Origin: Streptomyces coffeae
Lineage (GTDB): Bacteria > Actinomycetota > Actinomycetes > Streptomycetales > Streptomycetaceae
NCBI RefSeq assembly: GCF_016741875.1
Contig: NZ_JAERRF010000002.1
Location: 248,001-312,000 of the forward strand
DNA: 64,000 bases
Direction of reading: 5' to 3'
Part shown: positions 1 to 64,000 of the stretch, piece by piece
Layout: each line of letters begins with the position of its first letter
Numbering within the stretch: the first letter of the stretch is position 1
The notes under the pieces: model-generated
The model's input: the letters and a program-made list of their open reading frames with translations, nothing else
Told to the model about the DNA's origin: nothing
Databases searched by the model: none
Translations under genes and position numbers: made by a program

Positions 1-2247
1 CACCGGGCCGGGCTGATCCACCGTGATCTGAAACCGTCCAACGTGCTGCTGGCCTCCGACGGGCCGCGCGTCATCGACTTCGGTATCGCGCGTGCCATGG
101 ACGCCACGGCGCTGACCGGGCCGGACGTACGGCTGGGCACGCCCGGGTACATGGCGCCGGAGCAGATCGCGGGACGGGATGTCACCCCGGCATTGGACGT
201 CTTCGCCCTCGGCCTGCTGGCCCATTTCGCCGCCACCGCCGCGCACCCCTTCGGGGAGGGCCCGTCGCACGCGCTGCTGTACCGGATCGTGGCCGAGGAG
301 CCGGACCTCACCGCCTGCCCGGATGTGCTGCGCGGACTGGTGGACCGTTGTCTGGCGAAGGATCCCGGAGACCGCCCGACGCCCGCCGAGGTGATCGAGA
401 TCTGCCGGGAGCTGGCCGGTGAAGGGTTGCTGGAGCGCGACTCCCGGGGGTGGCTGCCCGAGGCGGTGGCCGGGCATGTGGCCCAGCAGGAGCGGCGGCG
501 GCCGGACGCGCCAGGCCCCGCCTCCCCGGCCCCGGCCCCGGCCCCAGAGAGTCACTTGCCGGGCGATCGGACACCGGACAGCCGGACACCGGGTGTGCGG
601 CCTCCCGGCCCCCGGGGCGCCGAGGACCGTTCTCCGGACCCCCGTGTTCCGCACTCCTCACCCGCCGTGGCCCGGCCCAGCGCCTCGCCCGCGCCTCCCT
701 CCCACGCGCCGTACGCTCCGGTGCCTCCGGTGCCTCCGGTGCCTCCCGTGCCTCCCGCCCGGACGCCACAGCGGTCCCGGGCGCGCGTCACGCTGGCGGT
801 GCTGGCTGCCCTGGCGGTGATCGGCGGGACCGTGTTCACCGTCGCGAAGCTCACGGGCGACGACGGTACGGACAAGGGCACCGGCGCCAAGGGCGGCTCC
901 ACGGGGAGCGGGAAGGGGAGCGCGAAGAAGAGCGCGACCCCCCGTTACGACCGCCCCCTCGGCAACATCATCGTGGGCGGCAAGCCGGTGACCGGTTCGC
1001 AGCACACCGACAGCGACCGCTTCCCGTACAAGCGCACGTACACCGACGGCGCGCTCTACTACCCCGTGACCGGCTACGCGTCCCAGTCCTTCGACGCCGC
1101 CGGGATCGAAAAGCTGTACCAGGGCGTTCTCAACGGCACGGAGGACGGCCTGAAGGCTCCGGGCAACGTCGTCACGACCGTGGATCCGGCGGTGCAGAAG
1201 GCGGCGTACGAGGCTCTGGGGGACGCCAAGGGCGCGGCCGTCGCCATCGATCCGTCGAACGGCGAGGTCCTCGGGATGGTGAGCACGCCGTCGTACGACC
1301 CGTCGACGTTCTCCGGGAGCACCGGCGACGACCTGAGGGCCTGGAAAAAGGCCAACAGCGACAAGAACACCCCGCTGCTGAACCGCGCGTTGAGGAACAC
1401 CTACTCACCGGGCGCGACGTTCGAGCTGGTGGTGACGGCGGCGGCGCTGGAGAACGGTCTGTACGACTCGATCGACGAGGCCACGGAGAGCCCCGAGCCG
1501 TACACCCTCCCGAGCACCGCCACGGCGGTACGGAACGAGGGCGGCACGGGGCACTGCAAGAACGTCAGCCTGCGGGTCGCACTGCGCGAGTCCTGCAACA
1601 CCGTCTTCGCGAAGCTGGCTTCCGACCTCGGGGAGAAGAAGCTGAGGCGCATGGCGGAGAAGTTCGGGTTCAACGACGAAGAACTCCTGGTGCCGGTCAA
1701 GGCCGCCGAAAGCGCGTACCCGAGCGGCGCGGACCGGGCCCACACCGCGCTCTCCGGCCTCGGTCAGGCCGATGTGAAGGCGACCCCGCTCCAGTTGGCG
1801 ATGGTGTCGGCGGCGCTGGAGAACGACGGCAAGCTGGTCGCGCCCCACCTGGTCTCGCGGGTGACGGACGCCGAGGGCAAGACCCTGCGCAAGGGCTCGG
1901 ACCCCGCCACCACCCAGGTGGTGAGCGCGAAGACGGCGGGCGCGCTGCGCTCGGCGATGGCGGACGTCATCGCCCGGGGCGCGGGCCGAGCGGCTCGTGT
2001 CAGCGGCGCCGACCTCGGCGGCCAGCCCGGCACGGCCCACGGCGGTACCGCCGGCGGTACGACCGAGGCGCAGACCCGTTGGTTCACCTCGTACGCGCGG
2101 AGCGGTGGGGGCGGCGGCAAGCGGGTGGCGGTCGCGGTGGTCGTGGAGGACGGCCAGAGCGGGGACGGTCAGGGCGGGGACGGTCAGGGCGGGGACGGTC
2201 AGGCGGCCGGGATCGCCAAGCGGATCATGCAGGCGGCGATCGGCTGA
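1..2247 (+). CDS. Ser/Thr protein kinase fused to a degenerate penicillin-binding transpeptidase domain (5' partial)
   Basis: The reading frame is open from base 1, so the kinase N-lobe lies outside the window. Visible kinase parts are the catalytic loop HRDLKPSN (residues 7-14 of the fragment), the DFG motif and a GTPGYMAPEQ activation segment. A Pro-rich linker with PVPP repeats and one membrane span (about nt 781-852) follow, then an external domain laid out like PbpA-type transpeptidases. The active-site block reads GATFE where GSTFK is expected (nt 1411-1425), so both the nucleophilic Ser and the Lys are missing. SCN is kept (nt 1591-1599), but KTGTA has become QPGTA (nt 2023-2037). I infer an active kinase with a non-catalytic, possibly muropeptide- or beta-lactam-sensing, ectodomain. 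The C-terminal part carries an in-frame GDGQG repeat. Confidence 0.9.
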   Translation, partial: HRAGLIHRDLKPSNVLLASDGPRVIDFGIARAMDATALTGPDVRLGTPGYMAPEQIAGRDVTPALDVFALGLLAHFAATAAHPFGEGPSHALLYRIVAEEPDLTACPDVLRGLVDRCLAKDPGDRPTPAEVIEICRELAGEGLLERDSRGWLPEAVAGHVAQQERRRPDAPGPASPAPAPAPESHLPGDRTPDSRTPGVRPPGPRGAEDRSPDPRVPHSSPAVARPSASPAPPSHAPYAPVPPVPPVPPVPPARTPQRSRARVTLAVLAALAVIGGTVFTVAKLTGDDGTDKGTGAKGGSTGSGKGSAKKSATPRYDRPLGNIIVGGKPVTGSQHTDSDRFPYKRTYTDGALYYPVTGYASQSFDAAGIEKLYQGVLNGTEDGLKAPGNVVTTVDPAVQKAAYEALGDAKGAAVAIDPSNGEVLGMVSTPSYDPSTFSGSTGDDLRAWKKANSDKNTPLLNRALRNTYSPGATFELVVTAAALENGLYDSIDEATESPEPYTLPSTATAVRNEGGTGHCKNVSLRVALRESCNTVFAKLASDLGEKKLRRMAEKFGFNDEELLVPVKAAESAYPSGADRAHTALSGLGQADVKATPLQLAMVSAALENDGKLVAPHLVSRVTDAEGKTLRKGSDPATTQVVSAKTAGALRSAMADVIARGAGRAARVSGADLGGQPGTAHGGTAGGTTEAQTRWFTSYARSGGGGGKRVAVAVVVEDGQSGDGQGGDGQGGDGQAAGIAKRIMQAAIG

Positions 2248-2538
2248 CCGGTGGGCACGGCGAGGCCCTCCCGGGCCGGGGGTGACGCTCTGTCCACCAC
2301 CCCCCACCCCCATTCCCCAATGAACCAGACATACCTTCCAGTAACTTCCTTCTATGTATACAACACTGCGAAAAGTCATGCGTGTTGATAACATTCGGCC
2401 GCCCAGGGTTCGGATTCAGCCACTTCTGATCCCTCGACCCCGGTGAGCTCCGCGGCACCACCGTGTCCTGTCGCTCGAAGTTGGTCCTTTCCCCTTCGCG
2501 AGGCCGCAAGGCCGAATTCGCCCCGAAAGTCCACACTC
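2248..2538. promoter_or_regulatory. AT-richer intergenic region before the permease
   Basis: No gene was found in these 291 bases. The section from about 2315 to 2395 is clearly richer in A and T than its surroundings and probably holds the permease promoter. It contains an inverted repeat with arms CAACAC (2361-2366) and GTGTTG (2382-2387), which could be an operator. No clear terminator for the upstream kinase gene was seen beyond a short GGCCC/GGGCC stem near 2264-2277. Confidence 0.35.
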
Positions 2539-4071
2539 ATGAGCTTTCAGTCCGCAGCCACCCCCTCCGACAGCCGTCCCGTCCCCGACCACCGTCCCGT
2601 CCCCGACCACCGCCTCGCCTCGGACGTCCTCGGCCGGTTCGACGCCCTGGTCATGGCGGTGGCCGGTACCGCGCCCGCCTACTCCCTCGCCGCGACCACC
2701 ACCGCCCTCATCGCGACCGCCGGATCCGCCGGCCCCGCCGCGCTGTTGTGGTGTGCGATACCGATGCTGGGGATCGCGTTCGCCTTCAGCTACCTGGGGC
2801 GGGTGGATGTGAACGCCGGAGCCAGCTACTCGTGGGTGGGCCGGACGCTCCATCCCGCGCTGGGGTTTCTCAGCGGGTGGGCGCTGGTGGTGTCGGCCAC
2901 CGTGTTCATGGTGGCCGGATCGCTGCCCGCCGGAACCGCCACCCTCTCGTTGTTCGCCCCGGACCTCGCCGACAGCACACCGCTGGCCACGGCCGTCGGG
3001 GCGGGCTGGTTCCTGCTGATGGCGGGGCTGGTGGTGATGGGGGCGAGGATCACCGCGCACGCACAATGGATCATGACAGGCGTCGAATTGGCGATCCTGC
3101 TGTTCGTCGGCGTCGTCGCGCTCGTCCGCGGGGGCGCGGGGCGGGCCTTCGACTGGTCGTGGCTCGGGCTCGGGCACTTCGACGGCGCCCAGGGCTTCGC
3201 CGCCGCCGCGCTGCTGGCGGCGTTCTACTTCTGGGGCTGGGATGTGACCGCCAACCTCAGTGAGGAGACCCGCAACAGCCGGCGCACCTCGGGTCTGGGC
3301 GGGCTGCTCGGTGTGGTCATGGCGTTCCTGATCTTCGAGATGATCACGATCGCGGTCAACACTGTGCTGACCGCCCGCCAGATCGACCACGGAGACACCC
3401 AGATCCTGACCCTGCTGGGCGATGCCGTACTGCCCGGCTGGGGCGGCAAGGCCATGATCCTTGCGGTGATCCTCTCCACCGTCGCCACCCTGGAGACCAC
3501 GCTCATCCAGGTGACCCGGTCGCTGTTCGCCATGGGCCGCGACAACACCCTCCCCGCGGCGCTCGGCCGTTCGCATCCGACCCGCCGGACGCCCTGGGTG
3601 GCCACCGCGACCGTCGTGGTGGTCGCGCTCGCGCTGTTCATCGGCTCCAACGCACTCGGCTCCGTTGGCACGATCATGTCGTCGGCGCTGGAGGCGATGG
3701 GCCTCCAGATCTGTGTGTACTACGCCCTCGCGGGCTTCGCCGTGGTCGTCGCCTACCGCAAGCTGCTGCTGCGGTCCTTCGGCACCTTCTTCTTCGTCGG
3801 GGTGTGGCCGCTGGCGGGCGCCGTCTTCATGAGCTGGGTGTTCTGGAAGTCCCTCCCCACCCTGGACACCACCACACTGGCCGTGGGGCTGGGCGCGCTG
3901 GGGCTCGGTCTGCTGCCGATGGCGTACTACTGGATGTCCGGGACGCCCTTCTACCGGCGCGGGCCGCGGCTGGACGCCCGGGTGGCACAGGAGATGGACG
4001 ACAAGTTCGGCACGGGTCTGGAGACCGCGCACACGGGCCCTCGTGGCGGGGGCATGCTCACGGACCTCTGA
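2539..4071 (+). CDS. APC-family amino acid permease
   Basis: This 510-residue integral membrane protein has about twelve hydrophobic segments. The opening helix region AVAGTAPAYSLAATTTA matches the conserved first helix of the amino acid/polyamine/organocation superfamily, so it probably imports or exchanges an amino acid or amine across the cell membrane. The ATG at 2539 was chosen because the frame upstream of it is not membrane-like. The N-terminal tail carries a short RPVPDH duplication. The gene stands alone, downstream of an AT-rich promoter region. The substrate cannot be told from sequence. Confidence 0.85.
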   Translation: MSFQSAATPSDSRPVPDHRPVPDHRLASDVLGRFDALVMAVAGTAPAYSLAATTTALIATAGSAGPAALLWCAIPMLGIAFAFSYLGRVDVNAGASYSWVGRTLHPALGFLSGWALVVSATVFMVAGSLPAGTATLSLFAPDLADSTPLATAVGAGWFLLMAGLVVMGARITAHAQWIMTGVELAILLFVGVVALVRGGAGRAFDWSWLGLGHFDGAQGFAAAALLAAFYFWGWDVTANLSEETRNSRRTSGLGGLLGVVMAFLIFEMITIAVNTVLTARQIDHGDTQILTLLGDAVLPGWGGKAMILAVILSTVATLETTLIQVTRSLFAMGRDNTLPAALGRSHPTRRTPWVATATVVVVALALFIGSNALGSVGTIMSSALEAMGLQICVYYALAGFAVVVAYRKLLLRSFGTFFFVGVWPLAGAVFMSWVFWKSLPTLDTTTLAVGLGALGLGLLPMAYYWMSGTPFYRRGPRLDARVAQEMDDKFGTGLETAHTGPRGGGMLTDL

Positions 4072-4078
4072 GGGCGAC

Positions 4079-4138
4079 GGCACTCCCGTCGGCTCTCCCG
4101 GCGGCTCTCCCGTCAGCTCCCCCGGCGGCTCTCCCGGC
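4079..4138. repeat. 12-bp tandem repeat, five units
   Basis: Five near-identical 12-base units with consensus GGCTCTCCCGGC run head to tail between the permease stop and the next gene. Units differ by one to three bases. The array is outside any gene I accept. It may be a slippage-generated minisatellite. Confidence 0.75.
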
Positions 4139-4203
4139 GGGTGAACCGCCCGCACGCCCGATCCCGACCGCGCCGACCCCGAGTCGTCCCGAAGGAACCC
4201 ACC

Positions 4204-5163
4204 GTGGCCCGCAAACGTGCCCCTCAACCGCCCAGCTTCGATCCGGCCGCGCACGACATGACCCTGTCCACGGCGCGCCAGGACCTCCTGATCGGCCGCT
4301 GGCAGTCCACCCGCGATCTGCTGCGCGACAGTTACGGTGCCTGGGGGCTGCGGACGTTCCGGGCGCGGGTGCTGGCGGAGACGGCGTGCGACGGACGGGC
4401 CGTGGAGAGCTGGCAGTCGGCCGAACCCGACAACCCCGACGCGCTGGTGATGCGCGCCGAGACCGAGGTGGCCCGGGCGTTCGCGGCGGCAGCCGCGGCC
4501 GGGGCCGGGGATCCGTGCGAGGACAGCATCGACCGCACGGCCCTGGAGCGGGTGCGCCAGGTGTGCTGGTACGCGGCCGAGGCCGCACCCGCCGATCCGC
4601 TGCCCTGGATCTCCCTGCTCACCCTCGCCCGGCTGTACGGCGACGGGCACCCGGAGGTGTGGCGGTGGTGGCGGGAGGTCCTGCACCGCGACCCGGGCAA
4701 CCGCGAGGCGCACCACCAGGCGTTGCGCCATCTGTCCGCCCGCTGGCACGGATCGCACGGCGACATGTACAACTTCGCCCGCGACAGCGCCGCCACCGCT
4801 CCCCCGGGCTCACCGCTGCCCGTACTGACCCAGGCCGCCCGGGTGGAGCACTTCCGCCATATCGTCCGGCTCCAGGGGCAGGACGCACCCGGGCTCACCT
4901 TCCACTGGAACAACGACGTGGCTCATCACGATCTGCGCTTCACCCTCCACCAGTGGCTGGCCCACATCCGGCCCCCCGCGCATGCCCCGCTGGTCGCCGA
5001 CCTGAACCTGCTGGCGCACGCTCTCGTCCTCACGACGATGTACGACGAGGCCGCCCAGGTCTTCCGCCTCCTCGACAACCGCGCCGCGATGGCCCCGTGG
5101 CTCTACACCGGCGATCCCACGGCCCAGTTCGTCCGCTGGCGGGACCAGCTCGGGGGGCGGTGA
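4204..5163 (+). CDS. Conserved hypothetical protein, helical-repeat type
   Basis: This 319-residue soluble protein is rich in Ala, Trp and Arg and has a regular alternation of helices with repeated W and A-E-A patterns, resembling TPR-like arrays. I do not recognise a catalytic motif. The GTG at 4204 was chosen over the in-frame GTG at 4141 because it is preceded by a good GAAGGAA ribosome site at proper spacing. The short RKRAPQPP tail looks like a true N-terminus. It follows the permease on the same strand across a tandem repeat, and no shared function is evident. Confidence 0.75.
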   Translation: MARKRAPQPPSFDPAAHDMTLSTARQDLLIGRWQSTRDLLRDSYGAWGLRTFRARVLAETACDGRAVESWQSAEPDNPDALVMRAETEVARAFAAAAAAGAGDPCEDSIDRTALERVRQVCWYAAEAAPADPLPWISLLTLARLYGDGHPEVWRWWREVLHRDPGNREAHHQALRHLSARWHGSHGDMYNFARDSAATAPPGSPLPVLTQAARVEHFRHIVRLQGQDAPGLTFHWNNDVAHHDLRFTLHQWLAHIRPPAHAPLVADLNLLAHALVLTTMYDEAAQVFRLLDNRAAMAPWLYTGDPTAQFVRWRDQLGGR

Positions 5164-5227
5164 GGCCCAGGCTTCCTCGGCGGGCGGCTTCCTCGTTCCC
5201 CACCGCTGCGGCGTATGGCTCTGTCTG

Positions 5228-6190
5228 TCAGACGCCGTCGTGAGGCGGCGGCGTCGCCAGATGCAGCTCGGTGATGGTCGTGGCGGTGTCGAAGCTGAGG
5301 ACCGGGTCGGGCCGACCGGACAACAGGCTCTCGTAGAGGGGCCGGTAGTGGGCGACCTTCCGAGGGGTCCGGCCGTCACTGCCGTACGCGGCAAGGAGTC
5401 TGCCGTCCTGGGCGGCGAAGCCGGTCATGGCCGTGTGATCGATCCAGACCTCCACTCCGGAGTGGCCGAAGACGAGGGTGGTCTCCTTGCTGCTGGAGCC
5501 GGTGAGCCAGCTGCTGCGCAGCCGGGCCGTGCCCACCGCGTCGCGGGAGCGATACTCGCAGGTGTACCAGGCACTGGCGCCGCCGTCCGTCTGCTGGGCA
5601 GAGGTGAGCGCCGTGAGGTCGACGAAGCGGGCGAGCATGCTGAGCTGGTTCACCCCGGTGTCCATCCAGCTGGAGATGTACGAAGCGAATGCCTGCTCGC
5701 CCTGGATGATGTACGGGTCGTAGAACGCTGAGGTGATACCGGTGATGGGCCCCCATTCGGAGTGTCCGGCGAGCTGATCCGAGGCCCAGCGCACCTCGGG
5801 TGAGAAGGCGAAATGGTGCGCGGTGAACACGCGGCCCCGCACATCGGCCGACCCGTCCAGGGAACGCAGCCGGGCGAGGGAGGCCAGATCATGGACAAGG
5901 GGCTTCTCGACCAGGACCCGGGCCGACGACAGGGCGAGGGCTTGGACGGTCAGGTCCGCGTGTGTGCCCGTGGGAGTGGCGATCACGATCAGGTCGGGCT
6001 GATGCGCTTCGAGGGCGTGGGCGAGATCGCCGTAGTGAGGGGGCTTCGTTCCCCGGAAGACGGGTGACTCCGTGTGTTTCGGATCGACGGTGAACTCCAG
6101 GGCGACCCACGGCTGTTCGGCGAGGACCTGGAGGTGTGTCTCCGCGATGGTCCCGACCCCGACCAGGCCGATCCGTACCAGGTCACTCAT
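5228..6190 (-). CDS. Gfo/Idh/MocA-family oxidoreductase
   Basis: This 320-residue protein has an N-terminal Rossmann fold with GLVGVGTIAETH (residues 8-19) for NAD(P) binding and the family EKP motif (in LVEKPLVHD), whose Lys sits in the active site. Members reduce or oxidise sugars, inositols or related polyols; the substrate is unknown here. The start ATG at 6190 has AGAGGGCAGGG in the expected position. It lies 94 bases downstream of the STAND ATPase gene on the same strand and could be cotranscribed with it, although a functional link is not obvious. Confidence 0.87.
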   Translation of the reverse strand: MSDLVRIGLVGVGTIAETHLQVLAEQPWVALEFTVDPKHTESPVFRGTKPPHYGDLAHALEAHQPDLIVIATPTGTHADLTVQALALSSARVLVEKPLVHDLASLARLRSLDGSADVRGRVFTAHHFAFSPEVRWASDQLAGHSEWGPITGITSAFYDPYIIQGEQAFASYISSWMDTGVNQLSMLARFVDLTALTSAQQTDGGASAWYTCEYRSRDAVGTARLRSSWLTGSSSKETTLVFGHSGVEVWIDHTAMTGFAAQDGRLLAAYGSDGRTPRKVAHYRPLYESLLSGRPDPVLSFDTATTITELHLATPPPHDGV

Positions 6191-6284
6191 GAAGCCCTGC
6201 CCTCTCGTGCTGTTCCGGTCTCTTCGCGGGGCTCGGTCGGCCGTGGCCTGTCCGCCGGCCCGGCGGCGCCACGGCCCGACCGCG

Positions 6285-8924
6285 TCATCGGGGGGTCACC
6301 ACCGCTGCCCAGCGGCCCAGCGACGCGGCGGGGCCATCGACCCAGTCGACAGCGGGAGCGCACTCCGCCGCCATGTCGGCACCGTCGGTCCAGGAGGTCA
6401 CGATGGGCACCCAGTAGGTGTTGCCGCCCGAGGTGCGCGTACGTTCGTCGAGGGCGGAGCGCGTACGCCGGGCACCGTCGTGGTCACGGGCGAGAACGTC
6501 GAGGAGGATCTCGGCCACATCTGCCAGGTTGTGGCCACCCCGGTAGCCGATCCCGTCCGTCAGACGACGGGTGTCGCCAACCGCTTCCCGGGCCGCCGCG
6601 GGGTCCCCGGACATCGCATGGGCGACCGCCTCGGCGGAACGGATCTTGACGAGTTCAACGGGGTTGGGCACGAGGTCGAGCAGCTCCCGAGCCTGGTCCG
6701 CCGCGTCGGACACCGTGTCCGTGTCCCCGGACCAGCAAGCCGTCTGGGCCAGGTTGGCCAGGGCCTTCGCCTCGGCGGCGGCCAGTCCCTCCTCGCGGGC
6801 CAGGGCGATCGCCTCGGTATAGGCGTCGGTGGCTTCGCCGAAGCGTGCGTTGACCCGCAAGATATGGCCGATCAGCCGGAGCCGTTCACCCTCGTCCGCG
6901 GCGTTGCGGCTTTGCTGCTCCCGTAGGGTGGCGAGGGCTGTGCCGAAGCGCCCGTTGAGATAGTCGTAGTCGGAGAGCCAGTAGCGCGCGGCAGCTTCGA
7001 ACTCTCCTCCCAGCAGGCCCTGGTAGATCTCCGCGGCCCTCGTGTAGTCGCCATGGTTGCGCAGCGCGTGAGCGTGGTGGAGGCGTACCAGATGTGCCGT
7101 CAGGCTGCCGGGGCCCAGGCCCGCGTCAGCGCCGTCCAGGACCCCGATCGCCTCCTGGGCGCGCCCGGCCCGGCGCAGCTGGACGCCCTGGATCGCGGCG
7201 CGGATCGCCCGGAACTCCGGAATCCCCGCGGCACCGGTGGCAAGCCCCGCTCCGATCTCCGTCCACTGCCCCGCCTCGACCAGCCGCTGAGTGGCCCGCG
7301 CCATCCAGTCGTCGAAGACTCCGTAGCCGCCCGACAACTTGAGGCCGGATGCAAGGACCTGTGCGGTCGCGGCACGCCCGGCCGAGGACCCCAGCCGCTC
7401 CCCCAGCCAGCGCAGCAGCCTGGCGGCGACCTCGCTGCGATCGCGGTCCGACCAGCCGTCCGGGAGTTGCCGGTCGGCCTCGCCGATGGCGTGACGCAGC
7501 GCCGCGTGCAAGGTGTACGGAAGCTCGTATGCGTCGTCGTGCGTCAGAAACGGACGCCGCAGGAAACGCCCCACGCAACCGTCCGGAAGGGAGGGCTGAC
7601 CTGCCCGCAGCATTCCGGCATCGGCCCTGTCGATGAGCGCCGCCGTACGGACCAGATCGCGCTCCTCTTGAGGGAGGTCCCTGATCGACCGGGTGGCGAC
7701 GGCGGTGAACGTTCCCCCGAAGTCGTCCACCGACGGCTGTCCACCGCGCGCCAGCAGCTCGACGAAGTGCGAGACCGAAAGATCCAGATACAGCGGCAGC
7801 CCCTGGCCGCCGGAGATGATGCGCTCGCGTACTCCGGCCGGCATTGCCGGCTCGCCGTCCCGGGTGAGCGCCTCACGGAGATAGCTGTCGGCATCGGAGT
7901 CCGACAGGTATCCCACGAGGTGCTGGCGCGGCTCGGCCGTGTCATTGCCGAAGTGCAGGTACGGCCAGCGCTCCGGTCCGGTGAAGTCCAGCTCACCGCT
8001 CGCCCGGTTGTCCGCCCAGTCGATGCGGTTCCGGCCGGTGTTCACGAACAGGGCGTTCGGCATCAGATAGACGCATCGCTGTATGAATCGCTCTGCCGTG
8101 CGGTCGCTCCGGCCGCCGAGCACCTCGAAGGTGTCGAGGAATACGCACACCGTGGGCCGCCTGGCGGGGCGCCCCCGGCGGCCCGGCTGCCTTTCCAGAT
8201 CCCAGGCCAGCAGATACGGGAAGAACGACAGAGTTTCGTAGTCGGCGTCCGCCTCGACCAGTTCGGCGAAGAGCTCGCACTCGGACAGCAGTCGCCCCTC
8301 CCGCACCCGGTCCCGGATGGCCCGGTAGGTGCCCAGCGCCGCGCGGTGCGCGAGCCCCGCCACACCGCCCACATCCGCGGGGACGACCTGCCCGACGCTC
8401 CCCGCGATCTGCTCGCTCAGGCCGACACTGCGCGCCGCGCGCCGCATCGCGGGCGAGGCGTCCAGGAACTCCTGCAACGTCTCCCCCGGGTGGGCGCGAG
8501 CCCAGTAGGAGGCCAGGGCCAGGTCGAAGGCCGGCCAGCGGTTGCCCAGCTGTCCCAGCCCTGCCCGCAGGCGCAGGAGCAGGCTCTCGATGTCGGAGGC
8601 GCCGTCCTCGGAGACATCGACCCGTATGGACACGACGTCCTCCCTGCCCTCGGCTCGGGCGTCCGAGAGGAGCCGTCGCTCCAACTCGTGCGAGAGAGTT
8701 GTCTTCCCGATGCCACCCACCCCGTAGAACGTCAGGACGTTGTGACGCCCCTGCAATCGGTCGACGACAGGTGAGACGTCTGCATCGTCCAGGGCCTGGT
8801 GAAGCCCGATGAGCGACCGGTCGAACGCGGCCACCTCGTCAATCCGGTTGGTGAACACCTGTTGGGCGGCGACGGTGGACTCCATACCGCTCATGAAGGC
8901 GGCACGTAAGTTCACTCGTGCCAT
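6285..8924 (-). CDS. STAND-type ATP-binding protein with C-terminal helical repeats
   Basis: This 879-residue protein has a Walker A motif GVGGIGKTT near residue 68 and a Walker B-like CVFLDTFE near residue 260, followed by a winged-helix/helical stretch and about 350 residues of tetratricopeptide-like repeats. This is the layout of STAND NTPases, which act as ligand-triggered switches in regulation or defence. The ATG at 8924 was chosen because GAGGAGACC precedes it at ideal distance; the open frame extends to 9053 without such support. No N-terminal effector domain (nuclease, protease, TIR) is recognisable in the first 60 residues, so the output is unknown. It lies next to the WXG100-like cluster but on the opposite strand. 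Confidence 0.85.
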   Translation of the reverse strand: MARVNLRAAFMSGMESTVAAQQVFTNRIDEVAAFDRSLIGLHQALDDADVSPVVDRLQGRHNVLTFYGVGGIGKTTLSHELERRLLSDARAEGREDVVSIRVDVSEDGASDIESLLLRLRAGLGQLGNRWPAFDLALASYWARAHPGETLQEFLDASPAMRRAARSVGLSEQIAGSVGQVVPADVGGVAGLAHRAALGTYRAIRDRVREGRLLSECELFAELVEADADYETLSFFPYLLAWDLERQPGRRGRPARRPTVCVFLDTFEVLGGRSDRTAERFIQRCVYLMPNALFVNTGRNRIDWADNRASGELDFTGPERWPYLHFGNDTAEPRQHLVGYLSDSDADSYLREALTRDGEPAMPAGVRERIISGGQGLPLYLDLSVSHFVELLARGGQPSVDDFGGTFTAVATRSIRDLPQEERDLVRTAALIDRADAGMLRAGQPSLPDGCVGRFLRRPFLTHDDAYELPYTLHAALRHAIGEADRQLPDGWSDRDRSEVAARLLRWLGERLGSSAGRAATAQVLASGLKLSGGYGVFDDWMARATQRLVEAGQWTEIGAGLATGAAGIPEFRAIRAAIQGVQLRRAGRAQEAIGVLDGADAGLGPGSLTAHLVRLHHAHALRNHGDYTRAAEIYQGLLGGEFEAAARYWLSDYDYLNGRFGTALATLREQQSRNAADEGERLRLIGHILRVNARFGEATDAYTEAIALAREEGLAAAEAKALANLAQTACWSGDTDTVSDAADQARELLDLVPNPVELVKIRSAEAVAHAMSGDPAAAREAVGDTRRLTDGIGYRGGHNLADVAEILLDVLARDHDGARRTRSALDERTRTSGGNTYWVPIVTSWTDGADMAAECAPAVDWVDGPAASLGRWAAVVTPR

Positions 8925-9415
8925 CTGGTCTCCTCGGGCAGCAGTTTCACGGGTACGTCGGCGGACGCCCGTCAAGCACCCGCCCAACAGGCACGACGGT
9001 AGCGTGGCCACGGTCGGTCCCGGAACACAGCGCGTGCGCTGCCCGTCGCCCATCGGGAGAACGGCCCGGGTGACGGCGAACGCCGTCCGCTGCGGTCATG
9101 TCCCGGGCCGGGACTTCCACCTCCGCCTGGCCGCTACCGGCTGCCGCACACCGGCGTCGCCGACTTCGCCGGGCCCAGCCGCACCTGGCTCGCCCGCAGC
9201 TTGCGCGGCTCCTTCACCGCCCGGTCCCCTATACGGCGGTCAGGGTGACCGGGCAAGGCGGTCGGGCAGCTGACCACCTGAACCGCAGCGTCAAGGAGCC
9301 GGCCTGCCACTTACCGCTTCTCGGTGACACACCGACCTTCATGCATCCGTACTCGCTGTCAACTCCCCTAAGCTGTACGTCACTTCATGTTCATGACGCA
9401 CCTTGGGGAGAGAGC
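8925..9415. other. Gene-free 490-bp divergent region
   Basis: No convincing gene was found. The right 120 bases are less GC-rich and likely hold the promoter of the following WXG100-like gene. A short coding-like patch on the plus strand around 9130-9250 (ending at a TGA near 9249) has no start and no recognised homologue, and may be a remnant of a lost gene. Both flanking genes read away from this region. Confidence 0.3.
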
Positions 9416-9871
9416 GTGTCATTCGATGGGGAATGGAGTGGGCTGCGTGCCGAGGCGGCGTCCCGGATGCGGATCAACAGCGCGAGGAAAGGCTCACCGG
9501 GCGAGGATTCGGGCGATCTGGTGGTGCGCCAGGACGATCTGGGGCGGGTCGGCCATGAGGCGTTCTTACTCCACGCCCGCCTGAAGAAGGCGGGCGATAT
9601 GACCCGTGGGGCGAAGGACGACGGCGCGACGGCCAAGGCCGCGAGTGCGCTCGGCGCGCACCACTTCAGCATGGGTGATGCCCTCACCACCATGGCCACG
9701 ATGTGGAACGACCAACTGAAGACGCTGCTCCAGGCGTGCGCTCATATCTCCAACGGTCTCGACTACACGAAGAAGTCGCAATCCCATACGGACAAAGAGA
9801 TCGGCGCTTCCCTGACGCATCGGAACGGAAGCGCCGTGTCGGTTTCCGAGATCTCCCGCTACTACCGGTAG
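9416..9871 (+). CDS. Small WXG100-like (ESX/type VII-associated) protein
   Basis: This is a 151-residue helical protein without signal peptide or membrane segment. Its central part (MWNDQLKTLLQACAHISNGL) has the spacing of hydrophobic residues and the W typical of WXG100/ESX proteins seen upstream of large Streptomyces effectors. The GTG at 9416 was chosen because GGGGAG ends five bases before it; the longer frame from 9098 is low-complexity and unlike protein. It is 15 bases upstream of the DUF6571-like gene and surely cotranscribed. It probably acts as chaperone or partner for that protein. A type VII secretion machine is not present in the window. Confidence 0.75.
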   Translation: MSFDGEWSGLRAEAASRMRINSARKGSPGEDSGDLVVRQDDLGRVGHEAFLLHARLKKAGDMTRGAKDDGATAKAASALGAHHFSMGDALTTMATMWNDQLKTLLQACAHISNGLDYTKKSQSHTDKEIGASLTHRNGSAVSVSEISRYYR

Positions 9872-9886
9872 AGGGGGCGGACGACC

Positions 9887-12163
9887 ATGGCCCGTTTGAC
9901 GTTTGACGACCTTTATCACGTCTCCTTCAAGAGTCTCGGCACGGCGGCCGACGACTGGAAGGAGATGGTGGACCAACTGGACACGCTGGCCACGGATGCC
10001 AAGGACGGCTTGGTCAAGCAGTCCGAAGCGGCGCGCTGGGCGGGTCTGACCGCCGATGTCACCCGGCCGTTCGTCCGCAAGACCGGGAAGGAATTCCGGG
10101 ACGCGCACGCCGAGGCGAAAGCCATCTGGAGCATGCTCCGGGACGCGCATACGGACTTGGTGAAGATCCAGTCGGTTCTGAAGACAGCCGTGGACGTCGA
10201 GGCCAAGAAATGGCACATCCGAGTGACCGGACTGGACGACGGTACGGTTTCGTGCGTGGTTGTGGGACAGCGAGGGGACACGAACCAGGAGACGCCGAAA
10301 CAGGCCGATGCGCGGGAGGCCCTGGAGAGCAAGATCAACGCTCTCATCGCGCAGGCGGACGAGATCGACAATTCCGTGACCCGTGCGCTGAAGAAGATCC
10401 ACGGCGGTGACAGCCACAACTTCGGCCACACGACATACGATTCGCTGGATGACGCGCAGGCGAAGCGGGCCGTTGAGCTGGCCAGGCAGGCCCTCAAACC
10501 CGGCAAGGCGTGGGAGGACCAGCTCAACAAGACAGAGTTGGCCGAGCTCAAGCAGCTGCTCGCGGGTAACTACAAGGACCGTGAGTTCGCCGTCGACTTC
10601 TACCGGTCACTGGGCCCCAGGGACGCCTTGAGCTTCCAGGAGCAGATCGCGCTCGGCGCCCCGGCGGATGGCGACAAGGCGCGATTCAAACTGGCCCACA
10701 GCATTCAGGTCAGCATGGGCGAGGCATTGGCGACGGCGACCCGACACCCGAGCGGAAGGGACGACCCCAACACCGCCTTTCGCGAGGACAAGGACTATCT
10801 CGGGAAGTCATGGGTGAGCGAGTTGAAGAGGGTAGGAAAGGGGTATCTGCCGTCCGATCCGTGGGGAAGGGTCGATGGTGTCCGTGGCTATCAGGTCCTC
10901 TCCACCCTGCTGCGCCACGGGAAGTACGACAAGGACTTCCTCGTCCCCATTGCGCAGGACATGGTCACCTTGGACCGCAAGAACCCGAACGAGTGGGTGT
11001 GGGCCGAGAGGCCCGGCGGGGAGCGGGAGTACCGCCTCAATCTCGACAAGAAGGGCGGCCTCGGGTGGGATCCCATTCCGGGACTCCTCGAAGGTCTCGG
11101 CCACAGCCCCGAGGCGTCGACGGAGTTCTTCCACGGGTCCACGGGTGGCGGGAAGGATGACGGGCTCGAGAAGCTCCGCAATCTGGACTACTTCCTCGGT
11201 GACAAGGAGGGGAAGAACCATCGTTGGTGGGTCGCGGACGAGGCGACGGACATCTTCGGCGTGGGCGCCAAGGGCGCGGACTACGGCAAGGAAGCGCTGG
11301 GCCATGCGCTGGAGTCCGCGACATCCGGGCGGCCGTACGACAGCGCCGGCCCCGCGAAGGACCACACTCTGGAGCAGGCCGAGTTGTTCAGCACCGTGGC
11401 GAAGAAGGTGGCGGCGAACCCTGACCTCTTCAAGGGGGAGGGGGAGCTCGCGCCGATCGCGGGGAGTCTGGGCAATATGTCGGCGGAGTACATGCACGAT
11501 ATTCAGCGGGTGTATGCGGGTGGGGATGAGAGTGGCTACTTCAAGGACACGGGGGCGCCCGCTGACTTCGGGGGAGCCAAAGGGACACGCGTACTGGACA
11601 CTTTCCTGGGGACTGCCGCACAGGACCCTGAGGCGTACTCCACCATCACTCACGCACGACAAGCAGTGACAACCGAGGCTATGCGCGAGGCAATCGCACA
11701 GCGCACCGATGACGAGAGCCTTGGAGAGGTCGGCGCGAGAGCTTCGCAGCCCGGCGGCAGGATTGCCGACATCGCCGCCGAGGGGCGGGCCGATGCCATC
11801 GCCGCCGCCGATGACAGTGTCGAGAAGGCCGAGGAGTACAACGAGAAACTGACCAACACCGACAAGTGGGTCGGACGGTTCCTCGACCTCGGCACGGGCT
11901 ACGTTCCAATTGCCGGAGACATCGTCGGCTGGGCCACCGAGGACATCCGTGAGTCAGTCCTCGAGCATAAATTCAAGGATCCGGAAGAAGCAGCCCGGCA
12001 GGTCGAGGAGAACCGGGGGGCGTACCTGAAAGATGAGCGCGAACGGACGGCGCAGGCAGCCAAGCGAGCGTTCTTGAGTGCGGCAAAAAAGGCCGGACTT
12101 GACCCTTGCAGCCCTGGCGTCGAGGGCGCCGCCGACGATGTCTACGACGCCACCATCGAATGA
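9887..12163 (+). CDS. Large WXG100/DUF6571-like protein, possible type VII-linked effector or scaffold
   Basis: This 758-residue soluble protein starts with a helical LXG/WXG-like region (about 1-110) and continues with the central fold I recall as DUF6571 (LLRHGKYDKDFL, DPIPGLLEGLGHSPEA, NLDYFLGDKEGKNHRWW). The C-terminal region contains LDLGTGYVPIAGDIVGWATE, as in proteins handling or mimicking pore-forming segments. No known toxin catalytic motif was identified. The start ATG has GAGGGGGCGG upstream. Codon third positions are less GC-rich than in neighbours, suggesting recent acquisition. Homologues usually sit behind a small WXG100 gene, as here. Confidence 0.75.
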   Translation: MARLTFDDLYHVSFKSLGTAADDWKEMVDQLDTLATDAKDGLVKQSEAARWAGLTADVTRPFVRKTGKEFRDAHAEAKAIWSMLRDAHTDLVKIQSVLKTAVDVEAKKWHIRVTGLDDGTVSCVVVGQRGDTNQETPKQADAREALESKINALIAQADEIDNSVTRALKKIHGGDSHNFGHTTYDSLDDAQAKRAVELARQALKPGKAWEDQLNKTELAELKQLLAGNYKDREFAVDFYRSLGPRDALSFQEQIALGAPADGDKARFKLAHSIQVSMGEALATATRHPSGRDDPNTAFREDKDYLGKSWVSELKRVGKGYLPSDPWGRVDGVRGYQVLSTLLRHGKYDKDFLVPIAQDMVTLDRKNPNEWVWAERPGGEREYRLNLDKKGGLGWDPIPGLLEGLGHSPEASTEFFHGSTGGGKDDGLEKLRNLDYFLGDKEGKNHRWWVADEATDIFGVGAKGADYGKEALGHALESATSGRPYDSAGPAKDHTLEQAELFSTVAKKVAANPDLFKGEGELAPIAGSLGNMSAEYMHDIQRVYAGGDESGYFKDTGAPADFGGAKGTRVLDTFLGTAAQDPEAYSTITHARQAVTTEAMREAIAQRTDDESLGEVGARASQPGGRIADIAAEGRADAIAAADDSVEKAEEYNEKLTNTDKWVGRFLDLGTGYVPIAGDIVGWATEDIRESVLEHKFKDPEEAARQVEENRGAYLKDERERTAQAAKRAFLSAAKKAGLDPCSPGVEGAADDVYDATIE

Positions 12164-12194
12164 AGTATCCCAGGGAAGAGGGCCGTTCTTGAAT

Positions 12195-12830
12195 ATGCCG
12201 TTCAGTTCATTGAATAGTCACGGAAGAGCATTAGCCGCCGCCCTGGCCCTGGTGATCATAGGTGCCGGGACATGGTGGGCCATCACCTCCGCACGCTCGG
12301 AGGATGCCATCAGAGTCCCCACACGGGTCTGCAAGGACCGCATCTCCGGAAGGGAGATCGCACCGCTGCTTCCCACTAAAGGTGATGAAATCGAGGAGGA
12401 AGAAGTCGGGTTCACCATCACGGGCCCCGGCGGCAGTTGCCAACTCAAGGTCGGTGACCAAGATGCGCTTGTCGTCTATTCTCACGGCACGGAGAAGTCT
12501 TCCCGCGAACGCATCCAGAGCAAAGGGATTCCGGCCTCCCTCGGAGATGCCTACGGATATCTGTCCGACGAGGGAGAGATCTCCCTCTCCATCTCCTGCG
12601 CGTCATCAGCTCCAGTAGGTGATAAGGACCGCCTCGTCGTCGGTACCTACGCCTCCGTGGTGCAGAGCAACGTCAGGGCCAGCGGCGAACCCAACAAGTC
12701 GACCAAGGGGCTTCGCGCCCTGTCCGCGTTCACCGCGCAGGCGGCGCGCGACCTCGCTCAGGACTGGTTCAAATGCCCCGGCGCCGACCGGCTCCCCGAC
12801 GGCCCCGTCACCATCCACTGGGAGAGGTAG
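12195..12830 (+). CDS. Single-pass membrane protein of the WXG100/DUF6571 cluster
   Basis: This 211-residue protein has a short cytoplasmic start, one membrane span (ALAAALALVIIGAGTWWAI, about residues 13-31) and an external domain containing several Cys residues. The ribosome site GGAAGAGGG (12174-12182) could serve ATG 12195 or the in-frame TTG at 12189; I report the ATG. The gene is 31 bases downstream of the large DUF6571-like gene, so it is likely an accessory or immunity-type partner. The function is not known. Its 3' end overlaps the next gene on the other strand by 23 bases. Confidence 0.7.
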   Translation: MPFSSLNSHGRALAAALALVIIGAGTWWAITSARSEDAIRVPTRVCKDRISGREIAPLLPTKGDEIEEEEVGFTITGPGGSCQLKVGDQDALVVYSHGTEKSSRERIQSKGIPASLGDAYGYLSDEGEISLSISCASSAPVGDKDRLVVGTYASVVQSNVRASGEPNKSTKGLRALSAFTAQAARDLAQDWFKCPGADRLPDGPVTIHWER

Positions 12831-13299
12831 CCGACGAACCGCCCCGCGGGCACGGCAACTCCGGGGCGGTGTGGTTCGGGGAGCAGGTGACCAGGGCCAG
12901 GGAGAGGAAGGACGAACGGCCCAGGTAGAAGCCGAACGAGATGTCCCCGCCGTGGGTCAGGCGCTCCGCGGCCGTGGTGACCAGGCGGGCCAGCCGGGCG
13001 GTGTCGGCTTCTTGCTGGGAGAGGAAGCCGGGGGCGTGTTCGGTGAGTTCGCGGCCCAGCCAGGCCGCCGCGTCCTTCGGTTCCTCGAAGGTCGCGCGGA
13101 TCGCGCGGGGTGACTTGAGCAGCCAGTGGGCCGTTTCCATCGGGGGCAGCTCGGAGCGCCGGAAGGTCTCGACGAGCGACCGGTAGTACTCCTCGTCCTC
13201 CGCTGTGACGGGCGGCCGGGGGCGGTCCGGCAGGCGGCGGCGCGCCTCCCTGTCGAACAGTTCCTTCTCGCCCAGCCACAAGTACGCGTGGAAGTGCAC
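12808..13299 (-). CDS. Conserved hypothetical protein
   Basis: This 163-residue soluble protein starts at a GTG (13299) with GGGAA a short distance upstream. It has codon use typical of the genome and a mixed alpha/beta pattern, but no motif that I recognise. The C-terminal 25 residues are low-complexity and overlap both the end of the convergent membrane-protein gene and a hairpin at 12838-12870, so the true stop may be affected by a sequence change. It lies downstream of the DUF427 gene on the same strand and may be cotranscribed. Confidence 0.55.
   Translation of the reverse strand: MHFHAYLWLGEKELFDREARRRLPDRPRPPVTAEDEEYYRSLVETFRRSELPPMETAHWLLKSPRAIRATFEEPKDAAAWLGRELTEHAPGFLSQQEADTARLARLVTTAAERLTHGGDISFGFYLGRSSFLSLALVTCSPNHTAPELPCPRGGSSATSPSGW
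12838..12870. terminator. Hairpin downstream of the WXG100 cluster
   Basis: Perfect 9-base arms ACCGCCCCG (12838-12846) and CGGGGCGGT (12862-12870) with a 15-base loop lie eight bases after the stop of the membrane-protein gene. They probably end the plus-strand transcript. The hairpin sits inside the 3' coding part of the opposite gene. Confidence 0.55.
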
Positions 13300-13368
13300 G
13301 CGACAGCCGTTCCCGGCGCCGAGCCCGCGAAAGGCCCCTGTTGGGGTGACAACGGCCGACGACCGTCG

Positions 13369-13764
13369 TCACTCCTCCACGGTGATCTCCGCGACCGTGT
13401 CGTAGAACGACAGATGGTTCTTGATCTCCGCCACCGCGTCGGTCGGCTGCGGATACGCCCAGACCACATCCGGTCGCAGTTCGCCTCCGCTCTTCGCGCC
13501 GATGAACGTCCAGTACGCCGCCTCGCCCTTGAAGGGGCAGGTGGTCGTGGTGTCGGTCGGCTCGAAGAGGGTCAGGTCCACATCTTCCGGTGGCAGGTAG
13601 TAGCGCACCGGGAGACCCGTCTCATGAACGAGCAGCGGGCGGTTGGACTCGGCGACGGCCTGGCCGTCGATCGTGACCTTGACGCGCTGCGAGCCGCGGA
13701 CCACATCCACGCGGTGCCCGCCGCTGCCACTGCCGGTCGTGGGGTGGGGTGCGTGGGTCGACAT
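13369..13764 (-). CDS. DUF427 family protein
   Basis: This 131-residue protein shows the DUF427 core (NRPLLVHETGLPVRYYLP, then TCPFKGEAAYW). The family is widespread in actinobacteria and fungi, folds as a small beta barrel, and has no assigned reaction. The ATG at 13764 was preferred to the frame start at 13872 because GAGGAGG lies eight bases upstream and the longer N-terminus is only a charged repeat. That upstream section (about 13780-13812) holds a 9-base repeat CTCGGATTT/CTCGGACTC. It is the first gene before the hypothetical protein on the same strand. Confidence 0.85.
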   Translation of the reverse strand: MSTHAPHPTTGSGSGGHRVDVVRGSQRVKVTIDGQAVAESNRPLLVHETGLPVRYYLPPEDVDLTLFEPTDTTTTCPFKGEAAYWTFIGAKSGGELRPDVVWAYPQPTDAVAEIKNHLSFYDTVAEITVEE

Positions 13765-13919
13765 GACCACGTCCTCCTCGGATTTCTCGGATTTCTCGGA
13801 CTCCTCGGATGGTTCCGCACTCAGTGCGTTCCGCACACGGTGCTTTCCGCGCTCAGTGCGTTCCGTACTCACCTGAACGTACGGCCGAGTGCGCGCATTC
13901 CAGCCCGTTACACACCCGC

Positions 13920-14468
13920 CTACACACCCGCCGTGTCGTCCGCCCTGTCGTCCTCACGTGGCCAGGCGCGGCCCTCGCGCGTCTCCACCTCGCGGTTGAA
14001 CCGCGTCAGCATCTCCTCGAAGCGGGCCACCTCCTCCTCCGCCCAGCCCTCCAGGATCCCGGCCAGGGCGGCCCGGCGGCGGTCGCGTTCGGCGGTGAAG
14101 CGGTCGGCGCCCAGGGTGGTGGCGCGGAGTTTGCGGGCGAGGCCGCCGTCCGGGTCCGGGATGCGCTCCAGGAGGCCGCTGCGGACCAGGGTTCCGGTCT
14201 GGCGGTTGACGGTCGAGACGTCCAGGTGGAACGCGTCGGCGAGCTGGCCGATGGACATCGCGCCCTCCGCGTCCAGCCGGGAGAGGAGGAAATACGCGGA
14301 GCGGTCCAGGCGGTCCGGGCCGCACCGGTCCACCCCTGCCTCGGTCCCACCAGCTCCGCCGGCGCCGGCTCCGTCGGCGCCGGCCGCCCCCGCGGCCTTG
14401 CGCTCCCGGGGCGTGAACACATGGCATCGGGCGACCAGCATCAGCTCGCGTTCCAGTCGCTCCAGCAC
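13920..14468 (-). CDS. MarR-family transcriptional regulator of the divergent MFS exporter
   Basis: This 182-residue winged-helix protein shows the MarR recognition region (SIGQLADAFHLDVSTVNRQTGTLVRSGLLER). It has an Ala/Gly-rich insertion at about residues 27-45. It starts at GTG 14468 behind a strong GAGGAGGAAGC site. It is transcribed away from the MFS exporter gene, with a 13-base-arm palindrome in between, the standard arrangement for a repressor that senses a drug or phenolic ligand and controls both itself and the pump. Confidence 0.88.
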   Translation of the reverse strand: MLERLERELMLVARCHVFTPRERKAAGAAGADGAGAGGAGGTEAGVDRCGPDRLDRSAYFLLSRLDAEGAMSIGQLADAFHLDVSTVNRQTGTLVRSGLLERIPDPDGGLARKLRATTLGADRFTAERDRRRAALAGILEGWAEEEVARFEEMLTRFNREVETREGRAWPREDDRADDTAGV

Positions 14469-14507
14469 GCTTCCTCCTCACCGCCCCCGTACTCCTCCTT
14501 GGCAATA

Positions 14508-14536
14508 TGCATCGTACACATCGTGTGTAGGATGCA
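14508..14536. promoter_or_regulatory. MarR operator, 13-bp-arm palindrome
   Basis: The left arm TGCATCGTACACA (14508-14520) and right arm TGTGTAGGATGCA (14524-14536) match at 12 of 13 positions around TCG. The element sits 40-70 bases from both divergent starts, where it would cover both promoters. Confidence 0.8.
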
Positions 14537-14580
14537 CATCATTCGTTGTCCCGTGAACTTGTTTGGAGGCGGGCACCCGC

Positions 14581-16938
14581 ATGCCCCAGTCAGCCCCCAC
14601 CCGCGTCGAGGAGCCTCAGAGCGCCGCGTCGCCGGGCTCGCCGCTTCCGCGCGAGGTCGGCGGCGGCTTCGTGGCCGTCCTCGCGTTCTGCGGTATCGCC
14701 GTCTCGGTGATGCAGACGCTGGTCGTCCCGCTGGTGACCGATCTGCCCCAGCTGCTGCACACCACCAGCTCGAACGCGTCCTGGGTGATCACCGCCACGC
14801 TGCTCGCGGGCGCCGTCGCCACCCCCGTGATGGGGCGGCTCGGCGATATGTTCGGCAAGCGCCGGATCCTGATGGTCGCCCTGGCGCTGCTGGTCATCGG
14901 CTCGCTGACCTGCGCCGTCACCTCCGACCTTGTGGTGATGGTGGTCGGACGTGCCATCCAGGGCGGGGCGATGGGCGCCATCCCGCTCGGCATCAGCATC
15001 ATGCGGGACGAGCTGCCGCCGCAGAAGCTGGGCTCCGCGATGGCCCTGATGAGTTCGTCGCTGGGGATCGGCGGTGCGCTCGGGCTTCCGGCCGCCGCGT
15101 TCGTCGCCCAGCACACCAACTGGCATGTGCTGTTCTACGGGGCCGCGGGGATAGGCGCGGTCGCGATCGCGCTGGTGCTGGCCGTCGTCCCGGAGTCCAG
15201 CGTCCGCACCCCCAGCCGCTTCGACTTCATCGGCGCGATCGGTCTGTCCGCCGGACTGCTCTGCCTGCTGCTGCCGATCACCAAGGGCGCCGACTGGGGC
15301 TGGGCGAGCGGCACCACCCTCGGGCTGTTCGGGGCCTCCGTGGTGATCCTGGTCCTGTGGGGCCTGATCGAGCTGCGCACCACGAACCCACTGGTCGATC
15401 TGCGCACCACCGCACGCCGTCAGGTGCTGCTGACCAACCTCGCCTCGATCATGGTCGGCTTCTCCTTCTACGCGATGTCGCTGATCCTCCCGCAGCTGCT
15501 GCAACTGCCGGAGGCCACCGGCTACGGGCTCGGCCAGTCGATGGTCATGGCCGGGCTGTACGTGGCGCCGATGGGCGTGGCGATGATGGTCGTCTCCCCG
15601 CTGTCCGCGCGGATCAACGCCGCGAGCGGCCCCAAGGTGTCCCTGATGCTGGGGCTGGTCGTGATCGCCGCGACCTACGGCGCGGGCACCGTGATGATGG
15701 ACCACGTCTGGCAGATCGTGGTGCTGTCCACCGCGCTCGGTGTCGGTGTCGGGATCGCGTACTCGGCCATGCCGACCCTGATCATCAGTGCCGTTCCGGC
15801 CGGTGAGACGGGGGCGGCCAATGGGCTCAACACCCTGATGCGGTCCATCGGCATGTCCACCTCCAGCGCGGTGGTGGGTGTGATCCTGGCGCACCGGACC
15901 ACCAGCTTCGGCGGTGTTCCGCTGCCGAACACGGACGGGTTCAAGACGTCGTTCGCCGTGGCGTGCGCCGCCGCGGTCGCTGGTCTGCTGATCGCCCTCC
16001 TCCTGCCCGCGCGGCACCGGACCGCCGTCGCTCCGGGGAACCCCGCGGCCGCCTCCGAGCCGCGGGACGTGAGCGATGCCGACGAGGCCGACACAAAGGC
16101 CGGTATCGAGACCCAGGCGGAGGCAGAGGCGGAGACGGAGGCCGGGCCCGTCGTGCCCGAGCCCCTCACCGGCCGCCTCGTCCACGGCCGCGTCCTCGGC
16201 CCCGGCGACGTTCCGCTCATCGACGCCGCCATCACCCTCATCGACACCGGCGGTCAGCAGCTCGGACGTACGGCCAGCGGCGACGACGGCCGTTACCGCG
16301 TCGCCGTCCCCGACGCCGGGAACGTCGTCCTCATCGGCTCCGCCCCCGGCCACCGCCCGCAGGCCGCCACCCTGCTGGTGGCGGACCAGCCGGTGGTCTG
16401 CGATCTGCGGCTGACCGGTGGCGGCACCGGGCTCACCGGTGCGGCGCGGACCACCGGCGGGGAGCCGCTGGCCGGGGCGACCGTGACCGCGACCGGACCC
16501 GACGGAGCGGTGGCGGGCGCGGCCACGGCCGACGAGAAGGGCGAGTTCACGCTGCCGGAGCTGGCCCCCGGGACGTACACCGTGACCCTGGCCGCCGACG
16601 GACACCGTCCGCATGCCACCCAGGTGGAGCTGACCGGTGGCGAGCCGGTGCGGGTGGACGCGGAGCTGCGGCCCGCCGCCCGGGTCCGCGGCACCGTACG
16701 CGGACGGGGCGGGCGGCCGCTGGAGGACGCGCGGGTCTCGCTGCTGGATTCCTCGGGGGACGTCGTCGGGCAGTTCATCACCGGCGAGGACGGGGCGTTC
16801 GGCTTCGAGGGCCTCACCGGTGAGCACTACACGGTGGTGGCGGGCGGTTACGCACCGTCGACCCGGCCGGTCACGGTCGGCGGTGCGGAGCCCGCGGAGG
16901 CCCGGGACGTCGACTTCCTGCTGACCCACGGCCGCTAG
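14581..16938 (+). CDS. MFS multidrug exporter (EmrB/QacA type) with three C-terminal carboxypeptidase-regulatory-like domains
   Basis: This 785-residue protein has about fourteen membrane spans in residues 1-485, with the DHA2 drug:proton antiporter signatures (GRLGDMFGKRR loop, VGRAIQGGAMGAIPLG). After an acidic linker it carries three beta-sandwich repeats of roughly 85 residues (starting near GRLVHGRVLGPG, TGAARTTGGEPLAGA and RVRGTVRGRGGRPLEDA) of the CarboxypepD_reg type. Such domains usually mediate protein or surface binding and are unusual on an exporter. The ATG at 14581 follows TTGGAGG. Expression is probably controlled by the divergent MarR protein. Confidence 0.88.
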   Translation: MPQSAPTRVEEPQSAASPGSPLPREVGGGFVAVLAFCGIAVSVMQTLVVPLVTDLPQLLHTTSSNASWVITATLLAGAVATPVMGRLGDMFGKRRILMVALALLVIGSLTCAVTSDLVVMVVGRAIQGGAMGAIPLGISIMRDELPPQKLGSAMALMSSSLGIGGALGLPAAAFVAQHTNWHVLFYGAAGIGAVAIALVLAVVPESSVRTPSRFDFIGAIGLSAGLLCLLLPITKGADWGWASGTTLGLFGASVVILVLWGLIELRTTNPLVDLRTTARRQVLLTNLASIMVGFSFYAMSLILPQLLQLPEATGYGLGQSMVMAGLYVAPMGVAMMVVSPLSARINAASGPKVSLMLGLVVIAATYGAGTVMMDHVWQIVVLSTALGVGVGIAYSAMPTLIISAVPAGETGAANGLNTLMRSIGMSTSSAVVGVILAHRTTSFGGVPLPNTDGFKTSFAVACAAAVAGLLIALLLPARHRTAVAPGNPAAASEPRDVSDADEADTKAGIETQAEAEAETEAGPVVPEPLTGRLVHGRVLGPGDVPLIDAAITLIDTGGQQLGRTASGDDGRYRVAVPDAGNVVLIGSAPGHRPQAATLLVADQPVVCDLRLTGGGTGLTGAARTTGGEPLAGATVTATGPDGAVAGAATADEKGEFTLPELAPGTYTVTLAADGHRPHATQVELTGGEPVRVDAELRPAARVRGTVRGRGGRPLEDARVSLLDSSGDVVGQFITGEDGAFGFEGLTGEHYTVVAGGYAPSTRPVTVGGAEPAEARDVDFLLTHGR

Positions 16939-16982
16939 CCGACCCCGGCAGCCGGGGCCCCAACATCCGGAACACACGAATC

Positions 16983-17022
16983 AGCACACGGTGCGGCGCC
17001 CCCGGGCCCCGCACCGTGTGCT
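16983..17022. terminator. Bidirectional terminator between MFS gene and small protein gene
   Basis: Perfect 14-base arms AGCACACGGTGCGG (16983-16996) and CCGCACCGTGTGCT (17009-17022) with a 12-base loop lie between two convergent genes, reaching the stop codon of the minus-strand gene. Confidence 0.85.
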
Positions 17023-17264
17023 CATTCCGCGTCTTCCTCCTCGGGCAGGCTCTCCCATGCCTCGCCCTTGCGGAACAGCTCGTATCCCTCCTCGTCCGCA
17101 ATGGACTCCGCCTGCGCGCGGCTGCGGACGGAGATCTCGTACGTGTGGCTGTCGACCGTCGCGTGTACACCCTCGCCGTCGGTGATCGTTTCGATCGAGT
17201 GCGTCTCATAGATGACGCGCCCCGGCTCGGTCTTGCTCCAGACCACGTGCATGCTCACTGCCAT
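17022..17264 (-). CDS. Small hypothetical protein
   Basis: This 80-residue acidic protein has alternating beta strands and a helix (VIYETHSIETITDGEGVHATVDS), similar to short actinobacterial orphan proteins. No function is recognised. The ATG at 17264 was chosen because GGGAGTGGG precedes it; an alternative ATG at 17252 would give 76 residues. The gene stands alone between a strong bidirectional hairpin and the thioesterase promoter region. Confidence 0.65.
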   Translation of the reverse strand: MAVSMHVVWSKTEPGRVIYETHSIETITDGEGVHATVDSHTYEISVRSRAQAESIADEEGYELFRKGEAWESLPEEEDAE

Positions 17265-17449
17265 CGGACCCACTCCCGAAGACCAGTCCCCTGGTTTCAG
17301 GGTCTCACCTGCGCGCCCCGTCCACCTGGCCTGACCTGTCCCGCCGCTCAAGCCGCACGTTAGGGGGTTCCTGATACGAAGGCCGTGGTCGGTACGGAAG
17401 ACCGGTGGATCCCGGTCCCGCGAACCCTCGGCGGAAGGAACCGTTCACC

Positions 17450-18223
17450 ATGACGAGCATCGCCCGCGGCGCCGACACCTGGCTCAGGCGGTACGAGGAG
17501 GCCCCGGACAGCGCGATACGGCTGCTCTGCTTCCCCTACGCCGGAGGGTCGGCGAGCTACTTCCTCCCGGTGGCGAAGGCCCTGGCGCCGTCGGTCGAGG
17601 TGCAGGCGGTGCAGTACCCCGGGCGGCAGGACCGCCACCGGGAGCCGTGTCTGGACGATCTCCACGAGCTCGCCGACGCCGTCGTCGCCGCCGTCCAGGA
17701 GCGGTCCGGGATCTTCGACCGGCCGCTGGCGCTCTTCGGGCACAGCATGGGCGCGACGCTCGCGTACGAGGTGGCGCTGCGCCTGGAGGCGCGGGCCGGG
17801 GTGACGCCCGCCGTGCTGTTCGTCTCCGGGCGGCGCGCGCCGTCCACCGTGCGCGCCGAGACCGTGCACCAGCGAGACGACGACGGGGTGGTGCGCGAAC
17901 TGCGGCGGCTGAACGGGACGGACGGGGAGGTGTTCCGGAACGAGGAGCTGCTGCGGCTGGCAATGCCCGCGATCCGGGGCGACTACCACGCCATCGAGAC
18001 CTACCGCTGTGCCCCCGGGCAGCGGGTGAGCTGCCCGGTCACCGCGCTGACCGGGGATGCCGACCCGAGGACGACCATCGACGAGGTGCGGGCGTGGCAG
18101 CGGCACACCACCGGAAGCTTCGAGTACCAGGTGTTTCCCGGCGGGCACTTCTACCTCAACGACCAGGCACCCGCCGTGGTGAAGACGATCGCCGAGCGGC
18201 TGCGGACGCTGTCCGGGGCCTGA
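17450..18223 (+). CDS. Type II thioesterase (alpha/beta hydrolase)
   Basis: This 257-residue enzyme has the TEII signatures: LLCFPYAGGSASYF near residue 24, the nucleophile elbow GHSMG, the acid in GDADPRTT and the His in GGHFYL. Such enzymes hydrolyse stalled acyl groups from carrier proteins of polyketide or nonribosomal peptide synthetases, or release medium-chain acyl groups. The start ATG has GGAAGGA ten bases upstream. No PKS or NRPS gene occurs in the window, so this copy probably acts in trans on a distant cluster or housekeeping acyl carrier proteins. Confidence 0.88.
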   Translation: MTSIARGADTWLRRYEEAPDSAIRLLCFPYAGGSASYFLPVAKALAPSVEVQAVQYPGRQDRHREPCLDDLHELADAVVAAVQERSGIFDRPLALFGHSMGATLAYEVALRLEARAGVTPAVLFVSGRRAPSTVRAETVHQRDDDGVVRELRRLNGTDGEVFRNEELLRLAMPAIRGDYHAIETYRCAPGQRVSCPVTALTGDADPRTTIDEVRAWQRHTTGSFEYQVFPGGHFYLNDQAPAVVKTIAERLRTLSGA

Positions 18224-18266
18224 CCCGTGGCCATCAGACCCTGAGGCAGCGGCCATCAGACCTTGG

Positions 18267-18330
18267 GGACGCCGCGGCCACAGGACACCGCGGCCACAGG
18301 ACACCGCGGCCATAGGACACCGCGGCCATA
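18267..18330. repeat. 16-bp tandem repeat, four units
   Basis: Four copies of GGACACCGCGGCCAYA (first copy with one change) lie between the thioesterase stop and the convergent acetyltransferase. The tract is non-coding and may be a slippage product; it also offers GC-rich self-pairing that could end transcripts. Confidence 0.75.
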
Positions 18331-18449
18331 GGCCAACGCCCCCGGCCCCGGTCACGCCCGGGGCCGGGCGCCCGCGTCACGCCCGGCCCGGTGCTACCCG
18401 GCTCCCGCCCTCGCCCCGGGCGAGCGTCACCGCGGCCCCGCCGTCCGGG

Positions 18450-18995
18450 TCAGCCGCCGGGCGGGGCGGGCGCGGCGCGGCCCGGGGACACCTCTCTGCG
18501 CATACACACCCGCGGCCATCGGTCCAGACCGTGTTCGGCCTCGCTGCGGCGGATCTCCCGTAGCCCCGGGGTGAGTTCGCCCTCCGTCAGCACCCGGAAG
18601 CCGCACCGCGCCGCGTAGTACGGGGCGTTCCACACCACGTCCACGAAGGTGGTCAGGGTGAGCGCCGGTACGCCCTCGGCCGCGGCCCGCGCCGCGATGT
18701 GGTCGATCAGCGCACGTCCCACACCGCGCCCGGCGGCGTCCGGGTGGACCGAGAGCTGTTCGATGTGCACATTGCCGTCGACGGGATCGGTGATCAGATA
18801 GGCCATCGCCCGGTCGGTGTCGTCCACCGCGACCCAGGCCCGCCCCGCGCGCTGGTAGCACCCCAGCTCGGCCAGGCTCAGCGGCTCGTCGTCGGCGACC
18901 TCGTCCATGCCGACGTCCCGGAAGCACAGCCCCGCCGCACGCTCTATCTCCTGGAGGACGGGAAGGTCCTCGATGGTGCTCGTTCGAATCCGCAC
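18450..18995 (-). CDS. GNAT-family N-acetyltransferase
   Basis: This 181-residue protein shows the acetyl-CoA pyrophosphate loop in VHPDAAGRGVGRALIDH and the following GNAT strand/helix pattern (YYAARCGFRVL). The acceptor substrate is unknown. It begins at GTG 18995 behind GGAGG. The C-terminal extension after CMRREVS is short and low-complexity. No linked partner is evident. Confidence 0.88.
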   Translation of the reverse strand: MRIRTSTIEDLPVLQEIERAAGLCFRDVGMDEVADDEPLSLAELGCYQRAGRAWVAVDDTDRAMAYLITDPVDGNVHIEQLSVHPDAAGRGVGRALIDHIAARAAAEGVPALTLTTFVDVVWNAPYYAARCGFRVLTEGELTPGLREIRRSEAEHGLDRWPRVCMRREVSPGRAAPAPPGG

Positions 18996-19274
18996 ACCAC
19001 CATCATCCTCCGGCCGTTCCGCAAAGGGGTGCCCCCCACCGCCGTGGAGAGCACCCTTTGGCCGTTCCGTTGCACTACAGATGCCACCGGACCGACATCA
19101 CCCCAATGACCTCGGTATTTCCCGGTGGCACTGATCACGAAGGTAACAAGGGCCGTGTCACAGGGTGGTGTTGACGGTGTCACGTCCCCGCCACGCGGTG
19201 CCCCCCGTCCGCGTGTCGCCATGCGGTGCCCACCCGTCCGGTCCCAGGCGCCCCCGGGCCGCCGCCCACCGCCG
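18996..19274. promoter_or_regulatory. Intergenic region upstream of the acetyltransferase
   Basis: No gene was seen. The region holds a 10-base direct repeat GGCCGTTCCG at 19012-19021 and 19060-19069. Between the copies there is an imperfect inverted repeat (GCAAAGGGGTGC against GCACCCTTTG). These may be regulatory for the minus-strand acetyltransferase gene. Confidence 0.35.
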
Positions 19275-20384
19275 TCAGTCGCCCTCCGCGCCCTGCGCGA
19301 TCGCCTCCGCCACCTCACTGGCGCGGGCCGCCTCCTCCGCCGCGAAGCGCTCGGCGTCGAGGTGTTCGGCGAGTTCCTCGTCCTGGCTCATCAGCAGGTC
19401 CAGATCGCTGTCGCCCAGCTCCAGCACGCCCATGTCGACATAGGCCCGCTGAAGCCGTTCGCCCCACAGCCCGATGTCCTTCACACACGGCACGATCCGG
19501 CTGAACAGCAGCTTCCGGAACATGTGGAGATAGGGCGAGCGCTCGCTGAACTCCTCGGCCTCGGCCTTCGGGATGCCGAGATTCTCCAGCACCTCGACCC
19601 CGCGCAGCCGGTCGCGCATCAGATAGCAGCCCTCGATCACGAACTCCTCGCGCTCGCGCAGCTCCGCGTCGGTCAGCCGGCGGTAGTAGTCGCGCAGCGC
19701 CATCCGGCCGAAGGCGACATGGCGGGCCTCGTCCTGCATCACATAGGCCAGGAGCTGCCGCGGCAGCGGCTGGTCGGTGGTGTCCCGGAGGACGCCGAAC
19801 GCGGCGAGCGCCAGGCCCTCGATGAGCACCTGCATGCCCAGGTAGGCCATGTCCCAGCGGGAGTCGCGGAGGGTGTCGCCCAGCAGGGCCTGGAGGTTGT
19901 CGTTGATCGGGTAAAGCATCCCGATCTTCTCGTGGAGGAAGCGTCCGTACAGCTCGGCGTGGCGGGCCTCGTCCATGGTCTGGGTGGCGGAGTAGAACTT
20001 GGCGTCGAGGTCGGGTGCCGATTCGACGATCCGGGCGGCGCACACCATCGCGCCCTGCTCCCCGTGGAGGAACTGGCTGAACTGCCAGGCGGCGACATGG
20101 CGCCGCAGTTCCCCACGCTCCTTCTCGGACATCCGGTCCCAGTACCGGGTGCCGTACAGGGCGAGGGCCTCGTCGGGGGTGCCCAGCGGGTCGTCAGGGT
20201 TCACCTCCAGGTCCCAGTCGATCCGCTTGGTGGCGTCCCACTGCTTGTCCTTGCCCTTCTGGTAGAGGGCGAGGAGCCGGGCACGATGGTCGTCGTACTC
20301 CCAGCTGAAGCGCGCGGAACCGGTGGCCGGCACCTGCCACGTCGGGTTCCCGGGATCCATCGCGTAGCGCTCATGCGTCGACAC
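19275..20384 (-). CDS. Ferritin-like diiron protein
   Basis: This 369-residue all-helical protein has two ExxH diiron motifs in MDEARH (about residue 138) and QDEARH (about residue 218), as in ferritin-like carboxylate-bridged diiron oxygenases and ribonucleotide-reductase R2-like oxidases. The reaction is unknown. The GTG at 20384 was chosen because GAAGGAGG sits five bases upstream; a GTG at 20399 is also possible. It is divergent from a second diiron protein of the AurF type, with a TetR-type palindrome between them, so both are probably co-regulated. Confidence 0.85.
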   Translation of the reverse strand: MSTHERYAMDPGNPTWQVPATGSARFSWEYDDHRARLLALYQKGKDKQWDATKRIDWDLEVNPDDPLGTPDEALALYGTRYWDRMSEKERGELRRHVAAWQFSQFLHGEQGAMVCAARIVESAPDLDAKFYSATQTMDEARHAELYGRFLHEKIGMLYPINDNLQALLGDTLRDSRWDMAYLGMQVLIEGLALAAFGVLRDTTDQPLPRQLLAYVMQDEARHVAFGRMALRDYYRRLTDAELREREEFVIEGCYLMRDRLRGVEVLENLGIPKAEAEEFSERSPYLHMFRKLLFSRIVPCVKDIGLWGERLQRAYVDMGVLELGDSDLDLLMSQDEELAEHLDAERFAAEEAARASEVAEAIAQGAEGD

Positions 20385-20445
20385 CGACGCCTCCTTCACC
20401 TCGCTCCCCCGTGAACGGATGCTTTTTCGGCAGGCTCACACGCGC

Positions 20446-20461
20446 TTGACCGAACGGTCAA
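20446..20461. promoter_or_regulatory. TetR-type palindromic operator between the diiron genes
   Basis: TTGACCG (20446-20452) and CGGTCAA (20455-20461) form a perfect 7-2-7 palindrome between two divergent diiron enzyme genes. A TetR gene follows the right-hand enzyme. Size and symmetry fit a TetR-family site. Confidence 0.7.
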
Positions 20462-20576
20462 CAACACCTCCGCAAGGGATTGACGCGCTTGCTGACACGC
20501 AGTCTCATAAGAGGAGTTCGCCGGTCAGGAGATGACACGGCGCCGTGTCCGAGCCATCAGCGAGGTGCCCTCAGCG

Positions 20577-21506
20577 ATGACGACCACGACCGAACCGCCC
20601 GCGCTCCGGGACGCGCTCGGGCTCATCAAGGATCGGGAGCGGGTGGCGCAGCGGCTGCTCGAGTCCTCCGCCAAGCACTCCTTCGACCCCGACCAGGAGC
20701 TCGACTGGGACGCCCCGTTCGAGCCGGACAAGTGGTACTGGCCGCCGGAGCTGGTGTCCCTGTACGACACCCCGATGTGGCGGCGGATGTCGGAGGAGCA
20801 GCGCGTTCTGCTGTCCAAGCACGAGGGGGCCGCGCTGCTGTCGCTGGGCATATGGTTCGAGGTCATCCTGATGCAGCTGCTCACCCGGCATATCTACGAC
20901 AAGCCCGCCACCAGCGCCCATGTGCGCTACGCGCTCACCGAAATCGCGGACGAGTGCCGCCACTCGATGATGTTCGCGCGGCTGATCAACAAGGGTGGTG
21001 TCGGGGACTATCCGGTGTCCCGGTTGCACCACAATCTGGCCCGGTTCTTCAAGACGGTCTCCACCACACCCGGTTCCTTCACCGCCACGCTGCTCGGCGA
21101 GGAAGTGCTCGACTGGATGCAGCGGCTGACCTTCCCCGATGACCGGGTGCAGACACTGGTCCGCGGGGTGACCCGGATCCATGTGGTGGAGGAAGCCCGC
21201 CATGTGCGGTACGCACGCGAGGAGCTGCGCCGCCAGATGGTGACCGCTCCGCGCTGGGAGCAGGAGCTGACCCGGCTCAGCGCGGGCGAGTTCGCGCGGG
21301 TCTTCGCGCGGGCGTTCATCAACCCCCGGGTGTACACGGACGTGGGCCTGGACCGGCGGGAGGCGGTGGCCCAGGTGCGGGCGAGCGGCCATCGGCGCGA
21401 GGTGATGCAGACCGGCGCCAAGCGGCTGACCGATTTCCTCGATGACATCGGGGTGCTGCGCGGAGCGGGCCGCCGGATGTGGCGGAGCTCGGGGCTGCTG
21501 GCGTAA
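20577..21506 (+). CDS. AurF-like diiron oxygenase
   Basis: This 309-residue helical protein shows the diiron ligand pairs DECRH (about residue 124) and EEARH (about residue 204), as in the AurF/CmlI family of nonheme diiron N-oxygenases, which oxidise aryl amines to nitro compounds. Substrate specificity cannot be predicted. The ATG at 20577 has GAGGTG at nine bases; the open frame starts at 20532 but with poor spacing. It lies upstream of the TetR gene on the same strand and divergent from the other ferritin-like gene. Confidence 0.83.
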   Translation: MTTTTEPPALRDALGLIKDRERVAQRLLESSAKHSFDPDQELDWDAPFEPDKWYWPPELVSLYDTPMWRRMSEEQRVLLSKHEGAALLSLGIWFEVILMQLLTRHIYDKPATSAHVRYALTEIADECRHSMMFARLINKGGVGDYPVSRLHHNLARFFKTVSTTPGSFTATLLGEEVLDWMQRLTFPDDRVQTLVRGVTRIHVVEEARHVRYAREELRRQMVTAPRWEQELTRLSAGEFARVFARAFINPRVYTDVGLDRREAVAQVRASGHRREVMQTGAKRLTDFLDDIGVLRGAGRRMWRSSGLLA

Positions 21507-21566
21507 TCCAGCGTGCCCGCACCCCGCACCCTCGCGTCCCGGACCGGGGCGGTTACGCTGCCAGAC

Positions 21567-22352
21567 ATGACGACAGGCAGCGGCACCGCCCCGGCGCGCC
21601 CGGAGGCAGCACCCCCGGCAGCGGACCGTCCGGCCGTCGCACGCCGCGGGACCTACCGCAGGCTCAGCGTCGAGGCGCGGCGGGCCGAACTCATCGCCGC
21701 CGCCCTGGATCTCTTCGCCCGTCGCGCGCCCGAGGATGTGTCGCTGGACGATGTCGCATCGGCCGCGGGCGCCTCCCGCCCGCTGGTCTACCGCTACTTC
21801 CCGGGCGGCAAGCAGCAGTTGTACGAGGCGGTGCTGCGCAACGCGGCCGATGAGCTGGAGCGGTGCTTCGAAGAGCCGCAGAGTGGTCCGCTCAGCGCCC
21901 GGCTGCGCCATGTGCTGGACCGCTATCTCGCCTTTGTCGACGAGCACGACACGGGGTTCAGCGCACTGCTGCAGAGCGGCAGCGTGGCCGAGACCTCGCA
22001 GACCAACGCCATCGTCGACGAGGTACGGCGGGCGGGGGCCGAGCAGATCCTGCTGCATCTGGCGGTCGAGGAGCCCAGCCCACGGCTGCGGATGATGGTG
22101 CGCACCTGGATCACGGCGGTCGAGGCGGCCTCGCTGGTCTGGCTGGACGAGCATAAGCAGCTGCCGACGGAGGAGCTGCGCGACTGGCTGGTGGACCACT
22201 TCGTGTCCATGCTGTGCGCGACCGCCGCCTGCGATCCGCAGACGGCGGCGGTGACACGGGCCGCGCTCGCGCTGGAGCCCGCGCAGGGACCGGTCGGCGT
22301 ACTGGTGCGCCGGATGCTGCCCGTGGTGGGTGAGGCGGCGCATCTGCTGTGA
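21567..22352 (+). CDS. TetR-family regulator next to the diiron enzymes
   Basis: This 261-residue protein has an N-terminal helix-turn-helix (residues about 40-85, with [21 protein letters not shown]) and a ligand-binding helical domain. The ATG at 21567 lacks a ribosome site, but TACGCT lies seven bases upstream, suggesting a leaderless transcript. It follows the AurF-like gene and probably binds the TTGACCG palindrome between the two diiron genes. Confidence 0.87.
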
Positions 22353-22374
22353 GCGCCGCTGTGAGACTGGTCCG

Positions 22375-22641
22375 GTGAGAAGCGAGGAGACGCCCTTCGT
22401 GGGCGGGCCGCTGGACGGCCGGGTGCTGAAGGTGATGGTCGGCGCCACCGGACAGCCGCCGAAGACCTACGAGGTCCCGGTGGAGGACGAGGCGGGCGGA
22501 CCGCCGACGGTGCATGTCTACCGCCGGGTTCCGGCGGGAGTGTCCAAGCGGCTGGGTGTGATCCGGGGCTGGCGGTACGAGTACGACCCGGAGGGCAAGG
22601 CACGCGGCGGGCTGAAGTGGCCGTGGTCCAAGCCGGGCTGA
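22375..22641 (+). CDS. Small conserved hypothetical protein
   Basis: This 88-residue basic protein begins at GTG 22375 with [17 protein letters not shown] and contains a YEVPV strand and a VYRRVPAGV strand, ending in a Lys/Trp-rich tail. No domain is recognised. It lies 22 bases after the TetR gene and may be translated from the same transcript. Confidence 0.65.
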
Positions 22642-22877
22642 CACCCCGACCTGACGCTCCTGCGAAAGTGTTCCCGATGCGCCAGTGGAAACCGCGGCGG
22701 TGAAACGGGGTCCGTGGGTGTCCACCGGGCCAGGGCCGTTCGGCGGTGACCGGACCACCGGACGGGTGACCGTGTTGACCCGACCCGCCCACAATTGTCC
22801 TGAAGATACGACCAACATGCCACGATCCTGCTGATCTGGAAGTCGAAAGACGGTTTTCAGAAGCCGGAGGTGAGCAC

Positions 22878-24101
22878 GTGTCAGGACGAATCGTGGGCTC
22901 GGTCTGCGCGGCGGCGATCACCGCAGCCGCCGCACTGGTGCCGCCCGTCGCGGGAGCCACGGCGCAGGCCGCCCCGACCCGACCCGCCGACGGGTCCGTC
23001 GCCGAGCTGCTGACGCAGCTCAGGACGATGTATCAGAAGGCCGAGGAGGCGACCGAGGCGTACAACGCGACCGAGGAGAAGCTGCGCAAGCAGCGGGCGA
23101 AGACCAAGAAACTGAACGCCGACCTCGCCCGCACCCGCACCCGGCTCGCCGACAGCAAGGCCGAGGCGGGTCGGCTGGCCCGTGAGCAGTACCAGGGCCA
23201 CAGCCGGCTCTCCTCCTACGGCTTTCTGCTCACCCTGCTCAGCGCCCACCCGGACGACGCCGCCGACCAGGGCCGCGAGCTCACCCGGGCCGCGGGCCGT
23301 GAAGCCACCCTGGTCGAACGCCTGTCCAAGAGTGAGCGGAAGGCCGATGACCTCGCCACCCGCGCCCGTACCGCCCTGGACAAGCAGATGTCCCTGGCGT
23401 CGAAGCGGAAGAAGCAGCGCGACAAGGTGAAGAAGCGGCTCACCAGCATCGAGAAGAAGCTGGCGTCGCTGACCGCCCGCCAGATCGCCGAGGTGGCCGA
23501 GCGCGAGCGCCGGGAGACCGACGAGGCCCAGCGCAAGCTGGTCTCCTCCGGTGCCCTCGGCACCGGAGGCAACAACCCCGCGGGCGCCGCCGGACCGTCC
23601 GCCCCCGGTCGGACCACCCCGGACCCGAACAGCACGGGCCAGAACAGCACGGGCCAGGGGGGCTCGGCGGCAGGCGGTGGCGGCACCACCCAGAAACCAC
23701 CGTCCTCCGGAGGGTCCCCCACGACATCCGCCACCGCCGGGCAGCGGGCCCTGAACTACGCGCTCGACCAGATCGGCAAACCGTATGTATGGGGCGCGGA
23801 GGGGCCCAGCTCCTTCGACTGTTCGGGGCTGACCTCCCAGGCGTGGGCTCATGCGGGGCGGACCATTCCGCGCACCAGCCAGGAGCAGTGGCGGCAGCTC
23901 CCCCGGGTCTCCCTCCAGCGGTTGCGCCCCGGCGATCTGGTGATCTACAACAAGGGCGCCAGCCATGTGGCGATCTACGCGGGCAACGGCCAGGTGGTGC
24001 AGGCGCCGCGGCCCGGCCAGGTGGTGAAGCTCTCCGCGCTCGCCACCAATCCGGTGCAGGGCGCGGTACGCCCGGGGCCGCTCAAGCGGACGAAGCGCTG
24101 A
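22878..24101 (+). CDS. Secreted NlpC/P60 peptidoglycan hydrolase with coiled-coil
   Basis: This 407-residue protein has a signal peptide (residues 1-35, cut near AQAAP) and a long coiled-coil (about 45-215) rich in K, E and R as in RipA/CwlO-type hydrolases. A Gly/Pro/Ser linker leads to a C-terminal NlpC/P60 domain with the catalytic Cys in DCSG (about 313) and His in SHVAIYAG (about 362). It probably cleaves the stem peptide of the cell wall. The GTG start has GGAGGTGAG upstream. Its last 20 bases overlap the end of the opposite flavoprotein gene. The 236-base leader holds no recognised riboswitch. Confidence 0.9.
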   Translation: MSGRIVGSVCAAAITAAAALVPPVAGATAQAAPTRPADGSVAELLTQLRTMYQKAEEATEAYNATEEKLRKQRAKTKKLNADLARTRTRLADSKAEAGRLAREQYQGHSRLSSYGFLLTLLSAHPDDAADQGRELTRAAGREATLVERLSKSERKADDLATRARTALDKQMSLASKRKKQRDKVKKRLTSIEKKLASLTARQIAEVAERERRETDEAQRKLVSSGALGTGGNNPAGAAGPSAPGRTTPDPNSTGQNSTGQGGSAAGGGGTTQKPPSSGGSPTTSATAGQRALNYALDQIGKPYVWGAEGPSSFDCSGLTSQAWAHAGRTIPRTSQEQWRQLPRVSLQRLRPGDLVIYNKGASHVAIYAGNGQVVQAPRPGQVVKLSALATNPVQGAVRPGPLKRTKR

Positions 24102-25335
24102 GCTCGTCCAGATAGGCCGCGGTCCGCTCCGGCTCGTAGAAGAAGTGCTCGAAGTCGGCGGGGTCGTCAAAGCCGTTGGCGATCCGCCGGGCGGCCTCGG
24201 GCAGCTCACCCGCCGCCCCGAGCAGCCGCACGATGTGCTCCGGCGGCGGGGCCAGCATCGCGTTGGTCCACTTGGTGACATGGCGCGCGGTCGCCCAGTA
24301 GCGGTCGAAGGTCCGGCGCATCCAGTCGGCGTCGAACGGCCGGTCGCCGTGCTCGACGATGCTCTCCAGATAGCCGGCGGCGCACTTGGCGGCCGAGTTC
24401 GCGCCCTGGCCGGTGATGGGGTCGTTGGTGACCACCACATCGGCGACACCGAGCACCCGTCCGCCGCCGGGCAGCTCCCCGACCGGGTGGCGCACCGTCG
24501 GGGTGTACCGCCCGGCCAGGGTGGCGCCCGCGTCCGCCAGCTCGACCTTGGTGGCCCGCGCGTACTCCCAGGGAGTGAACCGCTCCATCAGCTCCAGGGT
24601 CCGGGCCAGGTGCTCGGAGGGATCGGTGATGCCCTGGAAGGCGTCGACGGGACCGCCCGGGACGCCTTCCCAGAAGAGGATGTCGGCGCGGCCGGAGCTG
24701 GTGAGGGTGGGCATGACGAACAGCTCGCCGACGCCCGGCACCAGATTGCAGCGCACCGCATCCAGCTCCGGGTGTTCCGGGCGGGGCCCAAGGCCGTGCA
24801 CATAGGCGACGGCGAGTGCGCGCTGCGGCGCGTCGTACGGGGAGCGGGCGGCGTCCCGGCCGAAGAGCGAGACCAGTTCACCCTTGCCGGCGGCCACCAG
24901 CACCAGGTCGTAGGTGTTCGCGAAAACATCGAGGTCGGAGACGGAGGCGCCGTGGATGACCACCTGGCCGCCGCGCCGCTCGAACAGCTCCAGCCAGCCC
25001 GCCATCTTCAGCCGCTGGTCGACGGACTGGGCAGGGCCGTCCAGCCGTCCGAGCCAGTCCACGGCGCGGGCGTGGCCCGCGGCGGTCGGCGGTCCGGCGA
25101 TGGACACGCCCAGGCCCTCGATCCGCGGGGCCTGTTCCTCCCAGAAGTTCAGCCGCAGATCGCGCTCGTGCTGGAGCGCGGTGTGGAACATGACTTGGGT
25201 GGACATCACGCGTCCGGCGCGGATCTCATCGGCCGTCCGGTTGGACATCAGCGTGATCTCGTACCCCTGGGACTGGAGGCCGAGGGCCAGTTGGAGCCCG
25301 GACTGCCCGGCTCCGACGATGAGTATCTTGCGCAT
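24082..25335 (-). CDS. Styrene/indole monooxygenase-like FAD protein (StyA type)
   Basis: This 417-residue flavoprotein has GAGQSGLQLALGLQ at the N-terminus (FAD-binding GxGxxG, residues 8-13) and the StyA-like order MSTQVMFHTALQHERDL. StyA enzymes epoxidise styrene or indole with a separate flavin reductase; none is in the window. It lies 77 bases after the cvnD-type gene on the same strand and so may form the fifth gene of the conservon, in the position often taken by P450 genes. Its physiological substrate is unknown. Confidence 0.83.
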   Translation of the reverse strand: MRKILIVGAGQSGLQLALGLQSQGYEITLMSNRTADEIRAGRVMSTQVMFHTALQHERDLRLNFWEEQAPRIEGLGVSIAGPPTAAGHARAVDWLGRLDGPAQSVDQRLKMAGWLELFERRGGQVVIHGASVSDLDVFANTYDLVLVAAGKGELVSLFGRDAARSPYDAPQRALAVAYVHGLGPRPEHPELDAVRCNLVPGVGELFVMPTLTSSGRADILFWEGVPGGPVDAFQGITDPSEHLARTLELMERFTPWEYARATKVELADAGATLAGRYTPTVRHPVGELPGGGRVLGVADVVVTNDPITGQGANSAAKCAAGYLESIVEHGDRPFDADWMRRTFDRYWATARHVTKWTNAMLAPPPEHIVRLLGAAGELPEAARRIANGFDDPADFEHFFYEPERTAAYLDELSASSA

Positions 25336-25412
25336 GACTGTCGACGCTCCCTCGAGCTCGGATCAAAAAGAGGAACGGAAGACTCCATTCCGCGAGCGGA
25401 GCCGAGGTTACG

Positions 25413-26090
25413 TCACTCAGGCGCGAGGTCAACTGCGTGCCGTACCAACGCCAGCAGCGCGTCCACCACCGTGATCCGCCGACGGGCGTCCATGTGCACC
25501 ACGGGAACCCCGTCGGCCACGGAGAGCGCGTTCCGCATGTCCTCGGGCCGGTAGAGCGGTGCGCCCTCGAAGTGATTGACCGCCACCACATAGGGCAGTC
25601 CGAGGCTCTCGAAGTAGTCCAGCGCCGGGAAACTGTCTTCCAGCCGCCGGGTGTCGGCCATCACCACCGCGCCGATCGCCCCGCGCATCAGGTCGTCCCA
25701 CATGAACCAGAAGCGGTGCTGGCCGGGGGTGCCGAAGAGATACAGCACCAGGTCGTTCTCGAGCGTGATCCGCCCGAAGTCCATCGCCACCGTGGTGGTC
25801 AGCTTGTCCGGGGTCGCGGTGAGGTCGTCGATGTCCTCACTGGCCCGGGTCATCAGCGCCTCGGTCTGGAGCGGGGTGATCTCCGAGACCGCGCCGACGA
25901 AGGTGGTCTTCCCCACTCCGAAACCGCCCGCTATCACCACCTTGATCGCGATCGGTGCCCGCGAACGGTCCGTCTGCCAGCTCTGGAGCACCTCTTCGGC
26001 GCCGGGTATCCCGGCACCGGGTATGCCGGACACCCGCGGCGGCGGTACCACCGTGGTGGTCGGAATCGTGTCAGAGCCTGCGGAGTCCAC
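25413..26090 (-). CDS. Conservon small GTPase (CvnD-like)
   Basis: This 225-residue P-loop GTPase of the MglA/conservon type has Walker A GGFGVGKTT (residues 55-63) and a switch-like FGTPGQHRF where Ras proteins carry DTAGQ. In conservons it is the switch that works with the CvnA-B-C proteins at the membrane. Its start overlaps the end of the DUF742 gene by 20 bases. Confidence 0.92.
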   Translation of the reverse strand: MDSAGSDTIPTTTVVPPPRVSGIPGAGIPGAEEVLQSWQTDRSRAPIAIKVVIAGGFGVGKTTFVGAVSEITPLQTEALMTRASEDIDDLTATPDKLTTTVAMDFGRITLENDLVLYLFGTPGQHRFWFMWDDLMRGAIGAVVMADTRRLEDSFPALDYFESLGLPYVVAVNHFEGAPLYRPEDMRNALSVADGVPVVHMDARRRITVVDALLALVRHAVDLAPE

Positions 26091-26451
26091 TGAGCACCCT
26101 TTCGAGCAATGCGCGATCCGGCTGTCCCGGGCCTCTCCCGGTGCCGTAGACGCGGATCTTTCCCTGGTCGGCTAAGTCGCTGAGCAGGACACGCACCACC
26201 CCGAGGGGGATCTTGAGCATCGCGGACACCTCCGCGACCGAGCGCATCCGGCGGCACAGTTCGATGATCGCCCGGATCTCCGGCAGCATCCGGGCGCCCG
26301 GCCCTCCGGGGGCCGGGTCGAACCGTCCGTCCGGTGGCTCCAGCGAGGCCACGAAGGTCTCCACCAGCAGCACATGGCCCGAGCGGGTCCGGCCGCCGGT
26401 GAGCGAGTACGGACGGACACGACCGGGTTGACGGCCGGACCCGGCCGTCAC
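26071..26451 (-). CDS. Conservon DUF742 protein (CvnC-like)
   Basis: This 126-residue protein has the DUF742 pattern RPYSLTGGRTRSGHVLLVETFV and an H-T-H-like part (SVAEVSAMLKIPLGVVRVLL). Its start overlaps the preceding roadblock gene by 4 bases, so translation is probably coupled. It may link the GTPase to the kinase-like protein. Confidence 0.9.
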   Translation of the reverse strand: MTAGSGRQPGRVRPYSLTGGRTRSGHVLLVETFVASLEPPDGRFDPAPGGPGARMLPEIRAIIELCRRMRSVAEVSAMLKIPLGVVRVLLSDLADQGKIRVYGTGRGPGQPDRALLERVLSGLRRL

Positions 26452-26939
26452 TGAGCCGACTCCAGGGACCTGCGTAGTTCACTGCGGAGTTCGGGGGTGA
26501 GCACATGTCCGGCCCGGCCGACGAACAGGGCCATGTGATAGGCGACGACGGTCATGTCGCAGTCGGGGGTGGCATGCACGCCCAGCAGCGAACCGTCGCT
26601 GATCGTCATGACGAACAGGCTGCCCTCGTCCATCGCCACCATCGTCTGCTTGACGCCCCCGCCGTCCATCAGCTTTGCCGCGCCGAGGGTGAGGCTGCCG
26701 AGACCCGAGACGATCGTGGCGAGATCGGCGCTGGAACCCTTGGGCCCGTCCTGTGTCGTGGGGTCGACGGAGCCCGCGGCGGCGATGTGCCGCGTGTCGG
26801 AGGAGAGCAGCAGCAGTCCGTCCGAGGAGACCACCGCGACCGATCGGACGCCCGGCACCTCCTCGACGAGATTCGCCAGCAACCAGTGCAGATTTCGGGC
26901 CTCGGAACTCAACCCATAGGTACTGCTGGGCGCATTCAC
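26448..26939 (-). CDS. Conservon roadblock/LC7 protein (CvnB-like)
   Basis: This 163-residue protein has the roadblock fold (LHWLLANLVEEVPGVRSVAVVSSDGLL). In MglB and its conservon relatives this domain regulates the partner GTPase. The start overlaps the kinase gene end by 4 bases. It has a typical length for the family. Confidence 0.92.
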   Translation of the reverse strand: MNAPSSTYGLSSEARNLHWLLANLVEEVPGVRSVAVVSSDGLLLLSSDTRHIAAAGSVDPTTQDGPKGSSADLATIVSGLGSLTLGAAKLMDGGGVKQTMVAMDEGSLFVMTISDGSLLGVHATPDCDMTVVAYHMALFVGRAGHVLTPELRSELRRSLESAQ

Positions 26940-29683
26940 CTGCGTGCCTCCTCAACCGTGTCACCCTCGTCGTGCGCCCCCGTATGTTCTGTGGCGGAGC
27001 CCCGCGGACCGTGCTCCCGGCCCTCACCGCGCGCGGCGATCTCGGCCTCGGCGTCCCGGCGGCCCTTCATCGCGCCGCGCTGGAAGCCACCGAGTCTGCG
27101 CCGCAGTTCCTCCGCGTCGACCGCGCCGGTCCGCTCCCGCACACCGGGTTCATGGTGTTCCACACTCTTGGGTGTGCGCTTGGGAAGTCCCTTGTCGGTG
27201 CGGGGGTGTTCGGCGGCCCGGGTGTGCTCATCGGGCCCGATGGCGTACGGATCCGTGACCGCGGGGCCCCAGGCGTCCGCGCCCACCGGGCGGATGCCGT
27301 GGCCGCGTACCAGTTCCCCCGTGGTGTTCTGGGGCGCGGCGAACTCGATCGTCCGCTCGGAGGGGTCCTGCGCGGCGGCTGCGGACACGGACGCGGTGGC
27401 GGACTTCGGGGTGCGCCGGGGCAGTACGGGCGGGTCCTCGGCGGTCTCCGGGGCCGGGTGGCCGCGCGGCGGCGTCGGCTCCATGGGGTACTGCTCCTCG
27501 CCCCGGGCCGGGGCCGGGGCCGGGTCCACCGCGGCAGCGGGCACCGAACGCGCAGGGGAGGGAAGGGCGTTGGAGTTGGCCTCGGCCTCCGAACCCGGGA
27601 AGGCGGGCAACCCCACATCACTCCGGACGGCGCCCGCACCGGCCGGTGGCGCGGGCGGCAGCCCGGCGCCCGGCGGACCGGCCGGGAGGATCTTCGTGGG
27701 CAGGACGACGACGGCCGCCACCCCGCCCGGCTGCTGCTCCCGCAGCCGCACCCGGACACCGTGGCGCGCGGCGAGACGGGTCACCACATACAGCCCCAGC
27801 CCCAACGGGTCCTCGGGCCGCGGCCCCTGGCAGTGGTCCGACACCGGATCGGCGAGCCGGTCGTTGAGCTCCGCCCTGCGCTCGGGTGTCATCCCGATGC
27901 CCTCGTCCTGGATGGAGAGCATCACCTCACCGCTCTCCAGCAGCCAGCCGGAGACCTGCACCGGGGCGTCGGGCGGGGAGAACGAGGTGGCGTTCTCCAG
28001 GAGTTCGGCGACGAGGTGGCTGATGCTGTCGGCGGCGTACCCGGCGACCTGGGCGTGCGGCGGCAGCGACTGGATCTGCACCCGGTCGTACCGCTCGACC
28101 TCGCTGATCGAGGCGCGCAGCACATCCAGCAGCGGCACCGGGCCCGGATGGCCGGAGGTGTTCTCCGAGCCCGCGATGACCAGGAGGTTCTCGCTGTAGC
28201 GGCGCATCCCGGTGGCCAGGTGGTCCAGTTGGAAGAGCGTCTGGAGACGGTCGGGGTCCTGCTCCTGCTCCTCCATGCCCTCGATGACGGCGAGCTGCCG
28301 CTCGATCAGACCGAGGGTGCGCAGGGCGAGGCCGACGAAGCTGCCGTGCACCCGGGCCCGCAGCCCCTCCAGCCGGGCCGCCACCTCGTCCCGCTCACGG
28401 CGCAGCGCGTCCCGCTGGTCGGCCAGCCGCTGCCGCTCCCCGACCAGCCGGGTGCGCTCGGCGCCGAGCCCGACGGCGCGCTCCTGGGCGCGCACCGCTG
28501 AGGCGTGGAGCTCGTTGACCGCGCGGACGGCGTCCGCGAACTCGTCGTCGCGGCCGGTCCAGCCGACCGGCTCCTCGGACGTCGGGTCGGCGGCGACCCG
28601 GCGGGTGCCGAGCCGCAGGGCGGCCAGCGGCCGGGTCATCGAGCGGGCGGTCTGGACGCTGATGCCGACGGCCAGCAGCAGGGCGCCGCCGACGAGGGCG
28701 ATCCGCACCTCCAGGGCGGTGACCGCGTCGTCGCGCAGCCGAGCGAGCGTGGTGATCTCGGCCGAGGCCAGAGCGGATTCGACCCCGCGCATCCTGGTGA
28801 TCCGGGCGCTCAGGGCGGCCTCGACCCGGTCCTCGTCGACCTGGAGGTCACCGGCGGACAGCCTGCCCTGGTCGGTGAGGCGGGTGGTGTAGCGCTCGGC
28901 GGCGGTGACTTCGGTGCCGTTGACCGTGCGGTCGTAGGACTCGCGGGCCCGGTCCGGGGCGAGCTGGTGGAAGTCGGCGAGCGCGGACTGCTCGCGTACC
29001 TGGGTCCGCTGGGCGGCGGAGGTCAGCGTGGGCTGGGCACCGCCCCCGGCGAGCGCGGCCGCCAGCAGTCCCCGGGTGGCCGACGCCTGCTCGGTGGCGC
29101 GGCCCAGGGGGCCCAGCGCGGCGGCGCCGGATCCCGTGTCGGCCGGGAGCCTGCGGGTGAGGGTGGCGGAGACCTTGTTCAGCGCCTGGACGGCCGTGGT
29201 GTACGACGTGAAGACGTCGAGGGCCGAGCCATGGCCGGTCAGGGCCTGCTGACGCAGGCGCGGGAGGTTGCCCAGCAGCCTCCGGACGGAGGCGGGGACC
29301 TCCTGGCGCACCTCCTGGACCTGCTGGTCCACCCGGGCACGCTGGCTCTCGGAGACCCCGCCGCCGGAGGCGGTGGTGCGCCCGGCGGCGACATAGGCGG
29401 TCATGACGTCGCGCTCGTCGGCGAGGGAGTGGGCCAGGGCCACCGCGTCACGGTTGGTCCGCGCGAGGCCGACCAGCCGCTGGGCGTCGGTCGAGTCGTC
29501 GAGGGCCATGAGGACGGCCGGGGCACCCGCGCCGAGGACCGCGACGGCGACCAGGGCGATGGACGCGGCCAGGCGGTTGCGGACACGCGCGGGACGCCGC
29601 CGTGCTGTGCCGACCCGAAGGTCCTGAAGGCGTGGCTCGCCGCCCGGTTCGCGCTTGGTGCCCCGAAGCCGCTTCTTCCGCAC
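26936..29683 (-). CDS. Conservon sensor kinase-like protein (CvnA-like)
   Basis: This 915-residue membrane protein has two spans (about 38-60 and 330-350) enclosing an external helical domain, then a HAMP-like linker, a long helix and a HATPase domain (ELLENATSFSPPDAPVQVSG, DEGIGM, GLGLYVVTRLA). No phosphoacceptor His box precedes the ATPase part, as usual for CvnA proteins. The C-terminal 250 residues are Pro/Ala-rich and probably unstructured. It heads the operon cvnA-B-C-D. Confidence 0.9.
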   Translation of the reverse strand: MRKKRLRGTKREPGGEPRLQDLRVGTARRRPARVRNRLAASIALVAVAVLGAGAPAVLMALDDSTDAQRLVGLARTNRDAVALAHSLADERDVMTAYVAAGRTTASGGGVSESQRARVDQQVQEVRQEVPASVRRLLGNLPRLRQQALTGHGSALDVFTSYTTAVQALNKVSATLTRRLPADTGSGAAALGPLGRATEQASATRGLLAAALAGGGAQPTLTSAAQRTQVREQSALADFHQLAPDRARESYDRTVNGTEVTAAERYTTRLTDQGRLSAGDLQVDEDRVEAALSARITRMRGVESALASAEITTLARLRDDAVTALEVRIALVGGALLLAVGISVQTARSMTRPLAALRLGTRRVAADPTSEEPVGWTGRDDEFADAVRAVNELHASAVRAQERAVGLGAERTRLVGERQRLADQRDALRRERDEVAARLEGLRARVHGSFVGLALRTLGLIERQLAVIEGMEEQEQDPDRLQTLFQLDHLATGMRRYSENLLVIAGSENTSGHPGPVPLLDVLRASISEVERYDRVQIQSLPPHAQVAGYAADSISHLVAELLENATSFSPPDAPVQVSGWLLESGEVMLSIQDEGIGMTPERRAELNDRLADPVSDHCQGPRPEDPLGLGLYVVTRLAARHGVRVRLREQQPGGVAAVVVLPTKILPAGPPGAGLPPAPPAGAGAVRSDVGLPAFPGSEAEANSNALPSPARSVPAAAVDPAPAPARGEEQYPMEPTPPRGHPAPETAEDPPVLPRRTPKSATASVSAAAAQDPSERTIEFAAPQNTTGELVRGHGIRPVGADAWGPAVTDPYAIGPDEHTRAAEHPRTDKGLPKRTPKSVEHHEPGVRERTGAVDAEELRRRLGGFQRGAMKGRRDAEAEIAARGEGREHGPRGSATEHTGAHDEGDTVEEARR

Positions 29684-30062
29684 CGGTGCTCACAATCTTT
29701 TCTCGCCCGACCGCTGTGGTTCCAGAGGTGACGACGGATCAACAATTGTGTTTCCCCACCTCTGGTAGGGATTCCGACCCTTTCAGGACGGCTCAGGGGC
29801 GGGCACGCATCACCCACCCGGCCACCCGAACGAGTGAACCGCATTGCGTAGTTGACCACCAACTTTGCGTAGGGGCCATACCCTCCCGCCACCTTTTCCG
29901 GGATTGGAAAAGGCAGGGCCATCCTGGCAAGATGCCCGCCCACACCTTCCCAGACATCGCATTCCCGCCTCAATCCGACAAACATGTGTTTGGTGCGAAC
30001 CATTGTTTTTCTCATCACCCCCGAGAAGGCGGTGTTCGAAAGGGGTCCGGCAGACTGACGGA
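29684..30062. promoter_or_regulatory. Divergent promoter region between conservon and PP2C gene
   Basis: This is a 379-bp region, locally richer in A and T than the flanks. An inverted repeat with 9-base arms CCAGAGGTG (29722-29730) and CACCTCTGG (29757-29765) encloses an ACAATTGT palindrome just upstream of the conservon kinase gene. Further right is a direct repeat TTGCGTAG (29844-29851 and 29865-29872) starting 21 bases apart, bordering a TTGACC box at 29852-29857, then a hairpin-like dyad CCTTTTCC/GGAAAAGG (29892-29899/29906-29913). No small gene was supported. Confidence 0.5.
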
Positions 30063-30833
30063 ATGCGCATCGAACTCGCGACGGCCCCCGGCGATCAGCG
30101 GCGCCCCAACGAGGACTGGGCCTCCGTGGCCCTGCCGGCGTCGGGGCTGGGCGGCTCACTGGTGGTACTGGACGGCGTGACCCCGCCCGAGGGTGACGAC
30201 GGATGCGTCCACGGAGTGCCCTGGTTCACCGCACGGCTGGGTGGCGCACTGCTCGAACTGTCCGGTTCGCAACGGGACATACCGCTGACCGCATGTCTAT
30301 CCGAAGCGATCCGGCGTACCGCGGAAGCACATCGTTCAACCTGTGACCTTAATCACCCACTGACCCCGCAGGCCACGGTGGTCGCCGCCCGCTGGGACGA
30401 CGCACGGGTCGAGCATCTGGTGCTCTCCGACTCCGCGTTGCTCATCGAGCGGACGGACGGCGAGGTGACACCGGTGCTCGACGACCGCATCGACCGGCTG
30501 CGCGCCGCGGGCCACCGGCTGGCCGGACTGCGCAACGCCGAGGGCGGCTTCTTCACGGCCGCCGCCGACCCCGCCGTCTCCGCCAAGGCGGTCACCGGCG
30601 ACCTTCCGCGCACCGGAGTACGGGCGCTGGCGGCGCTCACCGACGGGGCGTCACGCTGGGTGGAGGTGTTCGGCGAGGGCGACTGGACCGCCTGCTTCGC
30701 GCTGCTGCGCAAGGAGGGCCCGCAGGCGCTGATCGACCGGGTGCGCGCGGCGGAGTACGCCGATCCGGACCGGACGGCCTTCCGGCGCGGCAAGGCGCAC
30801 GACGACGCCGCCGTGATCTACGCCGAACTCTGA
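30063..30833 (+). CDS. PP2C-type protein phosphatase
   Basis: This 256-residue protein has PP2C metal-binding positions: RRPNEDW near the N-terminus, LDGV, ALTDGAS and HDDAAV near the end. It probably removes phosphates from Ser/Thr residues of unidentified partners. The ATG at 30063 was chosen because the family begins with this region; the upstream open frame is unlike protein. It reads away from the conservon, so it could act on that pathway, but this is only suggested by position. Confidence 0.8.
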   Translation: MRIELATAPGDQRRPNEDWASVALPASGLGGSLVVLDGVTPPEGDDGCVHGVPWFTARLGGALLELSGSQRDIPLTACLSEAIRRTAEAHRSTCDLNHPLTPQATVVAARWDDARVEHLVLSDSALLIERTDGEVTPVLDDRIDRLRAAGHRLAGLRNAEGGFFTAAADPAVSAKAVTGDLPRTGVRALAALTDGASRWVEVFGEGDWTACFALLRKEGPQALIDRVRAAEYADPDRTAFRRGKAHDDAAVIYAEL

Positions 30834-30953
30834 ACACCCGCCCGGAACCGGGGCCGGCCCCCGCCGCACCCCGATGGCGCACCGGGTAACGCCGTTGCCA
30901 CATCCGCGTCGCCGGATCCGCGCGGCTCGCCGATGCTGACGTATGTGAGTGCC

Positions 30954-31484
30954 CTACTCCTCGCCCCCGCGGGCCGTGTGCCCGGCGTCGTCGGCCTCCT
31001 GCTCGCTGTTCAACCGGCGCAGCAGGCGGGCGAGTTCGGCGACCTCGCTGCGCTCCCACGCGGCGAGGCGGCGGGCGTACCGGGCCCGGCGGGCGCCCCG
31101 GACGGCGCTGAAACGGCTCCGGCCCTCGTCCGTCAGCTCCACCAGGGACGCCCGGCCGTCCGCCGGGTCGGGGGTGCGGATCACCAGACCGAGTCCCTCG
31201 AGCGCGCGCAGCTGACGGCTCATCGTCGCCTTGCCGACGCCGATGTAGCCCGCGAGGTCGGTGGCGCGCTGCGGTCCCGCGTCCTCGAGCCGCATCAGCA
31301 GCCCGTACGCGGCGGATTCCAGATCGGGGTGGACCTTCCGGGCCAATTCCCCGGACGCGGCACGGGCCCGGCGGAGGAAGACGGCCAATTCGCGCTCCAG
31401 GGCCAGGAATGCATGGTCCACGCCGATTCCGCCCATGGCGCCGTCCTCACCCCGCTCAGGGGGCGTTGGCCCGTTGTTGTGCAC
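30954..31484 (-). CDS. MarR-family regulator
   Basis: This 176-residue protein has the winged helix ATDLAGYIGVGKATMSRQLRAL and a wing with TPDPADGRASLVELTD. The start was taken at GTG 31484 with AGAGGG upstream; ATG 31436 is an alternative. A 17-19-base dyad lies 18-36 bases upstream and is probably its own operator. The nearest divergent gene is a lysozyme. Confidence 0.87.
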   Translation of the reverse strand: MHNNGPTPPERGEDGAMGGIGVDHAFLALERELAVFLRRARAASGELARKVHPDLESAAYGLLMRLEDAGPQRATDLAGYIGVGKATMSRQLRALEGLGLVIRTPDPADGRASLVELTDEGRSRFSAVRGARRARYARRLAAWERSEVAELARLLRRLNSEQEADDAGHTARGGEE

Positions 31485-31501
31485 GTCAGAGCCCTCTCCG
31501 C

Positions 31502-31520
31502 ATTTTCACAGGGTGAAAGT
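31502..31520. promoter_or_regulatory. Dyad upstream of MarR gene
   Basis: TTTCAC (31504-31509) and GTGAAA (31513-31518) pair perfectly, with outer A/T matches at 31502 and 31520. It sits directly before the regulator start. Confidence 0.5.
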
Positions 31521-31699
31521 TTCCGCCGGGTGCGGTTGTTGCCGCAGCTCCGCCAGTATTTCGCAGGATTAGACCAACGGCACCACCCCCTCCCCCTTCC
31601 CCGCCCCCATCTACGCCCGTAGCGTCACTTGTGACATGGCTATTCCAACACCCTCTCCCCCACTCCCCCGCTCCCCCACCGAGGCTTCGGAGGCACGCC

Positions 31700-32542
31700 A
31701 TGCCCGTGCACAGACCTGGTTCGACCCGACCCGCCCTGAGTGCGCTGACCGGCATTCTCGCCGCTCTCGCCACCACGACCTTCGCGCTCTCCACCCCGGC
31801 TTCCGCCGCGCCGCGCCCGGACGACATCCCCCATCCCGAGGACGACTGGGCGGGGTCGCAGATAATCAAACACGAGGGCGGCACCACCACCGGCGAGGAA
31901 CCGCCGAGCGTGCTGGCCACCGTCGAAGGTGTCGACGTCAGCAGCCATCAGGGCAGTGTCGCCTGGTCCACACTGTGGAGCAGCGGTGTCCGGTTCGCCT
32001 ATGTCAAGGCGACCGAGGGCACCAGCTACACCAACCCGTACTTCACCCAGCAGTACAACGGCTCGTACAACGTCGGCATGATCCGCGGGGCGTACCACTT
32101 CGCACTGCCGGGCAACTCCACCGGCGCCGCACAGGCCAACTACTTCATCGACCACGGCGGTGGCTGGTCCAAGGACGGCAAGACGCTGCCCGGCGCGCTC
32201 GACATGGAGTACAACCCCTACGGCGCGACCTGCTACGGCAAGAGCGCGAGCGGGATGGTCAGCTGGATCAAGGACTTCACCAGCACCTACCGCTCCCGCA
32301 CCGGACGTGACCCGGTGATCTACACCTCCACCAGCTGGTGGAAGACCTGCACCGGGAACTCCAGCGCCTTCGGCAGCGTCAACCCGCTGTGGATCCCGCG
32401 CTACGGCTCCTCCGTCGGTGAACTCCCGGCGGGCTGGGGCTTCCACACCATCTGGCAGTACACCTCCTCCGGCGCGACCGTCGGTGACCACAACAAGTTC
32501 AACGGCGCCGCGGACCGGCTGAAGGCCCTGGCGAACGGCTGA
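31700..32542 (+). CDS. Secreted GH25 lysozyme (muramidase)
   Basis: This 280-residue enzyme has a signal peptide (1 to about 35, cut near ASA-APRP) and a GH25 fold: GVDVSSHQGSVAW, AYVKATEG, MIRGAYHF, DMEYNPYG with the catalytic acidic pair D and E, and a C-terminal WIPRYG block. It probably cleaves the beta-1,4 link between N-acetylmuramic acid and N-acetylglucosamine in the cell wall. The ATG at 31700 follows GGAGG. Confidence 0.92.
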   Translation: MPVHRPGSTRPALSALTGILAALATTTFALSTPASAAPRPDDIPHPEDDWAGSQIIKHEGGTTTGEEPPSVLATVEGVDVSSHQGSVAWSTLWSSGVRFAYVKATEGTSYTNPYFTQQYNGSYNVGMIRGAYHFALPGNSTGAAQANYFIDHGGGWSKDGKTLPGALDMEYNPYGATCYGKSASGMVSWIKDFTSTYRSRTGRDPVIYTSTSWWKTCTGNSSAFGSVNPLWIPRYGSSVGELPAGWGFHTIWQYTSSGATVGDHNKFNGAADRLKALANG

Positions 32543-32586
32543 CGCGGCGGCCCCCACCCCCATGGCCGGCGCACCCGCCCTCCGGC

Positions 32587-32608
32587 GTACGGACAGGTCT
32601 GTCTGTAC
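32587..32608. promoter_or_regulatory. TetR operator, copy 1
   Basis: GTACGGACAG and CTGTCTGTAC pair around GT (9 of 10 positions) 48 bases before the TetR start. The ACAG-GT-CTGT core recurs twice in front of the reductase gene at 33.9 kb. Confidence 0.75.
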
Positions 32609-32655
32609 GCTGGAGGGCACCGTCCGTCCTGGGCCCCGCCCCGAGGAGCATCACC

Positions 32656-33234
32656 ATGCGCAGCGCCCGCCCCTCCGCCCACGAGCGGATCCTGTCCACA
32701 GCCACCGCCCTGTTCGACGCCCACGGGGTGCGCGGGGTCGGGGTGGACCGGATCATCGCCGAGTCGGGGGTGGCCAAGGCGACGCTGTACGCCCAGTTCG
32801 GCTGCAAGGACGCCCTGGTGGTGGCCTACCTCCGGCAGTGGGACAGCGCATGGCGGCAGGCGCTGAAGGAGGCGGCCGAGGCGGCCGGACCGGATCCGCG
32901 CGACCAGCTCACCGGTCTGTTCGACGCGGTGTGCACCGTCACCGTGCGGGACGGCTTCCGCGGCTGCGCCTTCGTGCGGACCGCCGGGGAGTCGGATCCG
33001 GACAGCGACGCCCACGAGGCCACGGCCGAGCACAAGCGGGCGGTGCGGGCCTGGCTGACCGAGCTGGCCACCACCGCCGGGGCCACCGACCCCGCGGCGC
33101 TGGCGCTCCAGATCTCCGTCCTGCTGGACGGCGTGATGTCCGCGGCCGCGGTGGAGCCCGGGCCGCAGAGCGCGATGGCGGCGAAGGCGGCGACCCGGGA
33201 ATTGGTCGCGCTCGCCTGCCCGGCGCGGAGCTGA
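32656..33234 (+). CDS. TetR-family regulator controlling a quinone reductase
   Basis: This 192-residue protein has an N-terminal helix-turn-helix (RILSTATALFDAHGV, then ESGVAKATLYAQFG) and a ligand-binding domain with a Cys in the GFRGCAFVRT stretch. It starts at ATG 32656 behind CGAGGAGC. It is convergent with the NAD(P)H oxidoreductase gene, and matching operators occur upstream of both genes, so this regulator probably represses both itself and the reductase. Confidence 0.88.
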   Translation: MRSARPSAHERILSTATALFDAHGVRGVGVDRIIAESGVAKATLYAQFGCKDALVVAYLRQWDSAWRQALKEAAEAAGPDPRDQLTGLFDAVCTVTVRDGFRGCAFVRTAGESDPDSDAHEATAEHKRAVRAWLTELATTAGATDPAALALQISVLLDGVMSAAAVEPGPQSAMAAKAATRELVALACPARS

Positions 33235-33252
33235 CCGCGACGGACGCGGCGA

Positions 33253-33282
33253 AGGGCCCGACCGCGGTCGCGGTCAGGCCCT
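33253..33282. terminator. Bidirectional hairpin between TetR and reductase genes
   Basis: Outer AGGGCC/GGCCCT and inner GACCGC/GCGGTC stems, with one mismatched pair between them, lie between convergent genes. Confidence 0.6.
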
Positions 33283-33301
33283 GTGCCGCGGAACGGACCG
33301 G

Positions 33302-33853
33302 TCAGACGGCGGCGAACTCGGGCTCCCGCACCGCGCCGGAGGCCAGCAGCGCGCGATAGCGCTCCTGGTGCCCGGCCAGTCCCGCGTCGTCCAGCTCCGG
33401 CACCCCGTGGAGCAGATACGGCTCCTCGTAGCGCAGCCCGGTCATCCGGGCCGTGGCCTCCAGCGGCCTGAGCAGTTCGGCGACCGTATAGCGGTTGACC
33501 CCCTCGGGTCCGTAGTGCTCCTCCCCGCCCCCCAGTGACGTGGCGACCAGCAGCGACTTGCCGTGCAGCGCGGTGCCACCGGTGCCGTAGGCCCAGCCGT
33601 GCAGGAAGACCTCGTCCATCCACTTCTTGAGCAGCGGCGGCACCGAGTACCAGTAGAAGGGGAACTGGAGCACGATCCGATCGTGCTCCAGCAGCAGCCG
33701 CTGCTCCCGCTCCACGTCGAGCGTGAGATCGGGATACGCGGCGTACAGGTCGTGGACCGCGACGCCGTCCACCGGCCGGGCAGCCTCGGCGAGCGCGGCG
33801 TTGACGCGGGAGGCGGCGAGGTCGGGGTGGGCCAGGACAACGAGGGTGCGCAA
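33302..33853 (-). CDS. NAD(P)H oxidoreductase, flavodoxin-like (KefF/quinone reductase type)
   Basis: This 183-residue protein has the NQO1/KefF pattern RTLVVLAHPD at the start and FPFYWYSVPPLLKKWMDEVF, then GKSLLVATSLGG for FMN/NAD(P) contact. Such proteins reduce quinones or nitroaromatics with two electrons. The TTG at 33853 follows GGAGGA and was preferred over the longer frame from 33955, which crosses the operators. Two matching TetR sites lie 75-122 bases upstream. Confidence 0.85.
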   Translation of the reverse strand: MRTLVVLAHPDLAASRVNAALAEAARPVDGVAVHDLYAAYPDLTLDVEREQRLLLEHDRIVLQFPFYWYSVPPLLKKWMDEVFLHGWAYGTGGTALHGKSLLVATSLGGGEEHYGPEGVNRYTVAELLRPLEATARMTGLRYEEPYLLHGVPELDDAGLAGHQERYRALLASGAVREPEFAAV

Positions 33854-33927
33854 CGGTTCCTCCGAGGGTTTCCGTGAGAGCCATGGACGGCGGGGAAGGG
33901 CCGGGGAGCCGCGGGCATTCCCCGGAC

Positions 33928-33941
33928 AGACAGGTCTGTCT
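33928..33941. promoter_or_regulatory. TetR operator, copy 2
   Basis: AGACAG and CTGTCT form a perfect 6-2-6 palindrome, with the same core as the site in front of the TetR gene at 32.6 kb. Confidence 0.7.
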
Positions 33942-33961
33942 ATTCTGCGGTGCACGCTACC

Positions 33962-33975
33962 AGACAGACCTGTCT
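33962..33975. promoter_or_regulatory. TetR operator, copy 3
   Basis: AGACAG and CTGTCT form a perfect 6-2-6 palindrome, 34 bases from copy 2 and so about three helical turns away on the same DNA face. Confidence 0.7.
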
Positions 33976-34031
33976 AGCTGCCATGGCATCCCGGCCCACC
34001 GCACGGTCGTCGGGGCCCGGACGGGCCGCGA

Positions 34032-34061
34032 CCCGGAACCCCGTCCACACGGGGTTCCGGG
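34032..34061. terminator. Terminator after lon
   Basis: Perfect 13-base arms CCCGGAACCCCGT (34032-34044) and ACGGGGTTCCGGG (34049-34061) with a 4-base loop lie just after the lon stop on the minus strand. Confidence 0.85.
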
Positions 34062-34084
34062 CCGCTGTGCCCCGGCGGTGTCCG

Positions 34085-36499
34085 TCACGCCGCCGCCGGA
34101 ACCTCCGGGGTCACCGACGAGGCGGGCCGGAGCGCCAGCTCCAGGACCTGCCGGACATCGGAGACCGGGTGGACGTCCAGCTTCTCCAGCACCTCGGCGG
34201 GGACATCGTCCAGATCAGGTTCGTTCCGCTTGGGGATGACCACGGTGGTCACCCCGGCCCGGTGCGCCGCCAGCAGCTTCTGCTTGACGCCGCCGATGGG
34301 CAGCACCCGCCCGGTCAGCGAGACCTCGCCCGTCATCGCCACATCCGGGCGCACCTGGCGGCCGGAGAGCAGCGAGGCGAGCGCCGTGGTCATGGTGATG
34401 CCCGCGCTGGGACCGTCCTTGGGCACCGCGCCCGCCGGGACGTGGAGGTGGACGCCGCGCTCCTTGAGGTCACCCACCGGCAGCTCCAGCTCCGCGCCGT
34501 GGGAGCGCAGGAAGGACAGCGCGATCTGGGCGGACTCCTTCATCACCGCACCGAGCTGACCGGTCAGCGTCAGCCCCGCGCCGCCCGTCTCCGGGTCGGC
34601 CAGCGACGCCTCGACGAACAGCACATCGCCGCCCGCGCCGGTGACCGCGAGCCCGGTGGCCACACCGGGGACGGCGGTGCGCCGCTCGGCCGGGTCCTGG
34701 GCGGACTCGGGGGTGTGGTGCGGCCGTCCGATCAGCGGCCGCAAGCTCTCCACCCCGACGGTGAACGGCAGCTCCCGCTCGCCCAGTTCGTGCTGGGCCG
34801 CGATCTTGCGCAGCAGCCGGGCCACGGACCGCTCCAGGGTCCGCACCCCCGCCTCGCGGGTGTACTCGCCCGCCAGCTTGCGCAGTGCCGCGTCCTCCAC
34901 CACGACCTCGCCCGGCTCCAGACCGGCGCGTTCCAGCTGCCGGGGCAGCAGGTGGTCGCGGGCGATGGTGACCTTCTCGTCCTCGGTGTAGCCGTCCAGA
35001 CGCACCAGCTCCATCCGGTCCAGCAGCGCTTCCGGAATGGCTTCCAGAACGTTGGCGGTCGCCAGGAAGACCACGTCGCTCAGGTCGAGTTCGACCTCCA
35101 GGTAGTGGTCCCGGAAGGTGTGGTTCTGCGCCGGGTCCAGGACCTCCAGCAGCGCCGCGGCCGGGTCGCCGCGGAAGTCGGAGCCGACCTTGTCGATCTC
35201 GTCGAGCAGGACGACCGGGTTCATCGAACCGGCCTCCTTGATCGCCCGGACGATTCGGCCGGGCAGCGCGCCCACATAGGTGCGCCGGTGGCCGCGGATC
35301 TCCGCCTCGTCGCGGACGCCGCCGAGCGCGACCCGGACGAAGGTGCGCCCCATCGCGCGGGCGACGCTCTCGCCCAGGCTGGTCTTGCCGACCCCGGGCG
35401 GGCCGACCAGCGCCAGCACCGCGCCGCCGCGGCGGCCGCCGACGACGCCCAGGCCCCGGTCGGAGCGGCGCTTGCGCACCGCCAGGTACTCGGTGATCCG
35501 CTCCTTGACGTCCTCCAGGCCCGCGTGGTCGGCGTCGAGCACCGCCTTGGCGCCCTGGATGTCGTACGCGTCCTCGGTGCGCTCGTTCCACGGCAGCTCC
35601 AGGACGGTGTCCAGCCAGGTGCGGATCCAGCTCCCCTCGGGGCTCTGGTCGGAGGACCGCTCCAGCTTGTCGACCTCCTTCAGCGCGGCGGTGCGCACCT
35701 TCTCCGGCAGATCGGCGGCCTCGACCCGGGCCCGGTAGTCGTCGGACTCGTCTTCCGGATCCCCGTTGAGCTCGGCCAGCTCCTTGCGGACGGCCTCCAG
35801 CTGACGCCGCAGCAGGAACTCACGCTGCTGCTTGTCCACACCCTCCTGGACGTCCTTGGCGATCGACTCGGCGACGTCCTGTTCGGCCAGGTGCTCGCTC
35901 AGCCGGCTGACCGCCAGCCGCAGCCGGGCCACCGGGTCGGCGGTCTCCAGCAGCTCCACACGCTGGGCGGTGGTCAGGAACGGCGAGTAGCCCGCGTTGT
36001 CGGCGAGCTGCGCGACATCGTCGATCTGCTGCACCCGGTCCACGACCTGCCAGGCGCCACGCTTGCGCAGCCAGCTGGTGGCCAGTGCCTTGTACTCCTT
36101 CATCAGCTCGGTGATGGCACCGGGCAGCGGGTCGGGCACGATCTCCTCGACCGCGGTCCCCTCCACCCACAGCGCCGCTCCGGGACCGGTGGTCCCGGCG
36201 CCGATACGGACGCGCCGCACCCCGCGGATCAGCGCGCCGGGGTCGCCGTCGGAGAGCCGGCCCACCTGCTCGACGGTGCCGAGGGTGCCGATCCCCGGGT
36301 ATGTCCCGTCGACGCGCGGCACCAGCAGCAGCTGCGGCTTCCCTCCGCTCCCCCGGGAGCGGGCGGCGGCCTGGGCGGCCTCCACCGCGGCGCGTACCTC
36401 GGTATCGGACAGGTCCAGCGGCACCACCATGCCGGGCAGCACCACCTCGTCGTCGAGAGGCAGCACAGGCAGGGTGAGCGGTGCGGACAGCGAAGCCAT
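34085..36499 (-). CDS. lon: ATP-dependent protease Lon
   Basis: This 804-residue enzyme has the Lon order: N-terminal substrate-binding domain starting LTLPVLPLDDEVVLPGM, AAA+ ATPase with Walker A GPPGVGKTS (about residue 369) and LLDEIDKVG, and a C-terminal serine protease domain with the Ser in PKDGPSAG (about 695) and the Lys in GGVKQKLL (about 738). It degrades misfolded and regulatory proteins in the cytoplasm. An HspR-type HAIR element lies just upstream, consistent with heat-shock control of lon in Streptomyces. Confidence 0.97.
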   Translation of the reverse strand: MASLSAPLTLPVLPLDDEVVLPGMVVPLDLSDTEVRAAVEAAQAAARSRGSGGKPQLLLVPRVDGTYPGIGTLGTVEQVGRLSDGDPGALIRGVRRVRIGAGTTGPGAALWVEGTAVEEIVPDPLPGAITELMKEYKALATSWLRKRGAWQVVDRVQQIDDVAQLADNAGYSPFLTTAQRVELLETADPVARLRLAVSRLSEHLAEQDVAESIAKDVQEGVDKQQREFLLRRQLEAVRKELAELNGDPEDESDDYRARVEAADLPEKVRTAALKEVDKLERSSDQSPEGSWIRTWLDTVLELPWNERTEDAYDIQGAKAVLDADHAGLEDVKERITEYLAVRKRRSDRGLGVVGGRRGGAVLALVGPPGVGKTSLGESVARAMGRTFVRVALGGVRDEAEIRGHRRTYVGALPGRIVRAIKEAGSMNPVVLLDEIDKVGSDFRGDPAAALLEVLDPAQNHTFRDHYLEVELDLSDVVFLATANVLEAIPEALLDRMELVRLDGYTEDEKVTIARDHLLPRQLERAGLEPGEVVVEDAALRKLAGEYTREAGVRTLERSVARLLRKIAAQHELGERELPFTVGVESLRPLIGRPHHTPESAQDPAERRTAVPGVATGLAVTGAGGDVLFVEASLADPETGGAGLTLTGQLGAVMKESAQIALSFLRSHGAELELPVGDLKERGVHLHVPAGAVPKDGPSAGITMTTALASLLSGRQVRPDVAMTGEVSLTGRVLPIGGVKQKLLAAHRAGVTTVVIPKRNEPDLDDVPAEVLEKLDVHPVSDVRQVLELALRPASSVTPEVPAAA

Positions 36500-36520
36500 G
36501 ATCTCCCCTTAGGCAGGCAA

Positions 36521-36541
36521 GTTGAGCTATGCAGACTCAAT
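36521..36541. promoter_or_regulatory. HAIR (HspR) operator of lon
   Basis: TTGAG (36522-36526) and CTCAA (36536-36540) are separated by nine bases, the exact spacing of the HAIR consensus CTTGAGT-N7-ACTCAAG; the inner and outermost positions are imperfect. The element begins 22 bases upstream of the lon ATG. Confidence 0.85.
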
Positions 36542-36588
36542 GCGCGCCAGGCTTCAGGTGTTCCCGGGTGCCCGTTCGCTGTGAGCGA

Positions 36589-37545
36589 TCAGCCGTTCGC
36601 CCGGTCGGCGGCGGCGTCCGCCGGAGCCGCGGTGGCGCGCCGCCGGGCGCCGCGGCGGACGTACGGCCAGCAGCCCAGCCCGGTCAGCAGGGCGAGCACA
36701 TGGCCCCAGCCGGTGAGCGGATCGACGACGCCGGTCAGGCTGGAGACGGTCAGCAGCACCGCGGTCCCGCCGACCAGTGCCCAGCGCGCACGGGGGCGCA
36801 GCAGCACGGCGAGCGCCCCGGCGCAGGCGATCAGCCCGTAGCTCACGCCGTAGTCCAGCCGCCGCAGCGAGCTGTGCGGGAGATGGCCGAGCGCGACGGA
36901 GGCGGCCACCGGGAGTTCGGTCAGCAGCGTCGCCAGCACATGGCCCAGCAGGAACACCCCGGCCGTCCGCAGTCCGCCGATCCGCCGCTCCAGCGGCGTG
37001 AGCACCAGCAGCAGCGCGGGCAGATAGAGCGAGACGAAGCCACCGACCACCCACACCGCGCTGGCCAGCAGGGTGAGCAGCGGGCGCTGGAACAGATGGG
37101 AGACATCGGTACTGGAAGCGGCCAGCAGATCGTGGACGGTACGCGGATCGCCGAGGTGCACGAAGAGGCCGGTGCCGAGGAGGACGAGGGCGTAGGCGAG
37201 CGTGAACGGCGCGGAGGCGGGCGTGGGCGCCGACCGCACCATCCGCCGCCACAGCTCCCCCGCCTCCCGGCTCCGGCCCGGCATCCGCGGGGTCGCCGCC
37301 CCGGTGGCGACGGCATTCGACCGCGCCGGAAAGCGGGCCGGGAAGCGGGCCGGGAAGCGGGCCGGGAACAACGGCTCCACACAGGCCCCCGGCACCGACC
37401 AGCACCAGCCGACGCGGGCGGGATCGCGCCCGCGGACGGGGGCGGTGCCGGAGAGGTCTCCGCCACTGGCGGCCGGGTCCGCGGGCGCGTCCGGGCCCGC
37501 GCGGTCCTCACCGTTCCCGGCACCGTCCGCCTCTACGACTGTCAC
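36589..37545 (-). CDS. Integral membrane protein, rhomboid-like
   Basis: This 318-residue protein has about six membrane spans in residues 115-300. The topology resembles the rhomboid superfamily, but the usual GxSG serine and catalytic His are not clearly present, so activity is doubtful. The N-terminal 100 residues are low-complexity and contain a PARF repeat coded by four 12-base units (37328-37375). GTG 37545 was chosen because GGAGGGG precedes it. It lies upstream of lon on the same strand. Confidence 0.72.
   Translation of the reverse strand: MTVVEADGAGNGEDRAGPDAPADPAASGGDLSGTAPVRGRDPARVGWCWSVPGACVEPLFPARFPARFPARFPARSNAVATGAATPRMPGRSREAGELWRRMVRSAPTPASAPFTLAYALVLLGTGLFVHLGDPRTVHDLLAASSTDVSHLFQRPLLTLLASAVWVVGGFVSLYLPALLLVLTPLERRIGGLRTAGVFLLGHVLATLLTELPVAASVALGHLPHSSLRRLDYGVSYGLIACAGALAVLLRPRARWALVGGTAVLLTVSSLTGVVDPLTGWGHVLALLTGLGCWPYVRRGARRRATAAPADAAADRANG
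37328..37375. repeat. 12-bp in-frame tandem repeat in the membrane-protein gene
   Basis: Four units of GGGAAGCGGGCC (the first with one change) encode the FPAR repeat near the N-terminus of the membrane protein. Confidence 0.8.
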
Positions 37546-37611
37546 CGCCTGGCTCCCCTCCGTCGGCCGTGCGACCCGTTTCGTCCCTCCGCGCGCGTTT
37601 CCGCGGTGCAC

Positions 37612-37772
37612 ACAGGAACAACCTCCGGGCCGTGAGTGATGTCACCGCATCCCGGTGTGAACGCCACCACAGCGGACATCACCCGCATTGGACCCGCGCG
37701 CCGGGGCGGCGCGAGGATGGCGGCGGGCCCGCCGGAGGGGCCCGCCCGCCACGTCCAGCCGGAGGTCACACG
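37612..37772. promoter_or_regulatory. Divergent promoter region with a long-spaced dyad
   Basis: GTGATGTC (37636-37643) and GACATCAC (37675-37682) pair perfectly over 31 bases. The region separates the divergent membrane-protein and methyltransferase-like genes. No small gene is supported. Confidence 0.4.
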
Positions 37773-38486
37773 ATGCAGCCCCCGTACGACACCGCAGCAG
37801 GTCCGCCGGTCACCCTCGACCGCCGCGACGGCCCGTACGGCGAGGTGGTGCTGCGGCGGCGCGGGGCGGCGGACGACGCGGACGCCGTCTTCGAGATCAT
37901 CGCGAACGGCTGCTTCCTGATGGACACCTCCGACGGCCGCTCCGAGCGGCGGCTCGTACGAGCCGCCCTCGACGCCCTGCCCGCCGACCGCTCCGCTCCC
38001 GCCCTGCTCATCGGCGGTCTCGGCGTCGGCTTCTCGCTCGCCGAGGCGGCCGGTGAACCGCGCTGGGGCCGGATCGCGGTCGTGGAGCGGGAGGCGGCGG
38101 TCGTCGACTGGCACCGTGACGGCCCGCTGGCGGCGGTCTCCGCGACGGCGCTGGCCGATCCGCGCACCGCGATCGTCCGCGCCGATCTCGTCGCCCATCT
38201 CCAGGAGCCGGACGGCCCGGTCTACGACGCGCTGTGCCTGGATATCGACAACGGACCGGACTGGACCGTCACCGAGGACAACACCGGCCTCTACTCCCCC
38301 GCCGGTCTTGCCGCCTGTGCGGCCCGCCTCGCACCGGGCGGCGTGCTCGCGGTCTGGTCGGCACGGCCGTCGGCCGCGTTCGAGGGATCTCTCCGCAATG
38401 CCGGATTCACCAGGGTCCGTACGGAAGAGATCGCTGTTGCCCGTGGAGTACCCGACGTGGTGCACATCGGGATTCGAGGCGCGTAG
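37773..38486 (+). CDS. Spermidine-synthase-like / methyltransferase-fold protein
   Basis: This 237-residue protein has a Rossmann-like core: ALLIGGLGVGFSLAEAA (glycine motif I), IAVVEREAAVVDW and CLDIDNGPDW, as in spermidine-synthase-like proteins. The Asp residues needed for putrescine binding cannot be assigned, so true polyamine activity is not certain. ATG 37773 has GGAGGT upstream. It precedes the two-component system on the same strand. Confidence 0.75.
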   Translation: MQPPYDTAAGPPVTLDRRDGPYGEVVLRRRGAADDADAVFEIIANGCFLMDTSDGRSERRLVRAALDALPADRSAPALLIGGLGVGFSLAEAAGEPRWGRIAVVEREAAVVDWHRDGPLAAVSATALADPRTAIVRADLVAHLQEPDGPVYDALCLDIDNGPDWTVTEDNTGLYSPAGLAACAARLAPGGVLAVWSARPSAAFEGSLRNAGFTRVRTEEIAVARGVPDVVHIGIRGA

Positions 38487-38590
38487 CCGAGCCGCGTACG
38501 CTGCCCTTACGCTTTCTTGCCTAGACCACGCCGCACGGCAATGACCAGGCGCGGAGCGCGGTTTTTCGGGACGACGCATGGGGCGGGCGT

Positions 38591-39331
38591 ATGGAGCAGA
38601 ATCTCAACGGCCACAGCGGGGCCGCCACGACCACCCCCGGTGCACAGCGCCGGGTGCTCGTCGTCGAGGACGATCCGACCATCGTGGACGCCATCGCGGC
38701 CCGGCTGCGGGCCGAGGGCTTCCAGGTACAGACGGCCGGGGACGGCCCGGCGGCCGTCGACACCGCCGAGGCGTGGCAACCCGATCTGCTGGTGCTCGAT
38801 GTGATGCTGCCGGGCTTCGACGGGCTCGAGGTGTGCCGCCGGGTGCAGGCCAGACGGCCGGTGCCGGTGCTGATGCTCACCGCGCGCGATGACGAGACCG
38901 ACATGCTGGTGGGGCTCGGGGTCGGCGCGGACGACTACATGACCAAGCCGTTCTCGATGCGCGAGCTGGCCGCCCGGGTCCATGTGCTGCTGCGGCGGGT
39001 GGAGCGGGCGGCGCTGGCCGCGCACACCCCGCGCAGCGGGATCCTCCGCCTGGGCGAGCTGGAGATCGACCACGCCCAGCGCCGGGTGCGGGTGCGCGGC
39101 TCCGACGTCCATCTGACCCCGACCGAGTTCGACCTGCTGGTCTGCCTGGCCAACACCCCGCGCGCGGTGCTCTCCCGCGAGCAGCTGCTGGCGGAGGTCT
39201 GGGACTGGGCGGACGCCTCGGGCACCCGGACCGTGGACAGCCACATCAAGGCGCTGCGCCGGAAGATCGGTGCCGAACGGATCCGTACGGTGCATGGCGT
39301 CGGCTACGCCCTGGAGACCCCGGCCGCATGA
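38591..39331 (+). CDS. OmpR/PhoB-family response regulator
   Basis: This 246-residue protein has a receiver domain with the phospho-accepting Asp in LVLDVMLPG (about residue 71), Thr in MLTARDD and Lys in TKPFSMREL, and a winged-helix DNA-binding domain (HLTPTEFDLLVCLA, TVDSHIKALRRKIG). Its stop overlaps the kinase start by ATGA, so the pair is translationally coupled. ATG 38591 is preceded by GGGGCGGGCG. Confidence 0.95.
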   Translation: MEQNLNGHSGAATTTPGAQRRVLVVEDDPTIVDAIAARLRAEGFQVQTAGDGPAAVDTAEAWQPDLLVLDVMLPGFDGLEVCRRVQARRPVPVLMLTARDDETDMLVGLGVGADDYMTKPFSMRELAARVHVLLRRVERAALAAHTPRSGILRLGELEIDHAQRRVRVRGSDVHLTPTEFDLLVCLANTPRAVLSREQLLAEVWDWADASGTRTVDSHIKALRRKIGAERIRTVHGVGYALETPAA

Positions 39332-40590
39332 GGACGGCCCCCGGGGCTCCCAGGGTCTCTCCCGTCCGCAGGGCCCTGAAGACGCTGCGGACACTCACCG
39401 CGCCCAGGGCCGACCGGGCCGCCCGGCCGACCGGCTCCCCCGGCGCCCCCGCGCGGCGCCGCGGCGCCCGGGGCCGGGCCACCTGGAGCCGGGTGTGGGA
39501 GGCGCTGCGGCCGTTCGACCCGTACCGCTCGGTCAAGGCCGCGCTCGGGGCGCTGGTCATCGGGTCGGTGATCATCACCACGCTGCTGGTGTTCGCGGCG
39601 ATGCACTCGGACACCGAGCTGCGGGTGATCACCATCTTCTCGATCATCGCCTCACTGCTGATCACCCAGTTCGTGGCGCATGGCCTCACCGCCCCGCTGG
39701 ACGAGATGACCGAGGTCACCCGGGCGATGGCGCACGGTGACTACACCCGCCGGGTGAGGGCGGCCCAGCGCCGGGACGAGTTCGGCGATCTGGCGAACGC
39801 CTTCAACCGGATGGCCGCCGACCTGGAGGCGGTGGACACCCACCGCAAGGAGCTGGTGGCGAATGTCTCCCATGAGCTGCGCACCCCGATCGCGGCGCTG
39901 CGGGCGGTGCTGGAGAACGTGGTGGACGGGGTCTCCGAGGCCGATCCGGAGACGATGCGGGTCGCGCTGAGCCAGACCCAGCGGCTGGGCCGCCTCGTCG
40001 AGCAGCTGCTCGATCTGTCGCGGCTGGACAACGGGGTGGTGCCGCTCTACTCACGGCGCTTCGAGGTCTGGCCGTATCTGGCCCAGATCCTCAAGGAGGC
40101 GAGCATGGCCAAGGGCGCGGACGCCGGGTCGGGCTCGCACACCCGCAAGGATGTCCACCTCCACCTGGACGTCTCCCCGCCGGAGCTGACCGCGCACGCG
40201 GACGCCGAGCGGCTCCACCAGGTGATGGCGAATCTCATCGACAACGCCATGAAGCACAGCCCGGCGCACGGCCGGGTCACGGTGCGGGCCCGGCGCGGCG
40301 AGGAGCCGGAGAGCCTGGAGCTGGAGGTGCTGGACGAGGGTCCGGGCATCCCGGAGGCGGAGCGGTACCGCGTCTTCGAGCGCTTCAACCGCGGCGGGCT
40401 CTCCCCGGGAGGTTCGGGGCCCACGCCCCGCCGCCCGTCGGGGCAGGGCAGCGACGGGGGCACCGGTCTGGGGCTGGCGATCGCCCGCTGGGCGGTCGAT
40501 CTGCACGGCGGCCGGATAGGCGTCGCGGAGTCCCCGCGGGGCTGCCGCATCAAGGTCAGTCTTCCGGGCAGCCTCCGAGATCACATGTGA
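39328..40590 (+). CDS. Sensor histidine kinase
   Basis: This 420-residue protein has two membrane spans (about 73-92 and 100-120) with almost no loop between them, then HAMP (LTAPLDEMTEVTRAMAHGDY), the dimerisation box NVSHELRTP with the phospho-His at about 181, N box NLIDNAMKHSP, and G boxes DEGPGIP and GTGLGLAIA. The very short external part argues that it senses the membrane or an associated protein. It is paired with the response regulator. Confidence 0.95.
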   Translation: MRTAPGAPRVSPVRRALKTLRTLTAPRADRAARPTGSPGAPARRRGARGRATWSRVWEALRPFDPYRSVKAALGALVIGSVIITTLLVFAAMHSDTELRVITIFSIIASLLITQFVAHGLTAPLDEMTEVTRAMAHGDYTRRVRAAQRRDEFGDLANAFNRMAADLEAVDTHRKELVANVSHELRTPIAALRAVLENVVDGVSEADPETMRVALSQTQRLGRLVEQLLDLSRLDNGVVPLYSRRFEVWPYLAQILKEASMAKGADAGSGSHTRKDVHLHLDVSPPELTAHADAERLHQVMANLIDNAMKHSPAHGRVTVRARRGEEPESLELEVLDEGPGIPEAERYRVFERFNRGGLSPGGSGPTPRRPSGQGSDGGTGLGLAIARWAVDLHGGRIGVAESPRGCRIKVSLPGSLRDHM

Positions 40591-40829
40591 CGTAAGGTCG
40601 ATCGAAGACGCGCACATCCGAGCGGTGTGGGTGCTCTTTTGCGTTCGCTCGTATCTGCGGGAACACAGCGGAACCCCGTGTGTTTCCCGCCATACCATGC
40701 GCCGAAACCCGCCGATCAGTGTGACTTGCGCGACGATGACCAGTGCGGCCTGCACGTATGGGCCCAAGAGGCGTAGCCTTTATTCCCGCTGTCCACCACC
40801 TAAGGAAGCGGAAGAGGGCGGTTGCCGCC
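40591..40829. promoter_or_regulatory. Leader/promoter region of sucA
   Basis: This 239-base region carries no gene. Imperfect arms GCGGGAACAC (about 40657-40666) and GTGTTTCCCGC (about 40680-40690) could form a leader hairpin or an operator. A ribosome site GAAGAGGGCGG lies before the GTG start of sucA. Confidence 0.4.
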
Positions 40830-43800
40830 GTGTCGCCACAGTCCCCCAATACCTCGAGCGTCTCTACCGACGAGCAGGACGGTCAGGGAACCAACCCTGC
40901 CGCTGCTTTCGGACCCAATGAGTGGCTCGTCGACGAGATCTACCAGCAGTACCTCCAGGACCCGAACTCGGTCGACCGAGCCTGGTGGGACTTCTTCGCC
41001 GACTACAAGCCGGGCCAGGACACCGGCTCCGCCGTGGCCGCGCCGCCACAGGCCGTGACCGGGGGCGCCGCCCCGGGCGCGCCCGCCGCCGCGCAGGCCG
41101 CTCCCGCCGCCACCGCCCCGGCGCAGCCGAAGGCCGCCGCGCCCGCCGCGAAGCCGGCCGACGCCAAGCCCGCCGCCGCGGTCCCGGCCGCCCCGAAGCC
41201 CGCCGCCGCGGCTCCCGCCCCGGCCAAGCCCGCTCCGGTGAAGCCGACGCCCGCCGAGCCGACGCCCACCGCCAAGGCCGCCAAGCCCGGGCCGTCCGCC
41301 GGACCGGAGCTGGTCACGCTGCGCGGCCCGTCCGCCGCCGTGGCGAAGAACATGAACGCGTCGCTGGAGCTGCCGACGGCCACCTCGGTGCGTGCCGTCC
41401 CGGTGAAGCTGCTGTTCGACCAGCGCATCGTGATCAACAACCACCTCAAGCGCGCCCGCGGCGGCAAGGTGTCCTTCACGCACCTCATCGGCTACGCCAT
41501 GGTGCAGGCGCTGAAGGCGATGCCCTCGATGAACTACTCGTTCACCGAGAAGGACGGCAAGCCGACCCTGGTCAAGCCCGAGCACATCAACCTGGGCCTG
41601 GCCATCGACCTGGTCAAGCCCAACGGTGACCGGCAGCTGGTCGTCGCGGCGATCAAGAAGGCCGAGACGCTCAACTTCTTCGAGTTCTGGCAGGCGTACG
41701 AGGACATCGTCCGCCGCGCCCGCGCGAACAAGCTGACGATGGAGGACTTCACCGGAGTCACGGCCTCCCTCACCAACCCCGGCGGCATCGGCACCGTCCA
41801 CTCCGTGCCGCGGCTGATGCCCGGCCAGGGCCTGATCGTCGGTGTCGGCGCCATGGAGTACCCGGCCGAGTTCCAGGGCACCTCCCAGGACACCCTGAAC
41901 AAGCTGGGCGTCTCCAAGGTCATGACGCTGACCAGCACCTATGACCACCGGGTGATCCAGGGCGCCGCCTCCGGCGAGTTCCTGCGGATCATGAACCAGC
42001 TGCTGCTCGGCGAGAACGAGTTCTACGACGAGATCTTCAAGGCGCTGCGCATCCCCTACGAGCCGGTCCGCTGGCTCAAGGACATCGACGTCAGCCACGA
42101 CGACGACGTCACCAAGGCGGCCCGGGTCTTCGACCTGATCCACGCCTACCGGGTCCGCGGCCATGTCATGGCCGACACCGACCCGCTGGAGTACCGCCAG
42201 CGCAAGCACCCCGACCTCGACATCATCGAGCACGGGCTCACCCTGTGGGACCTGGAGCGCGAGTTCGCGGTCGGCGGCTTCGCGGGCAAGACGATGATGA
42301 AGCTGCGCGACATCCTGGGCGTGCTGCGCGACTCGTACTGCCGCACCACCGGCATCGAGTTCATGCACATCCAGGACCCCAAGCAGCGCAAGTGGATCCA
42401 GGACCGCGTCGAGCGCAGCCACGACAAGCCGGAGCGCGAGGAGCAGCTGCGCATCCTGCGCCGGCTCAACGCGGCCGAGGCGTTCGAGACCTTCCTCCAG
42501 ACCAAGTACGTCGGCCAGAAGCGGTTCTCGCTGGAGGGCGGCGAGTCCGTCATCCCGCTGCTGGACGCGGTGCTGGACGCGGCCGCCGAGTCGCGCCTGG
42601 ACGAGGTCGTCATCGGGATGGCCCACCGCGGCCGGCTCAATGTGCTGGCCAACATCGTCGGCAAGTCCTACGCGCAGATCTTCCGGGAGTTCGAGGGCAA
42701 CCTCGACCCGAAGTCGATGCACGGCTCCGGCGACGTCAAGTACCACCTGGGCGCCGAGGGCACCTTCACCGGTCTGGACGGTGAGCAGATCCAGGTCTCG
42801 CTGACCGCCAACCCCTCCCACCTGGAGGCGGTGGACCCGGTCCTGGAGGGTGTCGCCCGCGCCAAGCAGGACATCATCGGCAAGGCCGGTACGGACTTCA
42901 CCGTGCTGCCCGTCGCCCTGCACGGCGACGCGGCCTTCGCGGGCCAGGGCGTGGTCGCCGAGACGCTGAACATGTCGCAGCTGCGCGGCTACCGCACCGG
43001 CGGCACCGTGCACATCGTGATCAACAACCAGGTCGGCTTCACCGCCGCCCCGGCCGCGTCCCGCTCCTCGATGTACGCCACCGACGTGGCGCGCATGATC
43101 GAGGCGCCGATCTTCCACGTCAACGGCGACGACCCGGAGGCCGTGGTCCGCGTCGCGCGGCTCGCCTTCGAGTTCCGCCAGGCGTTCAACAAGGACGTGG
43201 TCATCGACCTGATCTGCTACCGCCGCCGCGGTCACAACGAGACCGACAACCCCGGCTTCACCCAGCCGCTGATGTACGACCTGATCGACAAGAAGCGCTC
43301 GGTGCGCAAGCTGTACACCGAGTCGCTGATCGGGCGCGGCGACATCACGCTGGAGGAGGCCGAGCAGGCGCTCCAGGACTTCCAGGGGCAGCTGGAGAAG
43401 GTCTTCACCGAGGTCCGCGACGCGGTCTCCACCCCGGCCCAGCCCGAGGTGCCCGAGCCGCAGCCGGAGTTCCCGGTCGCGGTGAACACGGCGGTCTCCC
43501 AGGAGGTCGTCAAGCGGATCGCCGAGTCCCAGGTCAACGTCCCCGACCGGATCACCGTCCACCCGCGGCTGATGCCCCAGCTCCAGCGGCGCGCGGCGAT
43601 GATCGAGGACGACACGATCGACTGGGGCATGGGCGAGACCCTCGCCATCGGCTCGCTGCTGATGGAGGGCACCCCGGTCCGGCTCGCCGGCCAGGACTCC
43701 CGTCGCGGCACCTTCGGCCAGCGCCACGCGGTGCTGGTGGACCGGGAGACCGGCGACGACTACACCCCGCTGCTCTACCTCTCCGAGGACCAGGCCCGCT

Positions 43801-44666
43801 ACAACGTCTACGACTCGCTGCTCAGCGAGTACGCGGCGATGGGCTTCGAGTACGGCTACTCGCTGGCCCGCCCGGAGTCGCTGGTCATGTGGGAGGCGCA
43901 GTTCGGTGACTTCGTCAACGGCGCGCAGACCGTCGTGGACGAGTTCATCTCCTCGGCCGAGCAGAAGTGGAGCCAGACCTCCGGCGTCACGCTGCTGCTG
44001 CCGCACGGCTACGAGGGCCAGGGCCCGGACCACTCCTCGGCCCGGATCGAGCGCTTCCTCCAGCTGTGCGCGCAGAACAACATGACGGTCGCCGCGCCGA
44101 CGCTGCCGTCGAACTACTTCCACCTGCTGCGCTGGCAGGTCCACAACCCGCACCACAAGCCGCTGGTCGTCTTCACCCCGAAGTCGATGCTGCGTCTGAA
44201 GGCGGCGGCCTCGAAGGCGGAAGAGTTCACCACCGGCGCCTTCCGCCCGGTCATCGGTGACGCGACCGCCGACCCGGCCGCGGTCCGCAGGGTGGTCTTC
44301 TGCTCCGGCAAGGTCTACTACGACCTGGCCGCGGAGCGGGACAAGCGCGGTGCGACGGACACGGCGATCATCCGGCTGGAGCGGCTGTACCCGCTGCCGG
44401 GTGCCGAGGTCCAGGCCGAGATCGCCAAGTACACCGGCGTCGAGAAGTTCGTGTGGGCCCAGGAGGAGCCGGCGAACCAGGGCGGATGGCCGTTCATGGC
44501 CCTCAACCTGATCGACCACCTGGAGCTGTCGGTCGGCGCGGACGTCCCCGCCTCCGAGCGTCTGGTCCGGGTCTCCCGGCCGCACTCGTCCTCGCCCGCG
44601 GTGGGGTCGAACAAGCGCCACCAGGCGGAGCAGCAGGCGCTGGTGAACGAGGTCTTCGACATCTGA
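40830..44666 (+). CDS. sucA: Multifunctional 2-oxoglutarate dehydrogenase (E1 with acyltransferase domain)
   Basis: This 1278-residue enzyme has the actinobacterial fused layout: N-terminal [20 protein letters not shown], an Ala/Pro/Lys linker (about 55-160), an E2-like succinyltransferase domain with DHRVIQGA (about 371), and the thiamine-dependent E1 domains ([26 protein letters not shown]). It converts 2-oxoglutarate to succinyl-CoA in the TCA cycle with dihydrolipoamide dehydrogenase. The GTG at 40830 starts with SPQSPNTSS, as in its orthologues. The family is called Kgd in mycobacteria. Confidence 0.97.
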
Positions 44667-44700
44667 TCCAGCGGCCCGTCCCACGGCCCGTCGGCACAAC

Positions 44701-44732
44701 GGCCCGGCCCCCGCGCGAGCGGAGGCCGGGCC
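44701..44732 (+). terminator. Terminator after sucA
   Basis: Perfect arms GGCCCGGCC (44701-44709) and GGCCGGGCC (44724-44732) with a 14-base loop, followed by TTGTCGT, lie 35 bases after the sucA stop. Confidence 0.8.
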
Positions 44733-44807
44733 TTGTCGTGTGCACCGGCGGCATATCCTGGGCGGTGCGGAACCCTCAAACCCCTCTTCCCTCTTCCGGA
44801 GCGACCC

Positions 44808-44990
44808 TTGTACTTCACCGACCGCGGTATCGAGGAGCTGGCGCAGCGACGCGGCGAGGAGGAGGTCACCTTCGAGTGGCTGGCCGATCAGCTGCGGACC
44901 TTCGTCGATCTCAACCCGGACTTCGAGGTGCCGGTGGAGCGGCTGGCGACCTGGCTGGCCCGGCTCGACGACGAGGACGACGACCTCTGA
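44808..44990 (+). CDS. Small DUF6104-type protein
   Basis: This is a 60-residue acidic protein starting from TTG 44808 with YFTDRGIEELAQRRGEEE and ending DEDDDL. It matches the small actinobacterial family I recall as DUF6104, of unknown function, which often follows sucA. GGAG lies eight bases before the start. It has its own promoter-like TATCCT about 50 bases upstream. Confidence 0.82.
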   Translation: MYFTDRGIEELAQRRGEEEVTFEWLADQLRTFVDLNPDFEVPVERLATWLARLDDEDDDL

Positions 44991-45030
44991 TCCCCGGACG
45001 GCCGCTGATCCTCAGGCGCCGTCTGATCCC

Positions 45031-45912
45031 TCAGCGGGCGGCCGGGTCCCGCAGCGCCTCGATCACACTCGCGTAGCTGTCGGAGCCATGGCCCGCTGCG
45101 CTGGTCCGTTCCATGGTCCGCTTCAGCAGTTCGGGCAGGGAGTTGTCGATCCCGCGGGCCGCGGCGGCGTGGATCAGGTGGTCGATCGCCGCGATCTGGA
45201 TGTCGACGGTGGCGTCGTCGCCCGGGTAGCGGGCGGCGTCCACCTGGGGCGCGTAGGTGGTCAGAAAACCGGCCACCGCCGTCAGCCAGCGGACCGCGAC
45301 CGGGGTGAACTCCGTGGCCGTCGTCTTCTCCGCGCCGACCAGCGCGGTGCCGTGCAGCCAGCCGGTCATGGTGGACCACATCAGGCCGAGCAGCGCGGCG
45401 TCGTAGAGGGACGCCAGGCCCGGGTCGGTGTCCAGGTGCAGGGCGTCGCCCAGGGACCTCAGTGCCGGACGGTGGGCGTCGAAGACCTCCCGCGGACCGC
45501 TGTAGAGGAACATCATCTCGGGGCTGCCCACGCCGGGCGGGGTGGTCATGATCGCCCCGTCGAGATAGTGGGCCCCGTGCGACCGGGCCCACTCGGCCAT
45601 CTCCCGGGCCTGCTCCGGGGAGCCGGAGGTGAGGTTGACCAGGGTCCGGCCCGCGAGGGAGGCGGCGACGGGGTCGAGAACGCCGCGCAGCGCCGCGTAG
45701 TCCAGGACACACGCGACAATCAGCGGGCTCGCCCCGACCGCCTCCCCGGGCGTCGCGGCACGGTGGGCGCCCCGCTCGGCCAGCGGCGCGGCCTTGTGCT
45801 CCGAGCGGTTCCACACGGTGGTCGGATGGCCCCGGTCGAGGAACGCGGCGGCCAGCGCCGAGCCCATCGATCCCAGTCCGATGACACTGACGGCCGGGTG
45901 GTCAGCTTGCAT
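45031..45912 (-). CDS. Imine-reductase-like NAD(P)-dependent oxidoreductase
   Basis: This 293-residue protein has GLGSMGSALAAAF for NADP binding and WNRS as the phosphate-binding strand. At the place of the catalytic Lys of hydroxyacid dehydrogenases it has Asp in SLYDAALLGLMW (about residue 171), as in imine reductases and reductive aminases, which reduce cyclic imines or join amines to ketones. ATG 45912 has GAGGAG. It is divergent from a GlxA-type regulator, which may control it. Confidence 0.82.
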   Translation of the reverse strand: MQADHPAVSVIGLGSMGSALAAAFLDRGHPTTVWNRSEHKAAPLAERGAHRAATPGEAVGASPLIVACVLDYAALRGVLDPVAASLAGRTLVNLTSGSPEQAREMAEWARSHGAHYLDGAIMTTPPGVGSPEMMFLYSGPREVFDAHRPALRSLGDALHLDTDPGLASLYDAALLGLMWSTMTGWLHGTALVGAEKTTATEFTPVAVRWLTAVAGFLTTYAPQVDAARYPGDDATVDIQIAAIDHLIHAAAARGIDNSLPELLKRTMERTSAAGHGSDSYASVIEALRDPAAR

Positions 45913-46020
45913 GTCACAACTCCTCATTCGTCCGCCGGGGGCGGGGGGTTGACCGGATGCTGACCAAGATCGCAGCGCATGAGGGCCGCAAACAGTGACA
46001 CCGATGACGGCGGGCACCAA

Positions 46021-46054
46021 ATTCCTGCCACCCGCTGATTCCTGCCCTACGCTG
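46021..46054. promoter_or_regulatory. Two 17-bp direct repeats at the GlxA-type promoter
   Basis: ATTCCTGCCACCCGCTG (46021-46037) and ATTCCTGCCCTACGCTG (46038-46054) agree at 14 of 17 positions. The second includes the TACGCT promoter box of the regulator gene. Direct repeats are the usual binding pattern of AraC proteins. Confidence 0.7.
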
Positions 46055-46059
46055 CGGAC

Positions 46060-47076
46060 ATGCGCGCTGGTTCCGTCGCCGTGGTGGTGACCGAGGAGAT
46101 CGGGGTCCCCTCCTGGGACCTGTACGAACTGAGCATCCCCTGCACGGTCTTCGGCAAGCCGCAGACCGATCTGGCCGACCCCTGGTACGACCTGAGGCTG
46201 TGCGGTACGGGCACGGCCGACCGCGACCGCTCCGCCACCGGCGGCGGGCTGTCGCTGCGGACCCCCTACGGGCTCGACGACCTCGCCGGCGCCGACACGG
46301 TCATCGTGCCCTCGGTGCCCGACGCCTGTGTCGAGGAGGGCGCGCCGCTGCCGCGGGAGCTGATCGCGGCCCTGTGCCGGGCCGCCGCGGCCGGCGCCCG
46401 GATGGTCTCCCTGTGCACCGGTGCCTTCGCGCTCGCCGAGGCCGGACTGCTCGACGGGCGCCGGGCCACCGCCCACTGGATGCACACCGCCCAACTCGCC
46501 GAGCGCTATCCGAAGGTGCGCGTGGACGACTCGGTGCTCTACGTGGACGAGGGGGACGTGCTGACCAGCGCCGGGCTGACCGCCGGACTCGATCTCTGTC
46601 TCCATCTGGTGCGCCGCGACCTGGGCGCGCATATCGCCAACCAGCTCGCCCGCCGGATGGTGGTGCCCGCCCACCGGCCCGGCGGCCAGGCCCAGTTCAT
46701 CGATCTGTCGGTGCCCGCCCGGGACGACGCCGGGCTGACGCCCGTACTGGACTGGGCCCGCGCGCATCTGGACCAGCCGCTGACGGTCGAGGACCTGGCG
46801 CGGCGGGCCGCGATGAGCCCGCGCACCCTCTACCGGCGGCTCCAGGCGGCCACCGGGACGACCCCGCTGCGCTGGCTGCTCGCCCAGCGTCTGGCGCGGG
46901 CGCAGAGCCTGCTGGAGTCGACGGACCTGCCGATCGAGGCGGTGGGGCGGCTCAGCGGCCTCGGTACGGCGAACAACCTCCGGCACCACTTCCTGAAGCA
47001 CACCGGGGTGTCGCCGGGCGACTACCGCCGGGCCTTCCCCGCGCGCCCGCCCCGGGCCGTCGCGGACCCGGCCTAG
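46060..47076 (+). CDS. GlxA/AraC-family transcriptional regulator with DJ-1/PfpI domain
   Basis: This 338-residue protein has an N-terminal DJ-1-like domain with the Cys in SLCTGAFALAEAGLL (about 118) and a C-terminal AraC-type double helix-turn-helix (RRAAMSPRTLYRRLQ, then VGRLSGLGTANNLRHHF). The ATG lacks a ribosome site, but TACGCT lies six bases upstream, suggesting a leaderless mRNA. It probably controls the divergent imine-reductase-like gene. Confidence 0.9.
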   Translation: MRAGSVAVVVTEEIGVPSWDLYELSIPCTVFGKPQTDLADPWYDLRLCGTGTADRDRSATGGGLSLRTPYGLDDLAGADTVIVPSVPDACVEEGAPLPRELIAALCRAAAAGARMVSLCTGAFALAEAGLLDGRRATAHWMHTAQLAERYPKVRVDDSVLYVDEGDVLTSAGLTAGLDLCLHLVRRDLGAHIANQLARRMVVPAHRPGGQAQFIDLSVPARDDAGLTPVLDWARAHLDQPLTVEDLARRAAMSPRTLYRRLQAATGTTPLRWLLAQRLARAQSLLESTDLPIEAVGRLSGLGTANNLRHHFLKHTGVSPGDYRRAFPARPPRAVADPA

Positions 47077-47103
47077 GGTCCGCCTTCGGGCGCTGGCCGC
47101 ACC

Positions 47104-47760
47104 TCAGGTGCGGTACGCGCGGACAAACAGGTCGGCGGCCTTCTCACAGATGGAGGCGGCGATCTCGGCGGCGAGCGGGCGGGTGCCGTACATGGACTGA
47201 TAGAGGCCCTGTTGCACCAGCAGGGCCACGAACTGCTGGGCGGCCGAGGCCGGATCGGGGACGCTCAGCTCACCGCTGACGGTGCGCCGGTCCAGCATCC
47301 CGGTGAGCCAGACCACCAGTCGCTGGGGCTCGCCGTCGGAGCACGCGGTCCGCAGCGAGGGATGGCGGGCGACCTCGGCGATGACCAGACGGCGCAGCGC
47401 GGAGGCCCGTTCGTCGAGCAGGACCTCGAGCACCCGGTGGCCGAAGGCGATGAGCACGGCGCGGGCGTCGCCGTCGAACTGCTCGGGGGCGTACGGCGCA
47501 CCGTCGGCGAACGCGGCGGCCACCCGCTCCCGCTCCCCCTCCACGGCGGCGATGAACAGCCGTTCCTTGTCGCCGAAGTGGTTGTAGACGGTCTGCTTGG
47601 AGACCCCGGCCTCGTCCGCGATGACGTCCACACCGGCCCGGGTGTACCCCTCGCGCAGGAAGACGGCCACCGCCGCCTCCAGGATCGCCTGGCGCTTGGC
47701 GGGCTGAGGGCCCATCGGGCGGCCCGCGCCGGTACGCCGGGGACCGTTGTCCGTCCGCAA
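47104..47760 (-). CDS. TetR-family regulator
   Basis: This 218-residue protein has the HTH region AILEAAVAVFLREGYTRAG and DEAGVSKQTVYNHFGDKERL, followed by a C-terminal domain of the TetR_C type. TTG 47760 was selected for its strong AAGGAGG site. A palindrome at 47831-47850 lies about 70 bases upstream and is probably its own operator. No target gene is adjacent. Confidence 0.88.
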   Translation of the reverse strand: MRTDNGPRRTGAGRPMGPQPAKRQAILEAAVAVFLREGYTRAGVDVIADEAGVSKQTVYNHFGDKERLFIAAVEGERERVAAAFADGAPYAPEQFDGDARAVLIAFGHRVLEVLLDERASALRRLVIAEVARHPSLRTACSDGEPQRLVVWLTGMLDRRTVSGELSVPDPASAAQQFVALLVQQGLYQSMYGTRPLAAEIAASICEKAADLFVRAYRT

Positions 47761-47830
47761 CGGCCCAACCTCCTTGCTGGGCAACGCCCTTGCTCCCGAT
47801 GGACCTGTGAGTCTACCCTTTCTTCGTCGC

Positions 47831-47850
47831 ACTGGACTAGTCCGTCCAGT
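47831..47850. promoter_or_regulatory. TetR operator
   Basis: ACTGGAC (47831-47837) and GTCCAGT (47844-47850) pair perfectly over TAGTCC. The inner GGACTAGTCC is itself a palindrome. Confidence 0.65.
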
Positions 47851-48140
47851 CCAATAAATGCCGCACCGCGTGAGGCGGGGAGCGGCTGTCGCGACGGACG
47901 AACACGGAGGTCGTCACCCCGGTGTGGCGCCTCCTCGGACGGTCCTCCGGGCCGCCCGCACCCGGGTGGGGGACGGGTGCGTGCGGCCCGGACTCAGCTC
48001 TCCGCCCGGACTCGCGAACTCCTGTCCCTCCACGGCGGCGCCGTACATCAAGGGAGGGCTTGACTCCCACGGGCCACGATATATCGTGTCTAGTGAAGAC
48101 ACGATATGTTGCGTCGTGGAACCAGCAGGGGAGGCCGGGG
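47851..48140. promoter_or_regulatory. Intergenic region between TetR and DUF4097-PadR operon
   Basis: No gene was found. The right end holds the PadR-type dyads at 48075-48107 before the DUF4097 start. Confidence 0.4.
48075..48107. promoter_or_regulatory. PadR-type operator, overlapping dyads
   Basis: CACGATATATCGTG (48075-48088) is a perfect 14-base palindrome, and ATATCGTGTC (48081-48090) pairs perfectly with GACACGATAT (48098-48107). It lies 34 bases before the DUF4097 start in the operon that encodes a PadR regulator. Confidence 0.78.
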
Positions 48141-48995
48141 ATGTCAGCCCGATCAGAGTGGTCGATCAGCGAACCAGAGAAGCTCACCTTCGACGGACCC
48201 GTCTCCGCCCTCAACGTCCGGGTCGTGGGCGGCACGGTCAATGTCGTGGGCACCGACAGCGGCCCCGCCCGGCTGGAGCTCTCCGCCCTCGACGGACCGC
48301 CACTGACGGTCACCCTCGAGGACGGCACCCTGACCGTCGCCTATGACGACCTCCCCTGGAAGGGCCTGCTCAAATGGCTCGACCGCAAGGGCTGGAACCG
48401 CAGCGTCCATCTCACCCTCACCGTGCCCACCGCCACCGATGTCTCGATCGGCGTCATCGGCGCCGCCGCCGTCGCCTCCGGGCTGGCCGGCCGCGCCGAT
48501 CTGCGCGGGGTCTCCGGTGACTTCACCCTGGTCGGGCTGACCGGCCCGGTGCGCGCCGACACCGTCTCCGGGCGGGTCGAGACCCAGGCCGTCACCGGCA
48601 ACCTGCGCTTCAACTCCGTCTCCGGCGACCTCACCGTCGTCGAGGGCTCGGGACCGTGCGTACGGGCCGAGTCGGTCAGCGGTAATGTGGTGCTCGACCT
48701 CGCCCCCACGACCGAGAGCGCGCGCATCAGTCTCAACACCGTCTCCGGCGAAATCGCGATCCGACTGCCACACCCGGCCGACGCCGAGGTCGAGGCCAGC
48801 ACCGCGAGCGGCGCCGTCTCCTGCGCCTTCGAGGATCTGCGGGTCACCGGACAGTGGGGCGCCAAGCGGATCAACGGCACGCTCGGCACCGGCAGCGGCC
48901 GTCTCAGCGCCACCACCCTCTCCGGTGCCATCGCGCTGCTGCGCCGTCCGCGGACCGAGGACACCACCGACGGATCCCAGGGAAAGGTCCTCTGA
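48141..48995 (+). CDS. DUF4097-family beta-helix protein
   Basis: This 284-residue protein has short repeating beta units (SGDFTLVGL, SGRVETQAV, SGDLTVVEG, SGNVVLDLA, SGEIAIRLP) typical of DUF4097 adhesin-like proteins. No signal peptide or membrane segment is visible, so it is probably cytoplasmic. The family often occurs with PadR regulators, and its function is unknown. The stop shares a base with the start of the PadR gene (TGATG). Confidence 0.87.
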   Translation: MSARSEWSISEPEKLTFDGPVSALNVRVVGGTVNVVGTDSGPARLELSALDGPPLTVTLEDGTLTVAYDDLPWKGLLKWLDRKGWNRSVHLTLTVPTATDVSIGVIGAAAVASGLAGRADLRGVSGDFTLVGLTGPVRADTVSGRVETQAVTGNLRFNSVSGDLTVVEGSGPCVRAESVSGNVVLDLAPTTESARISLNTVSGEIAIRLPHPADAEVEASTASGAVSCAFEDLRVTGQWGAKRINGTLGTGSGRLSATTLSGAIALLRRPRTEDTTDGSQGKVL

Positions 48996-50068
48996 TGCCT
49001 CCCGTATTCGCCCACGGCAGGCTGCGTCTGTATCTGCTGAAGCTGCTCGACGAGGCGCCGCGCCACGGCTATGAGGTCATCCGGCTGCTGGAAGAGCGGT
49101 TCCAGGGGCTGTACGCGCCCTCCGCCGGAACCGTCTATCCGCGGCTGGCCAAGCTGGAGGCCGAGGGTCTTGTCACCCACACCAGCGAGGGCGGGCGCAA
49201 GGTCTACTCCATCACCGAGGCCGGACGCGCCGAGCTGGCCGACCGCGGCGGTGAACTGGCCGATCTGGAACTGGAGATCCGGGAGTCGGTCGCCGAACTG
49301 GCCGCCGAGATCCGGGAGGACGTCCGCGGTTCGGCCAGCGATCTGCGGCGTGAGATGCGGGAGGCGGCCAAGCGGACCCGCACCTCCGGCAGTGCCGGTG
49401 GCGCCAAGGCCGGACCCGGTTCGTGGGAGGGCGCCTGGGGCGACAAGGATGCCTGGCAGCAGGCGAAGGAGGAGATGCGGCGCGCCAAGGAGGAGTGGAA
49501 GGAGCAGGCGCGCCGGGCGAAGGAGGAGAGCAAGCGGGCCCGGCAGGACGCGCAGCGCGCCCGTCAGCAGGCCCAGGACGCCCAGGAGTTCGCGCACGAG
49601 GAGGTCCAGCGGATGGCCCGGCGCGTACAGGAGCGTACCCAGGAGTACGTCCGGACCGGCGACTGGCAGCGGGCGGTACGCGAGGGGCTGGCCGAGGTCT
49701 CGCGCGGGATGAGCCGTCTCTCCCGGCAGGACCGGCCGTCGCGGGAGACGGGCGTCCCGGATGGCAGGGACCGGGCGGACGGCGGCGCCGCGAACGGCGG
49801 CCGTACAACGGACACGACGCCCGGCGCGGCCACGGACACGGCGCCCGGCGCGGCCGAGGCGGACCAGCCCGCGTGGGCCCGGGACTTCGTCCCCTCCGGC
49901 GACCCGGCCCGCGACCTGGACCGGCTGCTCGACCGGTTCCGTGACGACATCCGTGACACCGCCCGTGACCACGGGGTGACATCGCACCAACTGGCCGACG
50001 CGCACCGCCGCCTGGCGGACACGGCGGCGCGGATCACCGGACTGCTGCGCGGCGGGACGGAGGAGTAG
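48995..50068 (+). CDS. PadR-family regulator with long coiled-coil
   Basis: This 357-residue protein has an N-terminal PadR winged helix (LRLYLLKLLDEAPRHGYEV, then TVYPRLAKLEAEGLV) and a very long charged middle segment (about 160-225, alternating A, E, K and R) predicted as coiled coil. This is about twice the normal PadR length. It is translated in coupled fashion with DUF4097. It probably represses the operon via the dyads at 48075-48107. Confidence 0.87.
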   Translation: MPPVFAHGRLRLYLLKLLDEAPRHGYEVIRLLEERFQGLYAPSAGTVYPRLAKLEAEGLVTHTSEGGRKVYSITEAGRAELADRGGELADLELEIRESVAELAAEIREDVRGSASDLRREMREAAKRTRTSGSAGGAKAGPGSWEGAWGDKDAWQQAKEEMRRAKEEWKEQARRAKEESKRARQDAQRARQQAQDAQEFAHEEVQRMARRVQERTQEYVRTGDWQRAVREGLAEVSRGMSRLSRQDRPSRETGVPDGRDRADGGAANGGRTTDTTPGAATDTAPGAAEADQPAWARDFVPSGDPARDLDRLLDRFRDDIRDTARDHGVTSHQLADAHRRLADTAARITGLLRGGTEE

Positions 50069-50135
50069 GCTCCGAGCCTCCCCCTTCGGCGCCCGATGCG
50101 CCACTCCCCTGTTCCTGACCTCGAGAGGTGGTCCA

Positions 50136-51017
50136 GTGACGGAGCATCAGGCACTTGCCCGCCGCATGTGGCATCAGTTGGAACCGATCCACGCGAGCCT
50201 CTACTTCGCCCCGCGCGCGTTCGAGGAAGCCGCGGCCCTCGGCTATGACACCCAGTCCCGCTGGCCCAGCTATTTCGCCTGGCGGACGGCCCCGCTGGGC
50301 CATGCCGGCCCGGCCCTCGTCAGCGCCACGTACTACAGCTTCAGCCCCGCGACGATCGCCGAGTACGTCCCGGCGATCTGGTCGACGGCCACCCCGGCCG
50401 AGGTCCTGGCAGCCCGGTTGCGGGCCGTCGACCGGACGTTCCGCGAGCTGCTTGGTGACCGGATCGGCGGCGAGGGCATCGCCGAGGCCGCGGCGCTGGC
50501 CACCGAGGCGGCCGAGCACGCGACCCTCGCCGCCCGCCCGCTGGCCGCGGCCAACCGCGACCTCGGCTGGTCCGAGGAACCGCATCTCGCGCTCTGGCAG
50601 GCCACCACCGTGCTGCGCGAGCACCGCGGGGACGGCCATCTGGCCGCGCTGCTCACCGCCGGACTCGACCCGTGCGAGGCCCTGGTCTCCTTCGCGGCGA
50701 TCGACGCGGCGCCCAAGTCCCACTTCGCGAGCCGGGGCTGGACCGACGAGGAATGGGAGGCCGCCCGCGACCGACTGGCCGGACGCGGCTGGCTCGACGC
50801 GGAGGGCAAGGCCACCGCCCGTGGCCAGGAGGGCCGGGACGCGGTGGAGCGGCTGACCGACGAGCTGGCGGCCGAGCCCTGGCGAGTGCTCGGCCCCGAA
50901 CGTGCCGCGCGGCTCGCGGAGCTGACGGGTCCGCTGCTGGGCGGGGTGTTCGCGTCGGGCATGCTGCCCGCGCAGAGCACGCTCGGCATCGCCACCGTGC
51001 AGGTGGCGTACCCCTGA
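50136..51017 (+). CDS. SalK/SCO6745-like helical protein
   Basis: This 293-residue helical protein resembles the actinobacterial SalK-like family (MWHQLEPIHASLYFAP, then LVSATYYSFSP). It has a C-terminal winged-helix-like portion (TDEEWEAARDRLAGRGWLDAEG). The role is not known. GTG 50136 has GAGAGGTGG upstream. Confidence 0.75.
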   Translation: MTEHQALARRMWHQLEPIHASLYFAPRAFEEAAALGYDTQSRWPSYFAWRTAPLGHAGPALVSATYYSFSPATIAEYVPAIWSTATPAEVLAARLRAVDRTFRELLGDRIGGEGIAEAAALATEAAEHATLAARPLAAANRDLGWSEEPHLALWQATTVLREHRGDGHLAALLTAGLDPCEALVSFAAIDAAPKSHFASRGWTDEEWEAARDRLAGRGWLDAEGKATARGQEGRDAVERLTDELAAEPWRVLGPERAARLAELTGPLLGGVFASGMLPAQSTLGIATVQVAYP

Positions 51018-51034
51018 CGCCCGCTGAACGGCCT

Positions 51035-51065
51035 TGACTTCATGTGCGGTTGAAGTCTGAGGATC
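51035..51065 (+). promoter_or_regulatory. MerR/SoxR-type promoter with 19-bp spacer
   Basis: TTGACT (51035-51040) and GAGGAT (51060-51065) are 19 bases apart. The spacer is spanned by a dyad GACTTCA (51037-51043) and TGAAGTC (51052-51058). The layout TTGACYTCA-N7-TTGARGT is that of SoxR boxes. It drives the monooxygenase gene. Confidence 0.7.
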
Positions 51066-51137
51066 GTGAGCGACGGGGCGCGCGGCGACCGGCGCCCCGC
51101 CGCTCACCGATTCCTTCTCCAGCCCGAGGTGACCGCC

Positions 51138-51887
51138 ATGACCAGTCCGTCCCCCTCGCTCCCGGCCGGCCCGCTGCCCGATCTCGCGCGGCCCGAGGTG
51201 GGCGCCGCGCTGTTCAGCACCTGGAGCGCGGGCACGCCCGAACGACAGCGGGCCACTGTGGAGGCCATCGCCGCCACCTGGGACTCCCGGCCGTGGCCGG
51301 CGCCGGATCTGCTCTCGTACAACGTCTACACGGGCACCGACGGCGACACCCTGATGCACCACTCCCAGTGGACCGGTGAGGAGGCGTACCACGCCTTCGT
51401 CCAAGAGCACCGCGCGGAACGGGTCGCGGACATCGACAGCGCCGTCCCGGACATCAAGCGGCTCGGCGTCGGCACCTTCCGCCGCTACCGCGGCTTCTCG
51501 GGGATCCCCGAGGGGACGACACCCGCTCCCGGGCTCATCGTTGTCATCGATGTCGACTTCGACGCGCCCGACCCCGCACTGCGGCGGAACTGGATCGACA
51601 CGGTCATCGAAACCCTCCACGCCGTGCCCCTCCCCGGTCTGATCTCGGCCGACTTCCATCTGAACGTCGACGGCCGGGCCCATCTGGGCAGCGACCGCGC
51701 CCGGGTGCTGAACTACGCGCAGTGGACCGACGAGAAGGCGTACGAGGCGGCCATCCTCGACGACGGGCGGCCGGGCGGCCCCGCCGCCGCGGACCGGCTG
51801 CGCAACCTCCCCGGCTTCGCGGGATCGGAGAGCAGGCGCTACCACTTCGCCCGCGGCTTCACCCCCGGGACGGTGGGGCGGCAGTAG
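51138..51887 (+). CDS. Antibiotic biosynthesis monooxygenase-type protein, two ABM domains
   Basis: This 249-residue protein has two repeats of the ABM ferredoxin-like fold (LLSYNVYTGTDGDTLMHHS with QWTGEEAYHAFV; RVLNYAQWTDEKAYEAAI). ABM proteins oxidise aromatic polyketides or quinols without cofactor. The ATG at 51138 has GAGGTGACC. A SoxR-like promoter lies upstream, so it may be induced by redox-active compounds, as for SoxR-controlled monooxygenases in Streptomyces. This link is an inference. Confidence 0.85.
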   Translation: MTSPSPSLPAGPLPDLARPEVGAALFSTWSAGTPERQRATVEAIAATWDSRPWPAPDLLSYNVYTGTDGDTLMHHSQWTGEEAYHAFVQEHRAERVADIDSAVPDIKRLGVGTFRRYRGFSGIPEGTTPAPGLIVVIDVDFDAPDPALRRNWIDTVIETLHAVPLPGLISADFHLNVDGRAHLGSDRARVLNYAQWTDEKAYEAAILDDGRPGGPAAADRLRNLPGFAGSESRRYHFARGFTPGTVGRQ

Positions 51888-51896
51888 CCTCACCGC

Positions 51897-52355
51897 ATGC
51901 GACTGGAGATCGCCGAGGCGCGACGGCGCTTCGCCCGCGCCCGGGTGCTGCGGCTGGCCACCACCGACGGGGACGGCCGGCCGCATCTGGTCCCCGCCAC
52001 CTTCGCGCTGGACGCGGACACCGTGGTGATGGCCGTGGACCACAAGCCCAAGCGCCACCAGGACCTGCGGCGGCTGCGCAACATCCGCGCCAACCCGGCG
52101 GTGTCACTGCTGGTGGACCACTACGACGAGGACTGGCGGCGGCTGTGGTGGGTCCGGGCCGACGGCCGCGCCCGGATCCTCCCCGACGCGTCCGCCGACG
52201 GCCATACGGCGGCAGTGGAACGGCTGGTCGCGAAGTATCCCCAGTACACCGGGCGGGCGCCGCGCGGACCGGTGACCGAGGTCGCGGTGGTGCGCTGGAC
52301 GGGCTGGGCGTACAGCGGTGATCCCGGCCGCGGACCGGACTCCTCCGAGGGCTGA
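51897..52355 (+). CDS. PPOX-class F420-dependent enzyme
   Basis: This 152-residue split-barrel protein starts MRLEIAEARRRFARARVLRLATT and contains HLVPATFALD, KRHQDLRRLRNIRANP and WWVRADGRARIL, as in FMN/F420-dependent pyridoxamine oxidase-like reductases. It lies nine bases downstream of the monooxygenase. TAGCCT lies six bases before the ATG, suggesting a leaderless transcript, but read-through from the preceding gene is also likely. Confidence 0.87.
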   Translation: MRLEIAEARRRFARARVLRLATTDGDGRPHLVPATFALDADTVVMAVDHKPKRHQDLRRLRNIRANPAVSLLVDHYDEDWRRLWWVRADGRARILPDASADGHTAAVERLVAKYPQYTGRAPRGPVTEVAVVRWTGWAYSGDPGRGPDSSEG

Positions 52356-55148
52356 TCAGTCGTCACGGTCGCTCGGACAGGAGAAGCGGTGACCGGGCCC
52401 CCACGTCGTAGCCTCCTCTCCGCTGTCCCGTATGCCGCACTCCAACGCGATCGCCGGAGACGCCTCCGCCCTGTCGTACAGCATCAGCAGCCGCTTGTTC
52501 CTCGGGACCTTGCGGTTCTCGGCGAACACCAGTGATCCGGTGGCCCCGCGCACTCCGTCCGTGCCGCCCACCCCCTGCTCCAGCGCGATCTGCACCGCGG
52601 TCCGGCCGAACGGTGCCCTGCCCGCGGTGCGATACGCCGCGTTGATCCCCTCGGAGAGGACCTGAAGGGCGTCCCAGGCAAGCGGGGCTCGTCCGTCGTT
52701 GCTCCACAGGTCGTCCCCGTACGCCTCGGCGTACTGCCGACGGAAGGCGATGCCGATCACATTGGGCGGATCGTCGTTCGGCAGGGCCGGCGCCGCGTAG
52801 TACAGCCGCAGCCCGGAGTGCCGCTCGGTGGGCCGCTGATCCTCGACCACCGCATTGGTGAGGTCGTTGCCGCCGAGCACGGTCACCCGGCCCTTGCACA
52901 TGGTGCCCTCGTCGAAGGCGTTGAGGAAACTCTCGAATTCATTGGCGCGGGCGGCCCAGTAGACGACCGTGCGCGGTTCCTCCGTCAGCCTCCGGCAGAT
53001 GCTGGTGGCCATCTGGGTCGAACTGGAAACCCATTCGTCCCCCCCGTCGTTCAGCCCGGAAGGCGGGGAGGCGGACGCGTCGCCGAGGGGAAACCAGATC
53101 TGCCGGGCGCCCTTGAACTCCTCGGCGAACCGCTCGCTGAGATTGGTGCTGTAGATGTCGTGGGGGTCCCCGATCACCACCGCCTTCTCCGCCGGAGCGC
53201 ACTCCCCGGGTGCGGTCCGCACGATATTGCCGTGCCGCGCGAACTCCGCGGCGATGCGCGCCTCCCGTCCGTTGTCGGGAGGTATCTGCCGGTACATCGC
53301 CGACCCCTGCATCTGTTCCGCGGTCGCGGAGGTGCCGATCATCGGCAGCCCGCCGTCGGCCAGGATGTCCCGGGCCCGCAGGGTGTCCTTGCGGCTCTGG
53401 CCTAGGCCGACGACACCCAGGATCCGCTCCCCGCCCGCCGCGCTCCCGGCGCGGCGGACCTCCCGCACCAGCAGCTCGGCGGCCGCGGGCGCCTTGGCGA
53501 AGCCCTGCCCGGCGTCCACCTGACGGACCTTCAGCCACACCTCGCTCTTCTCCTGCTGGGCCGCCTGACGGTTGATCTCCCTCTGGGCCAGCGCGATTCC
53601 GCGCAACTCCGGAATGGCGCCGCTGTACTTGGCCTCTTCCCAGTCGTCGGCGGTCACCGGCAGGCCCAGATGGACGACCGTCCGCACGACCGCGCCCTCG
53701 CGGGCGGCCCGGTCCGCCTTCTCGTTCTCCTTGTCGATGCCGGCCCGGATGTCGTCATAGACCTCCTGGGGGCTGCGGTCCGGCAGCCGGGGCGTCGACC
53801 TGCCGGACCCGGGCGGGGAGGCGGACGCGGACCCACCGCCTTCGCCGAGACATGCGGTGTCGCTCCCCTTCGTCACCCAGGCCGCCCCGTAAGCGCCCAG
53901 CAGGGCCAGCGCGGTGAGGCCCGCCACCCCCGCCAAGACCGCCTCGACCCGCGGTGCCGCATCGGAGCGGGCCTTCCCCACGGGCGTCTCCGGATAGCGG
54001 ACGAGCCATCGCGCGGCGTCCGGGTCATCAGGGTGCGACGCCACGGCCACCCGGACCACCCGGGCACCGCCCGCCCCCGTGCTCCCGATCCAGGACTTGA
54101 GCGTGATGGCGGCCTCGGCGAAGCTCTCGGTGCGCTGCTCGTCCGGCTGCACCACGGCCACCAGCATCGCCCCCGTGCAGCCGGTGTGCTCCACCGCGCT
54201 GGGAAACCGCTCCACCAGCAGCCCGGCGTCGGATCCACCGCCCGGGAACTGGGGCAGGACAAGGACGACACGATGTCTGCGGCGTCTGCCCCAGGGAGAG
54301 AGCCGCGGGTGGCGGAAGGCCCGCTCCACATCGGCGAGCAGGGCCCGCAAGAGCGCATCGACGATCAGCGCGCGCCCCTCGGGGCCCGCGGCGGCCTCGG
54401 ACCCGGCGGTCAGCCGTACGGCGTCGGCGTAGAAATCCGCGCCCTTCTCCGGCAGCTCGGCCCATTTGGCGTACCAGCCGCCCTGACGGGTCATCCGGCG
54501 GCGGTGGCGGCGCCCGTACCACCAGCGCGGCAGCATCCCGAACACCGGTCGGCGCAGCCAGTACCAGGCGGTGCCCGGGATTCCGGGCGGCGGTTCCTCG
54601 CCACCGCTCAGGGTCTCCAGCGTCCGCAGCACGGCGGAGCTCGAACAGCGCGCCTCGTAGATCTGGTTCCGTAACTCCTCGGGCTGCGCGTCCGCCTGGG
54701 GTCTGGTGAGATCGGCCTCGACGACGGCGCACATCAGCCGGAACTGCGAAAGCCGCAGCTTGCCGAAGCCCCCCGGCCGGTTGCGCACCAGCTCTTCCTC
54801 GATCTTCTGGAAGGTCTTCCCCACCCGCTCCCGTGGCGGGCCCATGGTCTTCCCCGCCACCTGTGCGAACGGAAGCCGGGCCCTGCCGCCCGCGCTGAAG
54901 CGGGCACACAGGCCGTCGGCGATCCGCTCCGCTTCGGTCCGCCTCGTGGTACCGGCGGGATGTGCGGCGTCGGTGGCGTCAGCAGTGTCGGTGGCGTCGA
55001 GGCCATCGGCCGTGCCGACGGCCTCGGTGAGCTGCGTGAGCAGGATCTGCGGAGCCGGGCCCCGTTGTCCGGGCGACAGCAGAACGAGCCGTTCGAGCGA
55101 TTCGATCAATAATTCGATTTTGGGCAGCGATGGCACCGCGGCAGTCAT
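52356..55148 (-). CDS. Large membrane receptor: cytoplasmic N-terminal region, one span, external periplasmic-binding domain
   Basis: This protein is 930 residues. Residues 1 to about 400 are cytoplasmic, mostly helical, with an Arg-rich middle and a strand-turn segment HRVVLVLPQFPGGG that lacks a Walker motif. One membrane span (about 401-425) follows, then a Ser/Pro linker and a C-terminal external domain (about 485-928) resembling type I periplasmic binding proteins of the LivJ kind (RILGVVGLGQSRKD, YRQIPPDNGREA). It has no lipobox or signal peptide and no ABC genes nearby, so it is probably a sensor, not a transporter part. ATG 55148 has GGGGG upstream; ATG 55154 is the alternative. Confidence 0.8.
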   Translation of the reverse strand: MTAAVPSLPKIELLIESLERLVLLSPGQRGPAPQILLTQLTEAVGTADGLDATDTADATDAAHPAGTTRRTEAERIADGLCARFSAGGRARLPFAQVAGKTMGPPRERVGKTFQKIEEELVRNRPGGFGKLRLSQFRLMCAVVEADLTRPQADAQPEELRNQIYEARCSSSAVLRTLETLSGGEEPPPGIPGTAWYWLRRPVFGMLPRWWYGRRHRRRMTRQGGWYAKWAELPEKGADFYADAVRLTAGSEAAAGPEGRALIVDALLRALLADVERAFRHPRLSPWGRRRRHRVVLVLPQFPGGGSDAGLLVERFPSAVEHTGCTGAMLVAVVQPDEQRTESFAEAAITLKSWIGSTGAGGARVVRVAVASHPDDPDAARWLVRYPETPVGKARSDAAPRVEAVLAGVAGLTALALLGAYGAAWVTKGSDTACLGEGGGSASASPPGSGRSTPRLPDRSPQEVYDDIRAGIDKENEKADRAAREGAVVRTVVHLGLPVTADDWEEAKYSGAIPELRGIALAQREINRQAAQQEKSEVWLKVRQVDAGQGFAKAPAAAELLVREVRRAGSAAGGERILGVVGLGQSRKDTLRARDILADGGLPMIGTSATAEQMQGSAMYRQIPPDNGREARIAAEFARHGNIVRTAPGECAPAEKAVVIGDPHDIYSTNLSERFAEEFKGARQIWFPLGDASASPPSGLNDGGDEWVSSSTQMATSICRRLTEEPRTVVYWAARANEFESFLNAFDEGTMCKGRVTVLGGNDLTNAVVEDQRPTERHSGLRLYYAAPALPNDDPPNVIGIAFRRQYAEAYGDDLWSNDGRAPLAWDALQVLSEGINAAYRTAGRAPFGRTAVQIALEQGVGGTDGVRGATGSLVFAENRKVPRNKRLLMLYDRAEASPAIALECGIRDSGEEATTWGPGHRFSCPSDRDD

Positions 55149-55300
55149 AAACATCCCCCCGGCCCATCATCCCCACCCGCTCCGGAGAGCACCAGACCTC
55201 TCACACAGAGCGACAGACATTTTCCGGTGTTGGCCGCATGGGGGACGGAGAGAAACCGAGCGTGACCGCCGGGGCGTCAGACCGCCGGGGCGCCACGATG

Positions 55301-56263
55301 TCAGACCGTCAGTACGACCTTGCCGAACAGATCGCCGCCCGCCATCTTCTCGAACCCCTCGCGGGCCCGGTCCAGCGGCAGCACCGAATCGATCACCGGC
55401 CGCACCCCGTGCGCCGCGCAGAAGCTGAGCAGATCCTCCAGCTCGTCCTTGCTGCCCATCGTGGAGCCGACGACCTTCAGCTCCAGGAAGAAGATCCGGT
55501 TGAGTTCGGCGGTCTTGGGGTTGGGGCCGCTGGTGGCGCCCGAGATGACCAGAGTGCCGCCCGGTTTGAGCGACTTGACCGAATGCGACCAGGTCGCCGC
55601 GCCCACCGTCTCCATGACCGCGTCCACCCGGTGCGGCAGCCGCTCCCCCGGCTCGAACACCGCCTCGGCGCCCAGCTCCACGGCGCGCTTGCGCTTGGCT
55701 TCGTCCCGGCTGGTCGCGAAGATCCGCAGCCCCGCCGCGGCGCCCAGCACGATCGCGGCGGTGGCCACCCCGCCGCCCGCGCCCTGCACCAGCACGCTGT
55801 CGCCGGGGCGCACCCCCGCGTTGGTGAAGAGCATGCGGTACGCGGTCAGCCAGGCCGTCGGCAGACAGGCCGCCTCCTCGAAGGACAGCTCCTTCGGCTT
55901 GGGCAGCAGATTCCAACGGGGGACGGTGACCTTCTCCGCGAAGGTGCCCTGGTAGCGCTCGGTGAGGATGGAGCGGGGCTCGTTCGGGCCGACGCCGTGG
56001 CCGCTCTGGCCGATGACCGAGTGGAGCACGACCTCGTTGCCGTCCTCGTCGATCCCGGCCGCGTCACAGCCGAGGATCATCGGAAGCGACTCCTCGCCGA
56101 GCCCGACGCCGCGCAGCGACCACAGGTCGTGGTGGTTGAGCGAGGCGGCCTTGACGCGGACGGTGCTCCAGCCCGGCCGCACCTCCGGCTCGGGGCGCTC
56201 ACCCAGTTCAAGACCGCTCAGCGGCTGGTCACGGTCGATACGTGCGGCGTAGGCAGCGAACAT
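55301..56263 (-). CDS. Zinc-independent quinone oxidoreductase / medium-chain alcohol dehydrogenase family
   Basis: This 320-residue enzyme shows the MDR layout: LNHHDLWSLRGVG near the start, CDAAGIDEDG, then the NADP site VLVQGAGGGVATAAIVLG. The structural-zinc Cys cluster is absent, so it resembles quinone oxidoreductases. The ATG at 56263 has TATGGT seven bases upstream, suggesting a leaderless mRNA. The substrate is unknown. Confidence 0.87.
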   Translation of the reverse strand: MFAAYAARIDRDQPLSGLELGERPEPEVRPGWSTVRVKAASLNHHDLWSLRGVGLGEESLPMILGCDAAGIDEDGNEVVLHSVIGQSGHGVGPNEPRSILTERYQGTFAEKVTVPRWNLLPKPKELSFEEAACLPTAWLTAYRMLFTNAGVRPGDSVLVQGAGGGVATAAIVLGAAAGLRIFATSRDEAKRKRAVELGAEAVFEPGERLPHRVDAVMETVGAATWSHSVKSLKPGGTLVISGATSGPNPKTAELNRIFFLELKVVGSTMGSKDELEDLLSFCAAHGVRPVIDSVLPLDRAREGFEKMAGGDLFGKVVLTV

Positions 56264-56441
56264 GATCCTGACCATAGGCCGCGGCGGGGACGCGGCGGAA
56301 CCACACCGGGGTGTGACACGCACCGCGCCCGTCCGTCCCGGGGCACGGGCGGGCGCGGACAGCGACACGGGCCGGGCCGTTCCCCCTCGCGGAGGGAGCG
56401 GCCCGGCCCGTCACTGCAGCCGATGGCGCGTCAGCGTCCGT

Positions 56442-57668
56442 TCAGCGGCGCGCCACACCCTCGGCGCGTGCGGCGGCCGCGACGGCCGCGCTCACGGCCG
56501 GGGCGACCCGCTCGTCGAATGGCGAGGGGATGACCTTGTCCGCGCTCAGCTCGTCGGCCACCACGGCGGCCAGCGCCTCGGCGGCGGCGAGCTTCATGCC
56601 CTCGGTGATCCGGGAGGCCCGGACCTGGAGAGCCCCGGCGAAGATGCCGGGGAAGGCGAGCACGTTGTTGATCTGGTTCGGGAAGTCGCTGCGGCCGGTG
56701 GCGACCACCGCCGCGTGCTGGTGCGCGACGTCCGGGTGGATCTCCGGGTTGGGGTTGGCCATCGCGAAGATGAAAGCGCCGGGCGCCATGGTGGCCACCG
56801 CCTCCGGCGCCACCGTGCCGCCGCTGACGCCGATGAAGACGTCCGCTCCGGCCATGGCCGTCTCCAGCGAACCGGTCAGCCCGCCCTTGTTGGTGAACCC
56901 GGCCAGCTCACGCTTGACGTCGGTGAGGTCCTCGCGGTCCTGGGAGACGATGCCCTTGCGGTCGCAGACCGCCACATCGCCGATACCCGCTTCCACCAGG
57001 ATCCGGGCGATGGCCACTCCGGCGGCACCGGCCCCGGAGATGACGGCGCGCAGCGATCCGAGGGAACGGTCGGTCAGCTTGGCCGCGTTGCGCAGCGCCG
57101 CGAGGGTGACGACCGCCGTGCCGTGCTGGTCGTCATGGAAGATCGGGATGTCGACGCGCTCCTGGAGCTTGCGCTCGATCTCGAAGCAGCGGGGCGCCGA
57201 GATGTCTTCCAGGTTGACGCCGCCGAAGGAGGGCGCGAGCCGGGCCACGGTCTCGACGATCTCGTCGACCTCCCGGCAGTCGAGGGCGATCGGCACCGCG
57301 TCGACTCCGCCGAACTGCTTGAAGAGGATCGCCTTCCCCTCCATCACCGGCAAGGACGCCTCCGGACCGATGTCCCCGAGTCCGAGCACCGCGCTGCCGT
57401 CCGTCACCACGGCGACCACCTGGGACTTCCAGGTGTAGTCATGGACGAGCTCCGGCTGCTCGGCGATCGCGCTGCACACCTTGGCGACACCCGGTGTGTA
57501 CGCGAGGGACAGATCGTCCCGGTCGCGCACGGGCACGGTCGCCTGGACGGCCATCTTGCCGCCCCGGTGGAGTGCGAAGGCCGGATCGAACGGCTCTCCG
57601 TCGGTCACGTCTTCGGCTCCTTCGCCGTTGCTGCTGTCGCTGCGAGGATGGGCAATCTCCGCTGCCAC
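56442..57668 (-). CDS. NAD(P)-dependent malic enzyme
   Basis: This 408-residue enzyme shows malic enzyme motifs: VPVRDRDDLSLAYTPGVA, VVTDGSAVLGLGDIGP, the metal site IFHDDQHGT, the dinucleotide motif ISGAGAAGVAIARIL and MANPNPEI. It decarboxylates malate to pyruvate. GTG 57668 follows AAAGGGG. It is likely the SCO5261-type enzyme, but cofactor choice cannot be settled here. Confidence 0.95.
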   Translation of the reverse strand: MAAEIAHPRSDSSNGEGAEDVTDGEPFDPAFALHRGGKMAVQATVPVRDRDDLSLAYTPGVAKVCSAIAEQPELVHDYTWKSQVVAVVTDGSAVLGLGDIGPEASLPVMEGKAILFKQFGGVDAVPIALDCREVDEIVETVARLAPSFGGVNLEDISAPRCFEIERKLQERVDIPIFHDDQHGTAVVTLAALRNAAKLTDRSLGSLRAVISGAGAAGVAIARILVEAGIGDVAVCDRKGIVSQDREDLTDVKRELAGFTNKGGLTGSLETAMAGADVFIGVSGGTVAPEAVATMAPGAFIFAMANPNPEIHPDVAHQHAAVVATGRSDFPNQINNVLAFPGIFAGALQVRASRITEGMKLAAAEALAAVVADELSADKVIPSPFDERVAPAVSAAVAAAARAEGVARR

Positions 57669-58185
57669 TTTTTTGACCCCTTTGTCGTTTTCTGTTGAGG
57701 GTAGCCGCCCCAGGTTGGGAGCGGGCGGGCACCGCGTCCGGGCCCCCATGGAGCAGATAGCCGTGCTCTGGGGGGCGATACGGACGCCGGGCGCGTCGCA
57801 CACACGCCCTGAGCCCCGGGTGAGGGGTGTAACGACCTGTTCTACCGGATGCGCGCTCCGGAAGACGAGCGACTTCTGTCACGGTGGCGTTCAGAAAGTC
57901 CGCGTTACCATCGAAAACGATCGAATCGGACATGAATGTACATGTCACCGTCGCTCAGCAAGCGCCGCGTGATCATGAGTCCGTCCCACTTCCCCGGCCA
58001 TCGCCATCAGGCCCGGCGTTCCATCCGTGCACCACGGGGATCGCCCGTTATCCGATTTTGACATGGATAGCCGCCCGATCGAGCGGGTCCAGATGGCAAG
58101 ATGCCCCAATCACACGAGGTCGCGGCACTCAAAAACGTGTTCCCAGCACCTCGGACATCCCCTTCATCCTGCGGGAGGAACCAGC
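57669..58185. promoter_or_regulatory. Divergent promoter region between malic enzyme and the ABC transporter
   Basis: No gene was found in 517 bases. The region from about 57890 to 57950 is relatively AT-rich and holds an inverted repeat ACATG-AATGTA-CATGT (57930-57945). TTGACA appears at about 58059. Promoters for both flanking genes should lie here. Confidence 0.4.
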
Positions 58186-59139
58186 ATGACCGCCAGCTTC
58201 ACGCGCCGTCGGGCCACCACGAAGTCCCGGATGGCCACAGCCGGCGCGGTAGCGGTCGTGGGCGCCCTGCTCCTGACGGGCTGTGGCGACCAGACCGACA
58301 AGGCCACGAGTGGCTCCTCCAGCGCCGCGGGCAAGGGTCCGCTCTTCAGCGCGCTGCCGAAGAAGATCCAGGACGCCGGCGTGATCAAGGTCGGCTCGGA
58401 CATCAACTATCCGCCGGTCGAGTTCAAGAAGAACGGCCAGGTCATGGGCCTGGACCCGGATATCGCCGATGCCCTCGGCAAGGCGCTCGGTGTGAAGTTC
58501 GAGTTCAACAACGCCACGTTCGACACCCTGCTCTCCGGTCTGCGCTCCAAGCGCTACGACATCGCGATGTCGGCCATGACCGACAACAAGGGCCGCCAGG
58601 AGGGCGTGGACCCGGACACCGGCAAGAAGGCGGGCGAGGGCGTCGACTTCGTCGACTACTTCACCGCCGGTGTCTCGATGTACACCAAGAAGGGCGAGAC
58701 CGAGGGGATCAAGAGCTGGAAGGATCTGTGCGGGAAGAAGGTCGTCCTCCAGCGCGGCACCGTCTCGCACGACCTCGCCAAGGCCGAGTCCAAGAAGTGC
58801 GGCAAGGACGGCAAGATCAAGATCGAGGCGTTCGCCAACGACACCGAGGCCCAGACCCGGCTGCGCGGTGGTGGCGCCGACGCTGCCTCCAGTGACTTCC
58901 CCGTGGCGGCCTACGCCGTGAAGACCTCCGGCGGCGGGAACGACTTCGAGATCACCGGTGAGCAGGAGGAGGCCGCGCCGTACGGCATCGCCGTCAGCAA
59001 GGACAACACCGAGCTGCGTGACGCCCTCAAGCAGGCACTCGCCTTCATCATCGCCAACGGCGAGTACGACAAGATCATCGCGAAGTGGGGCGTCAAGGAC
59101 GGCGCCGTCACCAAGGCCATCATCAACGGCGGCAAGTGA
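58186..59139 (+). CDS. Amino-acid (glutamate-type) ABC transporter substrate-binding lipoprotein
   Basis: This 317-residue protein has an N-terminal signal with lipobox LTGC (Cys 33), and the SBP_bac_3 fold: VIKVGSDINYPPVEF, DPDIADALGKALG, YDIAMSAMTD. It binds a polar amino acid outside the cell and delivers it to the permease. ATG 58186 has GGGAGGAA. It heads a three-gene operon with permease and ATPase. Confidence 0.93.
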   Translation: MTASFTRRRATTKSRMATAGAVAVVGALLLTGCGDQTDKATSGSSSAAGKGPLFSALPKKIQDAGVIKVGSDINYPPVEFKKNGQVMGLDPDIADALGKALGVKFEFNNATFDTLLSGLRSKRYDIAMSAMTDNKGRQEGVDPDTGKKAGEGVDFVDYFTAGVSMYTKKGETEGIKSWKDLCGKKVVLQRGTVSHDLAKAESKKCGKDGKIKIEAFANDTEAQTRLRGGGADAASSDFPVAAYAVKTSGGGNDFEITGEQEEAAPYGIAVSKDNTELRDALKQALAFIIANGEYDKIIAKWGVKDGAVTKAIINGGK

Positions 59140-59184
59140 CCCGGCCCCTCCTTCCTCGCGCGCTCGCGCTGAAAGGCACAATCC

Positions 59185-60123
59185 GTGACAACTAAGATCG
59201 ACAAGGCGGACCCGGTCGACACCCCGCCTCCCGCGCCGGAGAACATCAAAGCCATCCCGGTGCGGCACTACGGCCGCTGGATCACCGCGGTCGTCGCCAT
59301 CACCCTCATTGTGACGCTCGTCATGGCCTTCGCCCGTGGCGATGTCAACTGGGGCGCCATCCCGGACTACTTCTTCGACAAGGAGGTGCTGCGCGGTGTC
59401 CGCAACACCGTCTGGATCACCATCCTGTCGATGGCGCTCGGTGTGGTCCTCGGCATCATCCTCGCGGTGATGCGGCTGTCGAAGAACCCGGTGACCTCCT
59501 CCATCGCCTGGGGGTACATCTGGTTCTTCCGCGGCACCCCGGTCTACGTCCAGTTGCTGGTCTGGTTCAATCTCGGCCTGGTCTTCAACTACATCAACCT
59601 CGGTCCGATCTACAAGGACGAGTGGTCGGACTTCATGACCCCGTTCCTGGCCGCCCTGCTGGGCCTCGGTCTGAACGAGGCCGCGTACATGGCCGAGATC
59701 TGCCGCGCCGGTCTCCAGGCGGTCGACGAGGGTCAGACCGAGGCCGCCCAGGCGCTGGGCATGAGCCACGCCAAGACGCTGCGCCGGGTGGTCCTGCCGC
59801 AGGCGATGCGGGTGATCGTGCCGCCGACGGGCAACGAGTTCATCAATATGCTCAAGACCACCTCACTGGTGATCGCCGTGCAGTACTGGGATCTGTTGCA
59901 GGCCACCACCAACGTCGGCCAGAACACCGGCGCCACGGCCGAGATGCTCTTCCTGGCCGCCGCCTGGTATCTGATCCTCACCTCGGTGCTGAGCGTGGGC
60001 CAGTACTACCTGGAGCGGTACTACGCCCGCGGGTCGAGCCGTTCCCTCCCGATGACGCCGCTCCAGCGGATCCGGGTCAACCTTCTGTCCGGCTCCAACC
60101 GCCAGGGAGGCGTGAGCGCATGA
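59185..60123 (+). CDS. Amino-acid ABC transporter permease
   Basis: This 312-residue protein has about five or six membrane spans and the HisM-type cytoplasmic loop ([20 protein letters not shown], then [14 protein letters not shown]). Its stop overlaps the ATPase start by ATGA. It works with the binding protein and ATPase in amino acid uptake, and being the only permease gene it may act as a homodimer. Confidence 0.94.
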
Positions 60124-60881
60124 CCGCCATGGTGAAGGCCGAGGGCGTACACAAGTCCTTCGGCGCGGTCCAGGTCCTCAAGGGCATCGACCTCGAGGTC
60201 GCCCCCCGCGAGGTGTTCTGCCTCATCGGCCCGTCCGGCTCCGGGAAGTCCACCTTCCTGCGCTGCATCAACCACCTGGAGAAGATCAACTCCGGGCGGC
60301 TGTACGTCGACGGCGACCTGGTCGGCTACCGGCAGAAGGGCGACAAGCTCTACGAGCTCAGGGACCGCGAGGTCGCCGAGAAGCGGCGGGACATCGGCAT
60401 GGTGTTCCAGCGCTTCAACCTCTTCCCGCATATGACCGCGCTGGAGAACGTCATCGAGGCGCCGGTCCAGGTCAAGAAGGAGACCAAGGCGGTCGCGCGG
60501 GAGCGCGCGCTGAAGCTGCTGGACCGGGTGGGCCTGGCCGACAAGGCGGGCAACTACCCCTCCCAGCTCTCCGGCGGTCAGCAGCAGCGCGTCGCCATCG
60601 CCCGCGCGCTGGCGATGGAGCCCAAGCTGATGCTCTTCGACGAGCCCACCTCGGCGCTCGACCCGGAGCTGGTCGGGGATGTGCTCGACGTCATGCGCGG
60701 GCTGGCGGAGGACGGGATGACGATGATCGTCGTCACCCATGAGATGGGCTTCGCCCGCGAGGTCGGCGACTCGGTCGTCTTCATGGATGACGGGGTCGTC
60801 GTGGAGTCCGGACATCCGCGCGAGGTGCTGACCAACCCGCAGCACGAGCGGACCAAGTCGTTCCTGTCGAAGGTCCTCTGA
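60120..60881 (+). CDS. Amino-acid ABC transporter ATP-binding protein
   Basis: This 253-residue ABC ATPase has Walker [10 protein letters not shown] (about 37-45), signature [15 protein letters not shown], Walker [13 protein letters not shown] and the H-loop VTHEMGF. It has the length of polar amino acid uptake ATPases (GluA/HisP type). A strong hairpin terminator follows. Confidence 0.95.
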
Positions 60882-60900
60882 CCGGAACCCGTGCGACAAC

Positions 60901-60941
60901 ACCGGGGCGGTACGGCCGTTGGCAGGCCGTACCGCCCTGGT
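60901..60941 (+). terminator. Terminator after the ABC operon
   Basis: 17-base arms (60901-60917 and 60925-60941, one wobble-type mismatch) with a 7-base loop lie 20 bases after the ATPase gene. Confidence 0.85.
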
Positions 60942-61001
60942 GCGTTATCCACGCGTCTGTTTTCGCGTCTGTTTTCGCGTCTCCTCAGTGCTCTCCCCGG
61001 G

Positions 61002-61778
61002 CTACTTCAGCCCCAGCACCATCGCGTCCGAGACCGAACACCACACCGGGCGCGCCTCCGCGAAGCCCGCGTCGCGCAGCGTCCGCGCATGCCAGGCGGC
61101 GGATTGCACCTCACCGTCGGCGTGGTCGCCGTCAGCCGGGTTGCCGAAGATCCGGAACCGCTCGGCGACCGGTCCGGCCAGCATCGTGTCCCGCGCGGCG
61201 GCCTGCCACCAGTCCACCCAGTCCTGGGTTCCGGCCGCCCTGGCGCGCGCCTGCCGCTCCTTGTGGAACGCGTGGTCGGCGGCGTTGATCCGGGGCGTGC
61301 TCGGGTCCGGCATATGGTCGGCGTTGAGGAAGGCACCGCCCTCCCGCAGCACCCCCGCGACCTGGCTGTACAGCACGCTCAGCTCCTCCGAGCGCAGCCA
61401 GTGCAGCGCGGTGGAGCTGAGCACGGCATCGTACGCGCGGTGCGGCAGCCGGCGCGTCCACTCCGGGTCGCGCAGATCGGCGGTCACGAACGTCACACGG
61501 CTCTCCGCCGTGAAGTGGCCGCGGGCGATCGTCAGCAGCGCCGGGTCCAGATCCACACCGATGCTGGTGGCTTTGGGGAACCGGCGGAGCGCCCGGTCCG
61601 AGATACTGCCGGTGCCGCACGCGAGGTCGAGGATCTTCGGCTCCGGGCCGACGAGCGCCTCGACCGCGTCGAGCATCGCCCGGAACCGCTCTTCACGCTC
61701 AGGGAGGTACCACTCCTGCTGCCGGTCCCAGCTCCGCTGCCACGCCTGCCAGTCCGCCACGGCGACGGTCTTTGTCAT
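61002..61778 (-). CDS. SAM-dependent methyltransferase (class I)
   Basis: This 258-residue protein shows the SAM motif LDLACGTGSISDRAL, acidic IGVDLDP, and the later strand YDAVLSSTALHWLR, as in trans-aconitate methyltransferase-like enzymes. ATG 61778 has GGGAGTGG. The substrate is unknown. It is divergent from the CGNR gene. Confidence 0.88.
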   Translation of the reverse strand: MTKTVAVADWQAWQRSWDRQQEWYLPEREERFRAMLDAVEALVGPEPKILDLACGTGSISDRALRRFPKATSIGVDLDPALLTIARGHFTAESRVTFVTADLRDPEWTRRLPHRAYDAVLSSTALHWLRSEELSVLYSQVAGVLREGGAFLNADHMPDPSTPRINAADHAFHKERQARARAAGTQDWVDWWQAAARDTMLAGPVAERFRIFGNPADGDHADGEVQSAAWHARTLRDAGFAEARPVWCSVSDAMVLGLK

Positions 61779-61871
61779 CGTGCCACTCCCTCTCGCGGTC
61801 CGTAATACCCTGGTTCGCAAGGCGCCCATTACCGACCGCCCGACCTTAAATCACCCCCGTAAGGACCACAA

Positions 61872-62543
61872 GTGGAACTGGCTTATTACTCGGATCTCGC
61901 GGTACGCCTGGTCAACAGCGAGGAGCCCGTCCGCGGTACCGACGCCCTGACCTCCGTGGAAGCTGTGCGCACGCTCTTCGGCGAGAGCAAACAGGCGGCC
62001 CGGCGCGCCACCGACGCCGATGTGACCCGACTCAGGGCGGTGCGGGCACGGCTGCGCGCGGTCTTCGAGGCGGCGGCGGAGGGGGACGAGGTACGGGCCG
62101 TGGACCTGCTCAACGCGCTGCTGATCGAGTTCCCGGTGAGCCCGCAGATCTCCGGGCACGAGACCCGGGACGAGGACGGCCGCCCCCACTGGCATATGCA
62201 CATCGCGGACTACGCGGCCAACGCGGGCGCCGGATTCGCCGCCACCGCCTCGATGGGGCTCGCCTTCCACCTCACCGAACTGGGCGCCGACCGGCTCGGC
62301 ATCTGCGAGGCGTCGCCCTGTCGCAACGCCTATCTCGATACATCGACAAATCGATCCCGGCGCTACTGTTCCGACCGCTGCGCCACCCGCGCCAATGTGG
62401 CCGCCTACCGCGCCCGCAAGCGCCTCGACGCCGAGCGCTCGGCCGCCGCCGAACGCGGCCCGCGCGCCCCCCGCGAGGACCGCGACCGCACCGGCCGCAC
62501 CGCGGACGCCGCCCACGACAGCAGCCCCGCGATGGAGCGCTGA
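61872..62543 (+). CDS. CGNR zinc-finger protein
   Basis: This 223-residue protein has an N-terminal helical domain (ABATE-like) and a C-terminal CGNR-type zinc finger. Cys residues occur in GICEASPCRNAYLD and RYCSDRCATRANVAAYR; the usual CGN reads CRN here. These proteins are taken to be stress-linked DNA-binding regulators. GTG 61872 follows AAGGACC. The 3' end overlaps the sodX-like gene by 139 bases on the other strand. Confidence 0.87.
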   Translation: MELAYYSDLAVRLVNSEEPVRGTDALTSVEAVRTLFGESKQAARRATDADVTRLRAVRARLRAVFEAAAEGDEVRAVDLLNALLIEFPVSPQISGHETRDEDGRPHWHMHIADYAANAGAGFAATASMGLAFHLTELGADRLGICEASPCRNAYLDTSTNRSRRYCSDRCATRANVAAYRARKRLDAERSAAAERGPRAPREDRDRTGRTADAAHDSSPAMER

Positions 62544-62914
62544 CCCCCGGGCCCCGCGCCGGGCCGCGGGCGCGGCCGCAGCCGCACCCACGCCCGCGCG
62601 ACCACCAGCTCGTCCGGCACCACACCGAACTCCCGGCTGTCGTTCTCCACGTACGGATTGTCGCCCCGCACCCACCAGCCGCCCTCGCGCCGCTCCACCG
62701 CGCGCTTGACGATCAGCAGATCCTGCCGGAACGGATGCCGCAGCACCACCACGTCCCCCGGCCGCACCGGCGCCCCGTACCGCACCACCAGCTGGTCACC
62801 GGGGTACAGCGTCGGCTGCATCGACGGGTTGTAGACCTCGGCGAGCCCGATCCGCAGCAGTCCGTGCTGATCGCGATCGCGCTCCTGCCCGCGATCGTGC
62901 AGCTGCTCCCGCAT
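62405..62914 (-). CDS. sodX: Nickel superoxide dismutase maturation protease (SodX-like)
   Basis: This 169-residue signal-peptidase-S26-like protein lacks a membrane anchor and has Ser31 in NPSMQPTLYPGD and Lys70 in IVKRAVER as catalytic dyad. Family members remove the N-terminal propeptide of NiSOD. ATG 62914 has GGAGGTGCC. It is divergent from sodN with a 158-bp spacer. The C-terminal 46 residues are low-complexity, encoded opposite the CGNR gene, and longer than the typical protease core. Confidence 0.88.
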   Translation of the reverse strand: MREQLHDRGQERDRDQHGLLRIGLAEVYNPSMQPTLYPGDQLVVRYGAPVRPGDVVVLRHPFRQDLLIVKRAVERREGGWWVRGDNPYVENDSREFGVVPDELVVARAWVRLRPRPRPGAGPGGQRSIAGLLSWAASAVRPVRSRSSRGARGPRSAAAERSASRRLRAR

Positions 62915-63072
62915 CACGGCACCTCCGGTTCGTACGCCACCCATCACCATCGCAGGCATCCCAGACTGACACCGGACTTTTGACCTAAGCCCCCCGGGGC
63001 GCCCGAGAAAAGCCTTCCCGCACGGAGTAATGTCGCACCTGAGAAGACGATCACGAATGGAAGGACAGCTCT

Positions 63073-63468
63073 ATGCTCTCCCGCCTGTTCGCATCCAAGG
63101 TTCAGGTCAGCGCCCACTGCGACCTGCCGTGCGGCGTGTACGACCCGGCCCAGGCCCGTATCGAGGCGGAGTCCGTCAAGGCCGTACAGGAGAAGTACCA
63201 GGCCAATGAGGACCCCCACTTCCGCGCCCGCGCCACCGTCATCAAGGAGGAGCGCGCGGAGCTGGCCAAGCACCATGTCTCGGTGCTGTGGAGCGACTAC
63301 TTCAAGCCCCCGCACTTCGAGAAGTACCCGGAGCTGCACCAGCTGGTCAACGACACCCTCAAGGCCCTGAGTGCCGCCAAGGGCTCGACCGACCCCGCCA
63401 CGGGCCAGAAGGCGCTGGACTACATCGCCCAGATCGACAAGATCTTCTGGGAGACCAAGAAGGGCTGA
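63073..63468 (+). CDS. sodN: Nickel superoxide dismutase
   Basis: This 131-residue protein has the nickel-hook HCDLPCGVYDPAQ at residues 15-27. Residues 1-14 are the propeptide that must be removed so that His15 becomes the N-terminal nickel ligand. It dismutates superoxide in the cytoplasm. ATG 63073 has GAAGGACAG. A strong hairpin terminator follows the gene, and the processing protease is divergent. Confidence 0.97.
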   Translation: MLSRLFASKVQVSAHCDLPCGVYDPAQARIEAESVKAVQEKYQANEDPHFRARATVIKEERAELAKHHVSVLWSDYFKPPHFEKYPELHQLVNDTLKALSAAKGSTDPATGQKALDYIAQIDKIFWETKKG

Positions 63469-63491
63469 CCCGGCCCCTCACCAGCATCGCC

Positions 63492-63532
63492 CGACCGCAC
63501 CCGGACCGCCTCTGGTGGTCCGGGTGCGGTCG
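63492..63532. terminator. Bidirectional terminator after sodN
   Basis: Perfect 16-base arms (63492-63507 and 63517-63532) with a 9-base loop, followed by TTTC, lie between sodN and the convergent methyltransferase fragment. Confidence 0.9.
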
Positions 63533-63552
63533 TTTCGGTGCCGCCCAGGGTG

Positions 63553-64000
63553 TCAGCGACGGCAGACGAGGATGCCGCCCTTGCAGTGGATCTCGAACGC
63601 TCCATGCCGGGCGATGCGGTCGACGAGGATGGCACGGGCCCGCTCGACGGTCGCGTCGAACGGCACGTCGTGCTGGTCGGCCCACGCGCGATACGAAGCC
63701 ATATGCGCGATGACCGGCGCGGGGTCGCGGACCGTGATGGTGCCCGGCAGTTCGATCGTCTCCACATGACCGAACTCCTCGCCGAGAAAGACCGGGGCCT
63801 TCTCCAGGGAGAAGCGGGCACTGAGCGAGATGCGGGCCGGTCCCTTCCCCGAGCCGAGGACATCCCCCGCGGCCCGCCGCCACAGTTCGTCGAGCTCGGC
63901 TTTGTCACCGTCACTGTTGGTGGACGCGATCACCAACCCGTCCCGGTTCACAACGCGGGACAGTTCGCTCACCGCCCGGCCGATGTCCGTGACGTGGTAG
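63553..64000 (-). CDS. SAM-dependent methyltransferase, C-terminal part (5' cut by window end)
   Basis: The frame runs off the right edge. YHVTDIGRAVSELSRVV followed by DGLVIASTN is the usual post-motif region of class I methyltransferases (the strand with LRPGG). About 149 residues are visible, ending in GAFEIHCKGGILVCRR. The SAM-binding N-terminal half lies outside the window, so substrate class cannot be judged. Confidence 0.72.
   Translation of the reverse strand, partial: YHVTDIGRAVSELSRVVNRDGLVIASTNSDGDKAELDELWRRAAGDVLGSGKGPARISLSARFSLEKAPVFLGEEFGHVETIELPGTITVRDPAPVIAHMASYRAWADQHDVPFDATVERARAILVDRIARHGAFEIHCKGGILVCRR

Follow-up and report, generated by a model that had tools for sequence, protein, structure and literature searches.

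Gene and domain architecture

Positions 1–2247 of the window, the whole 64,000-nucleotide stretch of Streptomyces coffeae DNA analysed here (genome G000, 9.9 Mb, contig C111), form an open frame on the plus strand that is cut at the window's left edge. At full length, the gene (L009:7581-10247) encodes a protein of 888 amino acids, P0001. The first window base pair falls at residue 141; the window holds the 3' part of the gene (residues 141–888), and the first 140 residues are encoded at L009:7581-8000, left of the window. The N-terminal part of P0001 is a Hanks-type Ser/Thr kinase as judged by its domain match (Pfam PF00069, Pkinase, residues 27–272, E 1.6e-40) and by its VAxK, HRD and DFG motifs, all intact (VALK at 52, HRDLKPSN at 147, DFGIA at 166); the last two lie in the C-terminal part of the domain, positions 1–396 of the window. 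It is presumably an active kinase with substrates. A Pro-rich linker (residues 273–402, positions 397–786), possibly cytosolic, leads to a predicted single transmembrane helix (residues 403–421, positions 787–843; hydropathy scan), followed by a PbpA dimerisation domain (PF21922, PBP_dimer_2, residues 461–524, positions 961–1152; Pfam E 1.1e-16) and a catalytically degenerate PbpA-type transpeptidase domain (PF00905, residues 551–884, positions 1231–2232; Pfam E 2.6e-50 and structural model), all on the plus strand. The helix is by eye of the kinase-family type, not the PBP type, and the ectodomain would be located outside the cell.

The nucleophile region of the transpeptidase domain reads SPG-ATFE-LVV (residues 609–618). 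The SxxK block is ATFE (positions 1414–1425, plus strand), with Ala612 and Glu615 replacing Ser and Lys; SxN is kept as SCN in an ESCN context (residues 671–673, positions 1591–1599, plus strand), and the KTG box is QPG (residues 815–817, positions 2023–2031, plus strand), i.e., GGQPGT where GGKTGT is expected. P0001 thus has the fold, the dimerisation domain and the SxN motif of a class B PBP or PbpA, and it is missing both SxxK and the K(T/S)G box. ATFE is common to P0001, P0002 and P0003, with QPG also in P0002 and QPA in P0003; the motif change is therefore more than a chance event in one sequence. The earlier note, made from the window alone, had claimed a kinase fused to a PbpA-type ectodomain with exactly these three motif states, in place of PASTA repeats. 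This reading holds in the full 888-residue gene, which has Pkinase, PBP_dimer_2 and Transpeptidase matches and no PASTA match in a Pfam scan up to E 0.01. The structural model that the note had named as a check retains the PbpA fold in the ectodomain, with a mean pLDDT of 90.5.

There are 13 PF00905 matches in the host genome. The two closest paralogues, 46–55% identical to P0001, are intact: SAFK/SCN/KTG at L010 and STFK/SCN/KTG at L011. The L010 paralogue is an extra PbpA-like gene (L010:6423-7868), the closer of the two to the dead ectodomain, and by eye it sits between valS-like and folC-like genes with mreB-like and mreC-like genes nearby; the L011 paralogue adjoins a PASTA-type kinase (gene names by reading the sequence). 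Upstream of the P0001 gene, on the same strand and left of the window, a 181-amino acid P-loop gene (L009:7000-7545; AAA_18, E 1.4e-7) ends 35 bases before the kinase gene. An Old-Yellow-Enzyme-like gene is seen by eye at that position in the P0002 locus (L102), and the immediate neighbours are not shared between these two loci, so we make no operon claim and take no neighbour as pointing to a pathway. Elsewhere in the window, positions 6285–9053 of the minus strand hold a 922-amino acid frame with the P-loop GVGGIGKTT and a repeat-like C-terminus, which by eye resembles a STAND-type NTPase.

Loss of catalytic residues among homologues

Homologues were collected from three protein searches, keeping the best 120 of about 8000 scored candidates in each. 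Among the matches listed, and with P0001 included, 12 clusters have the kinase first and the transpeptidase last: P0001, P0002, P0003, P0013 (Wenjunlia tyrosinilytica), P0020, P0063 (S. actuosus), P0136 and P0239, plus the metagenomic P0153, P0161, P0163 and P0186. The nearest named relative of P0001 among them is P0003, from Streptomyces cucumeris. P0149, whose transpeptidase could not be aligned, was removed before counting, as were P0146, P0152, P0176 and P0220, in which the order is reversed. These four carry PbpA first and the kinase last, resembling a fused PbpA-PknB gene pair, and the SxxK block is STFK in the three that aligned.

Ser or Lys of SxxK is gone in eight of the 12 kinase fusion clusters among the matches listed, and the replacement motifs vary by lineage (ATFE, ATFQ, SAFM, FTFS, STFD). 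Both residues are kept in the other four. P0063, of equal architecture, has all three motifs intact (GSTFK/SCN/KTG), and in the metagenomic P0161, P0163 and P0186 SxN reads SCD and Ser, Lys and KTG remain. The refuting condition set in the earlier note, intact homologues of equal architecture that would leave this copy alone in having decayed, has a mixed outcome: P0063 is intact and the three metagenomic clusters keep Ser and Lys, yet P0001 shares its decay with most of the 12 clusters.

Loss is nearly absent from the controls. Only one of 112 short PBPs among the matches listed has lost Ser or Lys, P0004, and this protein is probably a fragment of a kinase-type fusion, because its N-terminal start reads as a linker plus a kinase-type helix. 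A contig scan with P0001 gave no loss in the best 80 standalone PBP loci from named genomes, where all 80 motif sets are intact. FtsW–transpeptidase fusions among the matches listed show loss in two of 69, both at a disrupted alignment. From these counts, the FtsW fusions included, loss in these lists accompanies fusion behind a signalling domain, not fusion as such. The fractions are not population figures, since the matches were chosen by similarity to three queries. Fisher's test for fusion against loss gives 4e-10, a descriptive value that disregards both relatedness and the choice of matches; tree-based independent pairs number three to four, with a median p of 0.5, not significant. In P0209, P0213 and P0218 we observed FHA, FtsW and transpeptidase domains in one protein, i.e., a phosphothreonine-binding domain on a SEDS-PBP synthase.

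Selection, divergence and rarity

Selection was estimated from one pair, P0001 and P0002 (L102, genome G077), with 200 bootstraps. In this pair dN/dS is 0.22 for the kinase and 0.47 for the ectodomain (bootstrap range 0.35–0.62, none of 200 at or above 1), the latter evolving under purifying selection. Within the transpeptidase domain, the N-terminal half, with the SxxK and SxN blocks, gives 0.33 (0.18–0.52). Other parts are relaxed: the C-terminal half (0.59, 0.37–0.98, four of 200 bootstraps reaching 1 or more), the dimerisation domain (0.63) and the membrane helix region (0.84).

In P0001–P0003 the motif windows are much more alike than the remainder of the domain, with a divergence ratio (windows to remainder) of 0.28. 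The same ratio is 0.81 for the clade-1 kinases, 0.80 for the clade-1 caspases (see below) and 0.97 for the P0136/P0239 pair; three sets of standalone PBPs give 0.42, 0.44 and 0.00, and two sets of caspase fusions keeping Ser and Lys give 0.48 and 0.68. One shared pocket ligand is not supported, since the wider dead sets lack this likeness around the motifs, and a pocket ligand, if any, may differ between lineages.

The window type is rare. At E 1e-145, with four candidates scored per genome, it was found in two of 392 genus genomes (G000 and G077), and the third match, in G078, has 58% identity and a 528-residue frame. The best match in 20 close relatives is likewise 58% identical. The clade-1 caspase type occurs in one of the 392 genomes (G188, again with four candidates scored per genome). 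A plasmid search returned 1042 matching records, none with one place covering 80% of the query.

Caspase fusions with related ectodomains

The same searches gave proteins with an N-terminal caspase (PF00656) and a related ectodomain: P0069, P0122–P0134, P0159, P0022, P0032, P0053 and P0058, the domain order being Pfam-checked in five. A gene of this kind lies at L104:5880-8105. Several carry the NCBI name 'caspase, EACC1-associated type'. Among the matches listed, 19 have an alignable domain, of which six have lost Ser or Lys and 13 keep both.

A maximum-likelihood tree was built with the motif residues masked. A first, quick tree had been made without P0239; its grouping of P0136 with caspases was not kept in the careful tree. 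The second tree omits P0163 (a near-copy of P0161), ten of 30 short PBPs and two of eight rows labelled ftsW; P0138 and P0142 bear that label wrongly in the trees, having no FtsW domain, and are outside the 69 FtsW fusions counted above. A1 holds P0022 twice. Clade 1 (support 100/98) joins the window type, P0013, P0020 and P0004 with four caspase fusions, and a second mixed clade (100/100) joins three metagenomic kinase fusions with one caspase fusion. P0063 pairs with the caspase P0127 at weaker support (91/85). A single clade of all eight Streptomyces-type kinase-fused domains is rejected (AU p 0.0003), and placing P0063 inside clade 1 is weakly rejected (p 0.036). The test does not reject a monophyletic group of clade-1 kinases, P0004 among them, that excludes the caspases (AU p 0.29), which is compatible with different numbers of swaps inside clade 1. 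In the kinase-domain tree, P0001–P0003, P0013, P0020 and P0063 group together at a support of only 80–82.

The kinase fusion P0161 and the caspase fusion P0159, both of which retain Ser and Lys, share 81% identity across a stretch of 519 residues that begins in the linker upstream of the membrane helix, and the two clade-1 caspases scanned (P0022 and P0053) have by eye a membrane helix of the kinase-family type. Taken together with the mixed clades, it appears that the linker, helix and transpeptidase domain have been carried between output domains as one module. Parsimony places a minimum of five changes for Ser/Lys loss on the tree; Glu at the Lys position is found in P0001–P0003, P0004, three clade-1 caspase fusions, P0128 and P0134.

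Discussion

Taken singly, the kinase, the PbpA fold and the caspases with their exchangeable tails are already known. What appears to be new is a kinase or caspase whose ectodomain is a dead transpeptidase, an arrangement akin to receptor kinases with exchangeable sensors. We found no description of a kinase–transpeptidase or caspase–transpeptidase fusion among the papers listed by searches of an open-licence library, subscription papers being outside its scope: the kinase fusion is not described in the accessible parts of PMC2877116 and PMC6273383, and the word 'transpeptidase' is absent from the main text, as available, of PMC8195603 and PMC7159879. P0001 shares with the PASTA kinases (PknB, StkP, PrkC) the Hanks-type kinase, the juxtamembrane linker, the single predicted helix and a wall-related ectodomain; it differs in that this ectodomain consists of an entire PbpA-type transpeptidase fold whose motifs are dead. 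Its fold and dimerisation domain are as in M. tuberculosis PbpA (3un7, 3lo7, 3upn-3upp) and the Streptomyces class B PBPs, from which it departs by the loss of the catalytic Ser, Lys and KTG, the replacement of its own PBP helix and the attached kinase. The best NCBIfam match of P0001 is the AfsK model, and a similar helix type is seen in related Streptomyces kinases; however, this match is confined to the N-terminal part (model positions 8–370 of 809) and, at 289.6 bits, is far under the 1300-bit cut-off. EACC1-linked caspases have, like the sister fusions, an N-terminal caspase with exchangeable C-terminal domains (Kaur et al. 2020, PMC7159879, in the part available), and P0001 has a kinase at the caspase's place.

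In Hanks-type receptor kinases, the ectodomains bring the kinases together and thereby activate them. We consider P0001 to be probably (at roughly 60%) a receptor kinase for the state of the wall, with a pseudo-PBP as its non-covalent sensor and dimerisation as the step that switches the kinase on. The dead ectodomain would recognise a peptide of the wall or a partner in wall synthesis but not react with it, and this binding would bring two copies together and activate the kinase. For PASTA ectodomains, the ligands are fragments or precursors of the wall (PMC12077195, in the accessible text). The caspase fusions, which were out of sight for the earlier note, are the best argument for the sensor role: related dead domains are also joined to caspase-type proteases, which makes a sensor likely rather than an enzyme, and a module that sits on two unrelated signalling outputs and, by parsimony, was inactivated about five times is easier to reconcile with a receptor than with an enzyme.

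The strongest alternative, which we regard as unlikely, is a scaffold or decoy: the ectodomain would pair with PBPs or SEDS partners and place the kinase at the wall-synthesis machine to phosphorylate it, and no small ligand would be sensed. SEDS pairing uses the PBP helix, and the replacement of the PBP-type N-terminal helix by the kinase-family type (by eye) speaks against such pairing; the caspase fusions, too, are harder to account for as placement. In its favor, the dimerisation domain and the fold are kept, while the catalytic site and, in the wider comparisons, the surroundings of the motifs are not. The accessible text of PMC12077195 also says that the septal place of PBP2x depends on the StkP extracellular domain, and that of PMC5656894 deals with a catalytic role proposed for a division PBP. 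We give much less credence to plain decay, in which a transpeptidase domain acquired by accident is drifting to loss. The losses do differ by lineage, the C-terminal half is relaxed, and the close type is rare (the two of 392 genus genomes, at four candidates scored per genome). Against drift stand an open frame of 888 codons, an ectodomain dN/dS of 0.47 with no bootstrap of 200 reaching 1, a high-confidence fold, and kinase fusions that persist in clusters 50–80% identical in the ectodomain part.

BlaR1 and MecR1 resemble P0001 in having a penicillin-recognising fold outside and an effector enzyme inside, and a covalent receptor of that type, in which the drug acylates the transpeptidase domain and the signal passes to the kinase or caspase, is a slightly less probable reading again. 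The penicillin-recognising domain of BlaR1 signals across the membrane through acylation on a serine and is linked to a metalloprotease (PMC9834060, as far as its text is available). P0001, in contrast, has Ala612 at the acylatable serine and a kinase at the place of the cytoplasmic zinc metalloprotease, and it and seven other kinase clusters are without Ser, Lys or both. Judged from its motifs, covalent beta-lactam sensing by P0001 is improbable, and the earlier suggestion that the protein senses beta-lactams is not supported in its BlaR1-like form, the serine needed for acylation being missing. The retention of Ser and Lys in P0063, the three metagenomic kinase fusions and 13 of the 19 caspase fusions counted speaks for a covalent receptor. 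For some members of the family catalysis or acylation may be important, since four of the 12 kinase fusions and those 13 caspase fusions keep both residues; by analogy, such members might signal in the BlaR1 way, and the caspase fusions among them could be true beta-lactam-acylated death receptors. We doubt most of all that the transpeptidase domain is effector cargo deployed by auto-proteolysis, as Kaur et al. suggest for the C-termini of EACC1-linked caspases. As many as 50 C-terminal domains are described for such caspases and interpreted as effectors (PMC7159879, in the part available), and the NCBI names of several fusions mention the EACC1-associated type. However, the idea is inapplicable to the kinase fusions, which are without a protease domain, and inactive transpeptidases are poor effectors; at the single locus viewed by eye for an EACC1 gene 5' of a caspase fusion (L104), the neighbour is divergent and no same-strand gene was seen directly 5'.

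Returning to the receptor reading, a broader and tentative proposal, which we hold with clearly less confidence, is that Actinobacteria turn PBPs into receptors: a repeatedly inactivated transmembrane pseudo-transpeptidase module would read the state of the wall and be mounted on a kinase for adaptation or on a caspase for cell death, forming a modular family of wall-integrity immune receptors. Two routes are known: receptor kinases sense the wall with PASTA repeats, and BlaR1 senses beta-lactams. A kinase whose sensor is a dead PBP would, if true, add a third, built out of the drug target. With its intact, half-dead and dead members, the family offers a natural series for the transition from enzyme to receptor. 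The fusions to caspases, running in parallel, point to cell death as a possible outcome of the same sensor; if so, wall damage would be linked to caspase-type proteases in multicellular bacteria.
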